Positions 1 to 59,593 of a DNA stretch of 59,593 nt are shown here, piece after piece. The stretch covers positions 1 to 59,593 of the forward strand of contig JAPLFY010000044.1 in assembly GCA_026390435.1 (NCBI GenBank), read 5' to 3'. The notes under the pieces are model-generated. The model made no database searches. It was not told where the DNA came from and saw only the letters and a list, made by a program, of their open reading frames with translations. This DNA is from Pseudomonadota bacterium. GTDB taxonomy: Bacteria; Bdellovibrionota_B; Oligoflexia; Oligoflexales; CAIYRB01. The translations under genes were made by a program, and so were the position numbers. How positions within the stretch are numbered: position 1 is the first letter of the stretch; each line of letters starts with the position of its first letter.

Positions 1-314
1 GCCAAAGAGCGACCGAGCGCCTGCTACTGAGCGGCACCCTAGCCTCAGCCGAAGAGGCCCTGCGCCTAGGTCTGATTGATGCCACGGTTCCGGCGGATCA
101 ACTCACGGCTCGCGCTGAAGAGTTAATTCAGCAACTAATCAGCGTTCCGATGCCTGCCCGCCAACAGACCAAGAAGCAACTTCGTGCATCCTTCGCCAAA
201 GACTGGGAAGGTTTCTGCCACAAAGAGGCAGAGGGCGCCTGGCAAATGCTTTCTAGTCCAGCAGTGGTCGCAGCATTAGGCCAGGTTTTGCAGCGTTTGA
301 GCAAACCAAAGTGA
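1..314 (+). CDS. Enoyl-CoA isomerase/hydratase (crotonase family), C-terminal fragment
   Basis: The gene enters from the left edge; the open frame starts at base 3 and gives the last 103 residues. The segment LLLSGTLASAEEAL..GLID resembles the crotonase-family stretch after the active site, where a [LF]x[TS]G..[IL]xAxEA[LW]xxGL[IV] signature precedes the C-terminal helices. The tail MPARQQTKKQLR and a Trp/Leu-rich terminal helix look more like mitochondrial-type delta3,delta2-enoyl-CoA isomerases than like FadB-type hydratases, but the catalytic residues lie outside the window, so the reaction is undecided. The likely role is fatty-acid beta-oxidation. It converges with the beta-galactosidase-like gene 36 bases away, and I see no clear terminator between them. 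Confidence 0.8.
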   Translation, partial: QRATERLLLSGTLASAEEALRLGLIDATVPADQLTARAEELIQQLISVPMPARQQTKKQLRASFAKDWEGFCHKEAEGAWQMLSSPAVVAALGQVLQRLSKPK

Positions 315-350
315 CCTGATTTTTTGCTAACGGTATCGGTGTGCAAATTA

Positions 351-2687
351 TCAGTGCGTGACGATCTCGCTGCGAGCTTCCCTAAGCCGCGGGGTCGTCG
401 CCTCCAACTTTAGTTGTGCCGCTCTGCCAGCTATACTTCGCACAATGACAACAGCTTGTCCGTGGAACAAACGCACGTCCTTAGCCACAAAAGGATCGAG
501 TGAGTTGGGATCGCCGTTACCGACCCCGACGATCTGACCAGGTCCGGCAAGCTGGAGTTGCACCATTTGACTGCCGTCTGGATCGACGGTGCCATGGTCG
601 TCGCGCGCTGTAACGGTGATGAAACTCAAATCCTCACCGTCGGCGCGAATTTCTTGGCGATCAGCAACAAGCTCAAGATGTGTCGGAGGTGCAGCCGTGA
701 GAACCCGAGCCTCGCCGATCTTCTGACTGCCTCGGTAGGCGACTGCCGTCAGTTCTCCGGGTTCAAACTTAACGCCGTCCCACCGCAGCCTGTAGCTGCG
801 CGTTACGCCGTAGTAGGAACGATCGAAGTTATGCGAGGCAGCCAAATTGGCCGGTAATGCACTGTTAACTGGAAACTTGGTTTGACGCCCCAAAGAGCGG
901 CCGTTGAGAAACAATTCAGCCGAATCACCGCTCGTGTACACCATGACGGGAACCGTCTGGCCCATTTTGTTGGGCCAATTCCAATGCGGCAAGATGTGCA
1001 CGGTATCTACCTCAGGACGCCAATAGCTACGGTATAGATAGTAGCGATCCTTAGGTAGCCCTACTAAGTCGACTGCGCCAAAAAATGAGCTGCGCGCTAC
1101 TTTTTCGTACGGCGTGGGCTCACCTATATAATCAAACCCACTCCAGATGAATTCGCCAGCTATAAAGGAACTCACTGCCGATGCCGATTCACTCATCAAG
1201 ACCGGCATATCAGGATAAGCCTGACGACCGGGTATATACTTACGTCCGTAGTTCCAGCTCTGCACATCAAGGTAGCGGTGAAGTCCTGTTTTTATCGACT
1301 GTAGGATGTGTGTGGCCATCGTCACGGGACGAGTCGGATCATTGGCGCGCACGTAACTTGCGATAGTCCCCACTTGCTCAGCGCTACCACCAAACACGTT
1401 GGCCTCGATATCCCAAATTTCGTTGCCAATACTCCAGATCATGATGCTTGGATGATTGCGATCTCGGCGGACAAAGCTGCTGATCTGACGTTCAGCAAAA
1501 TCGTTGAGACTCACCTGGGGCAAACGGTCTGCTGTTTGGTCCCATTTATCGAAACACTCAGCAAACACCAAAAAACCCATTTCGTCAGCGAGTTCTAGAA
1601 ACTCCGGAGCTGCCGGATTGTGACTGAAACGGACGGCATTAACGCCCATGTCCCGCATGATTTCCAGCTGCCGCTGAGCGGCTCGGCGGTGGAATGCAGC
1701 ACCTAGAGGTCCAAGATCATGATGCAAGTTAGCACCGTGCAACTGCACTCTTCGGCCGTTAAGCAGAAGTCCCTGGTCTTTAGTGAACTGGAGCGTCCTA
1801 ATGCCAAACTTTGTGTCGTAAATGTCGCGCGTCTTACCCCCGACCTTTAGCACGGAGACCGCGGTATATAGGCTCGGCGTCTGCAAATCCCAAAGTTGCG
1901 GTGTCCCTACGCTTAGAACCTGCGTGACAGTAGCCGAGGCTGAAGCTGGCACAGTGACGGTCTCCGTGCGCTGGGCGACTGGAGCCGCCCTTGGGCCTGG
2001 GGCATAGATATCAGTCGTCAGACTGACCACGGTGGGCTCAGGTAGATTATTGTCGATGGTAGTGCGGATGGCCACATCGGCTGCCGCAGGACTTAACTTT
2101 GGCACCGTGACAAACGTTCCCCACTCAGCAACATGGACTGGGCCCGTAACAGTCAAGGTGACTTTGCGGTAGATACCAGCGCCAGGATACCAACGCGATG
2201 CGTGATTGCGAGTATCCGCATGCACCGCAATGACATTATCGCGGCCAAAATTCAGATAAGGCGTCGCATCTACACGAAACGAGTTGTAGCCATAATCCCA
2301 TTCGCCGGCGAGTTGGCCGTTGACGTAAACTTTTGGGAAAGCCATGACGCCATCAAAATCGAGAAAGTAGCGCTTTCCCGCATCCGCCTCAGGCGGGGTC
2401 AGGTGATAGCGGTACCAACCCTCTCCGTGCCAATTAAACTTACTGTTGCTGTCCCCCTTAGGGTCCATTGGCCCAGATATGGCCCAGTCATGCGGGACTC
2501 GCACCTCGGCCCAACTGGTATCGTCGAGGTCCGGGCTAGCTGCACCAGCGGGATTGCCACGGACAAAACGCCAGGGTTCCACGAGACGCATCGTGAAGCG
2601 CTGCGCTTTGGCAAGCGCCGCTTGCTCCGACATGAAAAAAAATCCAAATACATACAAAATTCTTTGTAATTGCATTAGTTTATTCAT
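351..2687 (-). CDS. Exported glycoside hydrolase family 2 (beta-galactosidase-like)
   Basis: A 778-residue protein with an N-terminal signal sequence (hydrophobic about 8-24, AALAKA cleavage region). Domains in order are a jelly-roll sugar-binding domain (about 35-185), an Ig-like domain (190-300), a TIM barrel (305-560) and C-terminal beta domains. The GH2 acid/base is E423 in GNEIWD and the nucleophile is probably E500 in LMSESASAVSS. It would cleave beta-galactosides or related beta-glycosides in the periplasm or outside the cell. The start is well supported by GGAGG nine bases upstream of the ATG. One oddity: after SAVSS the protein goes straight to FIAGEFIWSGFDY, whereas relatives known to me carry roughly 40 residues here, so an internal loop seems missing. 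Family assignment is firm; substrate is not. Confidence 0.9.
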   Translation of the reverse strand: MNKLMQLQRILYVFGFFFMSEQAALAKAQRFTMRLVEPWRFVRGNPAGAASPDLDDTSWAEVRVPHDWAISGPMDPKGDSNSKFNWHGEGWYRYHLTPPEADAGKRYFLDFDGVMAFPKVYVNGQLAGEWDYGYNSFRVDATPYLNFGRDNVIAVHADTRNHASRWYPGAGIYRKVTLTVTGPVHVAEWGTFVTVPKLSPAAADVAIRTTIDNNLPEPTVVSLTTDIYAPGPRAAPVAQRTETVTVPASASATVTQVLSVGTPQLWDLQTPSLYTAVSVLKVGGKTRDIYDTKFGIRTLQFTKDQGLLLNGRRVQLHGANLHHDLGPLGAAFHRRAAQRQLEIMRDMGVNAVRFSHNPAAPEFLELADEMGFLVFAECFDKWDQTADRLPQVSLNDFAERQISSFVRRDRNHPSIMIWSIGNEIWDIEANVFGGSAEQVGTIASYVRANDPTRPVTMATHILQSIKTGLHRYLDVQSWNYGRKYIPGRQAYPDMPVLMSESASAVSSFIAGEFIWSGFDYIGEPTPYEKVARSSFFGAVDLVGLPKDRYYLYRSYWRPEVDTVHILPHWNWPNKMGQTVPVMVYTSGDSAELFLNGRSLGRQTKFPVNSALPANLAASHNFDRSYYGVTRSYRLRWDGVKFEPGELTAVAYRGSQKIGEARVLTAAPPTHLELVADRQEIRADGEDLSFITVTARDDHGTVDPDGSQMVQLQLAGPGQIVGVGNGDPNSLDPFVAKDVRLFHGQAVVIVRSIAGRAAQLKLEATTPRLREARSEIVTH

Positions 2688-2866
2688 GCGCTAGTACCTC
2701 CGTAGCGGCACGTCGAAGTCAACTTAGCAGTCCATAGAAAAATGTAAAAGATTCTTAAAATGAGAAGAGCTGGGCCCGTGCTAAAGATTGCCTTAGCGAG
2801 GAAGCTCCAGTATCTTATTTCAAAAGCTCAAGCGCCATTAGACTTCAAAGGACCGAGGGATCGAGC

Positions 2867-3229
2867 ATGAAGAAATTGCTGATTCTCCTGACCGCCGTTG
2901 CGATTACAGGGGGCAGTTACTTCCTTTTAACGCAAGTGAACACTCGGCATGCCGCCACGGCTGCCGTGCCAGCTAGCTTGGATGTGGAAGAGTTCGATAC
3001 CCAACCGGCCGAGGAATCAGCGGGCACGGAATATTACGAAAACGATTACGATCGCTACGACGATCCGACCAGCGGCATGGTAGACGATCAGGACTCAGAA
3101 AGAGAAAGCCGCCAACTGCAGCAAGCGAGTGCCGCTGATGCTGAACCCATAGACGATGCCGACGCCCCGAGCCAAGCTGCCAAGGCCCCGTCCACGACAG
3201 ACGAAAAAAATAGACCGCGGAGTCTTTAA
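2867..3229 (+). CDS. Small exported or membrane-anchored acidic protein, unknown function
   Basis: A 120-residue protein of unrecognised family. Residues 1-25 form one hydrophobic segment after a MKK start, consistent with an uncleaved anchor or a signal peptide. The rest is strongly acidic and low in complexity, rich in Asp, Glu, Tyr, Ala and Ser, and is predicted by eye to be disordered. A good ribosome site (GAGGGATCGAGC before ATG) supports the start. Its last codons and stop overlap the stem of the minus-strand terminator at 3213-3242, so its 3' end doubles as the end signal for the convergent rpsU transcript. No function is proposed. Confidence 0.65.
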   Translation: MKKLLILLTAVAITGGSYFLLTQVNTRHAATAAVPASLDVEEFDTQPAEESAGTEYYENDYDRYDDPTSGMVDDQDSERESRQLQQASAADAEPIDDADAPSQAAKAPSTTDEKNRPRSL

Positions 3230-3242
3230 CGACTGCGCGGTC
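3213..3242 (-). terminator. Rho-independent terminator of rpsU
   Basis: Two arms of 12 bases (3213-3224 and 3231-3242) pair with one internal mismatch around a six-base loop. On the minus strand the stem is followed by TATTTTTTT, as expected for intrinsic termination. It sits about 80 bases past the rpsU stop and overlaps the last codons of the convergent plus-strand gene. Confidence 0.8.
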
Positions 3243-3323
3243 TCGCAGAGAACCATGCCACCGCTTAAGGACGCCTTTGAAGGGCGCCCATACGGTGACT
3301 GGCAATTCTCTCTTTATCGTAAC

Positions 3324-3527
3324 TTAGGCTCCGCGACCCATCTTACGCAGCTGCTTAATGCGGCGCTTACGAGCGGCAATGGCCTTCTTCTTGCGTTTAA
3401 CGGAGGGCTTTTCGTAATGTTGCCCCTTCTTCAAGTCGCCGATCACACCAGCTTTCTCGACTTGTTTCTTGAAAATGCGCAGTACCTTATCGATCGGCTC
3501 CCCGTCCCTAACCTTAATACCCGGCAT
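3324..3527 (-). CDS. rpsU: 30S ribosomal protein S21
   Basis: The 67-residue product starting [17 protein letters not shown] matches S21: a short N-terminal segment with the conserved GE.(I/F)(D/E)..LR.F pattern, then a long Lys/Arg-rich helix ([13 protein letters not shown]). S21 binds the 30S subunit near the 3' end of 16S rRNA and helps initiation. A longer frame opens at 3596, but those 23 extra residues do not look like S21, and AAAGGA lies suitably before the ATG at 3527, so I place the start there. Transcription would end at the terminator at 3213-3242. Confidence 0.95.
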
Positions 3528-3805
3528 AGATTTCCTTTCGCGTCCCTGGGCAAAAACAGAAGCCGGACCATAACAAACAATATTCTTAACATGCAACTGT
3601 AATCAACCTAGGGCTTAAGTTCGCTAATCCTGGGTGGCGCCCCCCCGTCCCCACGGTCAACCTGATTATGATTCATAAATACACCAAGGTACAATGTAAC
3701 GCCTGATCTTTTCACGCCTGTCAATGGCGAGAATCAGCCGTTCTCAAACGACCTTAGATGCGTCACGCTAGATATACAGCCAATGAATACAATTCGAGGT
3801 CTCGT

Positions 3806-5428
3806 ATGAATCCAAGAGCGTTTTCGCGTCTTGCCGGGGTCGGTCTTTGCTTAGTTTTGGCTAGCTGCGGTAAGACCGCGGTGCCGAGCTCTCACACTGC
3901 GGGGATGCCCTGGGCAAAGGACTATACTGAACGCCATTTACGCATCCCCACTCCTGACGGGACACGGCTCAGCTCCAGCGTTTTCATGCCCGATGCAAAG
4001 AAATTCCCTGGCAAACGACCAGTTGTGATCCTCGGTAGTTCCTGGGCCCTAAACGAATGGGAATACGACGGCCAAGCTCGGCAATTTGCCGCCGCGGGTT
4101 ATGTAGTTCTGAATTACGCACCGCGCGGCTTCGGCTTGTCGGGTGGGCGCGTCGGAGTAGCTGCTGCAGCCGATATCCACGACGTCAGCGACCTCATCGA
4201 CTGGCTAGGTGCCAACACCAGCGCCGACACCAACCGCGTGGCCATGGCCGGTGTATCCTACGGGGCCGGCCTTGGCTTGCTAGCTGCAGCCCATGACGAG
4301 CGGATTAAAACAGTCGTTGCCCTGAGCGGGTGGGGTGATCTGATCCAATCCCTTGCCCCAAACGATAGCCCGCGCCAAGTTTGGATCTCACTTTTAATTG
4401 GCACGGGCGCTATATTCGGCCGCCTCGATCCAGATCTCTATAAACGCGTGGACGATCTTTTTAACCATCATAACTTCGAAGATCTGCGCGCCTGGGCCCG
4501 CGTCCGCTCGCCACTGAGTTACGTCGATAGGCTAAATGCGCGGCAAGTGCCCATCTTCGTCGGCAACAGCTACCAAGACAATCTATTCCCACCAAGTCAG
4601 ATGCGCGAATTTTACGACAAATTAACCGGCCCAAAAATGTTTTACATGGACCGCGGAATACACGCTATGACGGCAGTACCAGGACTCTTCGGCATGCCAA
4701 GCGAAGTCTGGTTTGACGCGCATGCCTGGATCGATCACTGGCTGCTCGGTAAAGACACTGACATCGTGCGTCGCCCACCAGTCAGCTTTGGTACCGACAG
4801 GGGCCGTGAGTATTACAACGAGATGCCGCAGCCGAGTTCTGCAGAGTCAGCGGTGTTTAAACTCACAGCCCTCAATAAATTGGTTCAAAAAGAATCTGCG
4901 AGTAACGAAAGCACCCTGCCAAATATTGTCATTCGCTTGATCGGCAACATCGATTCATCGGCAACTTCCGGCATTCCGTTGCTATCAGACACCGCAGATG
5001 CCTTCCTTGGATTGCCGGTACTTCAGGACATGAAACGTATCGATAAAAACTATGCCGCAATCTACCTCAGCCAACCAGTAGGAAGTGTGACATCACTGCG
5101 CGGCTCACCACGCGTGACGATCCACCTCCAACCGCACCAAGGCCCTGTCCAATTGAATGCCTATCTGTACGATGTCGATGATAAAAACATCGGCAAATTA
5201 ATCACCCATGGCACCTTCACCCGCTACGAGGCATCCGCAATCGCTAGCACTATACCACTTGAGCTACTAGTCGCTGCTTATGATGTACCCGCCGGCCACC
5301 GTATCGCTGTAGCCATCGACACCCGCGACCCGCTCTACGTGAACCCTGCCACCGCGGCTTACCAGCTCGAGATTGATCATTCGGCGCATTCAGAGACGAC
5401 CGTAGCCTTACCGATCGTTCCATTCTAA
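3806..5428 (+). CDS. Alpha/beta-hydrolase lipoprotein, CocE/X-Pro dipeptidyl-peptidase type
   Basis: From the ATG at 3806 (GAGG six bases upstream) the product is 540 residues. It begins with a lipoprotein signal whose lipobox LASC puts the lipidated Cys at position 21. The catalytic domain shows YAPRGFG, the nucleophile elbow GVSYGAG (S151), a likely acid D258 in SYQDNLFPP and H286 in RGIHAM. The C-terminal beta domain (about 380-540) fits the PepX_C/S15 jelly roll found in cocaine esterases and X-Pro peptidases. It probably hydrolyses an ester or peptide at the cell envelope; the substrate cannot be read from sequence. An upstream in-frame ATG at 3758 lacks a ribosome site and would bury the lipoprotein signal. 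Confidence 0.85.
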   Translation: MNPRAFSRLAGVGLCLVLASCGKTAVPSSHTAGMPWAKDYTERHLRIPTPDGTRLSSSVFMPDAKKFPGKRPVVILGSSWALNEWEYDGQARQFAAAGYVVLNYAPRGFGLSGGRVGVAAAADIHDVSDLIDWLGANTSADTNRVAMAGVSYGAGLGLLAAAHDERIKTVVALSGWGDLIQSLAPNDSPRQVWISLLIGTGAIFGRLDPDLYKRVDDLFNHHNFEDLRAWARVRSPLSYVDRLNARQVPIFVGNSYQDNLFPPSQMREFYDKLTGPKMFYMDRGIHAMTAVPGLFGMPSEVWFDAHAWIDHWLLGKDTDIVRRPPVSFGTDRGREYYNEMPQPSSAESAVFKLTALNKLVQKESASNESTLPNIVIRLIGNIDSSATSGIPLLSDTADAFLGLPVLQDMKRIDKNYAAIYLSQPVGSVTSLRGSPRVTIHLQPHQGPVQLNAYLYDVDDKNIGKLITHGTFTRYEASAIASTIPLELLVAAYDVPAGHRIAVAIDTRDPLYVNPATAAYQLEIDHSAHSETTVALPIVPF

Positions 5429-5531
5429 AGCGAAAAGTTAAGGTTCTCAGACCATTGCCGGGAGCAACTAGACGCGGTACTAAGCATAACAGCTTAATTA
5501 ATCTCGTCCCGTTTGTTGAGGTCGGTGGTCG

Positions 5532-7346
5532 ATGCTAAAGGTTTATGCTCGCGAAGGGTCGGGGTTCAGGCCGCTCGGAAAAATACTGGCCTCGATGGTC
5601 GTCGCTTTTTGCTTTGCGACGCAATCCCTGACCGCTGCTACGGACAGTATTTTTCATCCACCTTTAGATCCTGCTAGACCTCGGTCTAGTTACATCGCTC
5701 AGGCAAAGCGAGGCATGGTTGTCGCCGCTCACCCACTCGCCAGCGCTGCCGGCGAGGCTATGCTCAAGGCTGGTGGCCTTGCTGTCGATGCTGCCGTTGC
5801 TACTTCATTTGCACTTGCGGTCGTGCGTCCTCAATCTACGGGGATAGGCGGCGGTGGCTTTCTCCTCTACCACCAAGCCATTGATAAATCGACGCGGGCC
5901 TATGACTTCCGCGAGCGCGCGCCCGCCTTAGCTACTCGCGATATGTTTCTCGACACAAAAGGAAATCCAACAAGTTTCCGCTATAACGGCATCGACATTC
6001 CTGACTCTGCCGTAAATGGTCACTTAGCAGTGGCTGTGCCTGGACTAGTTCGCGGCCTGGTGGAGCTTCATGCAAAGTACGGCAAGCTACCGCTGGCGCA
6101 GGTCTTGGCACCTGCGATAAAAATCGCCGAGTCAGGATTTCCTGTTTATCCAGCCTTAGCGAAACTTTTGCTGCAGCGAGAATCTGTTCTTAAACACTTT
6201 CCTGGTACTTTTAAGATATTTTTTCGCCGGGGCAAACCGCTACAAACAGGCGATCTACTCGTCCAAAAGGACCTCGCTTGGACCTTACGTCAAATCACCG
6301 CGAGGGGTGCGGCAGGTTTCTACGACGGTGCCGTAGCTAATTTTATCGTAGCTGAGATGAAGCGCGGCAAGGGCCTGGTGACAGCAAATGATCTAGCGAG
6401 CTACACCATGCGTGAACGTGAACCGCTTGCCGGTGCGCACCGCGGCCACCGGATTATTTCCATGCCCCCCCCATCGTCCGGTGGAGCGGTCATACTGGAA
6501 ATTCTTAATATTCTGGAAGCCAATGGGCCTAATCAGGAGCAAAAGCTCGCCTACGGCTCGACGGGAGCCGTGCACTGGCTAACTGAAGCTATGCGCCGTG
6601 CATTTGCTGACAGGTCGGTATTCTTGGGCGATCCAGAATTTACCAAGGTGCCGCTCAAGGGACTTATCTCAACAGAATATGCCGTTTCACTTAGAGCGAG
6701 CATCAATCCGCTCAAAGCAACTCCGTCCAGTGAGATCAAAGGGGGGGATCCAGAAAAATTTGAACATCCATCCACGACTCATCTGTCAGTGATCGATAGC
6801 CAAGGTAATGCAGTCAGTAGCACTCAAACTGTAAATTATTATTTTGGCTCCGGAGTCGTGGCAGAGGGTACAGGCGTCTTACTTAATGATGAAATGGACG
6901 ATTTTGCCAAGAAAAGCGGAACTGCTAATGTCTTTGGCCTAGTAGGTAGCGATGCCAACGCGATCAAGGCTGGCAAAACCCCACTGTCGTCCATGTCACC
7001 CACGCTTGTATTTGATCACAACGGCAAATTACGCCTTGTTCTCGGATCACCTGGCGGGCCAAGGATCATCACCGCTACCCTACAAACCATCATCAACGTA
7101 CTAGATCATCAAATGAGTCTCGCTGATGCCGTGCACGCGTACAGGATTCATCAGCAGTGGTTGCCAGATAAGCTTGAAATGGAGCCTAACGGACTCGCCC
7201 CAAACGTAGTAAAAGAGCTTAAGGCGATGGGCCACAACGTGGTGGAGCATATTGGCATGGGGGATGTGGAGGCTATCGAAGTGACCGAATCTGGACTAAT
7301 CGGCGTGTCAGATACGAGGTCCGATGGTAAGCCGATGGGTTTTTAG
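5532..7346 (+). CDS. ggt: Gamma-glutamyltransferase
   Basis: A 604-residue precursor with an N-terminal signal (hydrophobic 17-35, SLTAATDS). Ggt is made as one chain that cuts itself; the new N-terminal threonine of the small subunit is the nucleophile. Here that is T415 in PSTTHLSVIDSQGNAV, matching the E. coli TTHYSV site. Other hallmarks are GGLAVDAAVA near 81, STGIGGGGF near 102, and TPLSSMSPT and LGSPGG in the small subunit. It would act in the periplasm on glutathione and other gamma-glutamyl compounds. It lies on the same strand as the hydrolases on either side, but gaps of about 100 bases argue against tight coupling. Confidence 0.95.
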   Translation: MLKVYAREGSGFRPLGKILASMVVAFCFATQSLTAATDSIFHPPLDPARPRSSYIAQAKRGMVVAAHPLASAAGEAMLKAGGLAVDAAVATSFALAVVRPQSTGIGGGGFLLYHQAIDKSTRAYDFRERAPALATRDMFLDTKGNPTSFRYNGIDIPDSAVNGHLAVAVPGLVRGLVELHAKYGKLPLAQVLAPAIKIAESGFPVYPALAKLLLQRESVLKHFPGTFKIFFRRGKPLQTGDLLVQKDLAWTLRQITARGAAGFYDGAVANFIVAEMKRGKGLVTANDLASYTMREREPLAGAHRGHRIISMPPPSSGGAVILEILNILEANGPNQEQKLAYGSTGAVHWLTEAMRRAFADRSVFLGDPEFTKVPLKGLISTEYAVSLRASINPLKATPSSEIKGGDPEKFEHPSTTHLSVIDSQGNAVSSTQTVNYYFGSGVVAEGTGVLLNDEMDDFAKKSGTANVFGLVGSDANAIKAGKTPLSSMSPTLVFDHNGKLRLVLGSPGGPRIITATLQTIINVLDHQMSLADAVHAYRIHQQWLPDKLEMEPNGLAPNVVKELKAMGHNVVEHIGMGDVEAIEVTESGLIGVSDTRSDGKPMGF

Positions 7347-7461
7347 ACAAAACTCATCAGAATTGTGAATTAGTCTGGTAGGTCAGTTCTTTTATTCAGT
7401 CACGACCGCTACCACCCAAGGTGCGATGACGAAGGATAAAGAATAGAATGGTGATTACACC

Positions 7462-9387
7462 ATGACCACCTGGACGCTACCCATGACTAAACTCACTGTG
7501 CAAGCAGTGCTCTCTACCGCTTTGCTTGCTACCCAGGCAAGCGCACGGCATATAGAAACAGTCGATCACGGGGCTGCCTGGCGACTTGAGGCTGTTGGTT
7601 TGACCGCGAACACACGGCAAGCCTCAGTGACCCTTCGCCCTGTCCTGCGCACGATTGATGGCTGGAAACAACCGAATGCCGAAGATTGCGAACTGAGAAC
7701 GTCGCAGTATCAGTGCCATGTAGCTGGTTATGGTGACTTGGTTGTGGATATGCAGCCCTCGGTGCACGTGACTTTCACGGCAACTAAGCCAACCTCAGTC
7801 ATAGGGATCGGCCTCGGCGGCAGCATGCATCTGCCTGACACTAAAGGCTGGCTGTCGAATGGGTTTCAATCTTGGTCGCAGACTGGTGTCATTGCGCTGA
7901 GAAAGCCCGTAAGTGAAGTAGAGCTAAACAAAGCCCTCGCTCTCATCGGCGAGGACGAGGTCTATCGCCGCGGCCGCGAATTTTCCTGGTGGTATAGCTT
8001 TGCTTCAGGGGGCCACGACAGTTTTCTTGCAGGCGCCACGACGGCACAGCATCTGAAATCATGGGTGCAGCTCACCAAAGGTAATCAGACTGACGATATT
8101 AATGTGAGGATCATCAGTGGGGCGACCGAAAAGCTAGACGTACAACCTGGTGAATCGATCGCGAGTGAAGCATGGACACTTTATCTGGGTCCCGAATTGG
8201 CAAAAGGCATGGCAGTGTATGCCGCTGCCATTCCAAGTCGCCATTATCACAAGCCTCAGCCCGTGCCAGTGGGCTGGAATTCTTGGTATGAACTCTGGAA
8301 CACGGTCAAAGCTGAGGACGTGCTGGGCAATGCTCACATGTTCAGCCAACTGTTCCAGTCACGGCTCCCCTCCCCCAACTTACCCGCATACATCGTGTTA
8401 GATGATGGCTGGCAGCAAGCTTGGGGCGATTGGTATCCAAACAATAAATTTCCCCGCGGGATTAGCAGTGTAGCCAAAGAACTAAACGACCAAGGCTTCA
8501 CCATGGGCATCTGGCTTGCACCGTTGCTAGTAGCAAAAAACAGCCAGCTAGCCCGTAATCATCCAGATTGGTTGGTCCAAGGGGCACGCTACTCGCATCC
8601 GACCACGGGTGAATACGGTGTGCTTGATGTCACCAACCCCAAGGCCGCGGAACACTTACAGGCTACAATCAGTCGCATAGTTGGATGGGGCATTAAGCTC
8701 CTCAAGATAGACTTCTTGTTTGCCGGTACTATTGAAGGTAAGCGCTATAAACAAAGTACTGGTAGCGAAGCTTACGAGAGAGCTCTCGCACTGATCCGAG
8801 CAGCAGCCGGGGAACAAACTCAGTTAATGGCCGTGGGCGCTCCGCCTATTCCCAGCTTAAAATATGTCGACGGCTGGCGCGTCGGCGGCGATATCGCCTT
8901 TACCCCTTCTATCTTTGGGTGGCCGCAGCCTAATTTTGCCTTTATCGCTAACCAAGCGCGCAGTGTCGCGGGACGCTATCCTTATTGCTTGGCTACGCTT
9001 TGTGACGCTGATCCCGTGCTACTCAGATCGCCTTTACCCGCCAATGAGGTCAACGTCGGTAGCTGGGTAGTCGCCGCTACCGGCAGCGCCCTATTTCTCT
9101 CCGATGATCTGCGCCACCTAACAGCAGAGAGGGCTTTTTGGGCCTTGGATCACGAGCGGGTACGCGTCGCTACGTCGGGAGAGCCGGCTGTGCCGGCGAG
9201 TTTTGTCCCGCCGCAAGTTCCTGATGAATTAGTCAGTATGAAAGACAGCTTATATACCGCCGAGCATCACGTGCCGAATCTTTGGATCATGCCGAACGGC
9301 GACAAAGTTGGACTGAACTTTAGTCATTCAGCAGCAGAGATAGCCGGCAGGAAAGTCCCGCCCAAGTCGAGTGTGGTGATTAAGTAG
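7462..9387 (+). CDS. Exported alpha-galactosidase-like glycoside hydrolase, GH36 type
   Basis: A 641-residue protein with a signal sequence (hydrophobic 11-25, TQASARH). An N-terminal beta domain (about 30-260) precedes a TIM barrel with VLDDGWQQ.WGDW (from 313), the nucleophile region LLKIDFLF (D417) and GWRVGGD (D477) as the acid/base, the arrangement of clan GH-D alpha-galactosidases. A second in-frame ATG at 7483 could also serve as start; neither has a strong ribosome site. With the GH2 enzyme at the left end this suggests use of galactosyl sugars, although the two genes are not in one operon. Substrate specificity is inferred from the family only. Confidence 0.85.
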   Translation: MTTWTLPMTKLTVQAVLSTALLATQASARHIETVDHGAAWRLEAVGLTANTRQASVTLRPVLRTIDGWKQPNAEDCELRTSQYQCHVAGYGDLVVDMQPSVHVTFTATKPTSVIGIGLGGSMHLPDTKGWLSNGFQSWSQTGVIALRKPVSEVELNKALALIGEDEVYRRGREFSWWYSFASGGHDSFLAGATTAQHLKSWVQLTKGNQTDDINVRIISGATEKLDVQPGESIASEAWTLYLGPELAKGMAVYAAAIPSRHYHKPQPVPVGWNSWYELWNTVKAEDVLGNAHMFSQLFQSRLPSPNLPAYIVLDDGWQQAWGDWYPNNKFPRGISSVAKELNDQGFTMGIWLAPLLVAKNSQLARNHPDWLVQGARYSHPTTGEYGVLDVTNPKAAEHLQATISRIVGWGIKLLKIDFLFAGTIEGKRYKQSTGSEAYERALALIRAAAGEQTQLMAVGAPPIPSLKYVDGWRVGGDIAFTPSIFGWPQPNFAFIANQARSVAGRYPYCLATLCDADPVLLRSPLPANEVNVGSWVVAATGSALFLSDDLRHLTAERAFWALDHERVRVATSGEPAVPASFVPPQVPDELVSMKDSLYTAEHHVPNLWIMPNGDKVGLNFSHSAAEIAGRKVPPKSSVVIK

Positions 9388-9457
9388 TATCTGTGGCGAA
9401 AGCGCCAGAAACGATCCTGACCGGAATGAAGGATCGCAACGCTTAAAGGCCAAGTTT

Positions 9458-10561
9458 TCATTTCGCAGTAAACGCAGTACCAAGTTGGTCCGCAGCGAAA
9501 ATCGCGTCTTTCACCATCTGCCAAGTTAGGGGAAATGGCTCGTTATGCGACGTCTCTCCTTCAGCGGTTGCAATCTCGGCAATACGCCGCGCTTGCTCCA
9601 AACTTAGGTTTTCGATACCAAGCTCCTTGAGCGTCACTGGTAAGCCTACCGATCGATAAAAAGCCATGACCTCGTTCAAAACGTGCTGTTCACGCCCCTC
9701 AAGCACAAGCTGCACGAGCGTGCCGAAAGCGACCTTCTCACCATGAAGACAACCGTGCGTTTCGGGAGCTACGGACAGGCCGTTATGAACAGAATGGGCA
9801 ACGGCTAAACCACCGGATTCAAATCCGAGGCCGGACAGCAGCGTGTTAGCCTCGACAATGCGTTCTAGGGAGGGTGTTACTGCTCCCACACGCGCTGCAG
9901 CAACCGCACTCACACCGTCACTAAGCAATGTCTTGTAGCAGAGCTCGGCAATCGCCATCGCCGCTAAAGTGCTGCCACCCCCAACTTGATTGGCCTTGTA
10001 GGCGCGGTGCGCCGTTTCCGCCTCAAACCAAGTCGCGAGGGCATCGCCCATCCCGGCAATCAGGTAGCGCACCGGAGCCCGCGCGATAACACTCGTGTCC
10101 ACCAAAACCAAATCTGGATTTCGCTTATAGAATAAATATTTTTCGAAGACACCTTCCTGACTATAGACTACGGACAAGGCACTGGTTGGTGAGTCACTAG
10201 CCGCTATAGTTGGGCAGCAGACTACAGGCAAACCCAACTCGCTGGCGACTGCTCTGGCGGTATCGAGCGCTTTACCACCACCGGCACCAACGATGCTTTT
10301 AGCCTGAGTGCGCCGAGCCTCCGTCTTACCGCGCTCAATCTCCGCTATTGAGCACTCTCCACCAAATTCGAGCACATCGAAAGCCATCCCCTGGTTACCG
10401 AAGCTCTCACGCCACATGGCTTCCGTCTCAGCCCTCGCTCTTGCCCCAGCAATGATCAAAGTGCGTCCGGTCAACCCCACCCTTAGCATCTCATGGGCCA
10501 ATTCACGTGTGGCATCACGACCTTGTACGTAACGAGCGGGCGCACAGAATATATTTAGCAT
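9458..10561 (-). CDS. gldA: Glycerol dehydrogenase-like, iron/zinc-dependent alcohol dehydrogenase fold
   Basis: A 367-residue protein with the GldA layout: an N-terminal Rossmann-type domain with VGAGGGKALDTAR (about 91-103), which binds NAD, and a helical metal-binding domain. Metal ligands fit D173 in GMGDALATW, H256 in AHSVHNGL and H273 in CLHGEKVAFGT. In known members this oxidises glycerol to dihydroxyacetone or reduces small carbonyls in the cytosol. The family also includes sn-glycerol-1-phosphate dehydrogenases, but overall length and motifs favour GldA. It is a single minus-strand gene between a plus-strand hydrolase and a divergent plus-strand barrel-like gene. Confidence 0.9.
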   Translation of the reverse strand: MLNIFCAPARYVQGRDATRELAHEMLRVGLTGRTLIIAGARARAETEAMWRESFGNQGMAFDVLEFGGECSIAEIERGKTEARRTQAKSIVGAGGGKALDTARAVASELGLPVVCCPTIAASDSPTSALSVVYSQEGVFEKYLFYKRNPDLVLVDTSVIARAPVRYLIAGMGDALATWFEAETAHRAYKANQVGGGSTLAAMAIAELCYKTLLSDGVSAVAAARVGAVTPSLERIVEANTLLSGLGFESGGLAVAHSVHNGLSVAPETHGCLHGEKVAFGTLVQLVLEGREQHVLNEVMAFYRSVGLPVTLKELGIENLSLEQARRIAEIATAEGETSHNEPFPLTWQMVKDAIFAADQLGTAFTAK

Positions 10562-10683
10562 GGTATGGACTCCGTCTGGGACATTCCGCTGGTTGATTCT
10601 AAAAATCGCAAAGAACTCTAAAAAACTCAGGCAAACCTGATGTACTATAGTGTCAGTTGTGACATTCAGCTAGGAGCAGATGC

Positions 10684-11265
10684 ATGCTTACCTCAAATAT
10701 GAGAACGCACGTAATCCCATTTAGCGTCGCTATTTGCGCGATCACCGTCCCAATCAATGACACCCAAGCTAAACCATACTTCGCAGAGATCAGCACCAGC
10801 GCGAGTATCGATTCAGGATCAGTTAAAGTCGGTGATGCCGACGAGCAGAGTAAAAGCAGTTTTAATGCCGATATCTCTTGGCTATTTTTGATCAAGCAAT
10901 TTGAAGTCGGACCTATCGTCAGCTACATCACCAACAGCTCTAGCGGCACCAATACCAGTGCGCTAGATCTGGGCCCGATGTTCAAATGGAACTTTGGCGT
11001 GCTTGGCGCCGACTCAACAGTACCTTTTGCCTACGGTGCCCTGCAATTCGGCAGCAGTCAAAACACCTATGGTGGTTTTACTGGCACTTACAATGGGACC
11101 AGCCTATCTGTAGGTGGCGGCGTAAACTTCATGATGGGGCAGAATGTCAGCTTTCAGCCGCGACTGGAACGCTATTACTCATCGAGGACTTCCAGCGGCG
11201 GCAGAAATGTATCCGTGGTGTCGAGCGGCTTTAAGATGCTTTTTGGTATAAGCATTTTTATTTAA
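10684..11265 (+). CDS. Small exported protein, probable outer-membrane beta-barrel
   Basis: A 193-residue protein with a plausible signal sequence (to about 30, NDTQAKPY). The mature part is rich in Gly, Ser, Thr and aromatics with alternating polar and hydrophobic residues (for example FEVGPIVSYIT and YGGFTGTYNGTSLSVGGG), and it ends in a hydrophobic strand, MLFGISIFI. That pattern fits a small eight-stranded OmpW/OmpA-like barrel, but no family motif is certain. The start is supported by AGGAG eight bases before the ATG. It is convergent with the lipoprotein gene downstream, 28 bases away. Function unknown. Confidence 0.65.
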   Translation: MLTSNMRTHVIPFSVAICAITVPINDTQAKPYFAEISTSASIDSGSVKVGDADEQSKSSFNADISWLFLIKQFEVGPIVSYITNSSSGTNTSALDLGPMFKWNFGVLGADSTVPFAYGALQFGSSQNTYGGFTGTYNGTSLSVGGGVNFMMGQNVSFQPRLERYYSSRTSSGGRNVSVVSSGFKMLFGISIFI

Positions 11266-11293
11266 GTTGCAGCACGGTCACTTATGACTGGGA

Positions 11294-12451
11294 TCATTGG
11301 CCAGCCGCTACAACCAAGCGTGGTATCTTTGCGTCGCCGGTCTCAATGACTACGGCGCGCAAATCTTGGTTGCTCGTGGATACGTAAAACGACTGAGTCG
11401 GGTTAAGCCCTAGATTGACTGTCTGGGCGCCAAAATCAGTCCTAATCGCATAGGCTACGTCAGCTTTGACACCAATCTCAGGAAGATCCCCAGAAATCGG
11501 CGTCACCGTAACCCTACCCTTCACTTTAGTGCCCTGAGGCAGAGCTGCATCATTCGAACTCGTGACCGTTGCTGTGATGTTGTCAAAAGTTTTACCGTCG
11601 CCAATTTCGGTCTTAAACCGAGCAGCTGTGGCCTTGGCCCAAATCGCGCCTGGTATTGGGGTATCAAACTGAACGGTTTTCGACTTTCCACCCTTTGAAA
11701 AGGTAAGAGTCTTGGTCGGGGTGATGGTACAAAGGACGCTTTTCCATGGACCGGGGGCCGAGGATAAGTTCGACTGTTCGTCTTCGGAGGGCCCTGCCGA
11801 CGATGAGTCAGAATTATTCGCCGCTACCTCACGCTCGGCATCGGCGCGCCCGGCATCAGCTGGTATCGAAACACCCGGCACAGTAACATTAAACGCCTCA
11901 AGTCCGACTCGAACGCTTTGGGTTGCACCCGACATCGAGCCCGCGACATTTACTGTAGCGCGGACAACAGCCGTATAGTTTGCTGGAGGCAAGATCGCCA
12001 CGATGCGGTTGGTAATTCCGCCAATGATGCCCCCTATGATCGGAATCGGTGGTGGCGGTGGAACCATGGAGGGATCAATGGGCTTGGTTCCCTTAATCGT
12101 CACCTGCTGTGAACGCATCGACTTTTTAAACACGATTTCTTTAGGATCAGGCAAAGTCCCATCGGGAAAACCACAAGATTTAATGATCGCAGCAACCTCG
12201 GCTGTGCCATCATCAAGCTGTGGGTCACCAGCCTGATCATCGGGGTCCTGAGTCTCATCGACGCCGTCAGCGGCAGCAAGCTTTCTTTTAGCCGTAGATT
12301 TGCCGCTGTTTGGCGATAGATTTTTATCACTACTTGCAAAGCTAGATGAAGCGTTGGGTTTATTAATCTGTTCACTTGAGCAAGCGAAAAGGCCAAGGCT
12401 TAGACCCAGACTGCTGACGATCGCAATACACGAAGTAGGCTTTAAAACCAT
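11294..12451 (-). CDS. Lipoprotein of unknown function
   Basis: A 385-residue protein with a lipoprotein signal; the lipobox LFACSS places the lipidated Cys near residue 24. A low-complexity Ser/Lys/Asp-rich linker follows (to about 85), then a short Cys-containing segment, a proline run PPPPPIPIIGG near 132, and a Thr/Val-rich C-terminal half that looks like beta-sandwich domains (for example ANYTAVVRATVNVAGS). An excellent ribosome site, GGGAGGGATCGCC before the ATG, supports the start. I recognise no enzymatic motif. It probably sits on the inner leaflet of the outer membrane as a binding or structural protein. Confidence 0.7.
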   Translation of the reverse strand: MVLKPTSCIAIVSSLGLSLGLFACSSEQINKPNASSSFASSDKNLSPNSGKSTAKRKLAAADGVDETQDPDDQAGDPQLDDGTAEVAAIIKSCGFPDGTLPDPKEIVFKKSMRSQQVTIKGTKPIDPSMVPPPPPIPIIGGIIGGITNRIVAILPPANYTAVVRATVNVAGSMSGATQSVRVGLEAFNVTVPGVSIPADAGRADAEREVAANNSDSSSAGPSEDEQSNLSSAPGPWKSVLCTITPTKTLTFSKGGKSKTVQFDTPIPGAIWAKATAARFKTEIGDGKTFDNITATVTSSNDAALPQGTKVKGRVTVTPISGDLPEIGVKADVAYAIRTDFGAQTVNLGLNPTQSFYVSTSNQDLRAVVIETGDAKIPRLVVAAGQ

Positions 12452-12610
12452 GGCGATCCCTCCCCTGTATACCTCTTGTCGGCAGGCACCTGGGCGGGCT
12501 TGAGGAAAAAATATAAATAGCTAAATATACTAGATAATACGTCCAATTAAACTAGCGCCGCTGACCGCGTAGTTTGAATCCATCCTTCTTCTGCAAATCA
12601 GCAGCCCACG

Positions 12611-12946
12611 TCAGCCCTGACAAAGACCTCGCAATACGATCTTCTGATCGTAAGACAGGAACTTATATGCGGTCAGATGCTCGGTCGTGACCTGAGCGAT
12701 GCGGCCCTTGCAGGCTTCGCCTAACTTTTCATAGGCCCGATCGACGTATTCTGAATCCATCTCGAATCCCAAAATCACAAAATCCTTCGCCTCGGCGGTT
12801 ACCCATTTACCTTTGCCGTAATGCGCACTCGGATCCATCGATCCAATATACTGCTGATGAATCGAATAAGAGCAGCTGCTAGTCACCGCACTGAGCAGCA
12901 CAAGGACGCCGATACTTAGCCTGCGGCAAGCATTCGTCACAAACAT
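12611..12946 (-). CDS. Small lipoprotein, member D of a tandem four-gene family
   Basis: A 111-residue product from the ATG at 12946 (GGAAGG seven bases upstream); a TTG two codons earlier would overlap the previous stop. A signal peptide ends in a lipobox-like VTSSC. The mature part shares with its three upstream neighbours a strand-like VILGFEMDSEY segment, then a Cys-containing ACKGRIAQV and a terminal VLRGLC. The two mature cysteines are conserved in the family and could form a disulphide. It is the last gene of the run, two bases after the previous stop. It may be distantly related to TRL-type lipoproteins, but that is uncertain. Confidence 0.7.
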   Translation of the reverse strand: MFVTNACRRLSIGVLVLLSAVTSSCSYSIHQQYIGSMDPSAHYGKGKWVTAEAKDFVILGFEMDSEYVDRAYEKLGEACKGRIAQVTTEHLTAYKFLSYDQKIVLRGLCQG

Positions 12947-12948
12947 GC

Positions 12949-13311
12949 TCAAACCTTCCGTTTCTTCTTAGTACTGACGCTAGCAATTTTGCGCACGCAG
13001 TAACCTTGGAGACTGACTTTTTGCACCACAACTAAACCGATAAAGTAATTGACGTCTTCGTGCTTGCTGAGGACTCCTTCGATAGCGCCGTCCTTACAGC
13101 GACTGACAAAGTCAGCACGGGCCTCATCCAAATAGTCTGTATTAAACGGAATGCCAATTACGATCGGTGAGCTAGTCTGTGCCTTCACCACTGATTGCCG
13201 CAAGGGTGATTCCGGTAGCTGACTGATACTGACCGAGCGAACAGTCATGCACCCTGAAAGACATTGCACTACCAAGACCGCGAGAGCAGATCTATACAAC
13301 TGCTGCTTCAT
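12949..13311 (-). CDS. Small lipoprotein, member C of a tandem four-gene family
   Basis: A 120-residue product with lipobox LSGC (lipidated Cys near 21). After an N-terminal linker it shows PIVIGIPFNTDYLDEA, then RCKDGAIEGV and VSLQGYC, the same order of motifs as the genes on either side. Its ATG overlaps the preceding stop in an ATGA arrangement with GGAG upstream, so translation is probably coupled. The tail is basic (STKKKRKV). Function is unknown; membrane anchoring and a two-cysteine periplasmic domain are inferred. Confidence 0.7.
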   Translation of the reverse strand: MKQQLYRSALAVLVVQCLSGCMTVRSVSISQLPESPLRQSVVKAQTSSPIVIGIPFNTDYLDEARADFVSRCKDGAIEGVLSKHEDVNYFIGLVVVQKVSLQGYCVRKIASVSTKKKRKV

Positions 13312-13727
13312 AGAGATATCTCCGGTTCCAAACTACCATCCGCACCACTTGCCACGCCGTCTACTGAACGCGCGACCCCGTCAGTGCTGTCCGCGACCCC
13401 TCTCCCATTTACACAATACCCCTTGGCCAGGGTCTTGCGTTCCCAGTAGAAAAATCCGAAGTATAGTGTCGTTAAGTCCTGAGTCATAATTCCGCGCACA
13501 CTGCCGCTGGGACACTTATCGCGTAACTTACGGGTGAGCTGCAGAACTTCATCATTATCGAAGTTAAAACCCAGGATGATATTCTTCTTAACCGTAACTT
13601 CAACAGGACGCCCACGTTCACGCGGAACGTTCGTCTGAGATACGGCGCGTGTGTATGTACATGCACTTAAACAAAGAGTCGTGACAATCGGCATCAAAGT
13701 TAAAGACATCCGCCGCGCAGACGACAT
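13308..13727 (-). CDS. Small lipoprotein, member B of a tandem four-gene family
   Basis: A 139-residue product; the start has AGGAG just upstream. The lipobox is LSAC (Cys near 22). It shares VPRERGRPVEVTV with member A (VPAGRGTPVSVKV) and the ILGFNFDND / KCPSGSVRGI / LAKGYC motifs with members C and D. After the domain there is a C-terminal extension not seen in the others, with a seven-residue periodicity (GVADSTD, GVARSVD, GVASGAD). The stop overlaps the next start by four bases. No function is assigned. Confidence 0.7.
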   Translation of the reverse strand: MSSARRMSLTLMPIVTTLCLSACTYTRAVSQTNVPRERGRPVEVTVKKNIILGFNFDNDEVLQLTRKLRDKCPSGSVRGIMTQDLTTLYFGFFYWERKTLAKGYCVNGRGVADSTDGVARSVDGVASGADGSLEPEISL

Positions 13728-13739
13728 GAGGACTCCTGA

Positions 13740-14150
13740 TTATTTAACGCAGACTGCTTCAATTCTCACGATCTCGCCCTTTATCACTGGATAAGCTCTA
13801 GTCTCTCTGATCGAAACTAGGTCGGTGAGGCGTCCTCCTGAGCATTTCTCGATTAGCATATCGGGAACACCTCTCGCATAAGCTTCATTGAATACTGGCG
13901 CTCCGGTGCGTGGACCGAACTGAAAGTATGTAGTGTAAGCGTGCGACGCTTCCCCAAGATTTTTTGCCGGACCCACTGACTTGGCAATGTCACCAACTTC
14001 ATTAAAGTCGACCGTGGTCTCGCTTACTTTAACGCTGACTGGTGTCCCGCGACCAGCGGGCACATGTTCGACGTCGCCTAGTTGAGTTCTGTGCAGTACC
14101 GCGCACCCCCAAAGGCCGAGCGCCGCAGTGACAAGGACAGTGTTCTTCAT
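13740..14150 (-). CDS. Small lipoprotein, member A of a tandem four-gene family
   Basis: From the ATG at 14150 the product is 136 residues and begins with a short signal and lipobox LWGC (Cys near 16). A longer frame reaches a TTG at 14252, but its extra 34 residues do not look like a signal peptide. Shared features with the next gene are VPAGRGTPVSVKV and, near the C-terminus, KCSGGRLTDL followed by IVRIEAVC. It is the first gene of the run and is divergent from the cyclic-nucleotide-domain gene; the roughly 195 bases between them should hold both promoters. Confidence 0.65.
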   Translation of the reverse strand: MKNTVLVTAALGLWGCAVLHRTQLGDVEHVPAGRGTPVSVKVSETTVDFNEVGDIAKSVGPAKNLGEASHAYTTYFQFGPRTGAPVFNEAYARGVPDMLIEKCSGGRLTDLVSIRETRAYPVIKGEIVRIEAVCVK

Positions 14151-14344
14151 CGCCGTAGACTGCTGAAGGCAACGCACGCAACACCCATACCAATGATTCA
14201 AATTTAAAATAATTGCCTGTTTAGGATAATTGCCCCCACCAACGTCGGTCAATGAGTTTCGACAAGTGCTGGCACCTCAGCTACCTAATGTTGCGTTCTG
14301 ATGTTGCCGATTCGTCAATTAAGACTCAGCGAGGGGAGAAGGTT

Positions 14345-15385
14345 ATGGCCGCCGGCAAAGCACCAACGGCTGATAGTACTAAAAAGATTGAAGAACGTGA
14401 ATTTCCTTCGGGAAAACTTATATTTTCCTCTGGTGATACAGGTGGGGATCTACTCTTCATCGACGAAGGCCAAGTAGAAATCTTTAACGTTAAAGATGGT
14501 CGAGACATTAGATTGACCTTGATGGGGCCCGGAGAGATCATCGGCGTCATGACTTGCCTCACCGACGGTGCTCGCATGGCATCAGCTCGGGCGCTGATCA
14601 AGACCCGTTGCCGGCTGGTACCGCACACCAACATCATGAAGACCATCGAAACTCTACCGCCTTGGTTAAAAGTAGTGCTGAAGGAGTATTCGGCGCGCTT
14701 AGAACAAATGAACAGCGCATTTGCCGATCAATCGGTGAAGATTAGCGAACTCGAAGAGAATCAATTAGGGCATCTCTACTATGCAACGCTGATGGTTTCC
14801 GCCATCAGTGGCATGGCAGACCACCTAGCGATCACTCAGGAATCCGGAAAAATTGTCGTAATCGACGATTTACTACAGAAACTGGAAATGGTCCTTAACA
14901 TGGAACGACCGCTAGTAGACCGCGTGTTCGGTGCATTACTCGAATCTGGCCTAGTACGAGTGGAGATTGAACCCGAACGTAAAAGGCAAGTCATCAAACT
15001 TGCAGCTGCGCAGAAACTATCTCACTTCGTCCAATTCGTTCGCGATACTAAACACGGATCTACGAAGAAGTACTTAAAAGCCCGGTTCAACTATAAAGAG
15101 ACGAGGCTGCTATCCGCTTTAGTTAAATTTTCGCAGCGACAAGGCTTAGCCCTGGATCAAAACTGCACCTTAACTTTTGCGCAACTTCAGCAGGACCTAC
15201 AAAAGGCTCTCGGCGTCCCATTCGAAGAGGCTGCACTGAGCAAGGCGGCAACCCTGCAGTTAATCACGATTACAGATAAGCTCGGAGCCGTCGAGTTCAA
15301 GCCCGTGACCTTAGCTCGCACCATTGCCTGTGTCGAAGCCATCCTCAGGCTTGAGGAATTAGATCAAGAAAGAGCTTGCCTTTAG
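14345..15385 (+). CDS. Cyclic-nucleotide-binding-domain regulator with two winged-helix-like segments
   Basis: A 346-residue protein from the ATG at 14345, chosen for GGGGAGAAGGTT just upstream. Residues about 15-125 form a Crp/Fnr-type beta-roll (FPSGKLIFSSGDTGGDLLFI, LMGPGEIIGVM). A helical connector follows, with an Asn/Glu-rich coiled segment (about 125-165). Two segments resemble DNA-binding winged helices: IDDLLQKLEMVL...RVFGALLESGLVRVE (about 190-230) and TFAQLQQDLQKALG...LITITDKLGAVEF (about 285-330). The beta-roll lacks an obvious Crp-style cAMP-binding RxS pair, so the ligand is unknown. The gene is divergent from the four-lipoprotein operon and could regulate it. Confidence 0.8.
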   Translation: MAAGKAPTADSTKKIEEREFPSGKLIFSSGDTGGDLLFIDEGQVEIFNVKDGRDIRLTLMGPGEIIGVMTCLTDGARMASARALIKTRCRLVPHTNIMKTIETLPPWLKVVLKEYSARLEQMNSAFADQSVKISELEENQLGHLYYATLMVSAISGMADHLAITQESGKIVVIDDLLQKLEMVLNMERPLVDRVFGALLESGLVRVEIEPERKRQVIKLAAAQKLSHFVQFVRDTKHGSTKKYLKARFNYKETRLLSALVKFSQRQGLALDQNCTLTFAQLQQDLQKALGVPFEEAALSKAATLQLITITDKLGAVEFKPVTLARTIACVEAILRLEELDQERACL

Positions 15386-15458
15386 GCAAGGAAGGCCGTT
15401 ACCACTGTGACTTCCCTTTAGGTACTTTTATTCCTCGACAGAGGTCCCGAAACGCCCC

Positions 15459-16052
15459 ATGCTCCTGGAACAACCAATAGACGCCGTACGCAACCGTAAG
15501 ACCCTAAGATTATTTGTCGTAGTGGACGACACCCTAGACAGGCGCTACAAGGTCGTCAATCCGAGCGGGGAAGTGCTGATCTTGCCAGATCTTCTATTTG
15601 AGGAAGACCCGATCACGGTGACTCCGGATCAGTTCGCGACCGAATTCACACCGGAACAACTAGCGGCATTCGCGGAGTATAGCGAGAAAGCCGCAGTGCA
15701 GGCGGCACTAGCCAAAGCAGCCGCTGCCCGCGCTCCAGAACCGCGCCGTGTTGTTGCCGAGCCAGCTAAGCGACCGAAGACAAAGCGGCAGGCAACTCCG
15801 GTACAGTCTCGGAGAGGCTTAGGGGCATCTTGGACGGCTCCGCGCCTAACGTTTTATAAGCATAAAATCGAGCCCTTACACCCGAAGCAGTCATTTAAGA
15901 TCACCGTCGAAGGCAATGGCGAGTTTGAGTTGACCAAGGAAGAGTTCGTCGCTCAGTTCAACGACGTCATGATGTCACCTTCTTACCGTTCGGACGGTCT
16001 GTACACCTACCCGCAGATCCCGGAGAAGATGCAGCGCTACCGGAAGTCGTGA
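15459..16052 (+). CDS. Hypothetical protein with two similar halves and a basic linker
   Basis: A 197-residue cytosolic-looking protein that I do not recognise. The N-terminal part (10-70) has YKVVNPSGEVLILPD...ITVTPDQFATEF, and the C-terminal part (125-185) has a comparable FKITVEGNGEFELTKEEFVAQF, suggesting a duplicated small beta-alpha fold. The middle (about 75-120) is Ala-rich and then strongly basic (PRRVVAEPAKRPKTKRQ), which could contact nucleic acid. It lies 36 bases upstream of greB in the same reading frame and is probably co-transcribed with it. Confidence 0.65.
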   Translation: MLLEQPIDAVRNRKTLRLFVVVDDTLDRRYKVVNPSGEVLILPDLLFEEDPITVTPDQFATEFTPEQLAAFAEYSEKAAVQAALAKAAAARAPEPRRVVAEPAKRPKTKRQATPVQSRRGLGASWTAPRLTFYKHKIEPLHPKQSFKITVEGNGEFELTKEEFVAQFNDVMMSPSYRSDGLYTYPQIPEKMQRYRKS

Positions 16053-16088
16053 GCCATTAAGACGGATCCCAAAAAACCCAAGCGACTG

Positions 16089-16571
16089 ATGACCCGGCAC
16101 GGTTTCACCGAGCTAGCCAAGGAGCATGATGAGCTGATCCTCGTCGAGCGCCCCAAAGTCGTGCAAGGGATCACCATTGCAGCGGCCGAAGGTGATCGGT
16201 CGGAAAATGCTGAATATATCTACGGAAAGAAACGCTTACGCGAGCTGGACAAGCGCCTGCGGTACCTTGGGACCTTGCTTAAGGACGTTCAACTCATCGA
16301 TCCTGCCACTCTCCGCGGTGACCGCGTGTGCTTTGGCTCTACCGTACTAGTGCGCGACGAACATGACGTCGAAAAGTCCTACACTTTAGTTGGCGAGGGC
16401 GAGACAGAGTTTCTTGCCGGCAGTATTTCCTATAAATCACCGGTAGCGCGGGCACTAATAGGCAAACGTGTCGGTGATGTGATCGTGGCCCAAAGACCAG
16501 CAGGCGAGATCGAACTCGAGATCATCGGCCTGTTATTTGCTGGCCGACCTTGGGAAAATCAGGGCGGCTGA
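16089..16571 (+). CDS. greB: Transcription elongation factor GreB
   Basis: A 160-residue product matching GreB along its length: an N-terminal coiled coil with VERPKVVQGITIAAAEGDRS and ENAEYIYGKKRLRELD, where acidic tip residues enter the RNA-polymerase secondary channel, then the C-terminal FKBP-like domain (SPVARALIGKRVGDV). GreB stimulates cleavage of backtracked transcripts. No good ribosome site precedes the ATG at 16089. The frame stays open upstream to an ATT at 16056 (reading KTDPKKPKRL), so a rare ATT start or coupling to the upstream gene is possible. A heptamer repeat begins at its stop codon. Confidence 0.92.
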   Translation: MTRHGFTELAKEHDELILVERPKVVQGITIAAAEGDRSENAEYIYGKKRLRELDKRLRYLGTLLKDVQLIDPATLRGDRVCFGSTVLVRDEHDVEKSYTLVGEGETEFLAGSISYKSPVARALIGKRVGDVIVAQRPAGEIELEIIGLLFAGRPWENQGG

Positions 16572-16609
16572 TCACTGATCACTAATCACTAATCACTAAT
16601 CACTAATCA
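16571..16609. repeat. Heptanucleotide tandem repeat after greB
   Basis: The unit ATCACTA occurs four times in a row (16578-16605), preceded by one variant ATCACTG (16571-16577) and followed by a partial unit. It begins on the last base of the greB stop and lies about 85 bases before the next gene. A 7-base unit would shift any frame it lay in, but here it is intergenic; it could alter spacing of an upstream control region. Confidence 0.9.
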
Positions 16610-16693
16610 AGGTATGAGTCGCCCATGACAGCCGACTAGAGCCTAAGCTAACATAACAGCGGACTGTCTCGTCTAGACCCCGGAGTGATTCCT

Positions 16694-18175
16694 ATGAGTT
16701 CTATGAAGGCAAGTAAGACGACCGCACCTGCGTCCAAACAAAGTCACGACAGTGCCACACCGCCAAACCTGGTCCAGTTCATGCTCAGGCACTGGCGGGT
16801 GCGCCCGACGAAAGTGAAGCCACTCAAGCATCTAGCCCAACACAAGGCGCGCCGGGCCGCCGTGAGCGAGAAGTTCCCTGGCGAACTCATCGTAGTACCC
16901 ACCGGTCATCGCAAGGTCCGGGCGAATGATCAGTTTTACCCGTTTCGCCCTGGGTCTGACTTCTTCTACCTAACGGGCTGCCATGAACCTGACTGCGTTC
17001 TGGCTTTGGTGCCCACCGGCAAGAGCGGCCACAAGGCGGTTTTATTCGCCGAACCCAACCCAGGCAAAACGGATGCTAGCTTTTTCACCGACCGCATCAA
17101 CGGTGAGTTGTGGGAGGGCCCGCGACCTGGACTGCCGGAAATCCAGACCCTCACTGGTGTCGAAGAATGCTTGCCACTCAGTGAGCTCGACAGTTTCCTC
17201 CACATTGAGGCTAAAAAGGCACCTGCGGGCCACCGCATCTTGCTCGACTTTTCCCCTAAATGCGAAGAGTTGCTGGCTGCTACTAAAAGCGCCAGCAAAG
17301 TCGCCCACCAGCGAAACAAGGACTTAGCCCACACCTTAAGCGAGCTAAGGCTGCTCAAAGACAACACGGAACTAGCAGAACTAGCTGCCGTCATCCGCGC
17401 CACCAAGAATGGCTTCGAGGACGTGATCCGGGTGCTAAAAACGGCCAACAGTGAGCGCGAACTCGAGACCACCTTCTGGGCCAGAGCGCGCCAAGAAGGC
17501 AACGACGTCGGTTACGGCACCATTGCCGCTGCCGGCGAGCATGCCTGCACTCTGCACTGGAAGCGCAACGACGGTAAACTGCGGCCACGCGACCTGCTGC
17601 TCCTCGATGCCGGGGTGGAGGGCCACAATCTCTATACCGCTGACGTCACCAGAACACTGCCAATCGGTGGCAAGTTTAGTCGCGAACAACGGGAGATTTA
17701 TGACCTCGTGCTCAGGGCCCAAAAGGCTGCCATCAAGGCCGTCCGGCCAGGCAACGACTTCATGGAACCCAATCGCGTGGCCATGGAAGTTCTAGCTTTA
17801 GGACTCGAGGAGCTGGGAATTCTCCCCATGTCGGCGGCGACAGCACTACTGCCTGAGAATCAGTTCTATAAACGCTACACGCTGCATAATGTCAGTCACA
17901 TGCTTGGGCTGGATGTGCACGACTGCGCCCAGGCTAGGAGCGAGGCTTATAAGTTTGGCAAATTGACGCCAGGCATGGTCCTCACCGTAGAGCCGGGCCT
18001 TTATTTTCAGCCCGACGACTTAACGGTGCCGGCACGTTACCGCGGTATCGGTGTCCGAATTGAGGATGACGTCGTGGTCACCGCCAAAGGCTGCCGCAAT
18101 CTATCGGCCGCTGTCCCGAGCGAGGCTGACGAGGTGGAAGCCTGGATGCGAGCGGTATGGAAGCGAAAAAATTAG
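16694..18175 (+). CDS. pepP: Xaa-Pro aminopeptidase (M24 family)
   Basis: A 493-residue product from the ATG at 16694, nine bases after GGAG; an in-frame GTG at 16685 overlaps that site. An N-terminal creatinase-like domain (FRPGSDFFYLTGCHEPDC) is followed by the pita-bread catalytic domain. The five M24 metal ligands are visible: Asp in LLLLDAGVE, Asp in YTADVTRT, His in LHNVSHMLGLDVHD, Glu in LTVEPGLYF and Glu in VRIEDDVVV. It removes N-terminal residues preceding proline, in the cytosol. The first about 40 residues form a charged extension beyond the usual E. coli PepP start. Family assignment is firm. Confidence 0.93.
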   Translation: MSSMKASKTTAPASKQSHDSATPPNLVQFMLRHWRVRPTKVKPLKHLAQHKARRAAVSEKFPGELIVVPTGHRKVRANDQFYPFRPGSDFFYLTGCHEPDCVLALVPTGKSGHKAVLFAEPNPGKTDASFFTDRINGELWEGPRPGLPEIQTLTGVEECLPLSELDSFLHIEAKKAPAGHRILLDFSPKCEELLAATKSASKVAHQRNKDLAHTLSELRLLKDNTELAELAAVIRATKNGFEDVIRVLKTANSERELETTFWARARQEGNDVGYGTIAAAGEHACTLHWKRNDGKLRPRDLLLLDAGVEGHNLYTADVTRTLPIGGKFSREQREIYDLVLRAQKAAIKAVRPGNDFMEPNRVAMEVLALGLEELGILPMSAATALLPENQFYKRYTLHNVSHMLGLDVHDCAQARSEAYKFGKLTPGMVLTVEPGLYFQPDDLTVPARYRGIGVRIEDDVVVTAKGCRNLSAAVPSEADEVEAWMRAVWKRKN

Positions 18176-18252
18176 CATCTTTGTTGGCACCGGCGTTAAG
18201 ATCCGCATCGGCATGACCCACTCACCTTTCAGACAGGCACGGGAGCCGACGC

Positions 18253-19095
18253 ATGCGACATATAGTAGTTACTGGTGCGACAGACGGAATCGGCAAGGTG
18301 ACTGCTCGTGAGTTAGGCGCTGCAGGTACTACCGTTTGGATTGTCGGCCGCAACGCAGAGAAGACGGCTGCAGTCGTCAAAGAATTAACGGCATTAAAGC
18401 CCGGCGCCACCTTCCAAGGCCTCGTCGCGGATCTGGCCCGCCCGCAGGAAGTAAGCCGACTAGGCCGCGAGTTACTGGACAAGCTGCCACATCTTGATGT
18501 GCTAGTTAATAATGCGGGCGCATTTTTTAGTACTTTCGAACAGACACCCGAAGGATATGAGCGCACCTTTGCTCTCAACCATCTCAACTATTTTATCCTG
18601 ACACACCACCTGTTGCCGGCCCTGAAAAAGGCGCCCAAAGGTCGAGTTGTGAGTGTCGCCAGCGATGCACACCGCATGGCGAAACTAGATTTCGATAATT
18701 TGCAGGGCGAACACGGCTATAAGGGCTGGACTGCCTATGGTCGGTCCAAACTTTGCAATATTTTGTTTACCAGAGAACTTGCTCGGCGCCTGGCCGGCGG
18801 CACTGTCACGGCGAATTCCTTACATCCCGGATTCGTCGCCTCCAAGTTTGGCCATAACAATGGGGGCGCGATGAATCAACTTTTAAAGTTTAGCCAAAAA
18901 ATCTTCGCTATCGACGAGAATGCCGGCGCTAAGACGAGCATATATCTGGCGAGCTCGGCCGAAGCGGGCAAGTTTAGTGGGCAGTATTTTAGCCGCTGTA
19001 AACCCAGCATACCGACACCGGCGGCGCAGGATGACTCGGCCGCACTGCGTCTGTGGACTATTAGTGAACAAATAGCAGCGCCCTACCTCTCCTAA
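18253..19095 (+). CDS. Short-chain dehydrogenase/reductase
   Basis: A 280-residue Rossmann-fold enzyme. The cofactor motif is TGATDGIGKVTA (about 7-18), the structural motif is VNNAG (about 90), and the catalytic Tyr and Lys are in YGRSKLCN. GRNAEKT after the second strand suggests NADP preference. The overall pattern is closest to retinol-dehydrogenase/WW-oxidoreductase-like SDRs (HLNYFILTHHLLP, LHPGFVASKF). The substrate cannot be read from sequence. GGGAG lies before the ATG, and the gene follows pepP by 77 bases on the same strand. Confidence 0.9.
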   Translation: MRHIVVTGATDGIGKVTARELGAAGTTVWIVGRNAEKTAAVVKELTALKPGATFQGLVADLARPQEVSRLGRELLDKLPHLDVLVNNAGAFFSTFEQTPEGYERTFALNHLNYFILTHHLLPALKKAPKGRVVSVASDAHRMAKLDFDNLQGEHGYKGWTAYGRSKLCNILFTRELARRLAGGTVTANSLHPGFVASKFGHNNGGAMNQLLKFSQKIFAIDENAGAKTSIYLASSAEAGKFSGQYFSRCKPSIPTPAAQDDSAALRLWTISEQIAAPYLS

Positions 19096-19145
19096 GCTAG
19101 CTCCTCCCTTCTGCCGATACGTAGATTGGCGGGGGGTATTAGGAT

Positions 19146-20657
19146 ATGAATCAAGGCCTAAAGCGCATGCTGTCGCGCATTAGCGACAGCCCTAAATCTA
19201 CGTTAATCGATCGATATCTTGTTTTGGTAAGCGAATTACCAACTGATATCGAGAAAAGCGATCATGTCCTAGCGCTAGCAGAGTCCCTCGTCGACAAATC
19301 ACCCAACAACGCACTGCGCATTGCCCGAATGGTGCATAACGCCGAGCCAGGGAATTTGCGTGCCTTTGATGTCCTCATCGCAGCCTTTGAAAGCTTAGGA
19401 AAAATAGCAAAAGCTGGCATCTTACGCTTAGAAAAGGAAAAGGTAGAGAAACTTGGCGAACCACAAAATATTACCGAAATAATTAGCGTCGACTCAATTG
19501 CGCCCCCACCACCACTGACAGCCGGGGACGAGGACCCTAGGGAAGACGGCACTTCCATTTACAATTTAGCCTCTGAGCTGGCAGCACTCGCTGGGGAAGA
19601 CTCCGAAGCTGGCGTCCAAGCAGAGATTTTTTTTGGCGAATCCCTTGCAGCACCTGGGGGCAGGGCTGAACTAGATTTGACCCCACCGTCTCCCAATGCC
19701 AAGAGTCGACTAGGGGAAAGTCCGCGTGAGGAGGCTCCGCCAACACCCAAGAATCACTTAGAGGCAAAAGCCGCAACGTCGCGACAACCCATACCATGGA
19801 AAAAAAATGACGAGTTATCAGCGCTAGAGTCAGATCAAAGCCCACTTCGTAACCAGGACCCCCCCCCTCTCACCACGACCGCTGACCCCGACTCAGCCGC
19901 ATTGGATTGGCGGGCCGCAGATCTTGAAGCCTATGCCACACCACTAATTGATGGTGCACCTTCACTCCCTTTATTAGATCTGAAACACCCCTCTGACAGT
20001 GACTTGGCGAGACATCGGCCCAAACGACCACGCCAAAAAGGGCAACTGATCGAGGTGTTAGGCCCTAATGCGTCGCTACCGCAAGTTCCGATGCTGCCAT
20101 CGCAGTTTTGGGACCCACTCAGGGCGCAAGTTGCCGGAGCATCATGGGACGCGCCACTGGCCAAACATAAACAGCGTCGAGATTCAATTTTGGCAAACCT
20201 TGACGCTCCGAAGGTCCCGCCATTGACCGTACCAGCCTCGCTGGTACAAGCCATTCAGGATAACTTCCAGGCCCAAGTAGCATCGGCGCCAGACGTCGCT
20301 CTGCTGCAAACTTGGGATGTCATGCAAGCCTTATGGGGCGACAGACCAGATGCGGTTTGTGCGAAGCTCCTCACGGACCTCAATTTAGCACGCGCGACTA
20401 AAGGTTTCTGGGGCATGTATTTAGATGCCCTGCTAGCTAGGGGCGCCGGTCGCAAAGTACTGATCGAAGTGGCGACGGTCATCGCCAAGGAGCACCAACT
20501 AGCCTGGGCAAGAATTGCCTGGCAGCGACTTCCCACAGCCTGGCGCTCTCTTGGTGTGCGCGGCTTTGTCTGGCAGGAGGACGACGGCATTGACGCTCTG
20601 TTACAGCGACTAGCCAAACGACCGCAAATCACCATGCGGTCGTTGCTGCTGCGTTAA
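19146..20657 (+). CDS. Hypothetical protein with helical ends and a disordered centre
   Basis: A 503-residue protein of unknown function. Residues 1-95 are helical and TPR-like (ALAESLVDKSPNNALRIAR, then EPGNLRAFDVLIAAFESLG). Residues about 110-290 are low-complexity, rich in Pro, Glu, Ser and Ala, and probably disordered. A folded helical domain returns from about 355 to 500 (ALLQTWDVMQALWGDRPDAV, AWARIAWQRLPTAWRSLG). There is no signal peptide or membrane segment. The layout suggests a scaffold or adaptor. AGGAT lies immediately upstream of the ATG. Converges with the methyltransferase-like gene. Confidence 0.7.
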   Translation: MNQGLKRMLSRISDSPKSTLIDRYLVLVSELPTDIEKSDHVLALAESLVDKSPNNALRIARMVHNAEPGNLRAFDVLIAAFESLGKIAKAGILRLEKEKVEKLGEPQNITEIISVDSIAPPPPLTAGDEDPREDGTSIYNLASELAALAGEDSEAGVQAEIFFGESLAAPGGRAELDLTPPSPNAKSRLGESPREEAPPTPKNHLEAKAATSRQPIPWKKNDELSALESDQSPLRNQDPPPLTTTADPDSAALDWRAADLEAYATPLIDGAPSLPLLDLKHPSDSDLARHRPKRPRQKGQLIEVLGPNASLPQVPMLPSQFWDPLRAQVAGASWDAPLAKHKQRRDSILANLDAPKVPPLTVPASLVQAIQDNFQAQVASAPDVALLQTWDVMQALWGDRPDAVCAKLLTDLNLARATKGFWGMYLDALLARGAGRKVLIEVATVIAKEHQLAWARIAWQRLPTAWRSLGVRGFVWQEDDGIDALLQRLAKRPQITMRSLLLR

Positions 20658-20697
20658 CAGCCTATTAACAGACCACCAACCGCGATCCACCCAAGCG

Positions 20698-21432
20698 TTA
20701 GAACGACTTAGGCGCCCCGCTAAGTAACGATAGTGCGATCAGCATAAATGCGATCGTTAACAAGGTACGTCGCTCGCTGCGCAGAGCCGGTGAGAAGTTG
20801 GCAGGCCACTCAATGGTGTCCAAAGTCGGCCACTTTGTCGGAATCCAAGCCGGAACGACCGTCATGTAATCCTCGTATGCCTGGCCAAAGCGGCCAACTA
20901 ACAGGCGCTCTTCGTGTTTGACGATGCAATAGTACTGAAAGCTAAACAAAAACGCCGCTAGGGCTATAATCCAAGTCACCCCACCAAACACGGCCAGCCC
21001 AAGTGTGATGAAAAAGTTGCCAACGTAGAGTGGGTTACGGACGAAGGCAAAAGGTCCACCGGTGATGAGTGCAGCGCCAGCTGTCTCGACATTACGGGTG
21101 CGTGATACCGAACCAATAAAGGCCACGCTATAGATCCGGATCAGTTCACCAACCACCGTCAGCAAGGTCCCCAACACCGCTGTGCGCACCGTCGGCTCAC
21201 AGGCGAACAGCACTAATACGATGAGTGGGATTGGAGTATAGTCACGCCACTCAAAAAAACGCTCGCCGAGATCGACTGCGGACCAGTCTTTCCACGATGA
21301 ACTAGAGTAGCTGTAGTCGCGATCGCTCTGGTCGGAGGATCCAGCGGCGCCGACAGTCGTACCTACTGCGTTGCTATTTTTATGTCCGGATTGGCCTGGA
21401 TCCTGTGGGGGCTGTTGATTATCGTCGGTCAC
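20698..21432 (-). CDS. Membrane methyltransferase, isoprenylcysteine/phospholipid methyltransferase (ICMT/PEMT) family
   Basis: A 244-residue integral membrane protein with a GTG start. An N-terminal soluble, Ser/Asp/Gln-rich stretch (1-65) leads into about five membrane segments (about 70-90, 85-110, 135-165 and 225-240). The family signature is present: GPFAFVRNPLYVGNF, followed by KHEERLLVGRFGQAYEDYM, which in ICMT/PEMT proteins forms the S-adenosylmethionine pocket. In bacteria such proteins methylate lipids or small molecules; the substrate here is unknown. The long N-terminal extension is unusual for the family. Confidence 0.82.
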   Translation of the reverse strand: MTDDNQQPPQDPGQSGHKNSNAVGTTVGAAGSSDQSDRDYSYSSSSWKDWSAVDLGERFFEWRDYTPIPLIVLVLFACEPTVRTAVLGTLLTVVGELIRIYSVAFIGSVSRTRNVETAGAALITGGPFAFVRNPLYVGNFFITLGLAVFGGVTWIIALAAFLFSFQYYCIVKHEERLLVGRFGQAYEDYMTVVPAWIPTKWPTLDTIEWPANFSPALRSERRTLLTIAFMLIALSLLSGAPKSF

Positions 21433-21536
21433 TGGCTCGGTCCTTCATTACGTGGGCGTGGCTAATAAACCAAGTTTGATTTCGCTGTTACTGTTCGACC
21501 CGACGGCCCTGCGTGGCCTTCTGGTCTGGCTCGCGC

Positions 21537-22217
21537 TCAGGACTGAGTCTGCTCTGCAAAAGCCACAGGAGTGGCTAAAGATAACCGACTGACTGCCTCA
21601 CTGGCAACCTGAGAATCCTGCCAATCCGCATGCTTGAGACCGATAAGCGGCGGTTCCAGCGGAACCAACTGCAGCTGCAATGGCTCGGCAAAGGTCGTGC
21701 CAAAAAGACCTTCAAATAATGCGCGCGCCTTCTTGCTAGTAGAAAAAAGCATCAGCTCCCCGCTTCCATCGCGCCAAAATGCATCGACATAGCTAAGTGC
21801 TGGCAAGGCTCTCGCCATGAGCTCAGCCTTGACCTCGTCCCGCAAGTCACGCCGCTCTTTCGGGCCTGGGGTCTTGCCAGTCTTGGCCGAAATGTCAAAA
21901 AAGCGCAGTTTGTAAATCAGCTGTAGAAGCGGTCCAGGTACATTGCGGCGCTCAATTCGCAGCCGCAGGAGCAACCCGTCGTCAATTTGGCAATCACTCA
22001 AATCCCAGACGTGATCTGGGGGCAGATCAACTTTGACCCCGTCGATACCGACCGGCCTGACCCAACCGCAGATTTCTTCCTTGCGTACCCCCTCCAAACT
22101 CACTGGGGCCGCCTGATACGGGGCGAATAGGTCATTCAACTTGCCGAGACTGGGGCGGCGACCATCGCCCAAAAGCAGATACCTGGACAGTGCAACACTA
22201 CCTTGTTGAATTCCCAA
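21537..22217 (-). CDS. RdgC-like protein
   Basis: Starting at a TTG (22217) nine bases after GAGAGG gives 226 residues; another TTG at 22241 would add eight. The segment KERRDLRDEVKAELMARALP, followed by ALSYVDAFWRDGSGELML, FSTSKKARALFEGLF and earlier EEICGWVRPVG, parallels E. coli RdgC (KDSLKDEVLHSLLPRAF...[20 protein letters not shown], with GWVPP upstream). RdgC forms a ring on DNA and restrains RecA. This protein is shorter than the usual about 300 residues, seeming to lack much of the C-terminal part, so DNA-ring formation is not assured. The relationship is by motif order and moderate in certainty. Confidence 0.6.
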   Translation of the reverse strand: MGIQQGSVALSRYLLLGDGRRPSLGKLNDLFAPYQAAPVSLEGVRKEEICGWVRPVGIDGVKVDLPPDHVWDLSDCQIDDGLLLRLRIERRNVPGPLLQLIYKLRFFDISAKTGKTPGPKERRDLRDEVKAELMARALPALSYVDAFWRDGSGELMLFSTSKKARALFEGLFGTTFAEPLQLQLVPLEPPLIGLKHADWQDSQVASEAVSRLSLATPVAFAEQTQS

Positions 22218-22367
22218 AACTTTCGCCCTCTCTACAATCAATGAAGGGCCTTATGTTACTACGCTGAGCGCTCGCGTCTACGTGCTTTTAAAGATAGAGC
22301 CGGGATTGCCGATGAAATTCTTGAAAGTAAGCTGCACAGAACAATTAGGCCATAAGAAGGCGACCTA

Positions 22368-22670
22368 ATGCGTAACGATCAATCCACCGACTTTGCGACC
22401 TATCGCGAAATTATGGGCGAACTCCTTCGTCCCATTGAGGGCCATGGTCTGGACGTCGATACCTTGAAACGCCTACATGAAAGCAAACTGGTCTACTTAG
22501 AGAACCTAAGGGTGCGTTGCTTTATCGAGCTGAACTGCGACACACCCGGCCATTTCACCATGAATGACTACCAGTTAATCCTCCAAGCCCTGGCGGAGAC
22601 CAATAGGCACCTGCGAAATTTGATCTTGCTCGCCATCAGCAGCAATCTAAAAAAACGCACGGCCGTCTGA
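22368..22670 (+). CDS. Small hypothetical protein
   Basis: A 100-residue, largely helical protein with no signal peptide and no membrane segment. It has a strong ribosome site (AAGAAGGCGACC before the ATG). The middle contains VYLENLRVRCFIELNCDTPG and the C-terminal helix is ETNRHLRNLILLAISSNLKK. I do not recognise the family. It lies between the RdgC-like gene (divergent) and the receiver-domain gene (same strand, 113 bases downstream). Confidence 0.6.
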   Translation: MRNDQSTDFATYREIMGELLRPIEGHGLDVDTLKRLHESKLVYLENLRVRCFIELNCDTPGHFTMNDYQLILQALAETNRHLRNLILLAISSNLKKRTAV

Positions 22671-22783
22671 GGCACGCGGCAACTTGGGAGACCAAACTGC
22701 CCCAGCCCCCTATAGCGTCCGGACCGAGTCTGCTATAATCATTGAACCGGTCCAGGTAGCTTTGCAAAAATGACGAGGGTCTC

Positions 22784-23950
22784 ATGCGCCGTCGCTTGCT
22801 CGTCGCCGATGATTCGTCGACGATCCAAAAGGTCATTAAAATCGCCTTTAATCGCTTCCCCGTGGAGCTGATTGAGGCTAGTTCCTTCCTCGACGCCCTG
22901 ACCTCGATAGGCCAAGATGCTCCTGAGGCCCTGATCATTGATGCTAGTCTGCCTGGAGCCCGCAGTCCTAGTGATTTCGAACGCTTGCGCCAAGAGGCCA
23001 AAGGCGCTCCGGTACTACTTTTGATCGGAAGTTACGACACGGTCGATGAGGCTGCCTTTCGCCAAGCCGGCTTTCACCATGTGCTCAAAAAGCCCTTTGA
23101 ATCTGCCGACATCATCGCGGCCGTCGAAGCTCTGGTTCAGACGCCCCTGAGTAACCCAAGCCCTACGCTGCCGCCGCCGCCAGTATCCTCACCACCTCGG
23201 GCCACGAGCACGGTACCGCCTCGCTCCTCAATGCCGAAAATCCCCGCACCGCCGGTGCCCGCACCGCCTCCGATTGTCATTGACCCTGAGCCCATGGACG
23301 TCGGTGCTACCGACTTTACCGCCCACGCCCAATCGTTAACCAGTCAGGACCGCGCTCGTCATGCCACAGTCATACATAGCGGCGGTTTCCCGGGCCTGCC
23401 TTCGCTCGACGACCTTAGCTCCGACTCGACAGAACCCTTTGCCGACATGGCAGCACTAACTCCACCAGTACCTCTAGTCCCTGAGGGTCAGCGCGGTCGA
23501 CGGGTGTTTAACCTAGAAAATACCGACCCCATTGGCAATAAGGCCGGGGCACAAGCAGGCGTCGCCAGCCAGCCGGTATCTCCCTCTATTGCCGAGATAG
23601 ACTTTGACCTTAGGCTTGATGAAATGGACTCCGCGATGTCCCTAATGCCCGGACCAGGCGTGCCCTCACAGACTCAATATTATGCAACGCCTCCGCCGCC
23701 CGTCCAGGTGCCACCAATGGCCCCACGAAAGACATACGAATCAAATGATAAATCGACCCAATTTTCTCCGGATTTAGTGGATACAGACCCAAAATTCAGT
23801 GGGCCGCCGCCTGCTCAAATGCCCAATTGGGTCCGCCAAGCAGTCGAGGACTACTGCGAACGTCACTTCAAAAGTTTAGCCCGCGAAGTGATTACCGCCG
23901 AACTCAGGCGTCTGGCGGATGAGAAAGCTCGGCACCTCGTTGACAATTAG
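22784..23950 (+). CDS. Receiver-domain protein with Pro-rich linker and C-terminal helix (RomR-like layout)
   Basis: A 388-residue protein. Residues 1-117 are a response-regulator receiver: acidic pair D9/D10, phosphoacceptor D53 in IIDASLPG, S83 at the switch position and K103 in LKKPF. A proline-rich low-complexity linker (about 120-335) follows, with PPPPVSSPP-type runs. The last 45 residues form an amphipathic helix (VRQAVEDYCERHF, VITAELRRLADEKARH). There is no DNA-binding or enzymatic output domain. This order, receiver then Pro-rich region then charged helix, is that of RomR, the polarity protein of Myxococcus and Bdellovibrio; the match is by architecture only. GAGGGTCTC precedes the ATG. 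Confidence 0.8.
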   Translation: MRRRLLVADDSSTIQKVIKIAFNRFPVELIEASSFLDALTSIGQDAPEALIIDASLPGARSPSDFERLRQEAKGAPVLLLIGSYDTVDEAAFRQAGFHHVLKKPFESADIIAAVEALVQTPLSNPSPTLPPPPVSSPPRATSTVPPRSSMPKIPAPPVPAPPPIVIDPEPMDVGATDFTAHAQSLTSQDRARHATVIHSGGFPGLPSLDDLSSDSTEPFADMAALTPPVPLVPEGQRGRRVFNLENTDPIGNKAGAQAGVASQPVSPSIAEIDFDLRLDEMDSAMSLMPGPGVPSQTQYYATPPPPVQVPPMAPRKTYESNDKSTQFSPDLVDTDPKFSGPPPAQMPNWVRQAVEDYCERHFKSLAREVITAELRRLADEKARHLVDN

Positions 23951-23993
23951 TCGCCCTTGAACGAGGATCCGGCGACAATCCGGAGGGACCCTA

Positions 23994-24836
23994 ATGGCAA
24001 CGATTCACGCGATCCAGCTCACCCCAATGATCACCCGTGCTCTTGAAGAGGACTGGGGCTTTGGCGATTGGACCACGGACCTTTGTGTGCCAGCTGACAA
24101 ACAAGCTCGCGCTCGGATCATCGCCAAGGAACCCACTCTGGTGGCTGGTAGCGAAGTGGCGCGAGCAGTATTTCTCGCCGTCGACCCAACACTGCGTGTT
24201 GAGATTGCGGCTGAAAACGGCGCGAGTCTGCAAAAGGGCGATTTAATTTTAGAGATATCGGGCTCAGCAAGATCGATCCTAAAAGGCGAAAGAGTCGCAC
24301 TTAATTTTCTTGGTCATATGTGCGGAATTGCCACACTGACTAGAGAGTTCGTGAAGCAACTCACCGGCACCAAAGTGCAACTGCTCGACACGCGCAAAAC
24401 AACTCCTGGTTTACGCCTTCTCGAGAAGTCAGCAACCGTCGTAGGCGGTGCACGCAATCACCGGATGTGCCTAACTGACGGTGTCATCGTGAAGGAAAAT
24501 CACATTCGCGCTGCTGGGGGCATCAGTGCCGCCGTAAGTCGCTTACTTGAGAGCTTGCCGCCTACGCTTAAAATAGAGGTCGAAACGACCAATCTCACAG
24601 AAGTGCAAGAGGCACTCGACGCCGGCGCTGATCTAATCATGCTAGATAATATGCCCATTGCCGAAATGGCATTAGCTGTCCGTACGGTCCGCGGTCGGGC
24701 GCTACTTGAGGCATCTGGCAACGTCCGTCTAGACACCGTGCGCGAGATTGCTGCAACTGGGGTTAATTTTATTTCCACAGGTGCCATCATTCATTCAGCT
24801 CGCTGGTCCGACTTAAGCCTGCTGTTTGAGACTTGA
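23994..24836 (+). CDS. nadC: Nicotinate-nucleotide pyrophosphorylase (quinolinate phosphoribosyltransferase)
   Basis: A 280-residue product that matches NadC throughout: EEDWGFGDWTTD near the start, GERVALNFLGHMCGIATLTR, the phosphate-binding LDTRKTTPGLR and GGARNHRMCLTDGVIVKENH, then EVETTNLTEVQEALDAGAD, IMLDNM and LEASGNV. It converts quinolinate and PRPP to nicotinate mononucleotide in NAD synthesis. GGAGGGACCCTA gives a clear start. It lies 38 bases before the birA-coaX fusion, so the two are probably one cofactor-related transcript. Confidence 0.97.
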   Translation: MATIHAIQLTPMITRALEEDWGFGDWTTDLCVPADKQARARIIAKEPTLVAGSEVARAVFLAVDPTLRVEIAAENGASLQKGDLILEISGSARSILKGERVALNFLGHMCGIATLTREFVKQLTGTKVQLLDTRKTTPGLRLLEKSATVVGGARNHRMCLTDGVIVKENHIRAAGGISAAVSRLLESLPPTLKIEVETTNLTEVQEALDAGADLIMLDNMPIAEMALAVRTVRGRALLEASGNVRLDTVREIAATGVNFISTGAIIHSARWSDLSLLFET

Positions 24837-24874
24837 TGCTGCGAGAGTAGAACCCACGGAGCAAGGAGCTCAGC

Positions 24875-26539
24875 TTGACGATGCCGACCATGCCGGTAGT
24901 GCACCTGCTCACAGTCGATTCGACGTCTAATTATGCTGCTCAGTTGCTTAAACAAAGCTCTGCACCGGCTACCCCTGTTCCACCATTTTTAGTCTGGAGT
25001 GAGCAGCAAACTGGGGGGCGTGGGCGCCGCGGGCATGAGTGGATTAGCCCAGTCGGAAATCTCTACCTAACGATGGTGCTACCGGCGCAAGCAGACCCAC
25101 CCACTAAGCAAGGACTGCTGCCACTCAAGGCTGGTGTGATCATCGCTCGCCTGTTGCAACAGTATTTTGGCCTGCGCCTGACGTTAAAATGGCCCAATGA
25201 TTTACTGTTCGGTGGTCGCAAACTCGGCGGCTTGCTGCTGGAAACCTCAAGCAATGGCACGCAATTTGGCGAGTTATTAATTGGGCTGGGACTCAACTTA
25301 AATCATACGCCAGATATTAAAGGTGGCGATTACCTACCTACATCTCTGAGCGAGATTTTGGGTAAAGACGTTGCCATCAATGAACTAGTGCAATTATTCG
25401 CTAGAGACTTCCTAGCTTGTTGGCAAGCGCTAGCCACTGCATCGGTACCCGAAGCATATGCCGAGTTTGGTGTCGGTCCAGATGAACTCTGCTTCCAGGA
25501 TTCACCTGATGCGTCACCTGATGCCTCCACTGAGGCCTCACCTGATGCCTCATTTAATTCTAGCGATGACGCAAACATTGGCCGGCGATGGGGACGACTT
25601 GGCGTCTTACGTGACGACGGTAGTCAAATGATGCAGGTGTTAGAACAAGAAGAATCGATAGCTCTCAGCCACGCCGATCACGGCTGGCGCTGGTCATTCC
25701 AAAGTAAATATCCCATGCCTCTCGCCGTCGCTGATATCGGCAATACTGCGGTGAAGATTGCTTGGTATGACGATGCACTCAGCCCAACGCCAGACCGTGT
25801 CTTGGTACATGCGTATCAAGAGAACGACGACACGTTACGGCAAGCTCTGACGACTTTAAAACAGCACAGTAGCTACCCATACCCAACGCTCCACATTGTC
25901 TCCGTACGGCCGGAGCAAACGAAATTATTGACGCGCCTGGCACAGGAATGTGGGTGGTCTGCGGTGACCGTTCGTAAGAGACCCGTACGTCGCCACTGTA
26001 AATTGCACTCGCCTGGTTATTTGCTCAAGGATTTAGGGATCGATCGTTTGGCTGCGATTGAAGCGTGGTTATCAATGCTCACATCTGAACAACGGCAGTT
26101 GCAAGATCACTACGGCATCGTAGTCGCAGCGGGCACCGCAACCACGATCGATGCCGTCGGAGTTGATGGAAGGCATTTCGGTGGCCTAATTTTGCCCGGA
26201 CTTACCTTGGCCATGCAAAGCCTGCATCAAGTGGCGAGTCTACTTCCAGAAATCGCCGCAGAACAGGCTCTCACAGCAGAAATTGCCGAGCAGGGACTTG
26301 GACACGACACACGCACAGCGATGATGTGCGCCGCCGTTGAGATGACTCTCGGAGCGATTAATCAGACTCGCACGAGACTGCAAGGCGACATGCATCTGCA
26401 CGAACTTCCGCACGGCATATGTATGACTGGCGGTTGGGGTGAACGGCTAGCACCGCTGATCGGGACAAATTACCAGCCAAATTTAGTGTTAAACGGAGCT
26501 CGAGTCCTAGTGCTCGGTGGTTGGCAAAAGCCAAATTAG
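24875..26539 (+). CDS. birA-coaX: Bifunctional biotin-protein ligase / type III pantothenate kinase (BirA-CoaX fusion)
   Basis: A 554-residue fusion. Residues 1-285 are a biotin ligase without the DNA-binding HTH: EQQTGGRGRRGHEW, LTLKWPNDLL, GRKLGGLLLE and LIGLGLNLN, with the small C-terminal domain resuming at WGRLGVLRDDG. Residues about 286-554 are CoaX: AVADIGNTAVKI, GIDRLAAIEAW, AGTATTIDAVG and GGLILPG. It would biotinylate AccB and phosphorylate pantothenate. Such fusions are known in other bacteria. An insertion near residues 210-225 carries SPDA repeats from a 12-base tandem. TTG is preferred as start (AAGGAG six bases before); ATG at 24881 is the alternative. Confidence 0.93.
   Translation: MTMPTMPVVHLLTVDSTSNYAAQLLKQSSAPATPVPPFLVWSEQQTGGRGRRGHEWISPVGNLYLTMVLPAQADPPTKQGLLPLKAGVIIARLLQQYFGLRLTLKWPNDLLFGGRKLGGLLLETSSNGTQFGELLIGLGLNLNHTPDIKGGDYLPTSLSEILGKDVAINELVQLFARDFLACWQALATASVPEAYAEFGVGPDELCFQDSPDASPDASTEASPDASFNSSDDANIGRRWGRLGVLRDDGSQMMQVLEQEESIALSHADHGWRWSFQSKYPMPLAVADIGNTAVKIAWYDDALSPTPDRVLVHAYQENDDTLRQALTTLKQHSSYPYPTLHIVSVRPEQTKLLTRLAQECGWSAVTVRKRPVRRHCKLHSPGYLLKDLGIDRLAAIEAWLSMLTSEQRQLQDHYGIVVAAGTATTIDAVGVDGRHFGGLILPGLTLAMQSLHQVASLLPEIAAEQALTAEIAEQGLGHDTRTAMMCAAVEMTLGAINQTRTRLQGDMHLHELPHGICMTGGWGERLAPLIGTNYQPNLVLNGARVLVLGGWQKPN
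25502..25549 (+). repeat. 12-base in-frame tandem repeat inside birA
   Basis: Four 12-base units with consensus TCACCTGATGCC, the third diverged to TCCACTGAGGCC, encode SPDA, SPDA, STEA, SPDA. The unit is a multiple of three, so copy-number changes would keep the frame. The repeat lies in a linker between the catalytic core and the C-terminal domain of the biotin-ligase half. Confidence 0.9.
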
Positions 26540-26563
26540 GATGCGCCCTGCCGGGCGCACAAA

Positions 26564-26720
26564 AAAAGAGAAGCCCACCTCAATGAGGCGGGCTTCCACA
26601 TGCGGAGAAGATAAACCTTGGTGAAAAGAGTTGTTGCTTTCCTGAGGGATGACTTTCGCCTGACACTCAGAGTCTCGGATCAGGGCCGCTACAGAGTGCG
26701 GCTACTCGGGACCACCAAGG
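26564..26720 (-). ncRNA. Candidate small structured RNA ending in an intrinsic terminator
   Basis: Read on the minus strand, CCTTGGTG (26720-26713) pairs perfectly with CACCAAGG (26623-26616), closing a region of about 100 bases. Inside it is a GCCGC/GCGGC hairpin, and CCTGA and TCAGG also pair. A TGCTAAAAT extended -10-like box ends at 26724, about where a promoter for this RNA would lie, although no good -35 is visible. The strong terminator at 26570-26596 follows. Together these suggest an independent small RNA. It could instead be the 3' untranslated region of mtaB. I could not match it to a known family. Confidence 0.35.
26570..26596 (-). terminator. Strong Rho-independent terminator, minus strand
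   Basis: Arms 26570-26581 and 26585-26596 form a 12-pair stem with a three-base loop. On the minus strand all pairs hold, one as G-U; on the plus strand that pair is an A-C mismatch. The minus strand then reads TCTTTTTTT. Orientation is therefore minus: it ends mtaB or the candidate RNA. Confidence 0.9.
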
Positions 26721-26868
26721 ATGATTTTAGCAGACTCAGAGGACTTTGCACGGAAAGACCTGTAACCCCTTGATTGCCCTCAAAGCCGCGTCAGACAAAG
26801 GATGTAAGCCACTGAGATTGCGCTAGTCTTTGGTTTATGAGAGACAGGTAAGAGGCCGGGCGCGTTCT

Positions 26869-28227
26869 TTAGGATAGGCTGCGCCCGAGAAGCCGACTGG
26901 GTCCAACCAAGCCCTTCAATATCACTGGACTAATCGTTCCAGCCGGATGGTTGGTCGCAGCACCAACCACGGATAGGTAATTTTGGCTATGTCCCAAGCG
27001 CCGACCTTGGGCGTCCAAGTCCTTCTCCCAGAGGATGGGGAGCGTCCGCCCGATGAAGCGCCGAGCATAATTTGCCGCCAGCTCGTCCGATAGACGTCGC
27101 AACTCTGCAGCGCGCTCTTTGATCACCTCAGCGGGTAGGTGACCAGGCATCCGCACGGCCGCTGTATTCGGCCGCTGCGAATAGGGAAACACATGCAGAT
27201 AACTCAACTCGAGATCTTTGATCAGAGCGACGGTATCGGCAAAGTCTTCCTCGGTCTCGCCAGGAAAGCCAGGAATCACATCAGCGCCGATACTGGCATC
27301 GGGGAAATGCGCCCGAAAGCGCGTCACCGCATCAGCATAACCGGCAGGATCATAGGTCCTACGCATCAGTTTCAATATGCGGGCAGATCCAGATTGCAAA
27401 GGGAGGTGCAGGTGATCGCAAACCAGCTCGGGCTTTTCGGCCAGCGCGGCGACCAATTCCGGTGTCAATTCTGCCGGCTCCAGCGACGAGATACGCAGCC
27501 GTTTCATGGCCGGCAACGCCAGCAGCTCGCGGACAAGGCCGGCGATCGGATGCGCCACATCTGCCGCCTCGGCAAGGTCACGTCCGTAGTCTCCGATGTG
27601 GATACCCGTCAGCACGATTTCCGGCACACCCTCGGCCAGCAGGCGTTCGCACTCAGCCATGACTTGCGCCTGCGGTACACTGCGACTGGCTCCGCGTGCG
27701 TAAGGGATCAGACAATAGGTGCAAAAACCGTTACAGCCATCTTGGACCTTAACAAAGGCCCGCGTTTGCTCCGAACTTGCGCGGTCAAAGAAAGTCACAG
27801 CCGACTTAAAATGAGTTTGCTTATTGTCCTTCACCGCCGTGATGCCTTCCGGCAGCTTCGCAGTGACAATACCGGATTGCCTAGCCTCCATGTTGGCGAC
27901 TACCGTTTCCACCAACCGCTCCTTGGCAGCATTAGGCACCACGAGGTCGATCTCATCCATCGCGACTAGCCGCGCTGAGTCGGTTTGAGCATAACAGCCA
28001 GTAAAAACGAGCAATGTCTCGGGGCATTCACGCCGCAAACGGCGCGCCAAATAACGCGCCTCCCGCTCGGCATTGGCAGTGACGCTGCAGGTGTTGATGA
28101 CCGTAATATCGGCCTGTTTGGGATCGGTCGTGAGAGCGTAACCCTTCGCCTTAAACTGATTTTCTAAGGCATGGCCATCGAATGTATTGACCTTGCATCC
28201 GAGAGTTTTAACGTATACGCTTGCCAT
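26869..28227 (-). CDS. mtaB: tRNA t6A37 methylthiotransferase MtaB
   Basis: A 452-residue radical-SAM methylthiotransferase. The N-terminal UPF0004 domain has cysteines C11 (LGCKVN), C47 (NTCSVT) and C78 (FTGCYAQ), which hold one 4Fe-4S cluster; the radical-SAM cluster is held by C165, C169 and C172 in CNGFCTYC. A basic TRAM-like C-terminal domain follows (RRFIGRTLPILWEKD). The LGCKVN form and overall pattern point to the MtaB subgroup, which makes 2-methylthio-t6A in tRNAs reading ANN codons, rather than to MiaB or RimO. It is divergent from ccmF across 191 bases. Confidence 0.93.
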   Translation of the reverse strand: MASVYVKTLGCKVNTFDGHALENQFKAKGYALTTDPKQADITVINTCSVTANAEREARYLARRLRRECPETLLVFTGCYAQTDSARLVAMDEIDLVVPNAAKERLVETVVANMEARQSGIVTAKLPEGITAVKDNKQTHFKSAVTFFDRASSEQTRAFVKVQDGCNGFCTYCLIPYARGASRSVPQAQVMAECERLLAEGVPEIVLTGIHIGDYGRDLAEAADVAHPIAGLVRELLALPAMKRLRISSLEPAELTPELVAALAEKPELVCDHLHLPLQSGSARILKLMRRTYDPAGYADAVTRFRAHFPDASIGADVIPGFPGETEEDFADTVALIKDLELSYLHVFPYSQRPNTAAVRMPGHLPAEVIKERAAELRRLSDELAANYARRFIGRTLPILWEKDLDAQGRRLGHSQNYLSVVGAATNHPAGTISPVILKGLVGPSRLLGRSLS

Positions 28228-28418
28228 GATTTCGCCCGTGTGATTCGGATGATGCTCACGCGGATCAGAAGACCCGCGGCTCGCTCGCCACCCCCCGTGT
28301 ATCCTCAGTTACCGGAAAGCCAGGGCACCTGGCAAGTCCAGTCTGCTCAGCCGACGGTCTTCAGTGATCTCAGGCAGGTAGAGAAATGGTAGGCGCCCAC
28401 TCTTAAGGAGATCGGCAG

Positions 28419-30398
28419 ATGCTCGCGGACCTAGGTTTTTATTTGTTACTTCTCTGCTTTCTGAGCACCTGTTACGGGGTCCTTTCGGCGGTACTCGCCG
28501 CATATTGGCGACATCGCCGGCTGTACCGCTCGTCGCGATTAGCGCTCACCGCAACGTGTGTGATGGCGTTGTCTGCGGCCGGCCTGCTTTGGTACCTATT
28601 TTTTCACCGGGACTATTCCGTTGCTTATGTTTTTAAAACTTCGAGCAATGACCTGCCGCAGATTTATACCCTGACAGCTTTTTGGTCTTCACTAGAGGGA
28701 TCACACTTTCTCTGGACCTTGTTACTCTCGATTTACGCGACCATTGCACTGTGGACCTACAGCCGCGACAATGAACACATCATGCCGTACGTCTCGGCAA
28801 GTCTGCAGGCTGTTTTGGCCTGGATGTTTTATCTGGCAATCAGTCACTCCGATCCATTCCTGCGCATGTTCCCTTCCGCTGCTGATGGACAGGGCATGAA
28901 TACCCTGCTGCAGAATCCGTATATGGCGATCCATCCCCCTACCCTTTTCACAGGCTACACGGCGCTGGCTATTCCCGCTGCTTATAGCGTGGCGGCTCTC
29001 GGTTACGGTGACATTACCGAAGGCTGGCTCAAAACGACGCGCCGTTGGACCTTGTTCGCCTGGTGCGCTCTTACTGCCGGCATCATCCTTGGTGGTCACT
29101 GGGCTTATGTCGAGCTAGGCTGGTCCGGTTACTGGGCCTGGGATCCGGTCGAAAACTCCAGCTTCATCCCTTGGATTTTCTGTACCGCACTCCTGCACTC
29201 ATTAGTCGTCCAAGACAAACTGGGTCACCTGAAGCGGCTGAGTTTAATTCTGGCCTTTCTGGCTTTCTTCTTTAGTTTCTTTGGCACGTTTATCACCCGT
29301 TCCGGCGTGATCAGCTCGGTCCACTCGTTTGCGGAATCCCCCATCGGCCCCAACTACTTGGCCTTCTTGGCTAGTATGTTGCTGATTGTCGCGGTGCTTT
29401 ATGGATTCCGCGCGCCGTCCATTTTACCTCCCGAAGCTGACAAAGCCTGGGGGGTTTCAAAAGAGTCCGCCCTCGTTATTACGCAGTTTCTGCTGCTAAC
29501 ATTGGCCGCCATTGTTTGCGTCGGGACTCTGTACCCCATCATCTCAGAGGCGATCACGAGTGAACGCACCACGGTACAAGCCCCTTACTTCAATGCTTTT
29601 GCACCGTGGATCGGACTGGGTTTGGTGATGGCCATCGCCCTCGGCAACATGATGCGCTATCAATCCGCTAAGATTCCACATGGCGCCAAGCTCATGACGA
29701 TTGCCGCTGTTTGTGCTGCGCCGATCGCTGCTGTTTTAATCATTGGCGGCGATGTCATGCTGACGAAAAAGCCATTTAACTTGGGGGCGCAATTAGTCGG
29801 ACTCTGCCTATGTGCGTGGTCTGCTTGCTGCCTGACGGGCGATCTGTTCCTGAGAATTAAGGATCTACGCTACAAACTCGGTTTATTCTTCACCCGCAAT
29901 CTCGCCTACTTTGGCGGCTACGTTGCTCACATTGGCTTAATTATCGCGATTGCCGGCTTTCTCGGCAACTACCGCGGTATGCAAAAGGTGGCCACGCTGA
30001 ACCAAGGCGAATCGATCGACTTCTACGGCTACAATCTGAAGTTTGACGAAATCAAAATTGCCCAAAAAGACAATGCTACGCTCTATCAAGGATTCATCAA
30101 TGTGAGCCGTAATGGGTTAGAATTGCCACCGATTCACCCAGCTCGCAGCAAATACCCGACGTCGTCCAACCTCAATCACGAGATCGCACTCATGTCGACT
30201 TTTTGGCATGATCTCTATGTCACTCTCTCTGATTTTGACCGAGATACAGGCAAGAAAGCGACCTTTGAATTCCACATCAATCCAACGGTCCGCTTCGTTT
30301 GGATAGCGGCTTTTGTCATGGTCACTGGCGGCTTGCTCGCAATTTCTGACCGTTACCGCGGCAGCAAGAGTCGAGACGCCATTCGAGCCACGGAGTGA
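28419..30398 (+). CDS. ccmF: Cytochrome c-type biogenesis protein CcmF
   Basis: A 659-residue polytopic inner-membrane protein with about 14 hydrophobic segments. The periplasmic haem-handling WWD motif is clear: ELGWSGYWAWDPVENSSFIP. CcmF, with CcmH, transfers haem from CcmE to apocytochrome c. The periplasmic loop near the C-terminus (about 520-620) and final membrane helix are present, and length matches the family. AAGGAGATCGGCAG gives a clear start. It is the first gene of a five-gene run; ccmA-E are not in the window. Confidence 0.96.
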   Translation: MLADLGFYLLLLCFLSTCYGVLSAVLAAYWRHRRLYRSSRLALTATCVMALSAAGLLWYLFFHRDYSVAYVFKTSSNDLPQIYTLTAFWSSLEGSHFLWTLLLSIYATIALWTYSRDNEHIMPYVSASLQAVLAWMFYLAISHSDPFLRMFPSAADGQGMNTLLQNPYMAIHPPTLFTGYTALAIPAAYSVAALGYGDITEGWLKTTRRWTLFAWCALTAGIILGGHWAYVELGWSGYWAWDPVENSSFIPWIFCTALLHSLVVQDKLGHLKRLSLILAFLAFFFSFFGTFITRSGVISSVHSFAESPIGPNYLAFLASMLLIVAVLYGFRAPSILPPEADKAWGVSKESALVITQFLLLTLAAIVCVGTLYPIISEAITSERTTVQAPYFNAFAPWIGLGLVMAIALGNMMRYQSAKIPHGAKLMTIAAVCAAPIAAVLIIGGDVMLTKKPFNLGAQLVGLCLCAWSACCLTGDLFLRIKDLRYKLGLFFTRNLAYFGGYVAHIGLIIAIAGFLGNYRGMQKVATLNQGESIDFYGYNLKFDEIKIAQKDNATLYQGFINVSRNGLELPPIHPARSKYPTSSNLNHEIALMSTFWHDLYVTLSDFDRDTGKKATFEFHINPTVRFVWIAAFVMVTGGLLAISDRYRGSKSRDAIRATE

Positions 30399-30409
30399 AG
30401 GAGATCATC

Positions 30410-30934
30410 ATGTTCTTACCGAACGCGCGCACTGTCATCCGCGGACTTTTATTTGCGGCGCTCATAAGTGTCGCAGGGAGCTTTCCCTGTCTTGCTGGGG
30501 AGTCGGGTCCGGTCGATGAAGATGCACTTAAAAAGGCATGGCCCTCAGATGGTCCCCAGGGGGAGTTATTCCACGAGGTGTCTTCCTCACTTCGTTGTCC
30601 TACATGTACCGGCATTAGTGTACTCGAGTCTGATGCGCGCTTTTCGCAACAGATCAAAAGTATCGTACTGGAGCAGGTTCAAGCCGGCAAAACACGAGAA
30701 CAAATTTTACAGCACTTTACCGAGCGCTACGGTCCGTGGATTTTACGCTCACCGCCAGCTAAGGGCTTCAACATATTAGCCTGGTTATTGCCGCTGAGCA
30801 TTTTACTCGCTGGTCCCCCAGCGGTATGGTTTTTTGTTTGGCGTAAAAGACGGGTCGTGAGCACCCTAGGAGTGCGTGCCGCTGACGACATCATCAAAGA
30901 AATGCAAGCACGGCTTGAGGAGATGCGAGCGTGA
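30410..30934 (+). CDS. ccmH: Cytochrome c maturation protein CcmH (NrfF type)
   Basis: A 174-residue product from the ATG at 30410, seven bases after AAGGAG; a GTG at 30395 would overlap the ccmF stop. It has a signal peptide (to about residue 28), then the redox motif LRCPTC, which reduces the haem-binding cysteines of apocytochrome c, followed by QIKSIVLEQVQAGKTREQIL and ERYGPWIL, all typical of CcmH/NrfF. A hydrophobic helix near residues 115-140 anchors the C-terminus. The stop overlaps the next start. Confidence 0.93.
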   Translation: MFLPNARTVIRGLLFAALISVAGSFPCLAGESGPVDEDALKKAWPSDGPQGELFHEVSSSLRCPTCTGISVLESDARFSQQIKSIVLEQVQAGKTREQILQHFTERYGPWILRSPPAKGFNILAWLLPLSILLAGPPAVWFFVWRKRRVVSTLGVRAADDIIKEMQARLEEMRA

Positions 30935-31230
30935 TTTATCTCTCGGTAGTCATTAGCCTGATACTTCTCTCGGTACTACTGGCGCCTTTTTGGCTGGGGC
31001 GCGGTGGCCTGCTGCAGGCGGGATCTTCCATCAATTCGCCCAGTGAACTGCAAGCGATCAAGACTGCATTGCTGAAGCGTTATATAGACGACGAGCTGGC
31101 ATTTAAATCCGACAATTTATCGCCACTTTCTTGGGAGCAACGCAAAAGCTTTCTGACGAACCGCTATATTGACGCATCTCGCCGCCTCGACTTTCTCGAA
31201 CACACGCAGCAAAGCGGAGGTGCACTGTGA
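30931..31230 (+). CDS. Small single-span membrane protein in the ccm operon (CcmI-like N-terminus)
   Basis: A 99-residue protein starting with GTG that overlaps the ccmH stop by four bases. Residues 2-20 are one membrane segment; the rest is a soluble helical tail (AIKTALLKRYIDDELAFKSD, KSFLTNRYIDASRRLDFL). Position after ccmH and the one-helix-plus-coiled-tail form recall the N-terminal part of CcmI, which escorts apocytochrome c, but there are no TPR repeats. The role in cytochrome assembly is inferred from the operon. Confidence 0.7.
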   Translation: MIYLSVVISLILLSVLLAPFWLGRGGLLQAGSSINSPSELQAIKTALLKRYIDDELAFKSDNLSPLSWEQRKSFLTNRYIDASRRLDFLEHTQQSGGAL

Positions 31231-31922
31231 GCACCACCAAACTTTGGCAAAATCTGAATCTCGGCCTTACTTTAACTATCGCTCTGCTAGCTACAGCCGC
31301 CCGGGCTGAGGTTTACGTCACCCCCAAGCACTTGCTCATCTTGCGCGAAGGCCTGGACACCATTTATGGTAGTTATATCTTCGCCTTGCAAAATACCGGG
31401 GAGAAGCCTGAGCATTTCAAAGTGCCCGTGATGCTCCCCAAAGAAACGGAAGACTTCACCCCCCAGGAAGGCCTGGAGCCGAGCGAGCTGACGCTCGCCC
31501 AGAACGGCAGTGTCGTCGTGGAAAAAGACGTCCAGCCAGGTGTGAATCTCATCGGCATCGGCTTTCGTCTGAGCGGTCGCTACGGCAAAGCCACTATGAC
31601 CTTTAATCCGGTCATGGACATTGACAGCTTCATTCTGCTGCTGCCGCGCGGCAGCGCTATGCAGGTCGGTTCCAACTTTTTAAAACCAGGTGATTCCGAC
31701 AGTGCGCCGGATCCACAATATATGCCGTGGACGACCAACGCCCCCATGAAAGCTAATGAAATTGTCAGCATTGAAGTCTCTGGCCTGCCCGAAGGGCGGT
31801 CGCGTCTGTGGATCCTTGGCGCCATCGTCGCCGGTATGCTGGTGCTACTAGCGGGATTTCTGGCGTGGCGTACGCGGCCGAAGATCAGCACCGATGGTGG
31901 TAGCTCAGTGCTAGTGGGTTAA
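31227..31922 (+). CDS. Periplasmic beta-rich protein with C-terminal anchor, ccm operon
   Basis: A 231-residue protein with a GTG start overlapping the previous stop by four bases (GGAGG upstream). A signal peptide ends near ATAARAEVYV. The mature domain (30-185) looks all-beta: YVTPKHLLILREG, YIFALQNTGEKPEHFKVPVM, RYGKATMTFNPV. A single membrane helix at about 194-214 is followed by a short basic tail. I know no function for it. Its tight coupling to ccmF-ccmH suggests a part in cytochrome c maturation or quality control at the periplasmic face. Confidence 0.72.
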   Translation: MSTTKLWQNLNLGLTLTIALLATAARAEVYVTPKHLLILREGLDTIYGSYIFALQNTGEKPEHFKVPVMLPKETEDFTPQEGLEPSELTLAQNGSVVVEKDVQPGVNLIGIGFRLSGRYGKATMTFNPVMDIDSFILLLPRGSAMQVGSNFLKPGDSDSAPDPQYMPWTTNAPMKANEIVSIEVSGLPEGRSRLWILGAIVAGMLVLLAGFLAWRTRPKISTDGGSSVLVG

Positions 31923-31945
31923 GGAAGAGCAACGGAGTTGCGAGT

Positions 31946-32236
31946 ATGTTTCGCGAGAATAAATGGACATTCACTGCCTTAGCGGTGATCGGATTAACGC
32001 TACTTTTCACGCGTGGCGGCATCGCTTCTTTGATGCCTCTCATGCGCGCCATGCTACCAGTCATTATCGCTGTCATTGCTTACCGCTTCGTACGCGGCAA
32101 AGTCAGGGATGTCATGGGACAGCAAGGACGCCCTGATCAGTTTAACGGACGCAGCGACGAGAGACAGAAAATCATCGACCTATGCCCAAAGTGCGGAACC
32201 TACCTGCGCCCAGGTCACCGCTGCCAGAAAAGCTAA
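31946..32236 (+). CDS. Small membrane protein with C-terminal zinc-ribbon-like motif
   Basis: A 96-residue protein. Two hydrophobic stretches (about 8-22 and 27-46) are followed by a cytosolic basic segment and a short metal-binding-like end, CPKCGTYLRPGHRC, with three cysteines and a His spaced like half a zinc ribbon. It follows the previous gene by 23 bases with CGGAG upstream of the ATG, so it is probably part of the ccm-linked transcript. Function is unknown; the cysteines could bind zinc or haem-related ligands. Confidence 0.65.
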   Translation: MFRENKWTFTALAVIGLTLLFTRGGIASLMPLMRAMLPVIIAVIAYRFVRGKVRDVMGQQGRPDQFNGRSDERQKIIDLCPKCGTYLRPGHRCQKS

Positions 32237-32269
32237 ACTTAATTGGATAAAAATGTACGGAGTTGAACG

Positions 32270-33202
32270 ATGCGGAGTCTGCGGCTGGCGTTGTTTCTAG
32301 CTACAATAGTAGCGGTAAACAATTGTGGCAGCGAGCCCCACAGTCGACTCAAAGATTCTGATGACATCATTCAGCAGTGGCGGGCGTTTGCGCCGGTCTG
32401 CGCTGGTTATCCAGCCAAGGCAAACTGTGATGATGGCGACATGGCTCTGTTCGGCGGCCTGCTATGTGCTGCAGGCGAAAGTCTAGGCTGCGACTTGGTG
32501 CGTGATGCCCAGAGCAGTGATGGCCAATGGTGGCGCTCGCCACGACGCAACCCAGGCAATTTGGGTGAGAAAAACTCATTCTCACGCGACATGGCTATGG
32601 GCGTCTTACTTTATTTGCAAACTGCCCAGGACACCGACGCCGCGCAGCGTTGGTTAGGCTGGATTCAAAATAATCGCCCCTGCGCCGTAGGCAAAATTCG
32701 GGGTCACTGCCCTGTGCCTGGACCGCACCGATTCTGTCGCGACGATGGCGATTTTCGTTGCGTTCTGACCCCAGCTAACTGGGCCCTAATGGGACGTGTC
32801 TGGGACGACCTTGGTTTGCCGCGCAGCCTCGAGATGAAGGCTTTTGCAGAGAGTGATGATTTAGTCTTAGCAGCTCAAGCAGCCCACTCCCCTAGCGGCT
32901 ATGCGCTACATCTGATCAGCACCGAGGTCTGGCTCAAACAACGGCTGAACACTTCTGAGCGCGTGAGACAATCTGCTGCAGGCACATTAATGACTCGGCA
33001 ACCGAGCAATCTTTTTTTTGAGTTTCTAAACCAAGGTCCAGTGCCAACACTGCGCGATCAGCTACGAAAAATCTGCCCCTCTGTCAGTAGCTCCTCCTCC
33101 GCTCGCAACCAATGGGCATGGGAGCGCGATACCAGTGAAAGCGCTTGGCGCGATAGCATGGGCTGGGACTGCATATTCATGGCGAAGCTGTTGGCGCTCT
33201 GA
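32270..33202 (+). CDS. Cysteine-rich lipoprotein of unknown function
   Basis: A 310-residue protein with a signal and a lipobox-like VNNC (Cys near 19). About a dozen further cysteines occur in spaced groups (PVCAGYPAKANC, LLCAAGESLGC, PCAVGKIRGHC, RFCRDDGDFRC), suggesting several disulphides and hence a periplasmic or surface location. Trp-rich helices (QRWLGWIQNNR, WALMGRVWDDLG) hint at an alpha-helical fold. I recognise no catalytic motif. It follows the ccm-linked genes on the same strand by 33 bases, so co-transcription is possible. Confidence 0.7.
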   Translation: MRSLRLALFLATIVAVNNCGSEPHSRLKDSDDIIQQWRAFAPVCAGYPAKANCDDGDMALFGGLLCAAGESLGCDLVRDAQSSDGQWWRSPRRNPGNLGEKNSFSRDMAMGVLLYLQTAQDTDAAQRWLGWIQNNRPCAVGKIRGHCPVPGPHRFCRDDGDFRCVLTPANWALMGRVWDDLGLPRSLEMKAFAESDDLVLAAQAAHSPSGYALHLISTEVWLKQRLNTSERVRQSAAGTLMTRQPSNLFFEFLNQGPVPTLRDQLRKICPSVSSSSSARNQWAWERDTSESAWRDSMGWDCIFMAKLLAL

Positions 33203-33365
33203 GATATCCGCCGCTGTAATGACGTAGAGCCGAGCAACAACAAGGCTCCGATGAGCAGTCTTTTAATTTCCCGCAAAAAATTATAGACTTTGCTTATTAC
33301 AATCATAAATCGCCAAGGGTCTACCGGACCTTAGTCCACAGTAGTTTACTCAGAGGAACTGGTAT

Positions 33366-35330
33366 ATGCGCGCTTCGAGCATGAATCACTTGGCTTTAAT
33401 TGCAGCTGTTCTTGTTGGCGGCTGTAGACACCGAGGATCTGCCGGATCAGAGGTTCGTGAGGCGCCAGATGTCCAAGGTCAGCCCGAAAAACTCGGCATT
33501 AGTGCACCTTACCGCTGGAACGATGTGAAGGATGCGACATCGTTCAGCATCGCGACGCCATGGTCAGACACGTATTGGCCACTAGCAGACCGCGGGTTAG
33601 CCGCACGTTGGGCGGCAGAAGGCCAAGACGATAAAATAATAAAAGATCCGATATCACTTAGCGACACAGTGTTCTCCTTACGCGACGCCGCTAGGTCAAA
33701 CGACCCGTTGAGTACAGTGTACTTGTCCCCGGCAGAAAAATACGACCTGATCGCTGGGCGGTTGAATGCAATAGATCCGCAAGTATGGGCGCAAGTCAGT
33801 AAACTCAAGCAAAGCGTGGATGCAACTTTAAGCGAAACGCTGGCTGAGATGCGCGCTGCAGACAAAAAAGATCGCGAGGACTACACGCGTTATCAAGAGA
33901 CCATCGAACAACTCATCCGATCTCTCAATGAGGTAATGACCGCAATCAATAAAGCGGCCACTCCAGAAGAGGCAAAAAAATACGCGCCTGAAAGAGACGC
34001 ACTCGTTGAAGAGCTAAACCGGAATGGCGTCGCAATTTCAGATTTACGCGCCCAATCTATGGAACGAAAAAAATCATTTCGCAATCTGCGCCGGCCAGTC
34101 ACGTTAGAAGAAATTGAGCTTGCAAATGCTGTGACCCAGTATCTACCGATGACTGGTCGTAGCTGGGAATCATGGGACAGTTTTGAACTCAGCTCTATCG
34201 AAGACTATGGGTGGATGGGCCACTGCCATGGATGGGCACCGGCGGCATTGGTCGAGGCCGCACCAAAACACGCTGTCATGGTGCGCCAGGGACAGCGAAA
34301 AGTTCTATTTACCGAAGGTGATTTACGTGGACTGGTGACCAAGCTTTGGGCGGACCAAGCACCACCATCAAAATTTGCTGCCCGGCGCTGTAATTCAGAT
34401 AAAGTGGACGCAAAAGATCTGCGAATTAGTGACGGCAAAATTTGCCTAGGTACCGGCTGCGACACCGATGCCGGGACGGTAATTTATGTGACAAACAATA
34501 AGTCTGAGTCTGGATATATTGAGTACCGTGACTCGCCCATAGTAGGAAAAACAAAATTTGCCCGCTTTACGAGTAACTTTGACAATGACCACGTCAGTGT
34601 TGCCATTTTTGAGAACGCCGCAAATCTAGCAAAATACTTGCGCGATCCGTCGTCGGCACCACCGCCAAAGTTGGGGCAATTGCACCTCACCATCGGCTGC
34701 CGAGACGTTAATCCGATGACTCTCCACCTAGCCCTGACCAAGCTCCTAGGCGAGCAAAAACAAGGCTTTGTTTTCGACAAGGATCGTTATAGCCAGGTGT
34801 GGAATCAGCCAGTATTTGGCTATGAACTACAATATCTACCCATCAAAACAAAGACGGGACTGTCAGAGCCAGGCATCCCGGTATCAATCGATGACGTAGA
34901 TGACCCGCTCAAAGACTTTAGAGCGGTGCGCGCCGCATATTTGGTCAGTATCTCGGCACAGATTCATTACGGTGTCGAGTACGGCCCATTGTTGACTTAC
35001 GACCCGAAGGGCGCAGACGAAATGACACGCACGCTGCAGACAGTCTATACCCTCGAACTAGATAGCAGCCGCAACATCATCGGCGGCGAATGGGGACGCG
35101 TCGCTAGCAGCGGAGACTCCACCTTTGAAGCGGCCTCGGAGCAACCTGACTTTCTCTGGTACCCAGAGCCGAAGGCAACTTTAAAGTCATCGCCGTTTGA
35201 CGTACCACTACTGCGCAAACTACAAGCGTGCTCCCAGGCGGAAGCGACTAGCAAGATCACTTTAAAGACTCTAGGCGCCACGGGAACACTAAAGCCGGTA
35301 GAGGTATCGTACTCAGATTGTGTGATCTAA
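33366..35330 (+). CDS. Lipoprotein resembling transglutaminase-elicitor (GP42-type) proteins
   Basis: A 654-residue protein with lipobox LVGGC (Cys20); GAGGAACTGGTAT precedes the ATG. A helical region (about 110-250) rich in charged residues leads to WMGHCHGWAPAALVE, with C287 as likely nucleophile and basic and aromatic residues around it. This CHGWAPA motif is what I recall from the Phytophthora GP42 transglutaminase-elicitor family and its bacterial homologues, whose thiol active site cross-links or hydrolyses glutamine side chains. A possible catalytic His later (NFDNDHVSVAIFE) fits. Assignment is by one motif and protein type, so moderate. Confidence 0.6.
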   Translation: MRASSMNHLALIAAVLVGGCRHRGSAGSEVREAPDVQGQPEKLGISAPYRWNDVKDATSFSIATPWSDTYWPLADRGLAARWAAEGQDDKIIKDPISLSDTVFSLRDAARSNDPLSTVYLSPAEKYDLIAGRLNAIDPQVWAQVSKLKQSVDATLSETLAEMRAADKKDREDYTRYQETIEQLIRSLNEVMTAINKAATPEEAKKYAPERDALVEELNRNGVAISDLRAQSMERKKSFRNLRRPVTLEEIELANAVTQYLPMTGRSWESWDSFELSSIEDYGWMGHCHGWAPAALVEAAPKHAVMVRQGQRKVLFTEGDLRGLVTKLWADQAPPSKFAARRCNSDKVDAKDLRISDGKICLGTGCDTDAGTVIYVTNNKSESGYIEYRDSPIVGKTKFARFTSNFDNDHVSVAIFENAANLAKYLRDPSSAPPPKLGQLHLTIGCRDVNPMTLHLALTKLLGEQKQGFVFDKDRYSQVWNQPVFGYELQYLPIKTKTGLSEPGIPVSIDDVDDPLKDFRAVRAAYLVSISAQIHYGVEYGPLLTYDPKGADEMTRTLQTVYTLELDSSRNIIGGEWGRVASSGDSTFEAASEQPDFLWYPEPKATLKSSPFDVPLLRKLQACSQAEATSKITLKTLGATGTLKPVEVSYSDCVI

Positions 35331-35887
35331 GCACCGCCACCGACTAGTACGGTCGCCCCAAACGCTGCGAATAAAACTGCCGCTGCTATGCGAACGTATT
35401 TCAGCGGTATCTTTTTTATCAGACTTTCCCCGAAAAAGACGGCAAGTCCGTCTGCAACCAGCATGCCTAAAGTTGTACCCATGGTGACAACTACTGGCGC
35501 CTGAAAACGTGCGCCCAAAGCGATCGTCGCTAGCTGCGTTTTATCGCCCATCTCGGCGAGGAAAAAGGTAACCAGAGTGGTAAGAAATGCGCCGTATTTT
35601 GATGATTTGTCGTCATCGTCCTCTTTGTCGGGGATCAGGATCCAAAGCGCAAAGACAAAGAATAGCGCGGCAAGTATGTAGCGCAGCGTCGTTGGCGCCA
35701 CCAGCTGTGCCACCCAGCCGCCAGCCCATGCAGCCAGTCCGTGATTTAGTAGGGTCGCTGCCAGAATACCGCCCATGATGACCCACGGGCGACGAAAGCG
35801 CAGCATCAGCACCAGGGCAAGTAATTGGGTCTTATCGCCCATTTCGGAAATCGCAACCATCAGAAACGAACTAAACAGTGCTTCCAT
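35327..35887 (-). CDS. TMEM165/GDT1-family cation exporter (manganese-type)
   Basis: A 186-residue membrane protein with two homologous three-helix halves. Each half carries the family signature: SEMGDKTQLLAL (about 14-25) and AEMGDKTQLATIALGARF (about 110-127). The acidic residues in these motifs line the cation path. Bacterial members such as MneA export Mn2+; yeast Gdt1 moves Mn2+/Ca2+. The gene starts three bases after the upstream 2H-phosphoesterase lipoprotein gene, so they are almost surely one transcript. Its stop overlaps the convergent upstream gene by four bases. Confidence 0.92.
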   Translation of the reverse strand: MEALFSSFLMVAISEMGDKTQLLALVLMLRFRRPWVIMGGILAATLLNHGLAAWAGGWVAQLVAPTTLRYILAALFFVFALWILIPDKEDDDDKSSKYGAFLTTLVTFFLAEMGDKTQLATIALGARFQAPVVVTMGTTLGMLVADGLAVFFGESLIKKIPLKYVRIAAAVLFAAFGATVLVGGGA

Positions 35888-35890
35888 TTG

Positions 35891-36580
35891 TTACGTCCCC
35901 GTCATCTTCACCGACTGAACACAGGTAGTCTGGTCCTTGACGACATCGTCCTCGGCAGAGAGGTCCCTTTTAGTGAAACCTAAAGTAATGTGTGGCCGAT
36001 AATCATCGGCGTCAAAGTCAGCTGGGTTGCCACCTTTAGCGACAAAAGCGGCAGCGATCTTGCGCCGAATTTGCAGCTGCTTCTCGGCCTTAATGACGAG
36101 AAAGTAGGAATGCTCTAGCTTGCCGTTCACCAGCGCTGAGCCCTCGCCCACGCAGATCGCTTCAAAAGGCGCACCGACGATGTTTTCGCCGCGGGCAATG
36201 GTATTTATCTCTGCCATCGACAAAATCGGCTTCAGCACATTCTGGAACTCTTTGGCAAGAATGACCGTGATGTGCGCTTCGCCGCGATTATGAATCGGTA
36301 GCGGCAGTTCAGCTTCAAGTTGCCGACGCAAAGCCTCGAGGGGACGATAGTTGACCGTTTGCACTAAATAAGAATCAAAGGGACCCGGGCCGACATGGGC
36401 GACAAAATCTAACTGGCTAGCTTGGAAGACGGAGCGGTTTAGCGTAAACGGCCGGTCGCGCAGCGTATTGCGCTCAATCGGTGCCTCATCAGCATCCTGC
36501 CCGTGCACGCACCCCAGACTGAGCAGCAGCAAAAGGCACGCAATTAGGGCGGCCGGTCGACGTCCGAAGATCAGGATCAT
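35891..36580 (-). CDS. Exported 2H-phosphoesterase-like lipoprotein
   Basis: A 229-residue product from the ATG at 36580 (GGAGG ten bases upstream; a TTG at 36586 is closer). A signal sequence with lipobox LSLGC is followed by a domain with two His-x-Thr motifs, EAHITVIL (about 104) and YRPHITLGF (about 194), about 90 residues apart. Paired HxT/S motifs are the hallmark of 2H phosphoesterases (LigT/CPDase-like), which act on 2',3'-cyclic phosphates or 2'-5' bonds. An exported lipoprotein member is unusual, because most are cytosolic RNA enzymes. It is paired with the TMEM165-type exporter. Substrate unknown. Confidence 0.72.
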   Translation of the reverse strand: MILIFGRRPAALIACLLLLLSLGCVHGQDADEAPIERNTLRDRPFTLNRSVFQASQLDFVAHVGPGPFDSYLVQTVNYRPLEALRRQLEAELPLPIHNRGEAHITVILAKEFQNVLKPILSMAEINTIARGENIVGAPFEAICVGEGSALVNGKLEHSYFLVIKAEKQLQIRRKIAAAFVAKGGNPADFDADDYRPHITLGFTKRDLSAEDDVVKDQTTCVQSVKMTGT

Positions 36581-36743
36581 GAGCAAAAAACCTCCAGGTA
36601 ACTTGAGAGGTTAAATCTAAAGGTTGCCTCGCAGCAACAGTCTTTTTTATCGATCTGGTCCGCAAGCTCACAAAACTGGCGGTCTAGCCAATTTTATAAA
36701 TTTCTGATAAATCTCGCCTGATGAAACGATCTGGGGGTCCGTT

Positions 36744-39419
36744 ATGACTAGCAAAACGTCTGGCATCACTACCAAAGCTAATCTGATCACTTTAGCCTTG
36801 ATATGCGGCAGTTTTGGCTGCGGACGCAACCATTGGCCCCAAAGTATTTTTGGTAACCAGGGTAAAAAACATGAACCCGTGGTCACCGTGCTGGCAACCC
36901 AAGCGGAGCACTCCCCTGCTGCCTCTGAGTACGACTGGCGTTTTGCCGCAGCTGATGACCGTGCTACTAAAGTGCAAGCTACGGCTGCCTCGACAGCCCT
37001 GTCTGGGACCGTAACATTCCGTAAGGATGGCCTATTCAACCGCGACTTCCTCTATGGATTCGACCTGCAATACACCTCCGGCGCCGACACCAAGTTGTCG
37101 CTGATCCCCCAGGCGCAGTCACTCGGGCATGTTCCATGTTTTTTCCGCCAACTAGGAGACGAGCTGCAGCTAGTAGCCGACCAAACTAGGCTGTTTGAGA
37201 GCAACATCAATCACCCTGAGTTGCTGATTTCCACATATAAAGTGCTTAAAGAAGACGACGAGACTCTTACCGTCAAATTTGCCTCTGGTGGCCTCGCGAT
37301 CAACGAAGCAGTTAACGGCAAGGGTGCCGATGCACCCAAGCAGGTCTGGCTGCGTTCATTGGACTTCGTAGCAGACGGCGAATATCTGCTACAAGAATCA
37401 GCCCTACTGCTCAAAGACGGCAGCATTCAGACTTATATGGAGTCGGTATTTCCCCGCGCGAATCTGGTCCCCGAAGGCTACAAAGGTCTCGAAGCCAATC
37501 CTGCAAACGAAGCCCTAGCGGAACGCTACCGATTTATCGCGACGGAAAATGTTTACGTTACCAAGAGCAAGACAAATGGCGTACCTCTGCGTGTGCAGAC
37601 CACATATGCCAATCGCTTTAATATCGCGGACGACAAAACCATCGATTGGTATGTGACGCCAAACGCGCCGGACGAGCTGACAGCCATATTCAAGAGCGGA
37701 GTCGAAGGCTGGAACCGCTACTTCACCCCGCAGCAGGGGCGGCCAGTCATGCGCTTTATGGGCCGACTACCGGCAGGCATCAAGATCGGTGATCCTCGGT
37801 ACAACGTCATCAATTTCGACTCTGTGGCACAGGCCGGAGCTGCTTATGAAAGCCAAGCTGTCGATCCATACACCGGCCTGCAGAGCCACAGCCTGATCTA
37901 CATGCCGTACGCTTGGTACAACATAGGCTCACAACTATGGAAGCAACGGACTGGCGAGAGTGACGATAAGCCCAGCGAGGCGCAGGTCCGCGCCAGGGTC
38001 GCGCCGAAAGCTCCAGAAGTGATGTTTGGACCTGGCCACCGGGTGCTGAGTTGCGTCCGTGCGATGGATGAGGTCTCGCTCACACCGGATTTATTGGCCA
38101 GTGCCATTAGTGCGGAAAAAGACAGCCCAGGCGATGCCGCGGTGCCGGTGCCACGCAGCGTCGACGAGTTCGCGAGAAGACTCATGATGGCCACCATCTT
38201 CCACGAAGTCGGTCACTCTCTCGGGATGTCGCACAACTTCAAAGGCTCCCTGACCTTTGACTCCAGCCAAGAGCCGAGCGAACACAATCCCGTGACCTCG
38301 TCGATCATGGATTACAACTTTTACCAAAACGAGCAGTCGTTGTTCACGGACATCGGCGGCACTGATGGCCCCATCCTCGAGTACGACAGGCAGGTTATCA
38401 GCCAGCTCTACAATAGCGGTAAGGACGTCAAAGTCTCAGACCAAGTGGTTCCGGCTTGTGATGACGCCGAGGCAGATGCCACGGTAGGTGGGGTCGATCC
38501 ACTCTGCCTGCGTTATGATACCGAACTTAACCCGATCGTCGGCCTACGCCATTCCCACCACAATGTGACCGCCGCCACCGGTGGCGAAGGGGTAGAGTCG
38601 AAGACCTTGACCGAAGCTCTGTTGGCACTACGCGCGCCGATCGCCGCTAAGTTTGCCGAGTCTGTAGGCAAGCCAACGTCGCCTGCAGAAGCAGTGCTCA
38701 AGGCCACGAAGCTAGGCGATCAAGTCGGCGACCTAGTGAATTACTATCTCAGCGCTGGGGCGCAGGCGTTGCGCAATAATGTCGCGAATAACGGCAAAGC
38801 CCTGCGGGTCTGGAACAAAAACGTAAAGTTAGACGACGAAGCAGGCTTCCGGCGAGAGTACGCCCAAATATTGACCGAGGTCACAGCTTGGCGTGCACTC
38901 CCCGATGCCCCATCCCGTGCCATCAAGTCGATCCGCGACATAATCAAAGACACCGTCAAGCGTGCTGCACGCACCAACACTCTTGCAGCTGCGGGATCAC
39001 TGCAGTCAACTTCTGCAACGCAGGCAGCCGAGGCATTCAGTGCAGCCGTCGACACCAAAGTGACTGGGATCTTGTCCAAACTGCGCACTTCGATATACGG
39101 CACACTCAAGTACGACGAGAAAAACCTCTTTGCCCTAAGCCTGTCATCTGACGGAGACCTACCTAACTTCGAGGACCTGGCATTCTCCACATTAACTGCG
39201 GGATTAGTCGTTGGCCTAGACGGAGATGGCGACCACGTTGCCGCTGAAAAGGACGAACGACTGGCGGCGGCGGCAGCGCTAGTGACTTACCTGGATGTCG
39301 TACCTGATTTTGATGCCGCCCAGGCAACCCTGGCGGCAAAAGCAGCAGCCGCTCGGGCAGCCGGCGATGCTCGTCTACTAGCGTCCGTAAGAGAAGTGCA
39401 ACAAGTGCTCAAGAAATAG
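36744..39419 (+). CDS. Zinc-dependent metalloprotease lipoprotein (metzincin)
   Basis: An 891-residue lipoprotein (lipobox SFGC, Cys26). The zinc site is HEVGHSLGMSH: ligands H487, H491 and H497 and catalytic E488, the extended metzincin motif. A plausible Met-turn is SIMDYN, about 30 residues on. The N-terminal half is a beta-rich domain of the kind seen in large secreted bacterial metalloproteases annotated with DUF5117/DUF4953. The C-terminal 300 residues are helical and Ala-rich, ending in coiled-coil-like repeats (ALVTYLDVVPDFDAAQATLA). It should act outside the inner membrane on proteins. No clear propeptide is visible. Confidence 0.85.
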   Translation: MTSKTSGITTKANLITLALICGSFGCGRNHWPQSIFGNQGKKHEPVVTVLATQAEHSPAASEYDWRFAAADDRATKVQATAASTALSGTVTFRKDGLFNRDFLYGFDLQYTSGADTKLSLIPQAQSLGHVPCFFRQLGDELQLVADQTRLFESNINHPELLISTYKVLKEDDETLTVKFASGGLAINEAVNGKGADAPKQVWLRSLDFVADGEYLLQESALLLKDGSIQTYMESVFPRANLVPEGYKGLEANPANEALAERYRFIATENVYVTKSKTNGVPLRVQTTYANRFNIADDKTIDWYVTPNAPDELTAIFKSGVEGWNRYFTPQQGRPVMRFMGRLPAGIKIGDPRYNVINFDSVAQAGAAYESQAVDPYTGLQSHSLIYMPYAWYNIGSQLWKQRTGESDDKPSEAQVRARVAPKAPEVMFGPGHRVLSCVRAMDEVSLTPDLLASAISAEKDSPGDAAVPVPRSVDEFARRLMMATIFHEVGHSLGMSHNFKGSLTFDSSQEPSEHNPVTSSIMDYNFYQNEQSLFTDIGGTDGPILEYDRQVISQLYNSGKDVKVSDQVVPACDDAEADATVGGVDPLCLRYDTELNPIVGLRHSHHNVTAATGGEGVESKTLTEALLALRAPIAAKFAESVGKPTSPAEAVLKATKLGDQVGDLVNYYLSAGAQALRNNVANNGKALRVWNKNVKLDDEAGFRREYAQILTEVTAWRALPDAPSRAIKSIRDIIKDTVKRAARTNTLAAAGSLQSTSATQAAEAFSAAVDTKVTGILSKLRTSIYGTLKYDEKNLFALSLSSDGDLPNFEDLAFSTLTAGLVVGLDGDGDHVAAEKDERLAAAAALVTYLDVVPDFDAAQATLAAKAAAARAAGDARLLASVREVQQVLKK

Positions 39420-39536
39420 TCCTGAAACACCTAAGCTCTAGATCTCAAGCGCCACAGCCAATAAACAAATTATGGTTTGCGGCGCTTTGCTGACTACTAC
39501 CTCTTTGTGTTATGAAAACAGTAAGAGGTCGAAATC

Positions 39537-40544
39537 ATGGCGGACTCCGATCCAGCATCTCAGCCCAGCACCAGCGTTGCCGCTCCACAGAGTAGCCCTA
39601 ACTCCGGTATCTGGAGTCAATTAGAATCGTGGTTGGGTAAGCGTTTAGGACACTTGCAGGGGCCCTTACTGGTTGTTTTGGGAGCGTCCCTCTGGGCCAC
39701 CGATGCGCTGTTCCGGGTGCCAGTGACCCATCGCTACAGCCCTCTGCTTATCGTCACCATCAATCACGTGTTCTTATTAGTCCCTGCTCTGTTCATCCTG
39801 CGAAATCAGCGTGAGGCCTTGCGGCTGCTGTCACTGAAGGAATGGGCCGCTTTAATCTTCATCTCGTGTTTTGGCTCGGTACTCGGCACTGTGGCATTCA
39901 CCGAGGCCTTCGTTGCGACATCAAATTACTCGGTGCCAGTTCTGATTCAGAAGATTCAGCCATGCTTTGCGATCCTGCTCGCCCGAGTGTTGCTGCGGGA
40001 AACGGTCCGGCCGTGGTTCTGGCTGTTTGCCGCAGTTGCCGTCGCAGGTGCCTATCTACTCTCGTTTGGTTTCACACCGGCGTGGACCAGCTTAAAAGGG
40101 CAAGATCTCGCAGCGATTACTTATGCCCTCCTGGCTGCCATGATTTGGGGTAGCTGCACGGTGGTGAGTCGGCTCCTGCTGCAAAATCTGAGTTTTACCT
40201 TTGTGACGGCGGCTCGATTTGTCTTAGGTGCCATATTTGCCTTAGCGCTGACTAGTGTCTCAGTTCTCTTGCATAGTGATCCCAACCAGCTGGCGACGCC
40301 GGTTTGGCTAGATAGCTGGCATTTTTTCGCGATGGCCTTCATTTCCGGCTTAATACCGATCTTAATCTACTACCGCGGCCTACAGTCCACGTCGGCCTCA
40401 GTTGCTAGCCTTTGCGAGCTGGCATTTCCGCTCGTAGCCATCATGCTCAACTGGCTCTATCTAGATTCGGCGCTCAATGCTGCGCAATTGCTCGGAGCGG
40501 GCCTGATTGTCTTTGCCATCACCGGGATATCGCTGAGGCGCTAA
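39537..40544 (+). CDS. DMT-superfamily permease (EamA domains)
   Basis: A 335-residue integral membrane protein. After a 45-residue soluble N-terminus there are ten hydrophobic segments in two halves, each EamA-like (first half LVVLGASLWATDALF, second half AAMIWGSCTVVSRLLL). The ending (FPLVAIMLNWLYLDSALNAAQLLGAGLIVFAI) is characteristic of DMT exporters. The substrate is unknown; relatives move amino acids, nucleosides or drugs. GAGGTCGAAATC precedes the ATG. Its last 84 bases overlap the 3' end of the convergent FAD-oxidoreductase gene. Confidence 0.9.
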   Translation: MADSDPASQPSTSVAAPQSSPNSGIWSQLESWLGKRLGHLQGPLLVVLGASLWATDALFRVPVTHRYSPLLIVTINHVFLLVPALFILRNQREALRLLSLKEWAALIFISCFGSVLGTVAFTEAFVATSNYSVPVLIQKIQPCFAILLARVLLRETVRPWFWLFAAVAVAGAYLLSFGFTPAWTSLKGQDLAAITYALLAAMIWGSCTVVSRLLLQNLSFTFVTAARFVLGAIFALALTSVSVLLHSDPNQLATPVWLDSWHFFAMAFISGLIPILIYYRGLQSTSASVASLCELAFPLVAIMLNWLYLDSALNAAQLLGAGLIVFAITGISLRR

Positions 40545-41846
40545 ATCACCTGCACGTAGTCGGAGGCGGCCAAAATTACGCTTGATCAAGTCTTTAGCAT
40601 AGGCTGTAGTTTGCTCAACAGTCTCAAAGCTGAGAAGGGCACCCATGTAGTAGGTGTCGTTTTTTCCCTGCAAACTTTCCAAAAAATCATAATAACCCAG
40701 GGACAGATCTTGCGTCGTAACATGCGGGAAATATCGCCACTCTTTTTGCGTGATGATTTTTGTAATCTTGCCGTTAATTTTGGCGATGTCCTGCTGGGCC
40801 AGAGTTAAAGCATCCGCAACTTTCATATTTTGGCCAAGCAGTTGATACAGCTGAAATACTGGCCTATCAGTGTAAGGCTGCACCATAAAATTGATATGAC
40901 CGATGCTATCCATCGTCGCGTGATCCTTGAAACTAGCGGTAAAAAGACCCTCACCCTCAACCAGCGTGACTAAATAGCGGAGGTAACGGATCCTCTGAAA
41001 GAGGTCCCGTTCTAGTGGCGTTGCATCCAGGAATTTTAAAGTTTCATCTAGCGGCATCGCAAAAATCACGCGAGCAAATCTTTCGGTCACTCCGTTCGCT
41101 GTGATTTCAACGTCATTGGCACCAGCTCGCCGAATTTGCGTGACCGGACTTCTAAGCCGCACCACAAGATCACCCGCCATCTGCCTACAGATCTCCTGCC
41201 AACCATTTTGAAATAGACTCCACCCTTGATGCTCCCCGAGGGACAGACCACTCGCAATCAGCTCTTTCAGGATCACTGGAGCCAATTTCATTAAATAAAG
41301 AGCCGGAATATCTTCGTAGTAACCATAGCCGCAGCCAGTTAAGAACGAGTTGATGCAATCTGTCGCCGCTTCGATGTGGTGAACGCTGGCGAATTCCTCC
41401 ATAGGTCGAAAAAGACAGGGATCTTGGTTGGCAAAGCCAACATCTCGTTCATGAGGATGGGACGTCCCACCGTAGAGCATGCGGTATGCTGCTATCAGAA
41501 ATGAGACATATCCATAACGCTGCCTGATTAGTTCTTTATAGGTCAGGACTGTGCCATCCCGCTCAATTACCAGTGGCTTACTTACAGCAAAAAATTGTTG
41601 CCCATAACGGTCGGCCATCTGCGTAACGTTGGTGAATTCATGATTAAAAATTAGAGCACCAAGTTCATAAGGACGCTCTTCATACTCAAAACTTTTAATC
41701 TTACCGCCAACATCTGCGTCTCTCTCGAATATGACTACATCCTCATAACCGAGTGCCGCTAGTTGCTGAGCAGCAGTCAGGCCGGAAATTCCACCGCCGA
41801 TTATGGCCACTCGCAAATTTTGCCCTTGCCGCGACGTCTCAGCCAT
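40461..41846 (-). CDS. FAD-dependent oxidoreductase, amine-oxidase fold
   Basis: A 461-residue flavoenzyme. The FAD motif is VAIIGGGISGLTAAQQL (about 13-29) with VIFERDADVGGKI following, as in amine oxidases and protoporphyrinogen/phytoene-type oxidoreductases. There is no signal peptide, so it is cytosolic. Middle and C-terminal parts do not carry signatures of a specific member; the general look is that of beta-cyclopiazonate-dehydrogenase-like NAD(P)/FAD proteins. The last about 28 codons overlap the permease gene on the other strand. It is divergent from the GapN-like gene across 273 AT-rich bases, suggesting a linked redox role. Confidence 0.82.
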   Translation of the reverse strand: MAETSRQGQNLRVAIIGGGISGLTAAQQLAALGYEDVVIFERDADVGGKIKSFEYEERPYELGALIFNHEFTNVTQMADRYGQQFFAVSKPLVIERDGTVLTYKELIRQRYGYVSFLIAAYRMLYGGTSHPHERDVGFANQDPCLFRPMEEFASVHHIEAATDCINSFLTGCGYGYYEDIPALYLMKLAPVILKELIASGLSLGEHQGWSLFQNGWQEICRQMAGDLVVRLRSPVTQIRRAGANDVEITANGVTERFARVIFAMPLDETLKFLDATPLERDLFQRIRYLRYLVTLVEGEGLFTASFKDHATMDSIGHINFMVQPYTDRPVFQLYQLLGQNMKVADALTLAQQDIAKINGKITKIITQKEWRYFPHVTTQDLSLGYYDFLESLQGKNDTYYMGALLSFETVEQTTAYAKDLIKRNFGRLRLRAGDLAPQRYPGDGKDNQARSEQLRSIERRI

Positions 41847-42119
41847 AATTGAGGCTCTTCCCGCAACTCACTCAGTAAAATTGCACTACAAGTTTGCATG
41901 CATTTTTTACGCCAAATTACTGCGGCATCATTATTCTCGCCAGTGTTGCTCCGACTGCTCAGATCATCACGAAGATGGCCATGCTTCGCGGCAGCGCGCG
42001 GCCTTGCGCATAGGAACGGTGCCAACTAGATCTTATAATTATGAATACGCACTCAGGATGGTTATAGTATTATGAAATATTTCTGCGTTATTGAGCGATC
42101 ATCATAAATCGGAGCCATC

Positions 42120-43688
42120 ATGATTAGCGACGTCAGTGCGAGCTTGCCTTGGATCCGCGGTCGGATTTTGATAGACGGTGAAATCATCTCTAAAGGCTAC
42201 GCTATGCGTGAGGTTTATAGCCAGTGTAGCGAGGATGGTCAGCAGGTCTTAATCGGTGAGACTCCAAATGTGGATGCTAACACTTTTATGCTGGCTGTTG
42301 ATTCAGCATCGAAGGCATGGAACCGCGGCCAAGGCAACTGGGCCTTGGCACGCATGGAAGAGCGACTTAATGCATTAAGTGTTTTGAGAGGAAAAATGTG
42401 CGCGGCACGAGAGATGGTATGTCGCTCTCTGATGTGGGAGATTGGTAAGACCTGGACTGATGCTCAAGGCGAGTTTGATCGCACGATCCAATATATTGAT
42501 GACACTGTTGAGGAGGTGAAAAGGCTCGATCGTGACTCAAGCCGCTTTCAATTTGTCGGCGGACTGATGGCGCAAATTCGTCGGGCTCCGCTTGGCGTGA
42601 CCTTATGTATGGGTCCGTTCAATTATCCACTGAACGAGGTCTTCACAACTCTCATCCCAGCTTTGGTCATGGGTAACACCGCAGTGGTTAAGATTCCACG
42701 CTACGGTCAGTTGCTATGGGATTATTTACTGGAGGGCTTTCAGGATGCGTTCCCTCCAGGCGTTGTAAACATCATTAATGGTGCCGGCCGCAATACCGTG
42801 GGTCCAGCGATCCGCAGCGGCAAGATCGATGTGCTCGCCTTTATCGGATCAAGCTCGGTAGCAAACAAAATAAAATCATCTCATCCCAATCCGCATCGAC
42901 TACGCAGTATACTCGGATTAGATGCAAAAAATCCCGCGATACTGCTACCAGACGCCAACATCGACTTAGCTGCTGCCGAATGCGTCCGCGGCGCTCTCTC
43001 GTTTAATGGTCAGCGCTGCACTGCACTGAAGATGATTTTTGTACACCGTTCCATAGCAAAGACATTCAACGAAGCTTTAGTTCGCAAGGTGGAAAGTTTG
43101 AAGTGTGGCATGCCTTGGGAGCCAAACGTGCAGCTAACACCTCTGCCCGATACAGCTAAGCCAGCCTATTTGACAGATCTGATTAAAGATGCCATCAGCC
43201 TCGGTGCCGTGCTAGCAAATCCCGAACATGGTGGCAAAGTTGAGGGCACGCTCTTTCACCCCGCTGTTCTGACTGATGTTCCATTGACAGCAAAAATTGC
43301 GATAGAAGAGCAATTTGGACCGGTGATTCCCGTTCACACTTACGATGATCTGAGTGAAGTTGAGCAGTACATCGTGGAGTCACAGTACGGTGCTCAGGTA
43401 AGTATCTTTGGCCACGATCCAGAAGTCGTGGGACCATTAGTTGATCGCCTGGTGAACCAGGTGTGTCGCATTAATTTAAATACGCAGTGCCAACGGGGGC
43501 CAGATGTTTTTCCGTTCACGGGAAGAAAGAGCTCAGCAGAGGGTACATTAAGCGTTCATGACGCTTTACGCTCTTTTAGCATTAGGTCTATGGTTGCGAC
43601 CAAACAAGATAGTGTGGGTAAGACTGTGGTACGGGGCATCTTGGACAAAGATTCGTCGCGATTTCTGACGACGAACTTCCTGCTCTGA
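42120..43688 (+). CDS. NADP-dependent glyceraldehyde-3-phosphate dehydrogenase-like aldehyde dehydrogenase (GapN-like)
   Basis: A 522-residue ALDH-fold protein. The cofactor and oxyanion Asn is N168 in GPFNYP, the catalytic Cys is C300 in FNGQRCTALK, and the ending GPDVFPFTGRKSSAEGTLSV resembles GapN-type enzymes, which oxidise glyceraldehyde-3-phosphate to 3-phosphoglycerate without phosphate. The general-base Glu, normally in the ELGGK region, falls at D268 in LGLDAKNP. That change would weaken deacylation unless compensated. CGGAGCCATC precedes the ATG. Being flanked by two flavin oxidases, it might instead oxidise an aldehyde they produce. Confidence 0.8.
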   Translation: MISDVSASLPWIRGRILIDGEIISKGYAMREVYSQCSEDGQQVLIGETPNVDANTFMLAVDSASKAWNRGQGNWALARMEERLNALSVLRGKMCAAREMVCRSLMWEIGKTWTDAQGEFDRTIQYIDDTVEEVKRLDRDSSRFQFVGGLMAQIRRAPLGVTLCMGPFNYPLNEVFTTLIPALVMGNTAVVKIPRYGQLLWDYLLEGFQDAFPPGVVNIINGAGRNTVGPAIRSGKIDVLAFIGSSSVANKIKSSHPNPHRLRSILGLDAKNPAILLPDANIDLAAAECVRGALSFNGQRCTALKMIFVHRSIAKTFNEALVRKVESLKCGMPWEPNVQLTPLPDTAKPAYLTDLIKDAISLGAVLANPEHGGKVEGTLFHPAVLTDVPLTAKIAIEEQFGPVIPVHTYDDLSEVEQYIVESQYGAQVSIFGHDPEVVGPLVDRLVNQVCRINLNTQCQRGPDVFPFTGRKSSAEGTLSVHDALRSFSIRSMVATKQDSVGKTVVRGILDKDSSRFLTTNFLL

Positions 43689-43750
43689 ATAATTCTCAGG
43701 CTAAGTTAAAATTTAGTACCAAACTGCGGCACCAGGCCTCAGGAGCAACA

Positions 43751-45424
43751 ATGGCACGGACCACCCTAGCCAGACGGACTACCCGCCTACTTCGCTTGGC
43801 AATTGCGAAAGAGCAGGGCCGCCTTTCCTGGGAGCAGATCAACCAGATCCTAGACCCACAGTGGCGTCAAGTCGCGCGCTTAAGCAGCTATTCTCCTTCG
43901 TATAGTCGCCGCGGCTTTCTCCGCGGAACTGGTTATGGACTAGTCGGCGCGTCCGCCCTGTTGAGTGGTTGCAGAACCACGGGGCGTGACAGCAGCCAAC
44001 TAGCGAGCAGCGGTTCGGCAAGTCTTGGCCGAATTGTCATAGTCGGCGGCGGTACTGCCGGCTTAACTGCCGCTTATAGACTGCTTCAAGCAAATATCAA
44101 AACTTGCATATATGAAGGCAGCGACCGCCTCGGTGGCAGGATGTACACCCAAGAAAAATTTAATTCTGACGGCATGTTTTGCGAGCGTGGCGGCGAACTT
44201 GTGGACTCGGTCCATGCCGATTTGATCGCACTTTGCGAGGAACTAGATTTAGAGATTCAGGATTTGAATGAAAATCAAGGACTCGTTAAAGACATCTTCC
44301 TGTTTGGAGGAAAGGTCCGAGACGAAAAAGAAATTATTGCTGCCTTTGAGCCTCTAGCTCAGAGAATTGTGCGCGATACTGAAGTGCTGAAACTAAGTGA
44401 CTCTGTAGCCGTACCAACGTACCGAAGTCGACTTAGCCGGAACCCAAACGTCATCCGCTTAGATCACACTACCCTAGCTCAATATTTCGCCTCACTAGAG
44501 GTCGACCAATGGTTGAAAGATCTTTTGTCAGTAACATATCTCGGTATGTTCGGACGCGACTGCGATCAGCAATCGGCCCTCAATTTCTTAACTCTGTTCA
44601 ATCCAAGCTCAGACGAAGGCCTACAAATTTACGGCGAAAGTGATGAGTCTAAGCGAATCAAAGGCGGCAGTGAGCGACTCCCAAGAGCTCTTACTAAAGC
44701 GATCAAAGATGCAACACCCATCTATACTCAACATCGACTGGTGGCTGTAAGAGATAAAGGCAGCCATTTTAACCTAGTTTTTGACCAGAATGGCCGCACT
44801 GTGGAAGTGAAGGCAGACCGCGTGATCATGGCCCTGCCGTTTAGCACTCTGCGTCTCGTCGACTTAAAAGGCCTCGCTTTATCACCTGCCAAGCAGGCTG
44901 CCATCAACGAGTGGGGCTACGGCACTAGTGCTAAGTTTATGCTGGGATTTAAATCTCGCCCCTGGCGCACAGGCCTCCGCAAGTCATCAGGAAGTGTTTA
45001 CACGGATTACGCCAGCCAATGTTTTTGGGAGACGAGCGGCTTACAACCTGGTCCATCCGGAATTATCACGACCTACCCAAGCGGTAGACGTGGACTAGTC
45101 GTTTCAGCAGGCCTGCAGCAAGAAGCTCTCGCCGATCTCGATGCCATATTCACCGGGACACGGCAGGAATTTGACGGAAGTAAGCTCCTGCAACACTGGG
45201 CATCGCATCCATATACCCTTGGCTCTCATACCTGCTTGCTGCCTGGGCAATACACCACAATCAACGGCGCAGCTGGCGAAGCGGAATTATCCGGTCGCAT
45301 GCTGTTTGCCGGCGAACATTGTAGCAGCGAATACTCGGGCTACATGAACGGGGCGGTAGAAAGCGGTAATAAAGTGGCCAAAACAATCATCAGCGACAGC
45401 CAAGCAGCTACCGCTAGAGGCTAG
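43751..45424 (+). CDS. Tat-exported FAD-dependent amine oxidase lipoprotein
   Basis: A 557-residue flavin amine oxidase. A long cytosolic-type N-region (1-50) leads to a twin-arginine signal SRRGFLRG (R53, R54), a hydrophobic stretch and lipobox LLSGC (Cys74). Export of folded, FAD-loaded enzyme by Tat followed by lipidation is expected. The FAD motif RIVIVGGGTAGLTAAY starts near 95, GGRMYT follows, and the C-terminal FAD clamp is LFAGEHCSSEYSGYMNGAVESG, typical of monoamine and polyamine oxidases. It would produce H2O2 and an aldehyde outside the membrane. AGGAGCAACA before the ATG supports the start. Confidence 0.9.
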   Translation: MARTTLARRTTRLLRLAIAKEQGRLSWEQINQILDPQWRQVARLSSYSPSYSRRGFLRGTGYGLVGASALLSGCRTTGRDSSQLASSGSASLGRIVIVGGGTAGLTAAYRLLQANIKTCIYEGSDRLGGRMYTQEKFNSDGMFCERGGELVDSVHADLIALCEELDLEIQDLNENQGLVKDIFLFGGKVRDEKEIIAAFEPLAQRIVRDTEVLKLSDSVAVPTYRSRLSRNPNVIRLDHTTLAQYFASLEVDQWLKDLLSVTYLGMFGRDCDQQSALNFLTLFNPSSDEGLQIYGESDESKRIKGGSERLPRALTKAIKDATPIYTQHRLVAVRDKGSHFNLVFDQNGRTVEVKADRVIMALPFSTLRLVDLKGLALSPAKQAAINEWGYGTSAKFMLGFKSRPWRTGLRKSSGSVYTDYASQCFWETSGLQPGPSGIITTYPSGRRGLVVSAGLQQEALADLDAIFTGTRQEFDGSKLLQHWASHPYTLGSHTCLLPGQYTTINGAAGEAELSGRMLFAGEHCSSEYSGYMNGAVESGNKVAKTIISDSQAATARG

Positions 45425-45431
45425 CCCATTA

Positions 45432-46766
45432 TCACTTGCCTAAAGTCTCGAGAAACTTGGTATGAACCGCACCCTTTTGGAACTGTTCGTTAGCCAGTAA
45501 GCGTTCGTGGAAGGCGATATTCGTTCGTATACCGTCCACCTTCATCTCAGCTAGGGCACGGCGCATCCGCTGCATACACTCCTCGCGGTCGCGCCCCGTA
45601 GTGATCAGCTTAGCAATCATCGAGTCGTACTGGCTAGGCACCGTATAGCCTGCATAAACCATGCTATCTATGCGAACGCCGGGTCCACCTGGTTCATGGT
45701 AGGCAGTGATCTTACCGGGCCAAGGAGCAAAGGTCGTCGGGTCCTCGGCATTGATCCGACACTCCATGGAGTGACCTGTGATCTTGACCTGATCAGGAGT
45801 GAACGATAAGCGCTCGCCCTGAGCAATTCTGATCTGTTCCTTGACCAAGTCAATGCCGGTCACTTGTTCTGTGACCGTGTGCTCAACCTGCACCCTAGTA
45901 TTCACTTCCATGAAGTAAAACTGGCCATCTTCATCGAGGAGAAATTCAGCGGTGCCAAGCGACACATAACCGACAGCTTTAGCTAAGCGGAGGGCCGCAT
46001 CGCCAATGCGCTGCCTCAGCTCAGGCGTCATGACTGGGCTTGGGGCTTCCTCTACCAGTTTTTGGTGGCGCCTTTGAATCGAGCAGTCGCGCTCACCAAG
46101 GTGAGCATAATTCCCGTGTTTATCCGCGACTAATTGGATCTCAATATGGCGCGGACGCGCACAGTAGCGCTCGATAAAGCAGTCTGGGTTACCAAAGCCA
46201 GCCTGGGCCTCGACCTGCGCCAATTGAAATTGGCGCGACAAGTCTTCGTCCCGCGTCACCACCTTCATTCCGCGACCACCACCGCCCGCCGCGGCCTTGA
46301 TGATCAGCGGATAGCCAATTTGCTTGGCGATAGCGAACGCCTCTTCGTCGGTACGCACTACCCCGCTGCTGCCCGGCAGCATCGGGACGTTTGCACGCGC
46401 CGCCAAGGCACGGGCCTCGACTTTGTTACCGAGCGCAAAGATGTGCTCCGGATCGGGACCGATAAAGTTGATTTTGTACTCGCGGCAAATGCGAGCAAAT
46501 TCCGCATTTTCCGACAAAAAGCCGTAGCCGGGGTGGACCGCATCGGCCCCCGAGACTTCGACAGCACTCATGACCGATGGAATTCTGAGATAGCTTTGCA
46601 CGCTAGGACCAGGCCCGATGCAGATGCTTTCATCTGCCAGCTTAGCATGCAGTGAATCGCGGTCCACTGTCGAGTGGATCGCGACTGTCTTGAGCCCCAT
46701 CTCGCGGCAGGCCCTGATGATACGCACGGCTATCTCGCCACGGTTGGCAATGAGTACTTTTTTCAT
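45432..46766 (-). CDS. accC: Acetyl-CoA carboxylase biotin carboxylase subunit
   Basis: A 444-residue ATP-grasp enzyme, standard length for AccC. Visible hallmarks: MKKVLIANRGEIAVRIIRAC, HPGYGFLSEN, the glycine-rich ATP lid AAAGGGGRGMKVV, ERDCSIQRRHQKLVEEAPSP, and FMEVNTRVQVEHTVTE with catalytic residues. It carboxylates biotin on AccB using ATP and bicarbonate, the first step of fatty-acid synthesis. It starts eight bases after accB. Seven bases separate its stop from the convergent amine-oxidase stop. Confidence 0.98.
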   Translation of the reverse strand: MKKVLIANRGEIAVRIIRACREMGLKTVAIHSTVDRDSLHAKLADESICIGPGPSVQSYLRIPSVMSAVEVSGADAVHPGYGFLSENAEFARICREYKINFIGPDPEHIFALGNKVEARALAARANVPMLPGSSGVVRTDEEAFAIAKQIGYPLIIKAAAGGGGRGMKVVTRDEDLSRQFQLAQVEAQAGFGNPDCFIERYCARPRHIEIQLVADKHGNYAHLGERDCSIQRRHQKLVEEAPSPVMTPELRQRIGDAALRLAKAVGYVSLGTAEFLLDEDGQFYFMEVNTRVQVEHTVTEQVTGIDLVKEQIRIAQGERLSFTPDQVKITGHSMECRINAEDPTTFAPWPGKITAYHEPGGPGVRIDSMVYAGYTVPSQYDSMIAKLITTGRDREECMQRMRRALAEMKVDGIRTNIAFHERLLANEQFQKGAVHTKFLETLGK

Positions 46767-46774
46767 CTTTAGCG

Positions 46775-47245
46775 TTATTCCAACACGAATAGCGGTTGAT
46801 CGAACTCTACAGGCTGCTCATTATCGACCAAGATTTCCTTGATCACACCGTCAAATTCCGCCTCAATTTCGTTCATCAACTTCATCGCTTCGATGATGCA
46901 GAGGGTGTCACCCTTTTTCACCCGCTTGCCGATCTCGACAAAACTGTCGGAGCCCGGTGAGGGTGAGCGGTAGAAAGTGCCCACGAAAGGCGACTTGAGG
47001 ACGCGACCGCTATACGCGGGTGCTGCAGGTTTACCACCTACTGTGGCCGCAGCGGGTGCACCCTGCACAGCCGCGCCAGCAGCTTGCTGCATATAGGCCG
47101 CAGGGGACATTACAGCCATGCCTGCTGGTACACCTGGAGCCGTTGCGGTCACGCTGATGCGTAACGTCTCGTCTTCGACTTCAAGCTGATGAATACCGTG
47201 GCGACGCACTAACTCAATCACTTTTTCTAGTGTTTCAAGCTTCAT
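46775..47245 (-). CDS. accB: Acetyl-CoA carboxylase biotin carboxyl carrier protein
   Basis: A 156-residue protein with the AccB plan: an N-terminal helix ([20 protein letters not shown]), an Ala/Pro-rich flexible linker (35-78), and a C-terminal biotinyl domain with [14 protein letters not shown], where K122 is biotinylated, presumably by the BirA half of the fusion at 24875-26539. The typical thumb segment [15 protein letters not shown] is present. It lies three bases after efp and eight before accC, a conserved gene order in many bacteria. Confidence 0.97.
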
Positions 47246-47248
47246 AAG

Positions 47249-47809
47249 TTATTTCACCTTTTCAACGTATTCACCGGTACGCGTATCGATTTTTAGCATG
47301 TTACCTTCGGCGATGTGGAAGGGAACCGTCACGACTAGGCCAGTTTCCATGACGGCTGGTTTGCCGCCGCCGCCAGAGGTGTCGCCCTTGATGTTGGGCT
47401 GAGTTTCCCGCACGCTCATTTCCACAAAGTTAGGCAAGGCCACAGTTACCGGCTTACCTTTGTAGTAGGTCACGTTAACAACACTGTTTTCGATGATGTA
47501 GTCTTTAGCGTCGCCAATCTCATCATTCGTCAACTGAACTTGGTCGTAGCTCTGCTGATCCATGAAGGTGAAGTTTTCACCATCGTTGTAGAGATATTGC
47601 ATGGCCTTAGTTTCGACATCAGGGATACCGACCTTATCACCCGACTTAAAGGTCGCTTCGATCACCCTTCCCGTCTCTAAATTCTTTAACTTCGTCCGCG
47701 TGAAAGCCGCGCCTTTACCTGGGTTGACGTGCTGAAAGTCGACGATCGTCCACGCCTGGTCCTTGAAATCAATCTGCACGCCTTTTTTGAAATCGGTGGT
47801 AGAGTACAT
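47249..47809 (-). CDS. efp: Translation elongation factor P
   Basis: A 186-residue product with the three OB-like domains of EF-P. The modifiable lysine at the tip of domain I is K32 in NPGKGAAFTRTKLK, matching the E. coli PGKGQAF loop. EF-P relieves ribosome stalling at polyproline runs, some of which occur in neighbouring proteins such as the lipoprotein at 11294-12451 and the RomR-like receiver protein. No modifying enzyme (EpmA, EarP) is in the window. It is first in the efp-accB-accC transcript. Confidence 0.97.
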   Translation of the reverse strand: MYSTTDFKKGVQIDFKDQAWTIVDFQHVNPGKGAAFTRTKLKNLETGRVIEATFKSGDKVGIPDVETKAMQYLYNDGENFTFMDQQSYDQVQLTNDEIGDAKDYIIENSVVNVTYYKGKPVTVALPNFVEMSVRETQPNIKGDTSGGGGKPAVMETGLVVTVPFHIAEGNMLKIDTRTGEYVEKVK

Positions 47810-47901
47810 GCGCTAGCCTCATTAACAGTCTGATAACATTAGGTGTACCGGGGAATTTTCCCGTAAATTATCCCCCAGACTAGCTGCTTAGCGCGGGAAA
47901 T

Positions 47902-48753
47902 TCAACTATCGTCACCGCTGGCTTTGAGTACGGGGCGCAGGCGCCCCCTCGGCGGCCACGCTGGAGACGGCCGAGAACGCTCCGAGCTCGGCTGCAAATG
48001 CGCCTCGCTGCTCGGCGGCGTCCCGATTTGCGGCGATGCTAGCAACACGTGCCGCAGCACGCGTCTCAGTGGACCACGAAAGTGTCCAAGGTCGACAAAG
48101 CGTTCGCGCTGAATGCCTTCACCGGGGCGCCTTATTGCCCCGCCCCCCGTGGCGTGGACGACATCGCCCCGCGTCAGCGTGTCTTGCATGACAGCGTTTG
48201 GGGCCGACGAACCATGCCCCAACTCGCTACGTCCCAGCGCCACGCGCGGAGGATGAACACGTTCCAGCAGCACCACGTGACCGTCATATACCAATAAATC
48301 GCCAGGGACGGCCCGCCTTGGTTCGTCGCCGACATCGACTAACTGATACCGCTCTTGCAGAGATGCCCCAGACAGGCTCAGCATCCGCGCAGTCTCGAGA
48401 TAAGGATATGGCAGACCAGCCGTGCCAAACACAAGAGAGGTAAAATGGCTGCAATCCAGACTACACTCGCGGCAAATCGCACACTCCTTGAGCCTCTGGG
48501 CTGCCGCAGGACGACGCGCGGTAAGGCACTGATTACAAGCCTCGCAGCTGGCACTGTCGCCAAGCTGATGCCCCCCGTAGACGTAAGACACTTGAGCCTC
48601 GTCGAGCAACTTACTGGCGACTTGCAACACAGTCTGACGCCTTGCAGCGACAGGATCTGCCTTTGCTGACGACGTTTCTGCAGTAGCTATGCCACTACCT
48701 AACGCTACCAACCCGATGGCTATACCTAGCAACATGGCTAGACGTGGTATCAT
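47902..48753 (-). CDS. Exported NlpC/P60-like cysteine hydrolase with Cys-rich insertion
   Basis: A 283-residue protein with a signal peptide (hydrophobic 5-21, GIATAE). The NlpC/P60 core is visible: SYVYGG (56-61), DCSHFTSLVFG with nucleophile C101, PGDLLVYDGHVVLLE with H159, and VVHATGGG with H200 as third residue. Such enzymes cut peptidoglycan stem peptides. Between YGG and the nucleophile sit two CxxCxxC clusters, C70/C73/C76 and C91/C94/C97, not normal for the family and suitable for binding zinc or an iron-sulphur cluster. A Pro/Arg/Ser-rich tail ends the protein. It is divergent from the VTT-lipase gene, with starts only about 25 bases apart. Confidence 0.8.
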   Translation of the reverse strand: MIPRLAMLLGIAIGLVALGSGIATAETSSAKADPVAARRQTVLQVASKLLDEAQVSYVYGGHQLGDSASCEACNQCLTARRPAAAQRLKECAICRECSLDCSHFTSLVFGTAGLPYPYLETARMLSLSGASLQERYQLVDVGDEPRRAVPGDLLVYDGHVVLLERVHPPRVALGRSELGHGSSAPNAVMQDTLTRGDVVHATGGGAIRRPGEGIQRERFVDLGHFRGPLRRVLRHVLLASPQIGTPPSSEAHLQPSSERSRPSPAWPPRGRLRPVLKASGDDS

Positions 48754-48777
48754 GTTAGAAAGATCTCCTAATGGGCC

Positions 48778-50262
48778 TTGGGTCGCTTATCGGCCTCGCA
48801 GCCTGTCATCTGGGGGCGCATCCTTCGCGCCAATACGGCCACCCTATTGAGCATCACTCCTCATTTTAAACAGATTCGCGCCGTGCTCGCTGTTGAATTG
48901 GCGATCTTAGCGTGCCTATTTGTTTTTGCCTTCTTCTTCTGGCATCAGTTCTGCAGTGACTCTCTAGACTCTTGTTTGGCGGGAGATCAGGGCCCGCGCG
49001 TGATCACCTTTCTTATCCTGTCGGCAATTCGTCCCTTTGTCTTCACGCCACTGGCCTTTATGGCCATACTCAGCGGCAAAGCCTTTGGTCCATGGCTAGG
49101 CACACTGCTCACCGCTGTTGGTAGTTTACTGTCTTGCCTGAGCGTCTTTGGCATCGGCAAACTACTCGGGCGGCGTTACACCAAACCGTGGCTGAGCAAC
49201 AATCTTCCCGCGACGTTTAAATTCATTCGGTCACAAGATTATAAGGCGGTTTTCGCGGCGCGATTGTTGCCCGTCATGCCGTTTGACGTCCTAAGTTTTC
49301 TGTTCGGCGCCTTCGACTTTCGCCTGCGCAGTGTCGCCATAGCCTCCTTTATTGGCGTTTTGCCCGAGGCCTACCTGTACGCCAAATTAGTGGATCCGGC
49401 AGAAACAGCGATCGGATCAACGATGACTCTGCTCGAGCTCACCTCCGTGAGCATCATCGTACCACTTCTAATTTTTGAATTCATAAGCCGTAAAAATGGC
49501 AGCGGCATGTGGCAACGACTCAAAGCGGTGCTGGCCGAAATCCGCTACGAAGCGCGCACCAATAACGACATCGTTAAGCGCCGCGTCTTTGATCCAGATC
49601 AGACACCGGTGCTGCTATTATATGGCTTCTTTTCCTCGCGCCGCACGATGACCCAGCTCGAGAGGCATTTAACATTGCGTGGCCATCAGGTGATGTCGTT
49701 CAATCTGGGCGGACTCCTCGGAACCTTCTTTACCGCGGACATAGTCGAAACGGCGAACTTCATCGATTACAAAATCAAACGGCAATTTGAACGCCACGGT
49801 TTCAAAAAAATTCAAATTGTTGCCCACTCCAAAGGTGGTCTCGTAGCCCTGTGGTGGGCTCTTAAACTGGGCGGCCACCGCTACTGCGACAAAATCATCA
49901 CTATGGGAACGCCCTATGAAGGGACATGGCTAACGTATTTGGCGCTAGTCACCCCCCTCGGCTTTCTCTGGCGCGATGTCGGCCAAATGCGCCCTGGGTC
50001 GGCCTTTCTCAGCGACCTCAAAAACGCCGAAGTACCTTCAACTCTTAAGATTTACTGCGTCCATTCCAGGCGTGATCAGATCGCCAAAGACGGCGAGGGG
50101 GTATTCCATCCGACGCCGCCTAGCCCGCAAGTGACCGCGATACCCATGCATGACATTGGTCATTTTGAGATGCTCTACCACCCCGAGATTGCTGATAAAG
50201 TCGCGGACTTACTGCGTACCAACGAAAGCCAAGCCGTGGCTGCAGCCGCAGCTTGCCAATAG
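48778..50262 (+). CDS. VTT/SNARE-associated (DedA/TVP38-type) membrane domain fused to alpha/beta-hydrolase lipase
   Basis: A 494-residue protein with a TTG start and no clear ribosome site, so the start is uncertain (later TTG/GTG codons are possible). Residues 35-240 form a VTT membrane domain: FMAILSGKAFGPWLGTLLT and ARLLPVMPFDVLSFLFGAF. Residues about 270-480 form a lipase-like alpha/beta hydrolase: VLLLYGFFSSRRTM, nucleophile S351 in VAHSKGGL, D433 and H462 (DIGHFEML). VTT proteins of the DedA/TMEM41 class move phospholipids; a cytosolic lipase on the same chain suggests coupled lipid transport and hydrolysis. Function is inferred from the two halves. Confidence 0.82.
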   Translation: MGRLSASQPVIWGRILRANTATLLSITPHFKQIRAVLAVELAILACLFVFAFFFWHQFCSDSLDSCLAGDQGPRVITFLILSAIRPFVFTPLAFMAILSGKAFGPWLGTLLTAVGSLLSCLSVFGIGKLLGRRYTKPWLSNNLPATFKFIRSQDYKAVFAARLLPVMPFDVLSFLFGAFDFRLRSVAIASFIGVLPEAYLYAKLVDPAETAIGSTMTLLELTSVSIIVPLLIFEFISRKNGSGMWQRLKAVLAEIRYEARTNNDIVKRRVFDPDQTPVLLLYGFFSSRRTMTQLERHLTLRGHQVMSFNLGGLLGTFFTADIVETANFIDYKIKRQFERHGFKKIQIVAHSKGGLVALWWALKLGGHRYCDKIITMGTPYEGTWLTYLALVTPLGFLWRDVGQMRPGSAFLSDLKNAEVPSTLKIYCVHSRRDQIAKDGEGVFHPTPPSPQVTAIPMHDIGHFEMLYHPEIADKVADLLRTNESQAVAAAAACQ

Positions 50263-50305
50263 CTGCATTCCTCTTTAGTCTCAGCCGGCCGGAGGCCGAT
50301 CGCTT

Positions 50306-50707
50306 ATGTACCAGTCAGCAAACACGAGATTAAATCAGACTCCCCGTGAGGAACGTTACCCATACGACGGGCAGGTGCGAGTCATGGTCAATTTTGATCC
50401 GTGGCGCCTCGTGGTTACTCTGCGCGGTTTGAATTTATCGAGAACTGGCCTCTGCGCCCAATTGCCCGCGGCCACTAGTAACGAGACACGCCGTGAGAAT
50501 GTCGATGCCGAAGCACTTTTGGCCGAAGGCGATCTGTACGACATTCAACTGGACCATGACACCTCTCACCTACCCGCCCCACTGGTCAGCGGCCGCCTAG
50601 TCAGGCGCGCACGGACTAATGCGGGTTGGGAGTTGGCCTTCACCTTCACAGCTAGTGACGTCGGTTTGCTCGGCCTGGTCCACGAGATCAAACGAGACTC
50701 TCCATGA
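50306..50707 (+). CDS. PilZ-domain protein
   Basis: A 133-residue single-domain protein. It has REERYPYDGQVRVMV near the start, offering the RxxxR-like arginines, then NLSRTGLCAQL, matching the D/NxSxxG motif, and beta strands ending in WELAFTF. PilZ domains bind cyclic di-GMP; the RxxxR spacing is slightly irregular, so ligand binding should be treated as likely rather than certain. GGAGGCCGATCGCTT precedes the ATG. Its stop overlaps the panP start as ATGA, coupling translation. Confidence 0.8.
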   Translation: MYQSANTRLNQTPREERYPYDGQVRVMVNFDPWRLVVTLRGLNLSRTGLCAQLPAATSNETRRENVDAEALLAEGDLYDIQLDHDTSHLPAPLVSGRLVRRARTNAGWELAFTFTASDVGLLGLVHEIKRDSP

Positions 50708-52398
50708 CCACGATTGGCCAAGGAACGGCTACGAAATCCGAAGTCATGAAGCACGCAGAGGCCAACCTCGACACTATGCGTCGGGTGTTTACGCTGCCGG
50801 AGAACGAGCAATCGACGCTGGTTCGCCTCGACCGCGAGATTTCGGAAAACTTACTTGGCTTTCTCAAAGACCGCGTCATTGCTGGCGACATTGCTCCGGC
50901 CAATCTCGAGCGCGACTTCCAAGAAACAAAACTACCCGAGCATCCTCTGTTCGTTTCAGAGCAGGTGGATTTCCTTTTAAATAAAGTAGTGGCGCAGTCT
51001 GTGCGCACATCCTCGCCGAGCTTTATCGGTCACATGACCTCAGCTCTCCCATACTTTATGATGCCGCTGGCCAAGATCATGATGACCTTGAACCAGAACG
51101 TCGTAAAGATCGAGACGTCGAAAGCCTTCACGCCACTGGAGCGTCAAGTCATAGGTATCCTGCATCGCCTCGTTTATGAGCGTGATGATGCTTTCTACGA
51201 TCAATGGACGCAGAGCTTTCAGCAGTCGCTTGGAGTCTTTTGCTCAGGCGGTACGATTGCGAATGTAACAGCACTCTGGTCAGCTCGTAACCGGATGCTG
51301 GGGCCGCGCGGTGATTTTGCTGGTGTCGCTGTAGAAGGTCTGCCGGCAGCACTTCGGCACTATGGCTACGACGATCTTGCCGTCATCGTATCGAAACGTG
51401 GCCACTACTCATTGCGTAAGACCGCCGACCTGCTCGGTCTAGGTCAAAAGCAATTGCAGGCAGTAGCCATCAACGCGAAGCATCAAATAGATGTCGACGC
51501 ATTGCGACAAAAAATTGCCGAACTGAAGAGCCGACGCATCGGCGTGATGGCCATCATTGGTATCGCTGGTGCGACGGAAACCGGCAGCGTTGATCCACTA
51601 AGCGAGATGGCAGATATCGCGGCTGAGGCGCAGGCGCATTTTCATGTGGATGCAGCTTGGGGTGGCCCGACGCTGTTTTCTGAGCGCTATAAGCACATAC
51701 TCAAAGGCATCGAACGTGCAGATTCTGTAACGATCGACGCTCACAAACAACTCTATGTGCCAGTGGGCGCTGGCATGGTCATCTTTAAAGACCCAGCCTC
51801 ACTAAACTCTGTCGAACACCACGCCAATTACATCATCAGACAGGGTTCCCGCGATATTGGTAAGCATACTCTCGAGGGCACGCGTCCCGGCATGGCGATG
51901 CTCGTACATTCTGCGCTACACATCATCGGCAAGCGTGGCTACGAACTACTCATAGATTTAGGCATCGGTAAAGCGGGCCAATTTGCCAAGATGATCAAAG
52001 CTACCCAGTGCTTTGAAGTCGTCACGGAACCGCAAACCAACATCCTGACCTATCGCTACGTGCCGGCCGTTGCTAAGCCCATATTTACGCACGGAACCGA
52101 CGAGCAGAAACGGGCAGCAAACGAGCTACTTAGCGAGCTCACCGAGTCGGTCCAAAAAGAACAGCGCACCGCTGGCAAGACCTTTGTCTCGCGGACGAGA
52201 TTGGAAAGTGCAGCTCAAGGCGGCCAACTACTCACAGTATTTAGAGTAGTGCTCGCTAATCCGCTGACTACGCGCCAGATCCTTGCGGATGTTCTGGAGG
52301 AACAAACTGGTTATGGTGAGCGTCTGGTTAAAGTAGAGTTTGAGCAGAGATTCCTCGCACTGGGCGGCAGCATCGCGACCGCGGAGTCCGGCACATGA
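50704..52398 (+). CDS. panP: PLP-dependent decarboxylase, probable aspartate 1-decarboxylase
   Basis: A 564-residue fold-type-I PLP enzyme of the group II decarboxylase family. The PLP lysine is K348 in TIDAHKQLYVP, with D316 in HFHVDAAWGG and SGGTIANVTALWSAR binding cofactor and substrate. Length and the ending resemble PanP, the aspartate decarboxylase used by some Gammaproteobacteria to make beta-alanine for pantothenate in place of PanD. Glutamate decarboxylases are the alternative. It overlaps both neighbours by four bases: PilZ upstream and pabA downstream. Confidence 0.85.
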   Translation: MTTIGQGTATKSEVMKHAEANLDTMRRVFTLPENEQSTLVRLDREISENLLGFLKDRVIAGDIAPANLERDFQETKLPEHPLFVSEQVDFLLNKVVAQSVRTSSPSFIGHMTSALPYFMMPLAKIMMTLNQNVVKIETSKAFTPLERQVIGILHRLVYERDDAFYDQWTQSFQQSLGVFCSGGTIANVTALWSARNRMLGPRGDFAGVAVEGLPAALRHYGYDDLAVIVSKRGHYSLRKTADLLGLGQKQLQAVAINAKHQIDVDALRQKIAELKSRRIGVMAIIGIAGATETGSVDPLSEMADIAAEAQAHFHVDAAWGGPTLFSERYKHILKGIERADSVTIDAHKQLYVPVGAGMVIFKDPASLNSVEHHANYIIRQGSRDIGKHTLEGTRPGMAMLVHSALHIIGKRGYELLIDLGIGKAGQFAKMIKATQCFEVVTEPQTNILTYRYVPAVAKPIFTHGTDEQKRAANELLSELTESVQKEQRTAGKTFVSRTRLESAAQGGQLLTVFRVVLANPLTTRQILADVLEEQTGYGERLVKVEFEQRFLALGGSIATAESGT

Positions 52399-53036
52399 GT
52401 CGTGATCAGGCGCATGCAGAACAACCACGCCACAAACACACTCGCATTTTGATGATCGATAATTACGATTCGTTTACCTACAACCTCGTGCAGTACTTGC
52501 AGGAGCTCCAGGTCGAAGTCATCACTTGCCGCAACGATGCTCACGATGCAGCTAGTTTAGTCGCGATGCAGCCAACCGCTTTTGTCCTCTCACCCGGACC
52601 ATCGACCCCGAACGAGGCGGGAGTTTGTCTGGAGCTGATCAAAGCGGCTGCGGCAGCGCGCATTCCACTTCTAGGCGTTTGCCTCGGTCACCAAGCTATA
52701 GGCCAAGCCTTTGGCGGCAAAGTCGTCCGTGCCGACCTACCAGTGCATGGCAAAGTCGGTGCGATTCATCACCGCGGTACCGGAGTCTTCCGCGACTTAC
52801 CGAGTCCGTTTAAAGCGACGCGCTATCATTCGCTGATAGTTGAGCGTGAGACCTTACCTAAAGAGTTGGTGGTGACGGCGGAGTTAGAGTCCGGAATGAT
52901 CATGGGCCTAAGACACCGCGACCTACTGATCGAGGGCGTGCAGTTTCACCCCGAGAGTGTGTTGACGGAGCACGGTAAGAAGATGCTGGCGAATTTTGTG
53001 GAAGAAGCAGGTTCTATGTCGCTGCATCACGGGTAG
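52395..53036 (+). CDS. pabA: Glutamine amidotransferase of anthranilate/aminodeoxychorismate synthase
   Basis: A 213-residue class-I glutamine amidotransferase. The nucleophile is C96 in GVCLGHQAIG, with LSPGPSTPNEAG upstream and the His-Glu pair in VQFHPESVLT. The start of the core (ILMIDNYDSFTYNLVQYL) is typical of TrpG/PabA. It gives ammonia to TrpE or PabB for anthranilate or 4-amino-4-deoxychorismate. With no trp or pab partner nearby I cannot tell which; PabA is used as the neutral symbol. Its ATG overlaps the panP stop. Confidence 0.92.
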   Translation: MSRDQAHAEQPRHKHTRILMIDNYDSFTYNLVQYLQELQVEVITCRNDAHDAASLVAMQPTAFVLSPGPSTPNEAGVCLELIKAAAAARIPLLGVCLGHQAIGQAFGGKVVRADLPVHGKVGAIHHRGTGVFRDLPSPFKATRYHSLIVERETLPKELVVTAELESGMIMGLRHRDLLIEGVQFHPESVLTEHGKKMLANFVEEAGSMSLHHG

Positions 53037-53343
53037 TAGCTCTTAGCTGAACATCAGCAAGACGCAGCCCGTCTTGCGACTACCAAAGCGGAACACCCCC
53101 CGTGAATTTGGGGTCTTAGCCAGGTGTACGTGCACCGTCACCACCACCATTGAGGGCTAACTCTCCGGCAGTATTGATGAATCACAGGCGCAGTGCAGCG
53201 AGAGATGTGAGGCCAAGTTAAAAGCACATCTCAATGCGTTTAAGTAGTTACCCAAAGTGCCTGACCCCATTGGGGTTATCAGAATTACTTAAGTATTCAG
53301 CGAATACTGTCGAAATTCACTTTACGGCACTTTAGGAGCAACC
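53037..53343. other. 307-base intergenic region upstream of a lipoprotein gene
   Basis: No coding frame is convincing. It holds a perfect 8-base-pair hairpin (53057-53077) with no T-run, so not a clear intrinsic terminator, a small ACCCC/GGGGT dyad at 53264-53276, and near the downstream gene an ACTTAAGT palindrome (53287-53294) beside a 7-base dyad. The latter two probably belong to the promoter of the lipoprotein gene. Confidence 0.6.
53292..53308. promoter_or_regulatory. Perfect 7-base dyad upstream of a lipoprotein gene, possible operator
   Basis: AGTATTC (53292-53298) and GAATACT (53302-53308) are perfect inverted repeats three bases apart, 35 bases before the ATG at 53344. Size, AT content and position suit a dimeric repressor or activator site. 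No -10/-35 pair is clear enough to define the promoter. Confidence 0.4.
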
Positions 53344-54132
53344 ATGCACAAGCACTTGATGGCTATTTTTAGCACTACCTTAAGCACCTATCTCACGGTG
53401 TCCTGCAGCACATCTGCTCAAACTGTGGAAAATAACCGAAGCGGTGCTCAAAACGCAGCGCCCCCCGTTGACGACACCCAATCCAATCTGAAAAGCAGCA
53501 ACGGGCAAGCTGCGGGTAACGGAGCTGCTCCTGCTCCTGTTGCTGCTGCTGGAGATCAGAAAAATGCAGCCTCGGGATCCGGATCTGACGCCGGACCCGA
53601 GGCTTCAACGCCTTTTCTGATCGCGGGCGGTGCTGCCTTTGACAAAGCTCCTCCCTTTCCCCAACCAGGTGAAGGAATGGGCGCTACTGGCAGCACTCCG
53701 TCCCCAACAGGCGAGAGCCAAGGATCCACGTCCACCATCCCGGCCGGTATGATTACTGGAGTCGGCATCACTCCGGTGCCGATGCCTGGCGTTTCAGCCC
53801 TTACCGATGCACCTTTAATTGACGCCGTCCTGGAATGCAGCAAGTTACTTCAAGTAACAAGTATTTCCTTAAAAACCATCTGCCAAGTCTACTCGAATAC
53901 AGGTGTAGCACTGGAACTTAAAACTGTCGCTAGTACCTGGAAATGGAGCACAATCAACACCAACTCCTGTACACCGCTCAAAGCGGAACGCGCTATTGCA
54001 GGAACTCCAACCACCTATGATCTTACGTTCGTTGGCAGCAGTGTGACACCTTGCATGACGAACACTGTCGTTCAGATCGATATTAGTCCCAAATCGGGCG
54101 GTATGTTAATGCTACAGGCCAGCCCATATTAA
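53344..54132 (+). CDS. Lipoprotein with Pro/Ala-rich linker, unknown function
   Basis: A 262-residue protein. The signal ends in a lipobox-like LTVSC (Cys near 21); TTTAGGAGCAACC gives the start. Residues 25-130 are low-complexity (Ala, Gly, Pro, Ser) and probably a flexible tether. The C-terminal 110 residues look like a compact beta domain with cysteines in pairs (LECSKLL, KTICQVY, NTNSCTPL, TPCMTN), suitable for disulphides. No homology is recognised. The stop is 11 bases from the convergent phosphatase stop. Confidence 0.7.
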   Translation: MHKHLMAIFSTTLSTYLTVSCSTSAQTVENNRSGAQNAAPPVDDTQSNLKSSNGQAAGNGAAPAPVAAAGDQKNAASGSGSDAGPEASTPFLIAGGAAFDKAPPFPQPGEGMGATGSTPSPTGESQGSTSTIPAGMITGVGITPVPMPGVSALTDAPLIDAVLECSKLLQVTSISLKTICQVYSNTGVALELKTVASTWKWSTINTNSCTPLKAERAIAGTPTTYDLTFVGSSVTPCMTNTVVQIDISPKSGGMLMLQASPY

Positions 54133-54143
54133 AAATTTATTAT

Positions 54144-56147
54144 TTACGCCACTTTCCTTTTCCGCAAGTGAACCACGAGAAAAGTGACATCGTCATTTAA
54201 TTTACGTGCATTCGGCTCAGCAAGATGCAATCCAGAGCGCATTTCCAGGAGCTGCCTAATTTTAGCTGCATCTGAAGACTCGGAGCCCTGTAAAAGCTTA
54301 GTCAACAGGCGTACACTTGCTTTCTTGCCGGGGGGGCTTGAGGCATCCAAAAGTCCGTCCGAATAAAGTATGATCGTTTGTTTATCACCTAAGCTCGTCG
54401 ATTCCGAAGCCACGTCTTGAGACTCGAGCGAGTGGCCCAGAACCGATGGCCCATGGAGTGTCAGCGGAGTCACTTTGCCGCTGCCTAGGAGCAAGGCAGG
54501 CTCATGGCCAGAATTAAGGTAGACATACTCACCGGTATCAAGATCGACAGTGAGGGACACAAGAGTCATGTAAAGTTGTTCTGATGCACGCGACTGGATA
54601 ATGCGGTTCAGACAATCATGAACCAGTCCCAGCGGTGCTGGTCGCTTATATTTGCTCTTATGCTCTTCATGGAGCATATCGGTGGCACCCTTGGCAAAAG
54701 ACGCTAGCATTGCCGAAGCAGCTCCATGTCCCGTGACATCTCCGAGGTGGAGGTATAGCCATCGGTCCTCGATCACTCCATAAGAATACCAATCACCACC
54801 GATAGTTTCTGCTGCATGATACCCAACAGCAAGATCGAAGAGTGGGTGTTCCTTATTAGCTGGCGGCAAAAAATCTCGCTGGAGTACAGCAGCCGTCTGC
54901 CGCTCGGATTCAAGATAGATGCGCCTTGTGCTTTCTATCTGCCGCTGAGCAGCATAGGCCAAAACTGCTGATCCAATAAATCCGATAATCGGCAACACCC
55001 AAGGCACTATGGTCTGGGCCCAAATAAACATAAAGATAGCGAACATTACGACGCTTGATGTGACAAAAATCAACCATAGAAAGAAGCGAGACGGAGGTGC
55101 TCGCCATCCAATCACGATGCCTAGCAGAGCCAATCCAAATAGAATGAAATTTAAATATCCTGAAAATTTCAGCCAACCTCCGCGCACAACACTATTTACA
55201 TTCGCTGTGAGCACCCAGGACGCCGGAACTAGGCCGAATGGAGAGTCAAGAAACTGAGTCTGACCACTCGAATACTGCGTCATAATCATGACAATATCAC
55301 CGGGAGATATTGATTCGAGGTAGGCCGTGTTGCCAGCAAAGAATTGGCCGAGAGACCTAATGCGAGACACTATTTGCTTGCTGCTTAAGTAATCAACAGG
55401 CACTGAGCCATTGCGGTCGAGCGATAAGTGTTCGTGGTTGATACTGATCCCAGTATCGTCGATGCGCAGGTCTTTGGCAGCATAGAGGCTAAGATGCGGG
55501 ATCACCGTTCCTGCGTCGACATTAATAGCTGGCTCAAAACCTCGACTTGAACTTTCCATGAAATGGCCGACGCGCCTAAAGGCCACAGCGAATGCACCAT
55601 CTGGGCCATAAATCTTGGCACCAAGTTGAGTCTTTATATCGGCGGGCATAGCGCTAATTTGATTCCATGCCGGCATGAATGTGTCTTTGCTCATTTCGCT
55701 GCGGAAATTGATTTGACCTGGTGACACCAAGGCGCCGACAACAATGGGAGTGTTTAACTTTGCTAAATCTTTGATTGGGGAAACATCGTCGCCTGACACT
55801 TCCTGGCGCTGCGAAAACATGGCATCAATCAGGATAACAGCCGGCTTACGCGCATCAATCGCGGTCAACAAATCCGCCAATTTTTTCGGCGGCAATCGCA
55901 CTTGCCCCATCATGGCGGCAGTCACGTCATCAATAGCCAGAATCTTGATCCTGGGATCCAGTGGCGGCTCTAGTTTGACTAAGGACCGGGCACGAAACTC
56001 AATTCTGTTTGCGATGTGATCTTCTAGGTACTGACTAAGGCCCAAATTGGCTACGACGACCAACATAGCCAGCCAGCTCCCAATCAAACCAGCATAGGTG
56101 GTGTGATTGCGAGGCCACTGTCGAAATATTTTTAGGTATTTCTCCAT
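54144..56147 (-). CDS. CHASE2-domain membrane SpoIIE/PPM-type serine phosphatase
   Basis: A 667-residue sensor phosphatase. One membrane helix (about 19-37) precedes a periplasmic CHASE2 domain (about 50-320: PRIKILAIDDVTAAMM, PAVILIDAMF), then three membrane helices (330-400), a short coiled linker and a SpoIIE-type phosphatase (about 415-665). Metal-binding residues are seen in GGDWYS (D452), GDVTGHGAAS (D470), ILYSDGLLDA and NDDVTFLVV. In known systems such enzymes dephosphorylate anti-sigma antagonists, but no partner is in the window. The usual GGDxxD motif reads GGDWYS here. Confidence 0.92.
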   Translation of the reverse strand: MEKYLKIFRQWPRNHTTYAGLIGSWLAMLVVVANLGLSQYLEDHIANRIEFRARSLVKLEPPLDPRIKILAIDDVTAAMMGQVRLPPKKLADLLTAIDARKPAVILIDAMFSQRQEVSGDDVSPIKDLAKLNTPIVVGALVSPGQINFRSEMSKDTFMPAWNQISAMPADIKTQLGAKIYGPDGAFAVAFRRVGHFMESSSRGFEPAINVDAGTVIPHLSLYAAKDLRIDDTGISINHEHLSLDRNGSVPVDYLSSKQIVSRIRSLGQFFAGNTAYLESISPGDIVMIMTQYSSGQTQFLDSPFGLVPASWVLTANVNSVVRGGWLKFSGYLNFILFGLALLGIVIGWRAPPSRFFLWLIFVTSSVVMFAIFMFIWAQTIVPWVLPIIGFIGSAVLAYAAQRQIESTRRIYLESERQTAAVLQRDFLPPANKEHPLFDLAVGYHAAETIGGDWYSYGVIEDRWLYLHLGDVTGHGAASAMLASFAKGATDMLHEEHKSKYKRPAPLGLVHDCLNRIIQSRASEQLYMTLVSLTVDLDTGEYVYLNSGHEPALLLGSGKVTPLTLHGPSVLGHSLESQDVASESTSLGDKQTIILYSDGLLDASSPPGKKASVRLLTKLLQGSESSDAAKIRQLLEMRSGLHLAEPNARKLNDDVTFLVVHLRKRKVA

Positions 56148-56282
56148 ATCCCGACTATCGGAACGTGAAGCCGGATCATTAACTGGCTGCCGGATGCGGC
56201 GACAAATTCAGGAGTCCGGGCAATTCAATTTGCGGATTTACAAGAGGACGACGAGTATTTAGGCGTCGATTATCATAGACTA

Positions 56283-57041
56283 TTATTTATTTAGTACCTG
56301 ACCGAACCAATCCCCTACCTCAGGTGCTTGGAGCTGGCCATCGACTAGCGAACGGTCATCAAAGACGAAGCAGTCGCCTTGGTAGCCCTCGGTTCCCATC
56401 TCCTCAAAATACTTGAGGATGCCACCATCCAGTTGTGTGGCCTTGGTAAAACCATGCTCGACTGCCCAGGGCACCACTTTTTCGCAGCGGACACCGCCTG
56501 TGCAGTAAAAAAGAATGGTCTTATCCTTATGCTCGGCAAATGCTTCGAGGAAGGCATCTGGAAGCTCAGTGAAGGTCTTGATGGGCAGGCGCACAGCCCC
56601 CTCAAACATCCCCACCTCGGTCTCGTAGTCATTACGCGTATCAACAACGATAAAGTCAGCAGATGATTCTTTGAGTCGCTGGCAAAGCTCAGCCGGGTTC
56701 ATGCGGGCAGCGCCAAGAATGCTGGGCACATCCGGATCTTTTTGCTCAACAAAGCGAATAATCCAACGCTTAACTTTGACCTCAAGGCGTCTAAATGGTG
56801 CCTGCGGGGCCTCACTCCATTTTGGATCTAGCTCCGAGAATTGGGGGTCCCTCTCGACAAATTCTAGGAAAGTCGTGAGGGCCGCGCGTGGTCCCGCAAG
56901 GCCGCAGTTCACACCTTCAGGCGCCAGGAGCACCGTTCCGAGTAGACCCAAACTTTTCGCCTGGGCCTTCCAAAGGTCCTGAATTTCCTTAAGATTTGTT
57001 AAGGAAACAAACTTATAAAAATTGAGAATGGAACAACTCAT
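56283..57041 (-). CDS. trhO: tRNA uridine(34) hydroxylase TrhO (rhodanese family)
   Basis: A 252-residue protein with the TrhO/YceA plan: an N-terminal acylphosphatase-like domain (LGLLGTVLLAPEGVNCGLAG) and a rhodanese domain (VVDTRNDYETEVGMFEGAV) with active-site loop FYCTGGVRCEK (C180, C186). TrhO uses prephenate-dependent or O2-dependent chemistry to make 5-hydroxyuridine at position 34 of tRNAs. Length is shorter than E. coli YceA (350), lacking part of the C-terminal extension, as in many other members. Confidence 0.92.
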   Translation of the reverse strand: MSCSILNFYKFVSLTNLKEIQDLWKAQAKSLGLLGTVLLAPEGVNCGLAGPRAALTTFLEFVERDPQFSELDPKWSEAPQAPFRRLEVKVKRWIIRFVEQKDPDVPSILGAARMNPAELCQRLKESSADFIVVDTRNDYETEVGMFEGAVRLPIKTFTELPDAFLEAFAEHKDKTILFYCTGGVRCEKVVPWAVEHGFTKATQLDGGILKYFEEMGTEGYQGDCFVFDDRSLVDGQLQAPEVGDWFGQVLNK

Positions 57042-57135
57042 CGACTCTGTATCCCTAGCCCATATCCGTCGCTAATCCGGACTGATTTCTATCCCGTCGG
57101 TCGCTGCCGCGCGGCAGCGTTCTTTACCACTGTCA

Positions 57136-57393
57136 TTACAAGGAAACAATGCCTTGGATCTGACCTGCCCTTTGGTACACAGCGATAACCTGCTCAGAGT
57201 CGCTGACCATAGCCTTGAGGGTGATCGAGACGTATTTACCAGTGCTGGACAGCTTCTGCTCAATCTGCCCAGGGGGCAGTAGCGAAAGCAACTCCTCCTG
57301 TCTTTCCGCAGGGACAATAAACTTGAACACGTACTGCGACGGCCAGGTATGAAACTGATCGAGCTGGCTTTTAAGTCGGTCGTAAAATTCCAC
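57136..57393 (-). CDS. DUF493 (YbeD-like) protein
   Basis: An 85-residue protein with a GTG start. The segment SQYVFKFIVPAERQEELLSL and the ending SSTGKYVSITLKAMV...VIAVYQRAGQIQGI match the small ferredoxin-like DUF493/YbeD fold. Its role is not established; in E. coli the homologue lies next to lipB. A longer frame (57072-57524) on the same strand reads through this region out of frame and is a shadow. It lies between trhO and the UbiB-family gene with gaps of about 94 bases. Confidence 0.85.
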   Translation of the reverse strand: MEFYDRLKSQLDQFHTWPSQYVFKFIVPAERQEELLSLLPPGQIEQKLSSTGKYVSITLKAMVSDSEQVIAVYQRAGQIQGIVSL

Positions 57394-57486
57394 CGGAAGT
57401 ACACCCCTAAATTGATAGCAGGCCCCACTCTTAGCATATTGCTCAATGAGACTGCCACCAATTCGCGCCGTCCCCGCCTGCCCCCT

Positions 57487-59022
57487 TCAAGAACGCATGA
57501 CCAGATAACCCACCATAATAGCAATGATTACCGTCACAGCGTCCCTCATACGCAAGCGCACCCGAAGGCTACTGACGAAACTCTTCTGCGCGAAAAACTC
57601 GTCGATAGCCGGGGAAGTCCTGACTGTCTCCATGATCATTAGGAGTGTGTGGCTGATCTCGGAGGACATATCAACGGCCCTTAACATATCTGGGATAGCT
57701 TGCGATAACGATGATCGCATTCGCGGCTTGCTGAGGCGCTCCTCTATCAATGCGTTGATATTATCGCGCCAATCAACGATGGGTTCATAGTCAGGGCAAA
57801 TGCCCATACAAATACCCTCAACGGCAAGTACAGCACGCATGAACACCATCAAGTGCAAGGTCGGCGCGCTACAGCGGTGCTTCCGCATAATATGATAGGT
57901 GCCGAAAATCTTCTTCGCCATCGAGCTCTCTGTAAGAGACTTGCCATCGTTACTTCGAGCAAAGCGAATCAAATCCCGCTGGAGTGCTTCGATATTAGTG
58001 TGCCGACCCGGTTGCATTAATTTGAGGAATTCCGCGGACCATTCTTCGTGCGAGCCATTTAATCGCAGAAACATATCTCGAAGTAGTGTCCAACGCATCT
58101 GTTTCGGTAAACGCACATGCATGCCAAAATCTACTAGTCCGATTCGATCGCGATCTAAGACAAATACATTCCCTGGGTGCATATCTAGGTGCACGAGGCC
58201 AAAATCAAACAGCTGTCTCGTCAGAGTCAAACTCAAAGTTGCAGCTATATCATGCGGATCAATACCCTTGGCATAGACATCATCTGCGCTCTTAAACTCG
58301 TCCAGCCGAGTTCCAAATAGACGCTCTAGCACAAGTACGCGAGGCGTCGACATGTCTCGATACACGATCGGCACATAGACAGTAGGAACGACCACTAAGG
58401 CCTTCTTTAGATCATCGGCGAAATCTGCCTCACAAAGGAAATCCAGTTCCGCAGTGGTGACTTTAGCGAACTCACGTGCGATCTCATGAAAGACCGTCTT
58501 ACGCCGGATCGCGAGTATGCGGTCGAACCATTTTGCCACAAAGGTCAGTATGGCAAGATCAGAGCGAATAAGTTCGTCGGCCCCGGGCCTCTGCACCTTA
58601 ATCGCAACATGTTCTCCCGTCTTTAGTGCGGCAAAGTGAACTTGAGCAATACTTGCAGACCCAGCAGGGTTGTCATCGCAAGCTGCGAACACATCTTCAA
58701 TCTTCTTCCCTAGCTCTGCTTCAATGATTCGTCTAGCGTCGGCAGCGGGAAAGGGCGCTACATTACTATGCAGCTTTGCTAGTTCCGTGCAAAATTCGTC
58801 CGAAAAAAGATCACGACGCAGCGCGAGAAACTGTCCAAACTTGATAAAGGTCGGCCCCAGGCGCTCGCACAGTCGACGCAAGCGAACAGCTGCTCTGACG
58901 CTATCGCTCACTGGTGACTCTAAATCTACACTTTCCGCATGCTTTAGGACGACACGCTGCTCCAGGCCACCATCAACGATGGTGTACACCAGTCTCGCGA
59001 TATGTTTGAGTCGCCCAGCCAT
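57487..59022 (-). CDS. ubiB: UbiB/ABC1-family atypical kinase
   Basis: A 511-residue protein with the UbiB signatures: the KxGQ motif in FIKFGQFLALRRDLF, the Ala-rich loop AGSASIAQVH, the ATP-binding lysine in VAIKVQRPG, the catalytic loop HLDMHPGNVF and the metal-binding DFG in VDFGMHV. A single membrane helix ends the protein (AVTVIIAIMVGYLVM). UbiB supports ubiquinone synthesis as an ATPase; other ABC1 proteins act on different isoprenoid lipids, so the symbol is tentative. AGGAGATCACGAGCG gives the start. A UbiD-family gene lies 193 bases upstream on the same strand. Confidence 0.88.
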   Translation of the reverse strand: MAGRLKHIARLVYTIVDGGLEQRVVLKHAESVDLESPVSDSVRAAVRLRRLCERLGPTFIKFGQFLALRRDLFSDEFCTELAKLHSNVAPFPAADARRIIEAELGKKIEDVFAACDDNPAGSASIAQVHFAALKTGEHVAIKVQRPGADELIRSDLAILTFVAKWFDRILAIRRKTVFHEIAREFAKVTTAELDFLCEADFADDLKKALVVVPTVYVPIVYRDMSTPRVLVLERLFGTRLDEFKSADDVYAKGIDPHDIAATLSLTLTRQLFDFGLVHLDMHPGNVFVLDRDRIGLVDFGMHVRLPKQMRWTLLRDMFLRLNGSHEEWSAEFLKLMQPGRHTNIEALQRDLIRFARSNDGKSLTESSMAKKIFGTYHIMRKHRCSAPTLHLMVFMRAVLAVEGICMGICPDYEPIVDWRDNINALIEERLSKPRMRSSLSQAIPDMLRAVDMSSEISHTLLMIMETVRTSPAIDEFFAQKSFVSSLRVRLRMRDAVTVIIAIMVGYLVMRS

Positions 59023-59215
59023 CGCTCGTGATCTCCTGTGAACGGACCAGACTGGTCTGGCCTGTCAGGGTATCGGCTGAGCGCTGGTCGACCTTAGGAG
59101 AAAATCATAAAATTTATAAATCACCTTTAATATCAGATGATTATATCCAAATAGGTGAGCAGTCATGACGGTTCGGAACCTCACCGGCCACGACGCAATA
59201 TCGACACCTATAGCT

Positions 59216-59593
59216 TCACTCGATAATCCCGTGCAGACTGCCACCTTTGCGGCACATCTCATCCACGCGCTGCGTCACCGCCGGATCTTCGATTAGCGGT
59301 GGTGCATGATGAGGCTTAAGCCGCGCATCAATCACCAAGGGACCTTCGCAGCCCCAATGCTTAAAGCGAGTAAAGCTGCGTACACCGTGGCAATCATGCG
59401 ATGGATTGCTGCGCGTAAAAGTCACCCACAAGAAATTATTTAACGAACGGCTGCAGAATTCGCTGTCGTCACAGACGACAATCAAGGCCACACCATCCAG
59501 ATTTTGATCGGCTAAATGCGCCGTCAACACATCAATACTACCGTCGCCGTGATTCCTAAACTGCGGACCGTTTATCAGCAAAATCCCTGGCAG
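59216..59593 (-). CDS. UbiD-family decarboxylase, C-terminal part (runs off the window)
   Basis: The last about 125 residues of a minus-strand gene whose start lies beyond base 59593. LPGILLINGPQFRNHG and FLWVTFTRSNPSHDCHGV match the C-terminal domain of prenylated-flavin UbiD-type decarboxylases. These remove CO2 from aromatic or unsaturated acids; in ubiquinone synthesis UbiD decarboxylates 3-octaprenyl-4-hydroxybenzoate. Proximity to the UbiB-family gene favours a quinone role, but the family is broad and the prFMN- and acid-binding region is outside the window. Confidence 0.82.
   Translation of the reverse strand: MPGILLINGPQFRNHGDGSIDVLTAHLADQNLDGVALIVVCDDSEFCSRSLNNFLWVTFTRSNPSHDCHGVRSFTRFKHWGCEGPLVIDARLKPHHAPPLIEDPAVTQRVDEMCRKGGSLHGIIE

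Follow-up and report, generated by a model that had tools for sequence, protein, structure and literature searches.

Two CxxCxxC clusters before the catalytic cysteine in an order-wide family of NlpC/P60-like exported hydrolases

The window, i.e., the whole stretch of 59,593 nucleotides that was analysed, encodes on its minus strand a diverged cysteine peptidase of the NlpC/P60 group with a probable Sec signal, in which six cysteines, arranged as two CxxCxxC clusters, lie between the YGG and DCS motifs. The protein belongs to an order-wide variant of NlpC/P60 that is undescribed in the libraries and papers searched. The assignment to NlpC/P60 was supported by the analysis, and the cleavage of peptidoglycan itself is presumed. 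The clusters probably serve, on a modest balance of the evidence, as three disulphides stapling a helical hairpin beside the active site, rather than as ligands of a metal. NlpC/P60 enzymes must be prevented from cutting the wrong substrate; six extra cysteines conserved across the order like the catalytic triad represent a testable case of disulphide-controlled maturation of a wall hydrolase.

The gene and its product

The features of the gene are as follows:
47902..48753, minus strand: exported NlpC/P60-like hydrolase of 283 aa, paralogue A (ORF translation and homologues)
48679..48753, minus strand: Sec-type signal peptide (residues 1–25), likely cut after ATA (by eye)
48457..48570, minus strand: 38-residue segment (residues 62–99) between YGG and DCS, a predicted helical hairpin (alignment and AlphaFold)
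48526..48546, minus strand: first cluster, C70xxC73xxC76, within predicted helix 1 (invariant in 37/37 rows; model helix 34–47)
48463..48483, minus strand: second cluster, C91xxC94xxC97, in predicted helix 2 and the turn following it (invariant in 38/38 rows; model helices 51–57 and 59–62)
48448..48456, minus strand: DCS motif (residues 100–102), with nucleophile C101 starting the catalytic helix (invariant in 38/38 rows; model helix 68–78)
48277..48279, minus strand: catalytic H159 (GHVV), invariant in 38/38 rows
48154..48156, minus strand: third catalytic residue H200 (VHATG), invariant in 39/39 rows

Numbering in the model of paralogue A equals the residue number minus 33. The YGG motif occupies residues 59–61. 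Translation gives cysteines C70, C73, C76, C91, C94 and C97, together with nucleophile C101, and no others; residues S98, L99 and D100 separate C97 from C101, and the positions, spacing and coordinates reported for all seven in the first-pass annotation proved exact. The N-terminus has a hydrophobic core of 2.76 over 12 residues and no twin-arginine (Tat) motif; the signal peptide and its cleavage after ATA were judged by eye, without a predictor.

Fold and membership in NlpC/P60

Unlike typical NlpC/P60 enzymes, the window protein is itself too diverged for a match to the Pfam family PF00877. With E-values of up to 0.1 allowed, 35 of 38 aligned homologues gave a match to this family, and in the genome search its curated cut-off was exceeded by several homologues, including the paralogue from the same genome. 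A sequence search of solved structures gave nothing significant, and PHROGs and NCBIfam gave weak matches only.

AlphaFold models of paralogues A and B have pLDDT values of 88.7 and 92.7, respectively. In Foldseek, the model of paralogue A matched RipB, RipA, MAP1204 and RipD with probabilities of 0.96–1.0, at E-values of only 0.009–0.05, and the model of paralogue B matched NlpC B3 of Trichomonas (probability 0.97). Matches to eIF5A-like folds were of low probability and were taken as noise. In both models the insertion is predicted as a helix, a turn, a second helix and a short helix, followed by the catalytic helix, which C101 opens in the model of paralogue A. The invariant D100-C101-S102, H159 and H200 provide the cysteine, the histidine and the third residue of the triad, and the predicted structures conform to the papain-like NlpC/P60 fold. 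The first-pass reading of the gene as an NlpC/P60 hydrolase whose nucleophile is immediately preceded by a double CxxCxxC insertion was borne out.

Distribution and conservation of the family

Homologues of the window protein were found in 28 of 56 genomes related to that of the window. A profile search of 58 genomes of the phylum returned the identical 28 and one weak match in a genome of the sister order (G054, E 2.5e-4), which was not counted as a family member. All 28 genomes belong to the order of the window's genome and are spread across seven of its families. A contig scan for spread beyond the phylum, for which peptides were taken from the window protein alone, yielded two loci only, and no family match was found in the plasmids, phages and viral contigs searched.

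The window protein was aligned with 37 homologues of 30–95% identity. The six cluster cysteines are present in every row covering them (37/37 or 38/38), down to approximately 30% identity, and their invariance equals that of the catalytic C101, H159 and H200; the pattern is not a product of chance. Residues Y57, G60, G61, D100, C101, S102, D152, H159, H200, R234 and H235 are likewise invariant in the 38-row alignment. Mean identity at the non-cysteine positions of the insertion is 41%, as against 55% for the whole domain, and the dN/dS of the window gene relative to its nearest relative is 0.038/0.349. Between the two clusters lie 12 to 18 residues, depending on the homologue, whereas the CxxCxxC spacing is constant, and the second cluster contains CPxC in 24 of 38 rows. 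Beyond the nucleophile no homologue has a cysteine, and those located before YGG belong to the signal or the pre-start region.

Homologues without the six cysteines, named in advance as the finding that would speak against the proposal, were sought, and none was found within the family. Further NlpC/P60 proteins of the phylum were inspected that lie outside the family (e.g., at loci L072, L074, L075 and L078); in these the clusters are absent and the loops are short.

Export and redox environment

The N-termini of the family are Sec-like and hydrophobic, and a Tat motif was found in none of 37. Genes of DsbA-like proteins are present in 56/56 genomes of the phylum. VKOR is encoded in 53/56, in most cases within a long open frame (approximately 400 codons) in which DsbA is matched as well, and DsbB is rare by comparison (4/56). 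In the genome of the window, a fusion of VKOR with DsbA (thioredoxin) was annotated by Pfam on contig C74 (L118:348-1622). The presence of DsbA-like and VKOR-DsbA genes in these genomes makes an oxidizing periplasm likely.

Possible roles of the cysteine clusters

The first-pass annotation gave first place to an iron-sulphur cluster or two zincs. This preference was not upheld in view of Sec-like export with no twin-arginine motif, the helical hairpin, the count of six cysteines plus one, and the DsbA-like and VKOR-DsbA genes. Disulphides are favoured over an iron-sulphur cluster because the protein appears to be exported without Tat, has six cysteines in addition to the nucleophile and coexists with a VKOR-DsbA oxidase in nearly all genomes. 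The count fits three disulphides and a free nucleophile, and a variable length between the clusters combined with a fixed spacing within them is expected of the tip of a hairpin.

In the proposed mechanism, the loop before the nucleophile of an exported peptidoglycan endopeptidase would have been expanded into a 38-residue alpha-hairpin with twin CX2CX2C clusters. After export by Sec, the VKOR-DsbA oxidase would join both helices by three disulphides, putatively C70-C97, C73-C94 and C76-C91, and C101 would stay free as the nucleophile. In the model these pairs would be nested around the turn; their index sum is constant at 101 in model numbering, a value close to double that of the midpoint of the predicted turn. 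The pairing is not derivable from covariation, since the six cysteines never vary. The stapled hairpin would fix the catalytic helix and, possibly, one wall of the substrate groove. Folding may in this way act as a checkpoint, such that the hydrolase becomes competent only after it has left the reducing cytoplasm, the site of wall-precursor synthesis.

A structural zinc, with one ion on four cysteines or a two-zinc six-cysteine cluster, could hold the same hairpin, in the periplasm or in a reduced precursor only; it is a doubtful yet reasonable candidate. It is consistent with the strict CxxC spacing, with CPxC in the second cluster, which is also known in zinc sites, with weak, non-significant zinc-finger matches in single rows and with the binding of zinc in vitro by reduced small Tims with twin CX3C (PMC3759932). 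However, the first CxxCxxC is predicted inside a continuous helix, unlike zinc knuckles, and the disulphide-forming system of these genomes would compete for the thiols. By analogy with small Tims, the zinc and disulphide readings may be two states of one protein.

A regulatory role of the hairpin is unlikely. As a redox or metal switch, it would keep the hydrolase inactive in the cytoplasm, with thiols reduced or zinc-bound, until the periplasmic VKOR-DsbA armed the enzyme or, later, shut it off; if true, this would be a new way to regulate peptidoglycan cleavage, with wall cutting tied to the periplasmic redox state. Reversible pairing of the nucleophile itself with C97, four positions before it, or with another cluster cysteine, so that the over-oxidized enzyme is off and the reduced one is on, is rather improbable: the C97-x3-C101 spacing is invariant and the clusters lie near the nucleophile in sequence, but identical spacing is expected from a hairpin merely abutting the catalytic helix.

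An iron-sulphur cluster sensing iron or oxygen is very improbable, although C91xxC94xxC97xxxC101 has the spacing of the [4Fe-4S] ferredoxin motif and Fer4_9 weakly matches 5/38 rows (best E 0.0056, not significant): the fourth ligand would be nucleophile C101, the first cluster is predicted by AlphaFold to be helical, and exported iron-sulphur-cluster proteins usually take the Tat route, of which the N-termini bear no motif. A ferredoxin-type 4Fe-4S site was also rejected on its motif, as the fourth cysteine, which is the nucleophile, is followed by S instead of P.

Paralogues and gene neighbourhoods

The phylogenetic tree splits the family into paralogue A (25 rows, including that of the window) and paralogue B (13 rows) with support of 100/100. 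They are two ancient paralogues, in both of which the six cysteines are kept, and both are present in several genomes, the window's own among them. In the window, paralogue A is surrounded by the following genes:
47249..47809, minus strand: efp (elongation factor P), next gene downstream of paralogue A
46775..47245, minus strand: accB (biotin carboxyl carrier protein)
45432..46766, minus strand: accC (biotin carboxylase)
48778..50262, plus strand: VTT (TVP38/DedA-like) domain fused to alpha/beta-hydrolase, divergent neighbour

Gene efp follows paralogue A in 15/15 larger loci examined, with gaps of ~0.7 and ~1.5 kb in L065 and L070, respectively; accB and accC are located downstream in 12 of the 15, and the VTT/alpha-beta-hydrolase gene adjoins paralogue A in 13 of 15. 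This efp-accBC neighbourhood says little about function. Farther along the window, at 50306-52398 (plus strand), the gene of a PilZ-like small protein overlaps the beginning of a gene for a PLP-dependent decarboxylase; several relatives have retained the two genes together.

Paralogue B is located directly upstream of murI, encoding glutamate racemase, in 13/13 loci, sometimes overlapping it; the assignment of murI is based on Pfam in L023 and L031 and, for the remaining B loci, on sequence clustering. In L023, genes of an LpoA-like (LppC) protein and a class A penicillin-binding protein follow on the opposite strand. Among the 13 B loci, the LpoA-like gene is present in at least eight and a PBP1A-like gene in at least six, several loci ending early. 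NlpC/P60 enzymes cut next to D-glutamate. Paralogue B is always beside the gene of the racemase making the D-glutamate that these enzymes recognize, and because this product of murI adjoins the cut site, the B locus, with its link to murI, LpoA and PBP1A, supports a putative peptidoglycan role of the family. The L023 locus (L023:4301-12467) comprises two divergent genes, one for a GluQRS-like tRNA synthetase and one for an AIR-synthase-family protein, then NlpC-B, murI and a methyltransferase gene.

Comparison with known systems

The motifs YGG and DCS and the Cys-His-His triad are common to the family and the gamma-D-Glu-diamino-acid endopeptidases RipA/RipB, Spr/MepS and MAP1204, and the model of paralogue A is similar in fold to RipB, RipA and MAP1204. 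Known NlpC/P60 enzymes have roughly 6–12 residues between YGG and DCS, in contrast to 38 with six invariant cysteines in the family. Literature queries on insertions in NlpC proteins (CxxC, zinc, iron-sulphur or cysteine-rich), several of them so narrow that papers may have been missed, returned no such protein; the initial remark that no described NlpC/P60 member is alike holds for the libraries and papers searched.

In Ssp1, an effector of the NlpC/P60 superfamily, a disulphide lines the active-site cleft (PMC3852654). Ssp1/Tae4 is a cysteine peptidase active in the periplasm with a disulphide at the active-site cleft, as is proposed for the family (PMC3852654), but has a single disulphide, C146-C150, in a C-terminal subdomain and no twin cluster before the nucleophile. 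Ssp1/Tae4 proteins are secreted effectors, whereas the family belongs to a conserved housekeeping locus.

Small Tims are mitochondrial chaperones with a twin CX3C hairpin, first called a zinc-finger motif, which holds zinc when reduced and disulphides when oxidized (PMC3759932). They differ from the family in the CX3C spacing, in having two disulphides and in that their hairpin is not inserted in an enzyme. At the level of helix positions, AlphaFold predicts a helix-turn-helix with matching cysteine clusters in both paralogues. The predicted insertion resembles, as an analogy only and with no homology claimed, the helix-loop-helix of small Tims, whose twin cysteine clusters are joined by disulphides.
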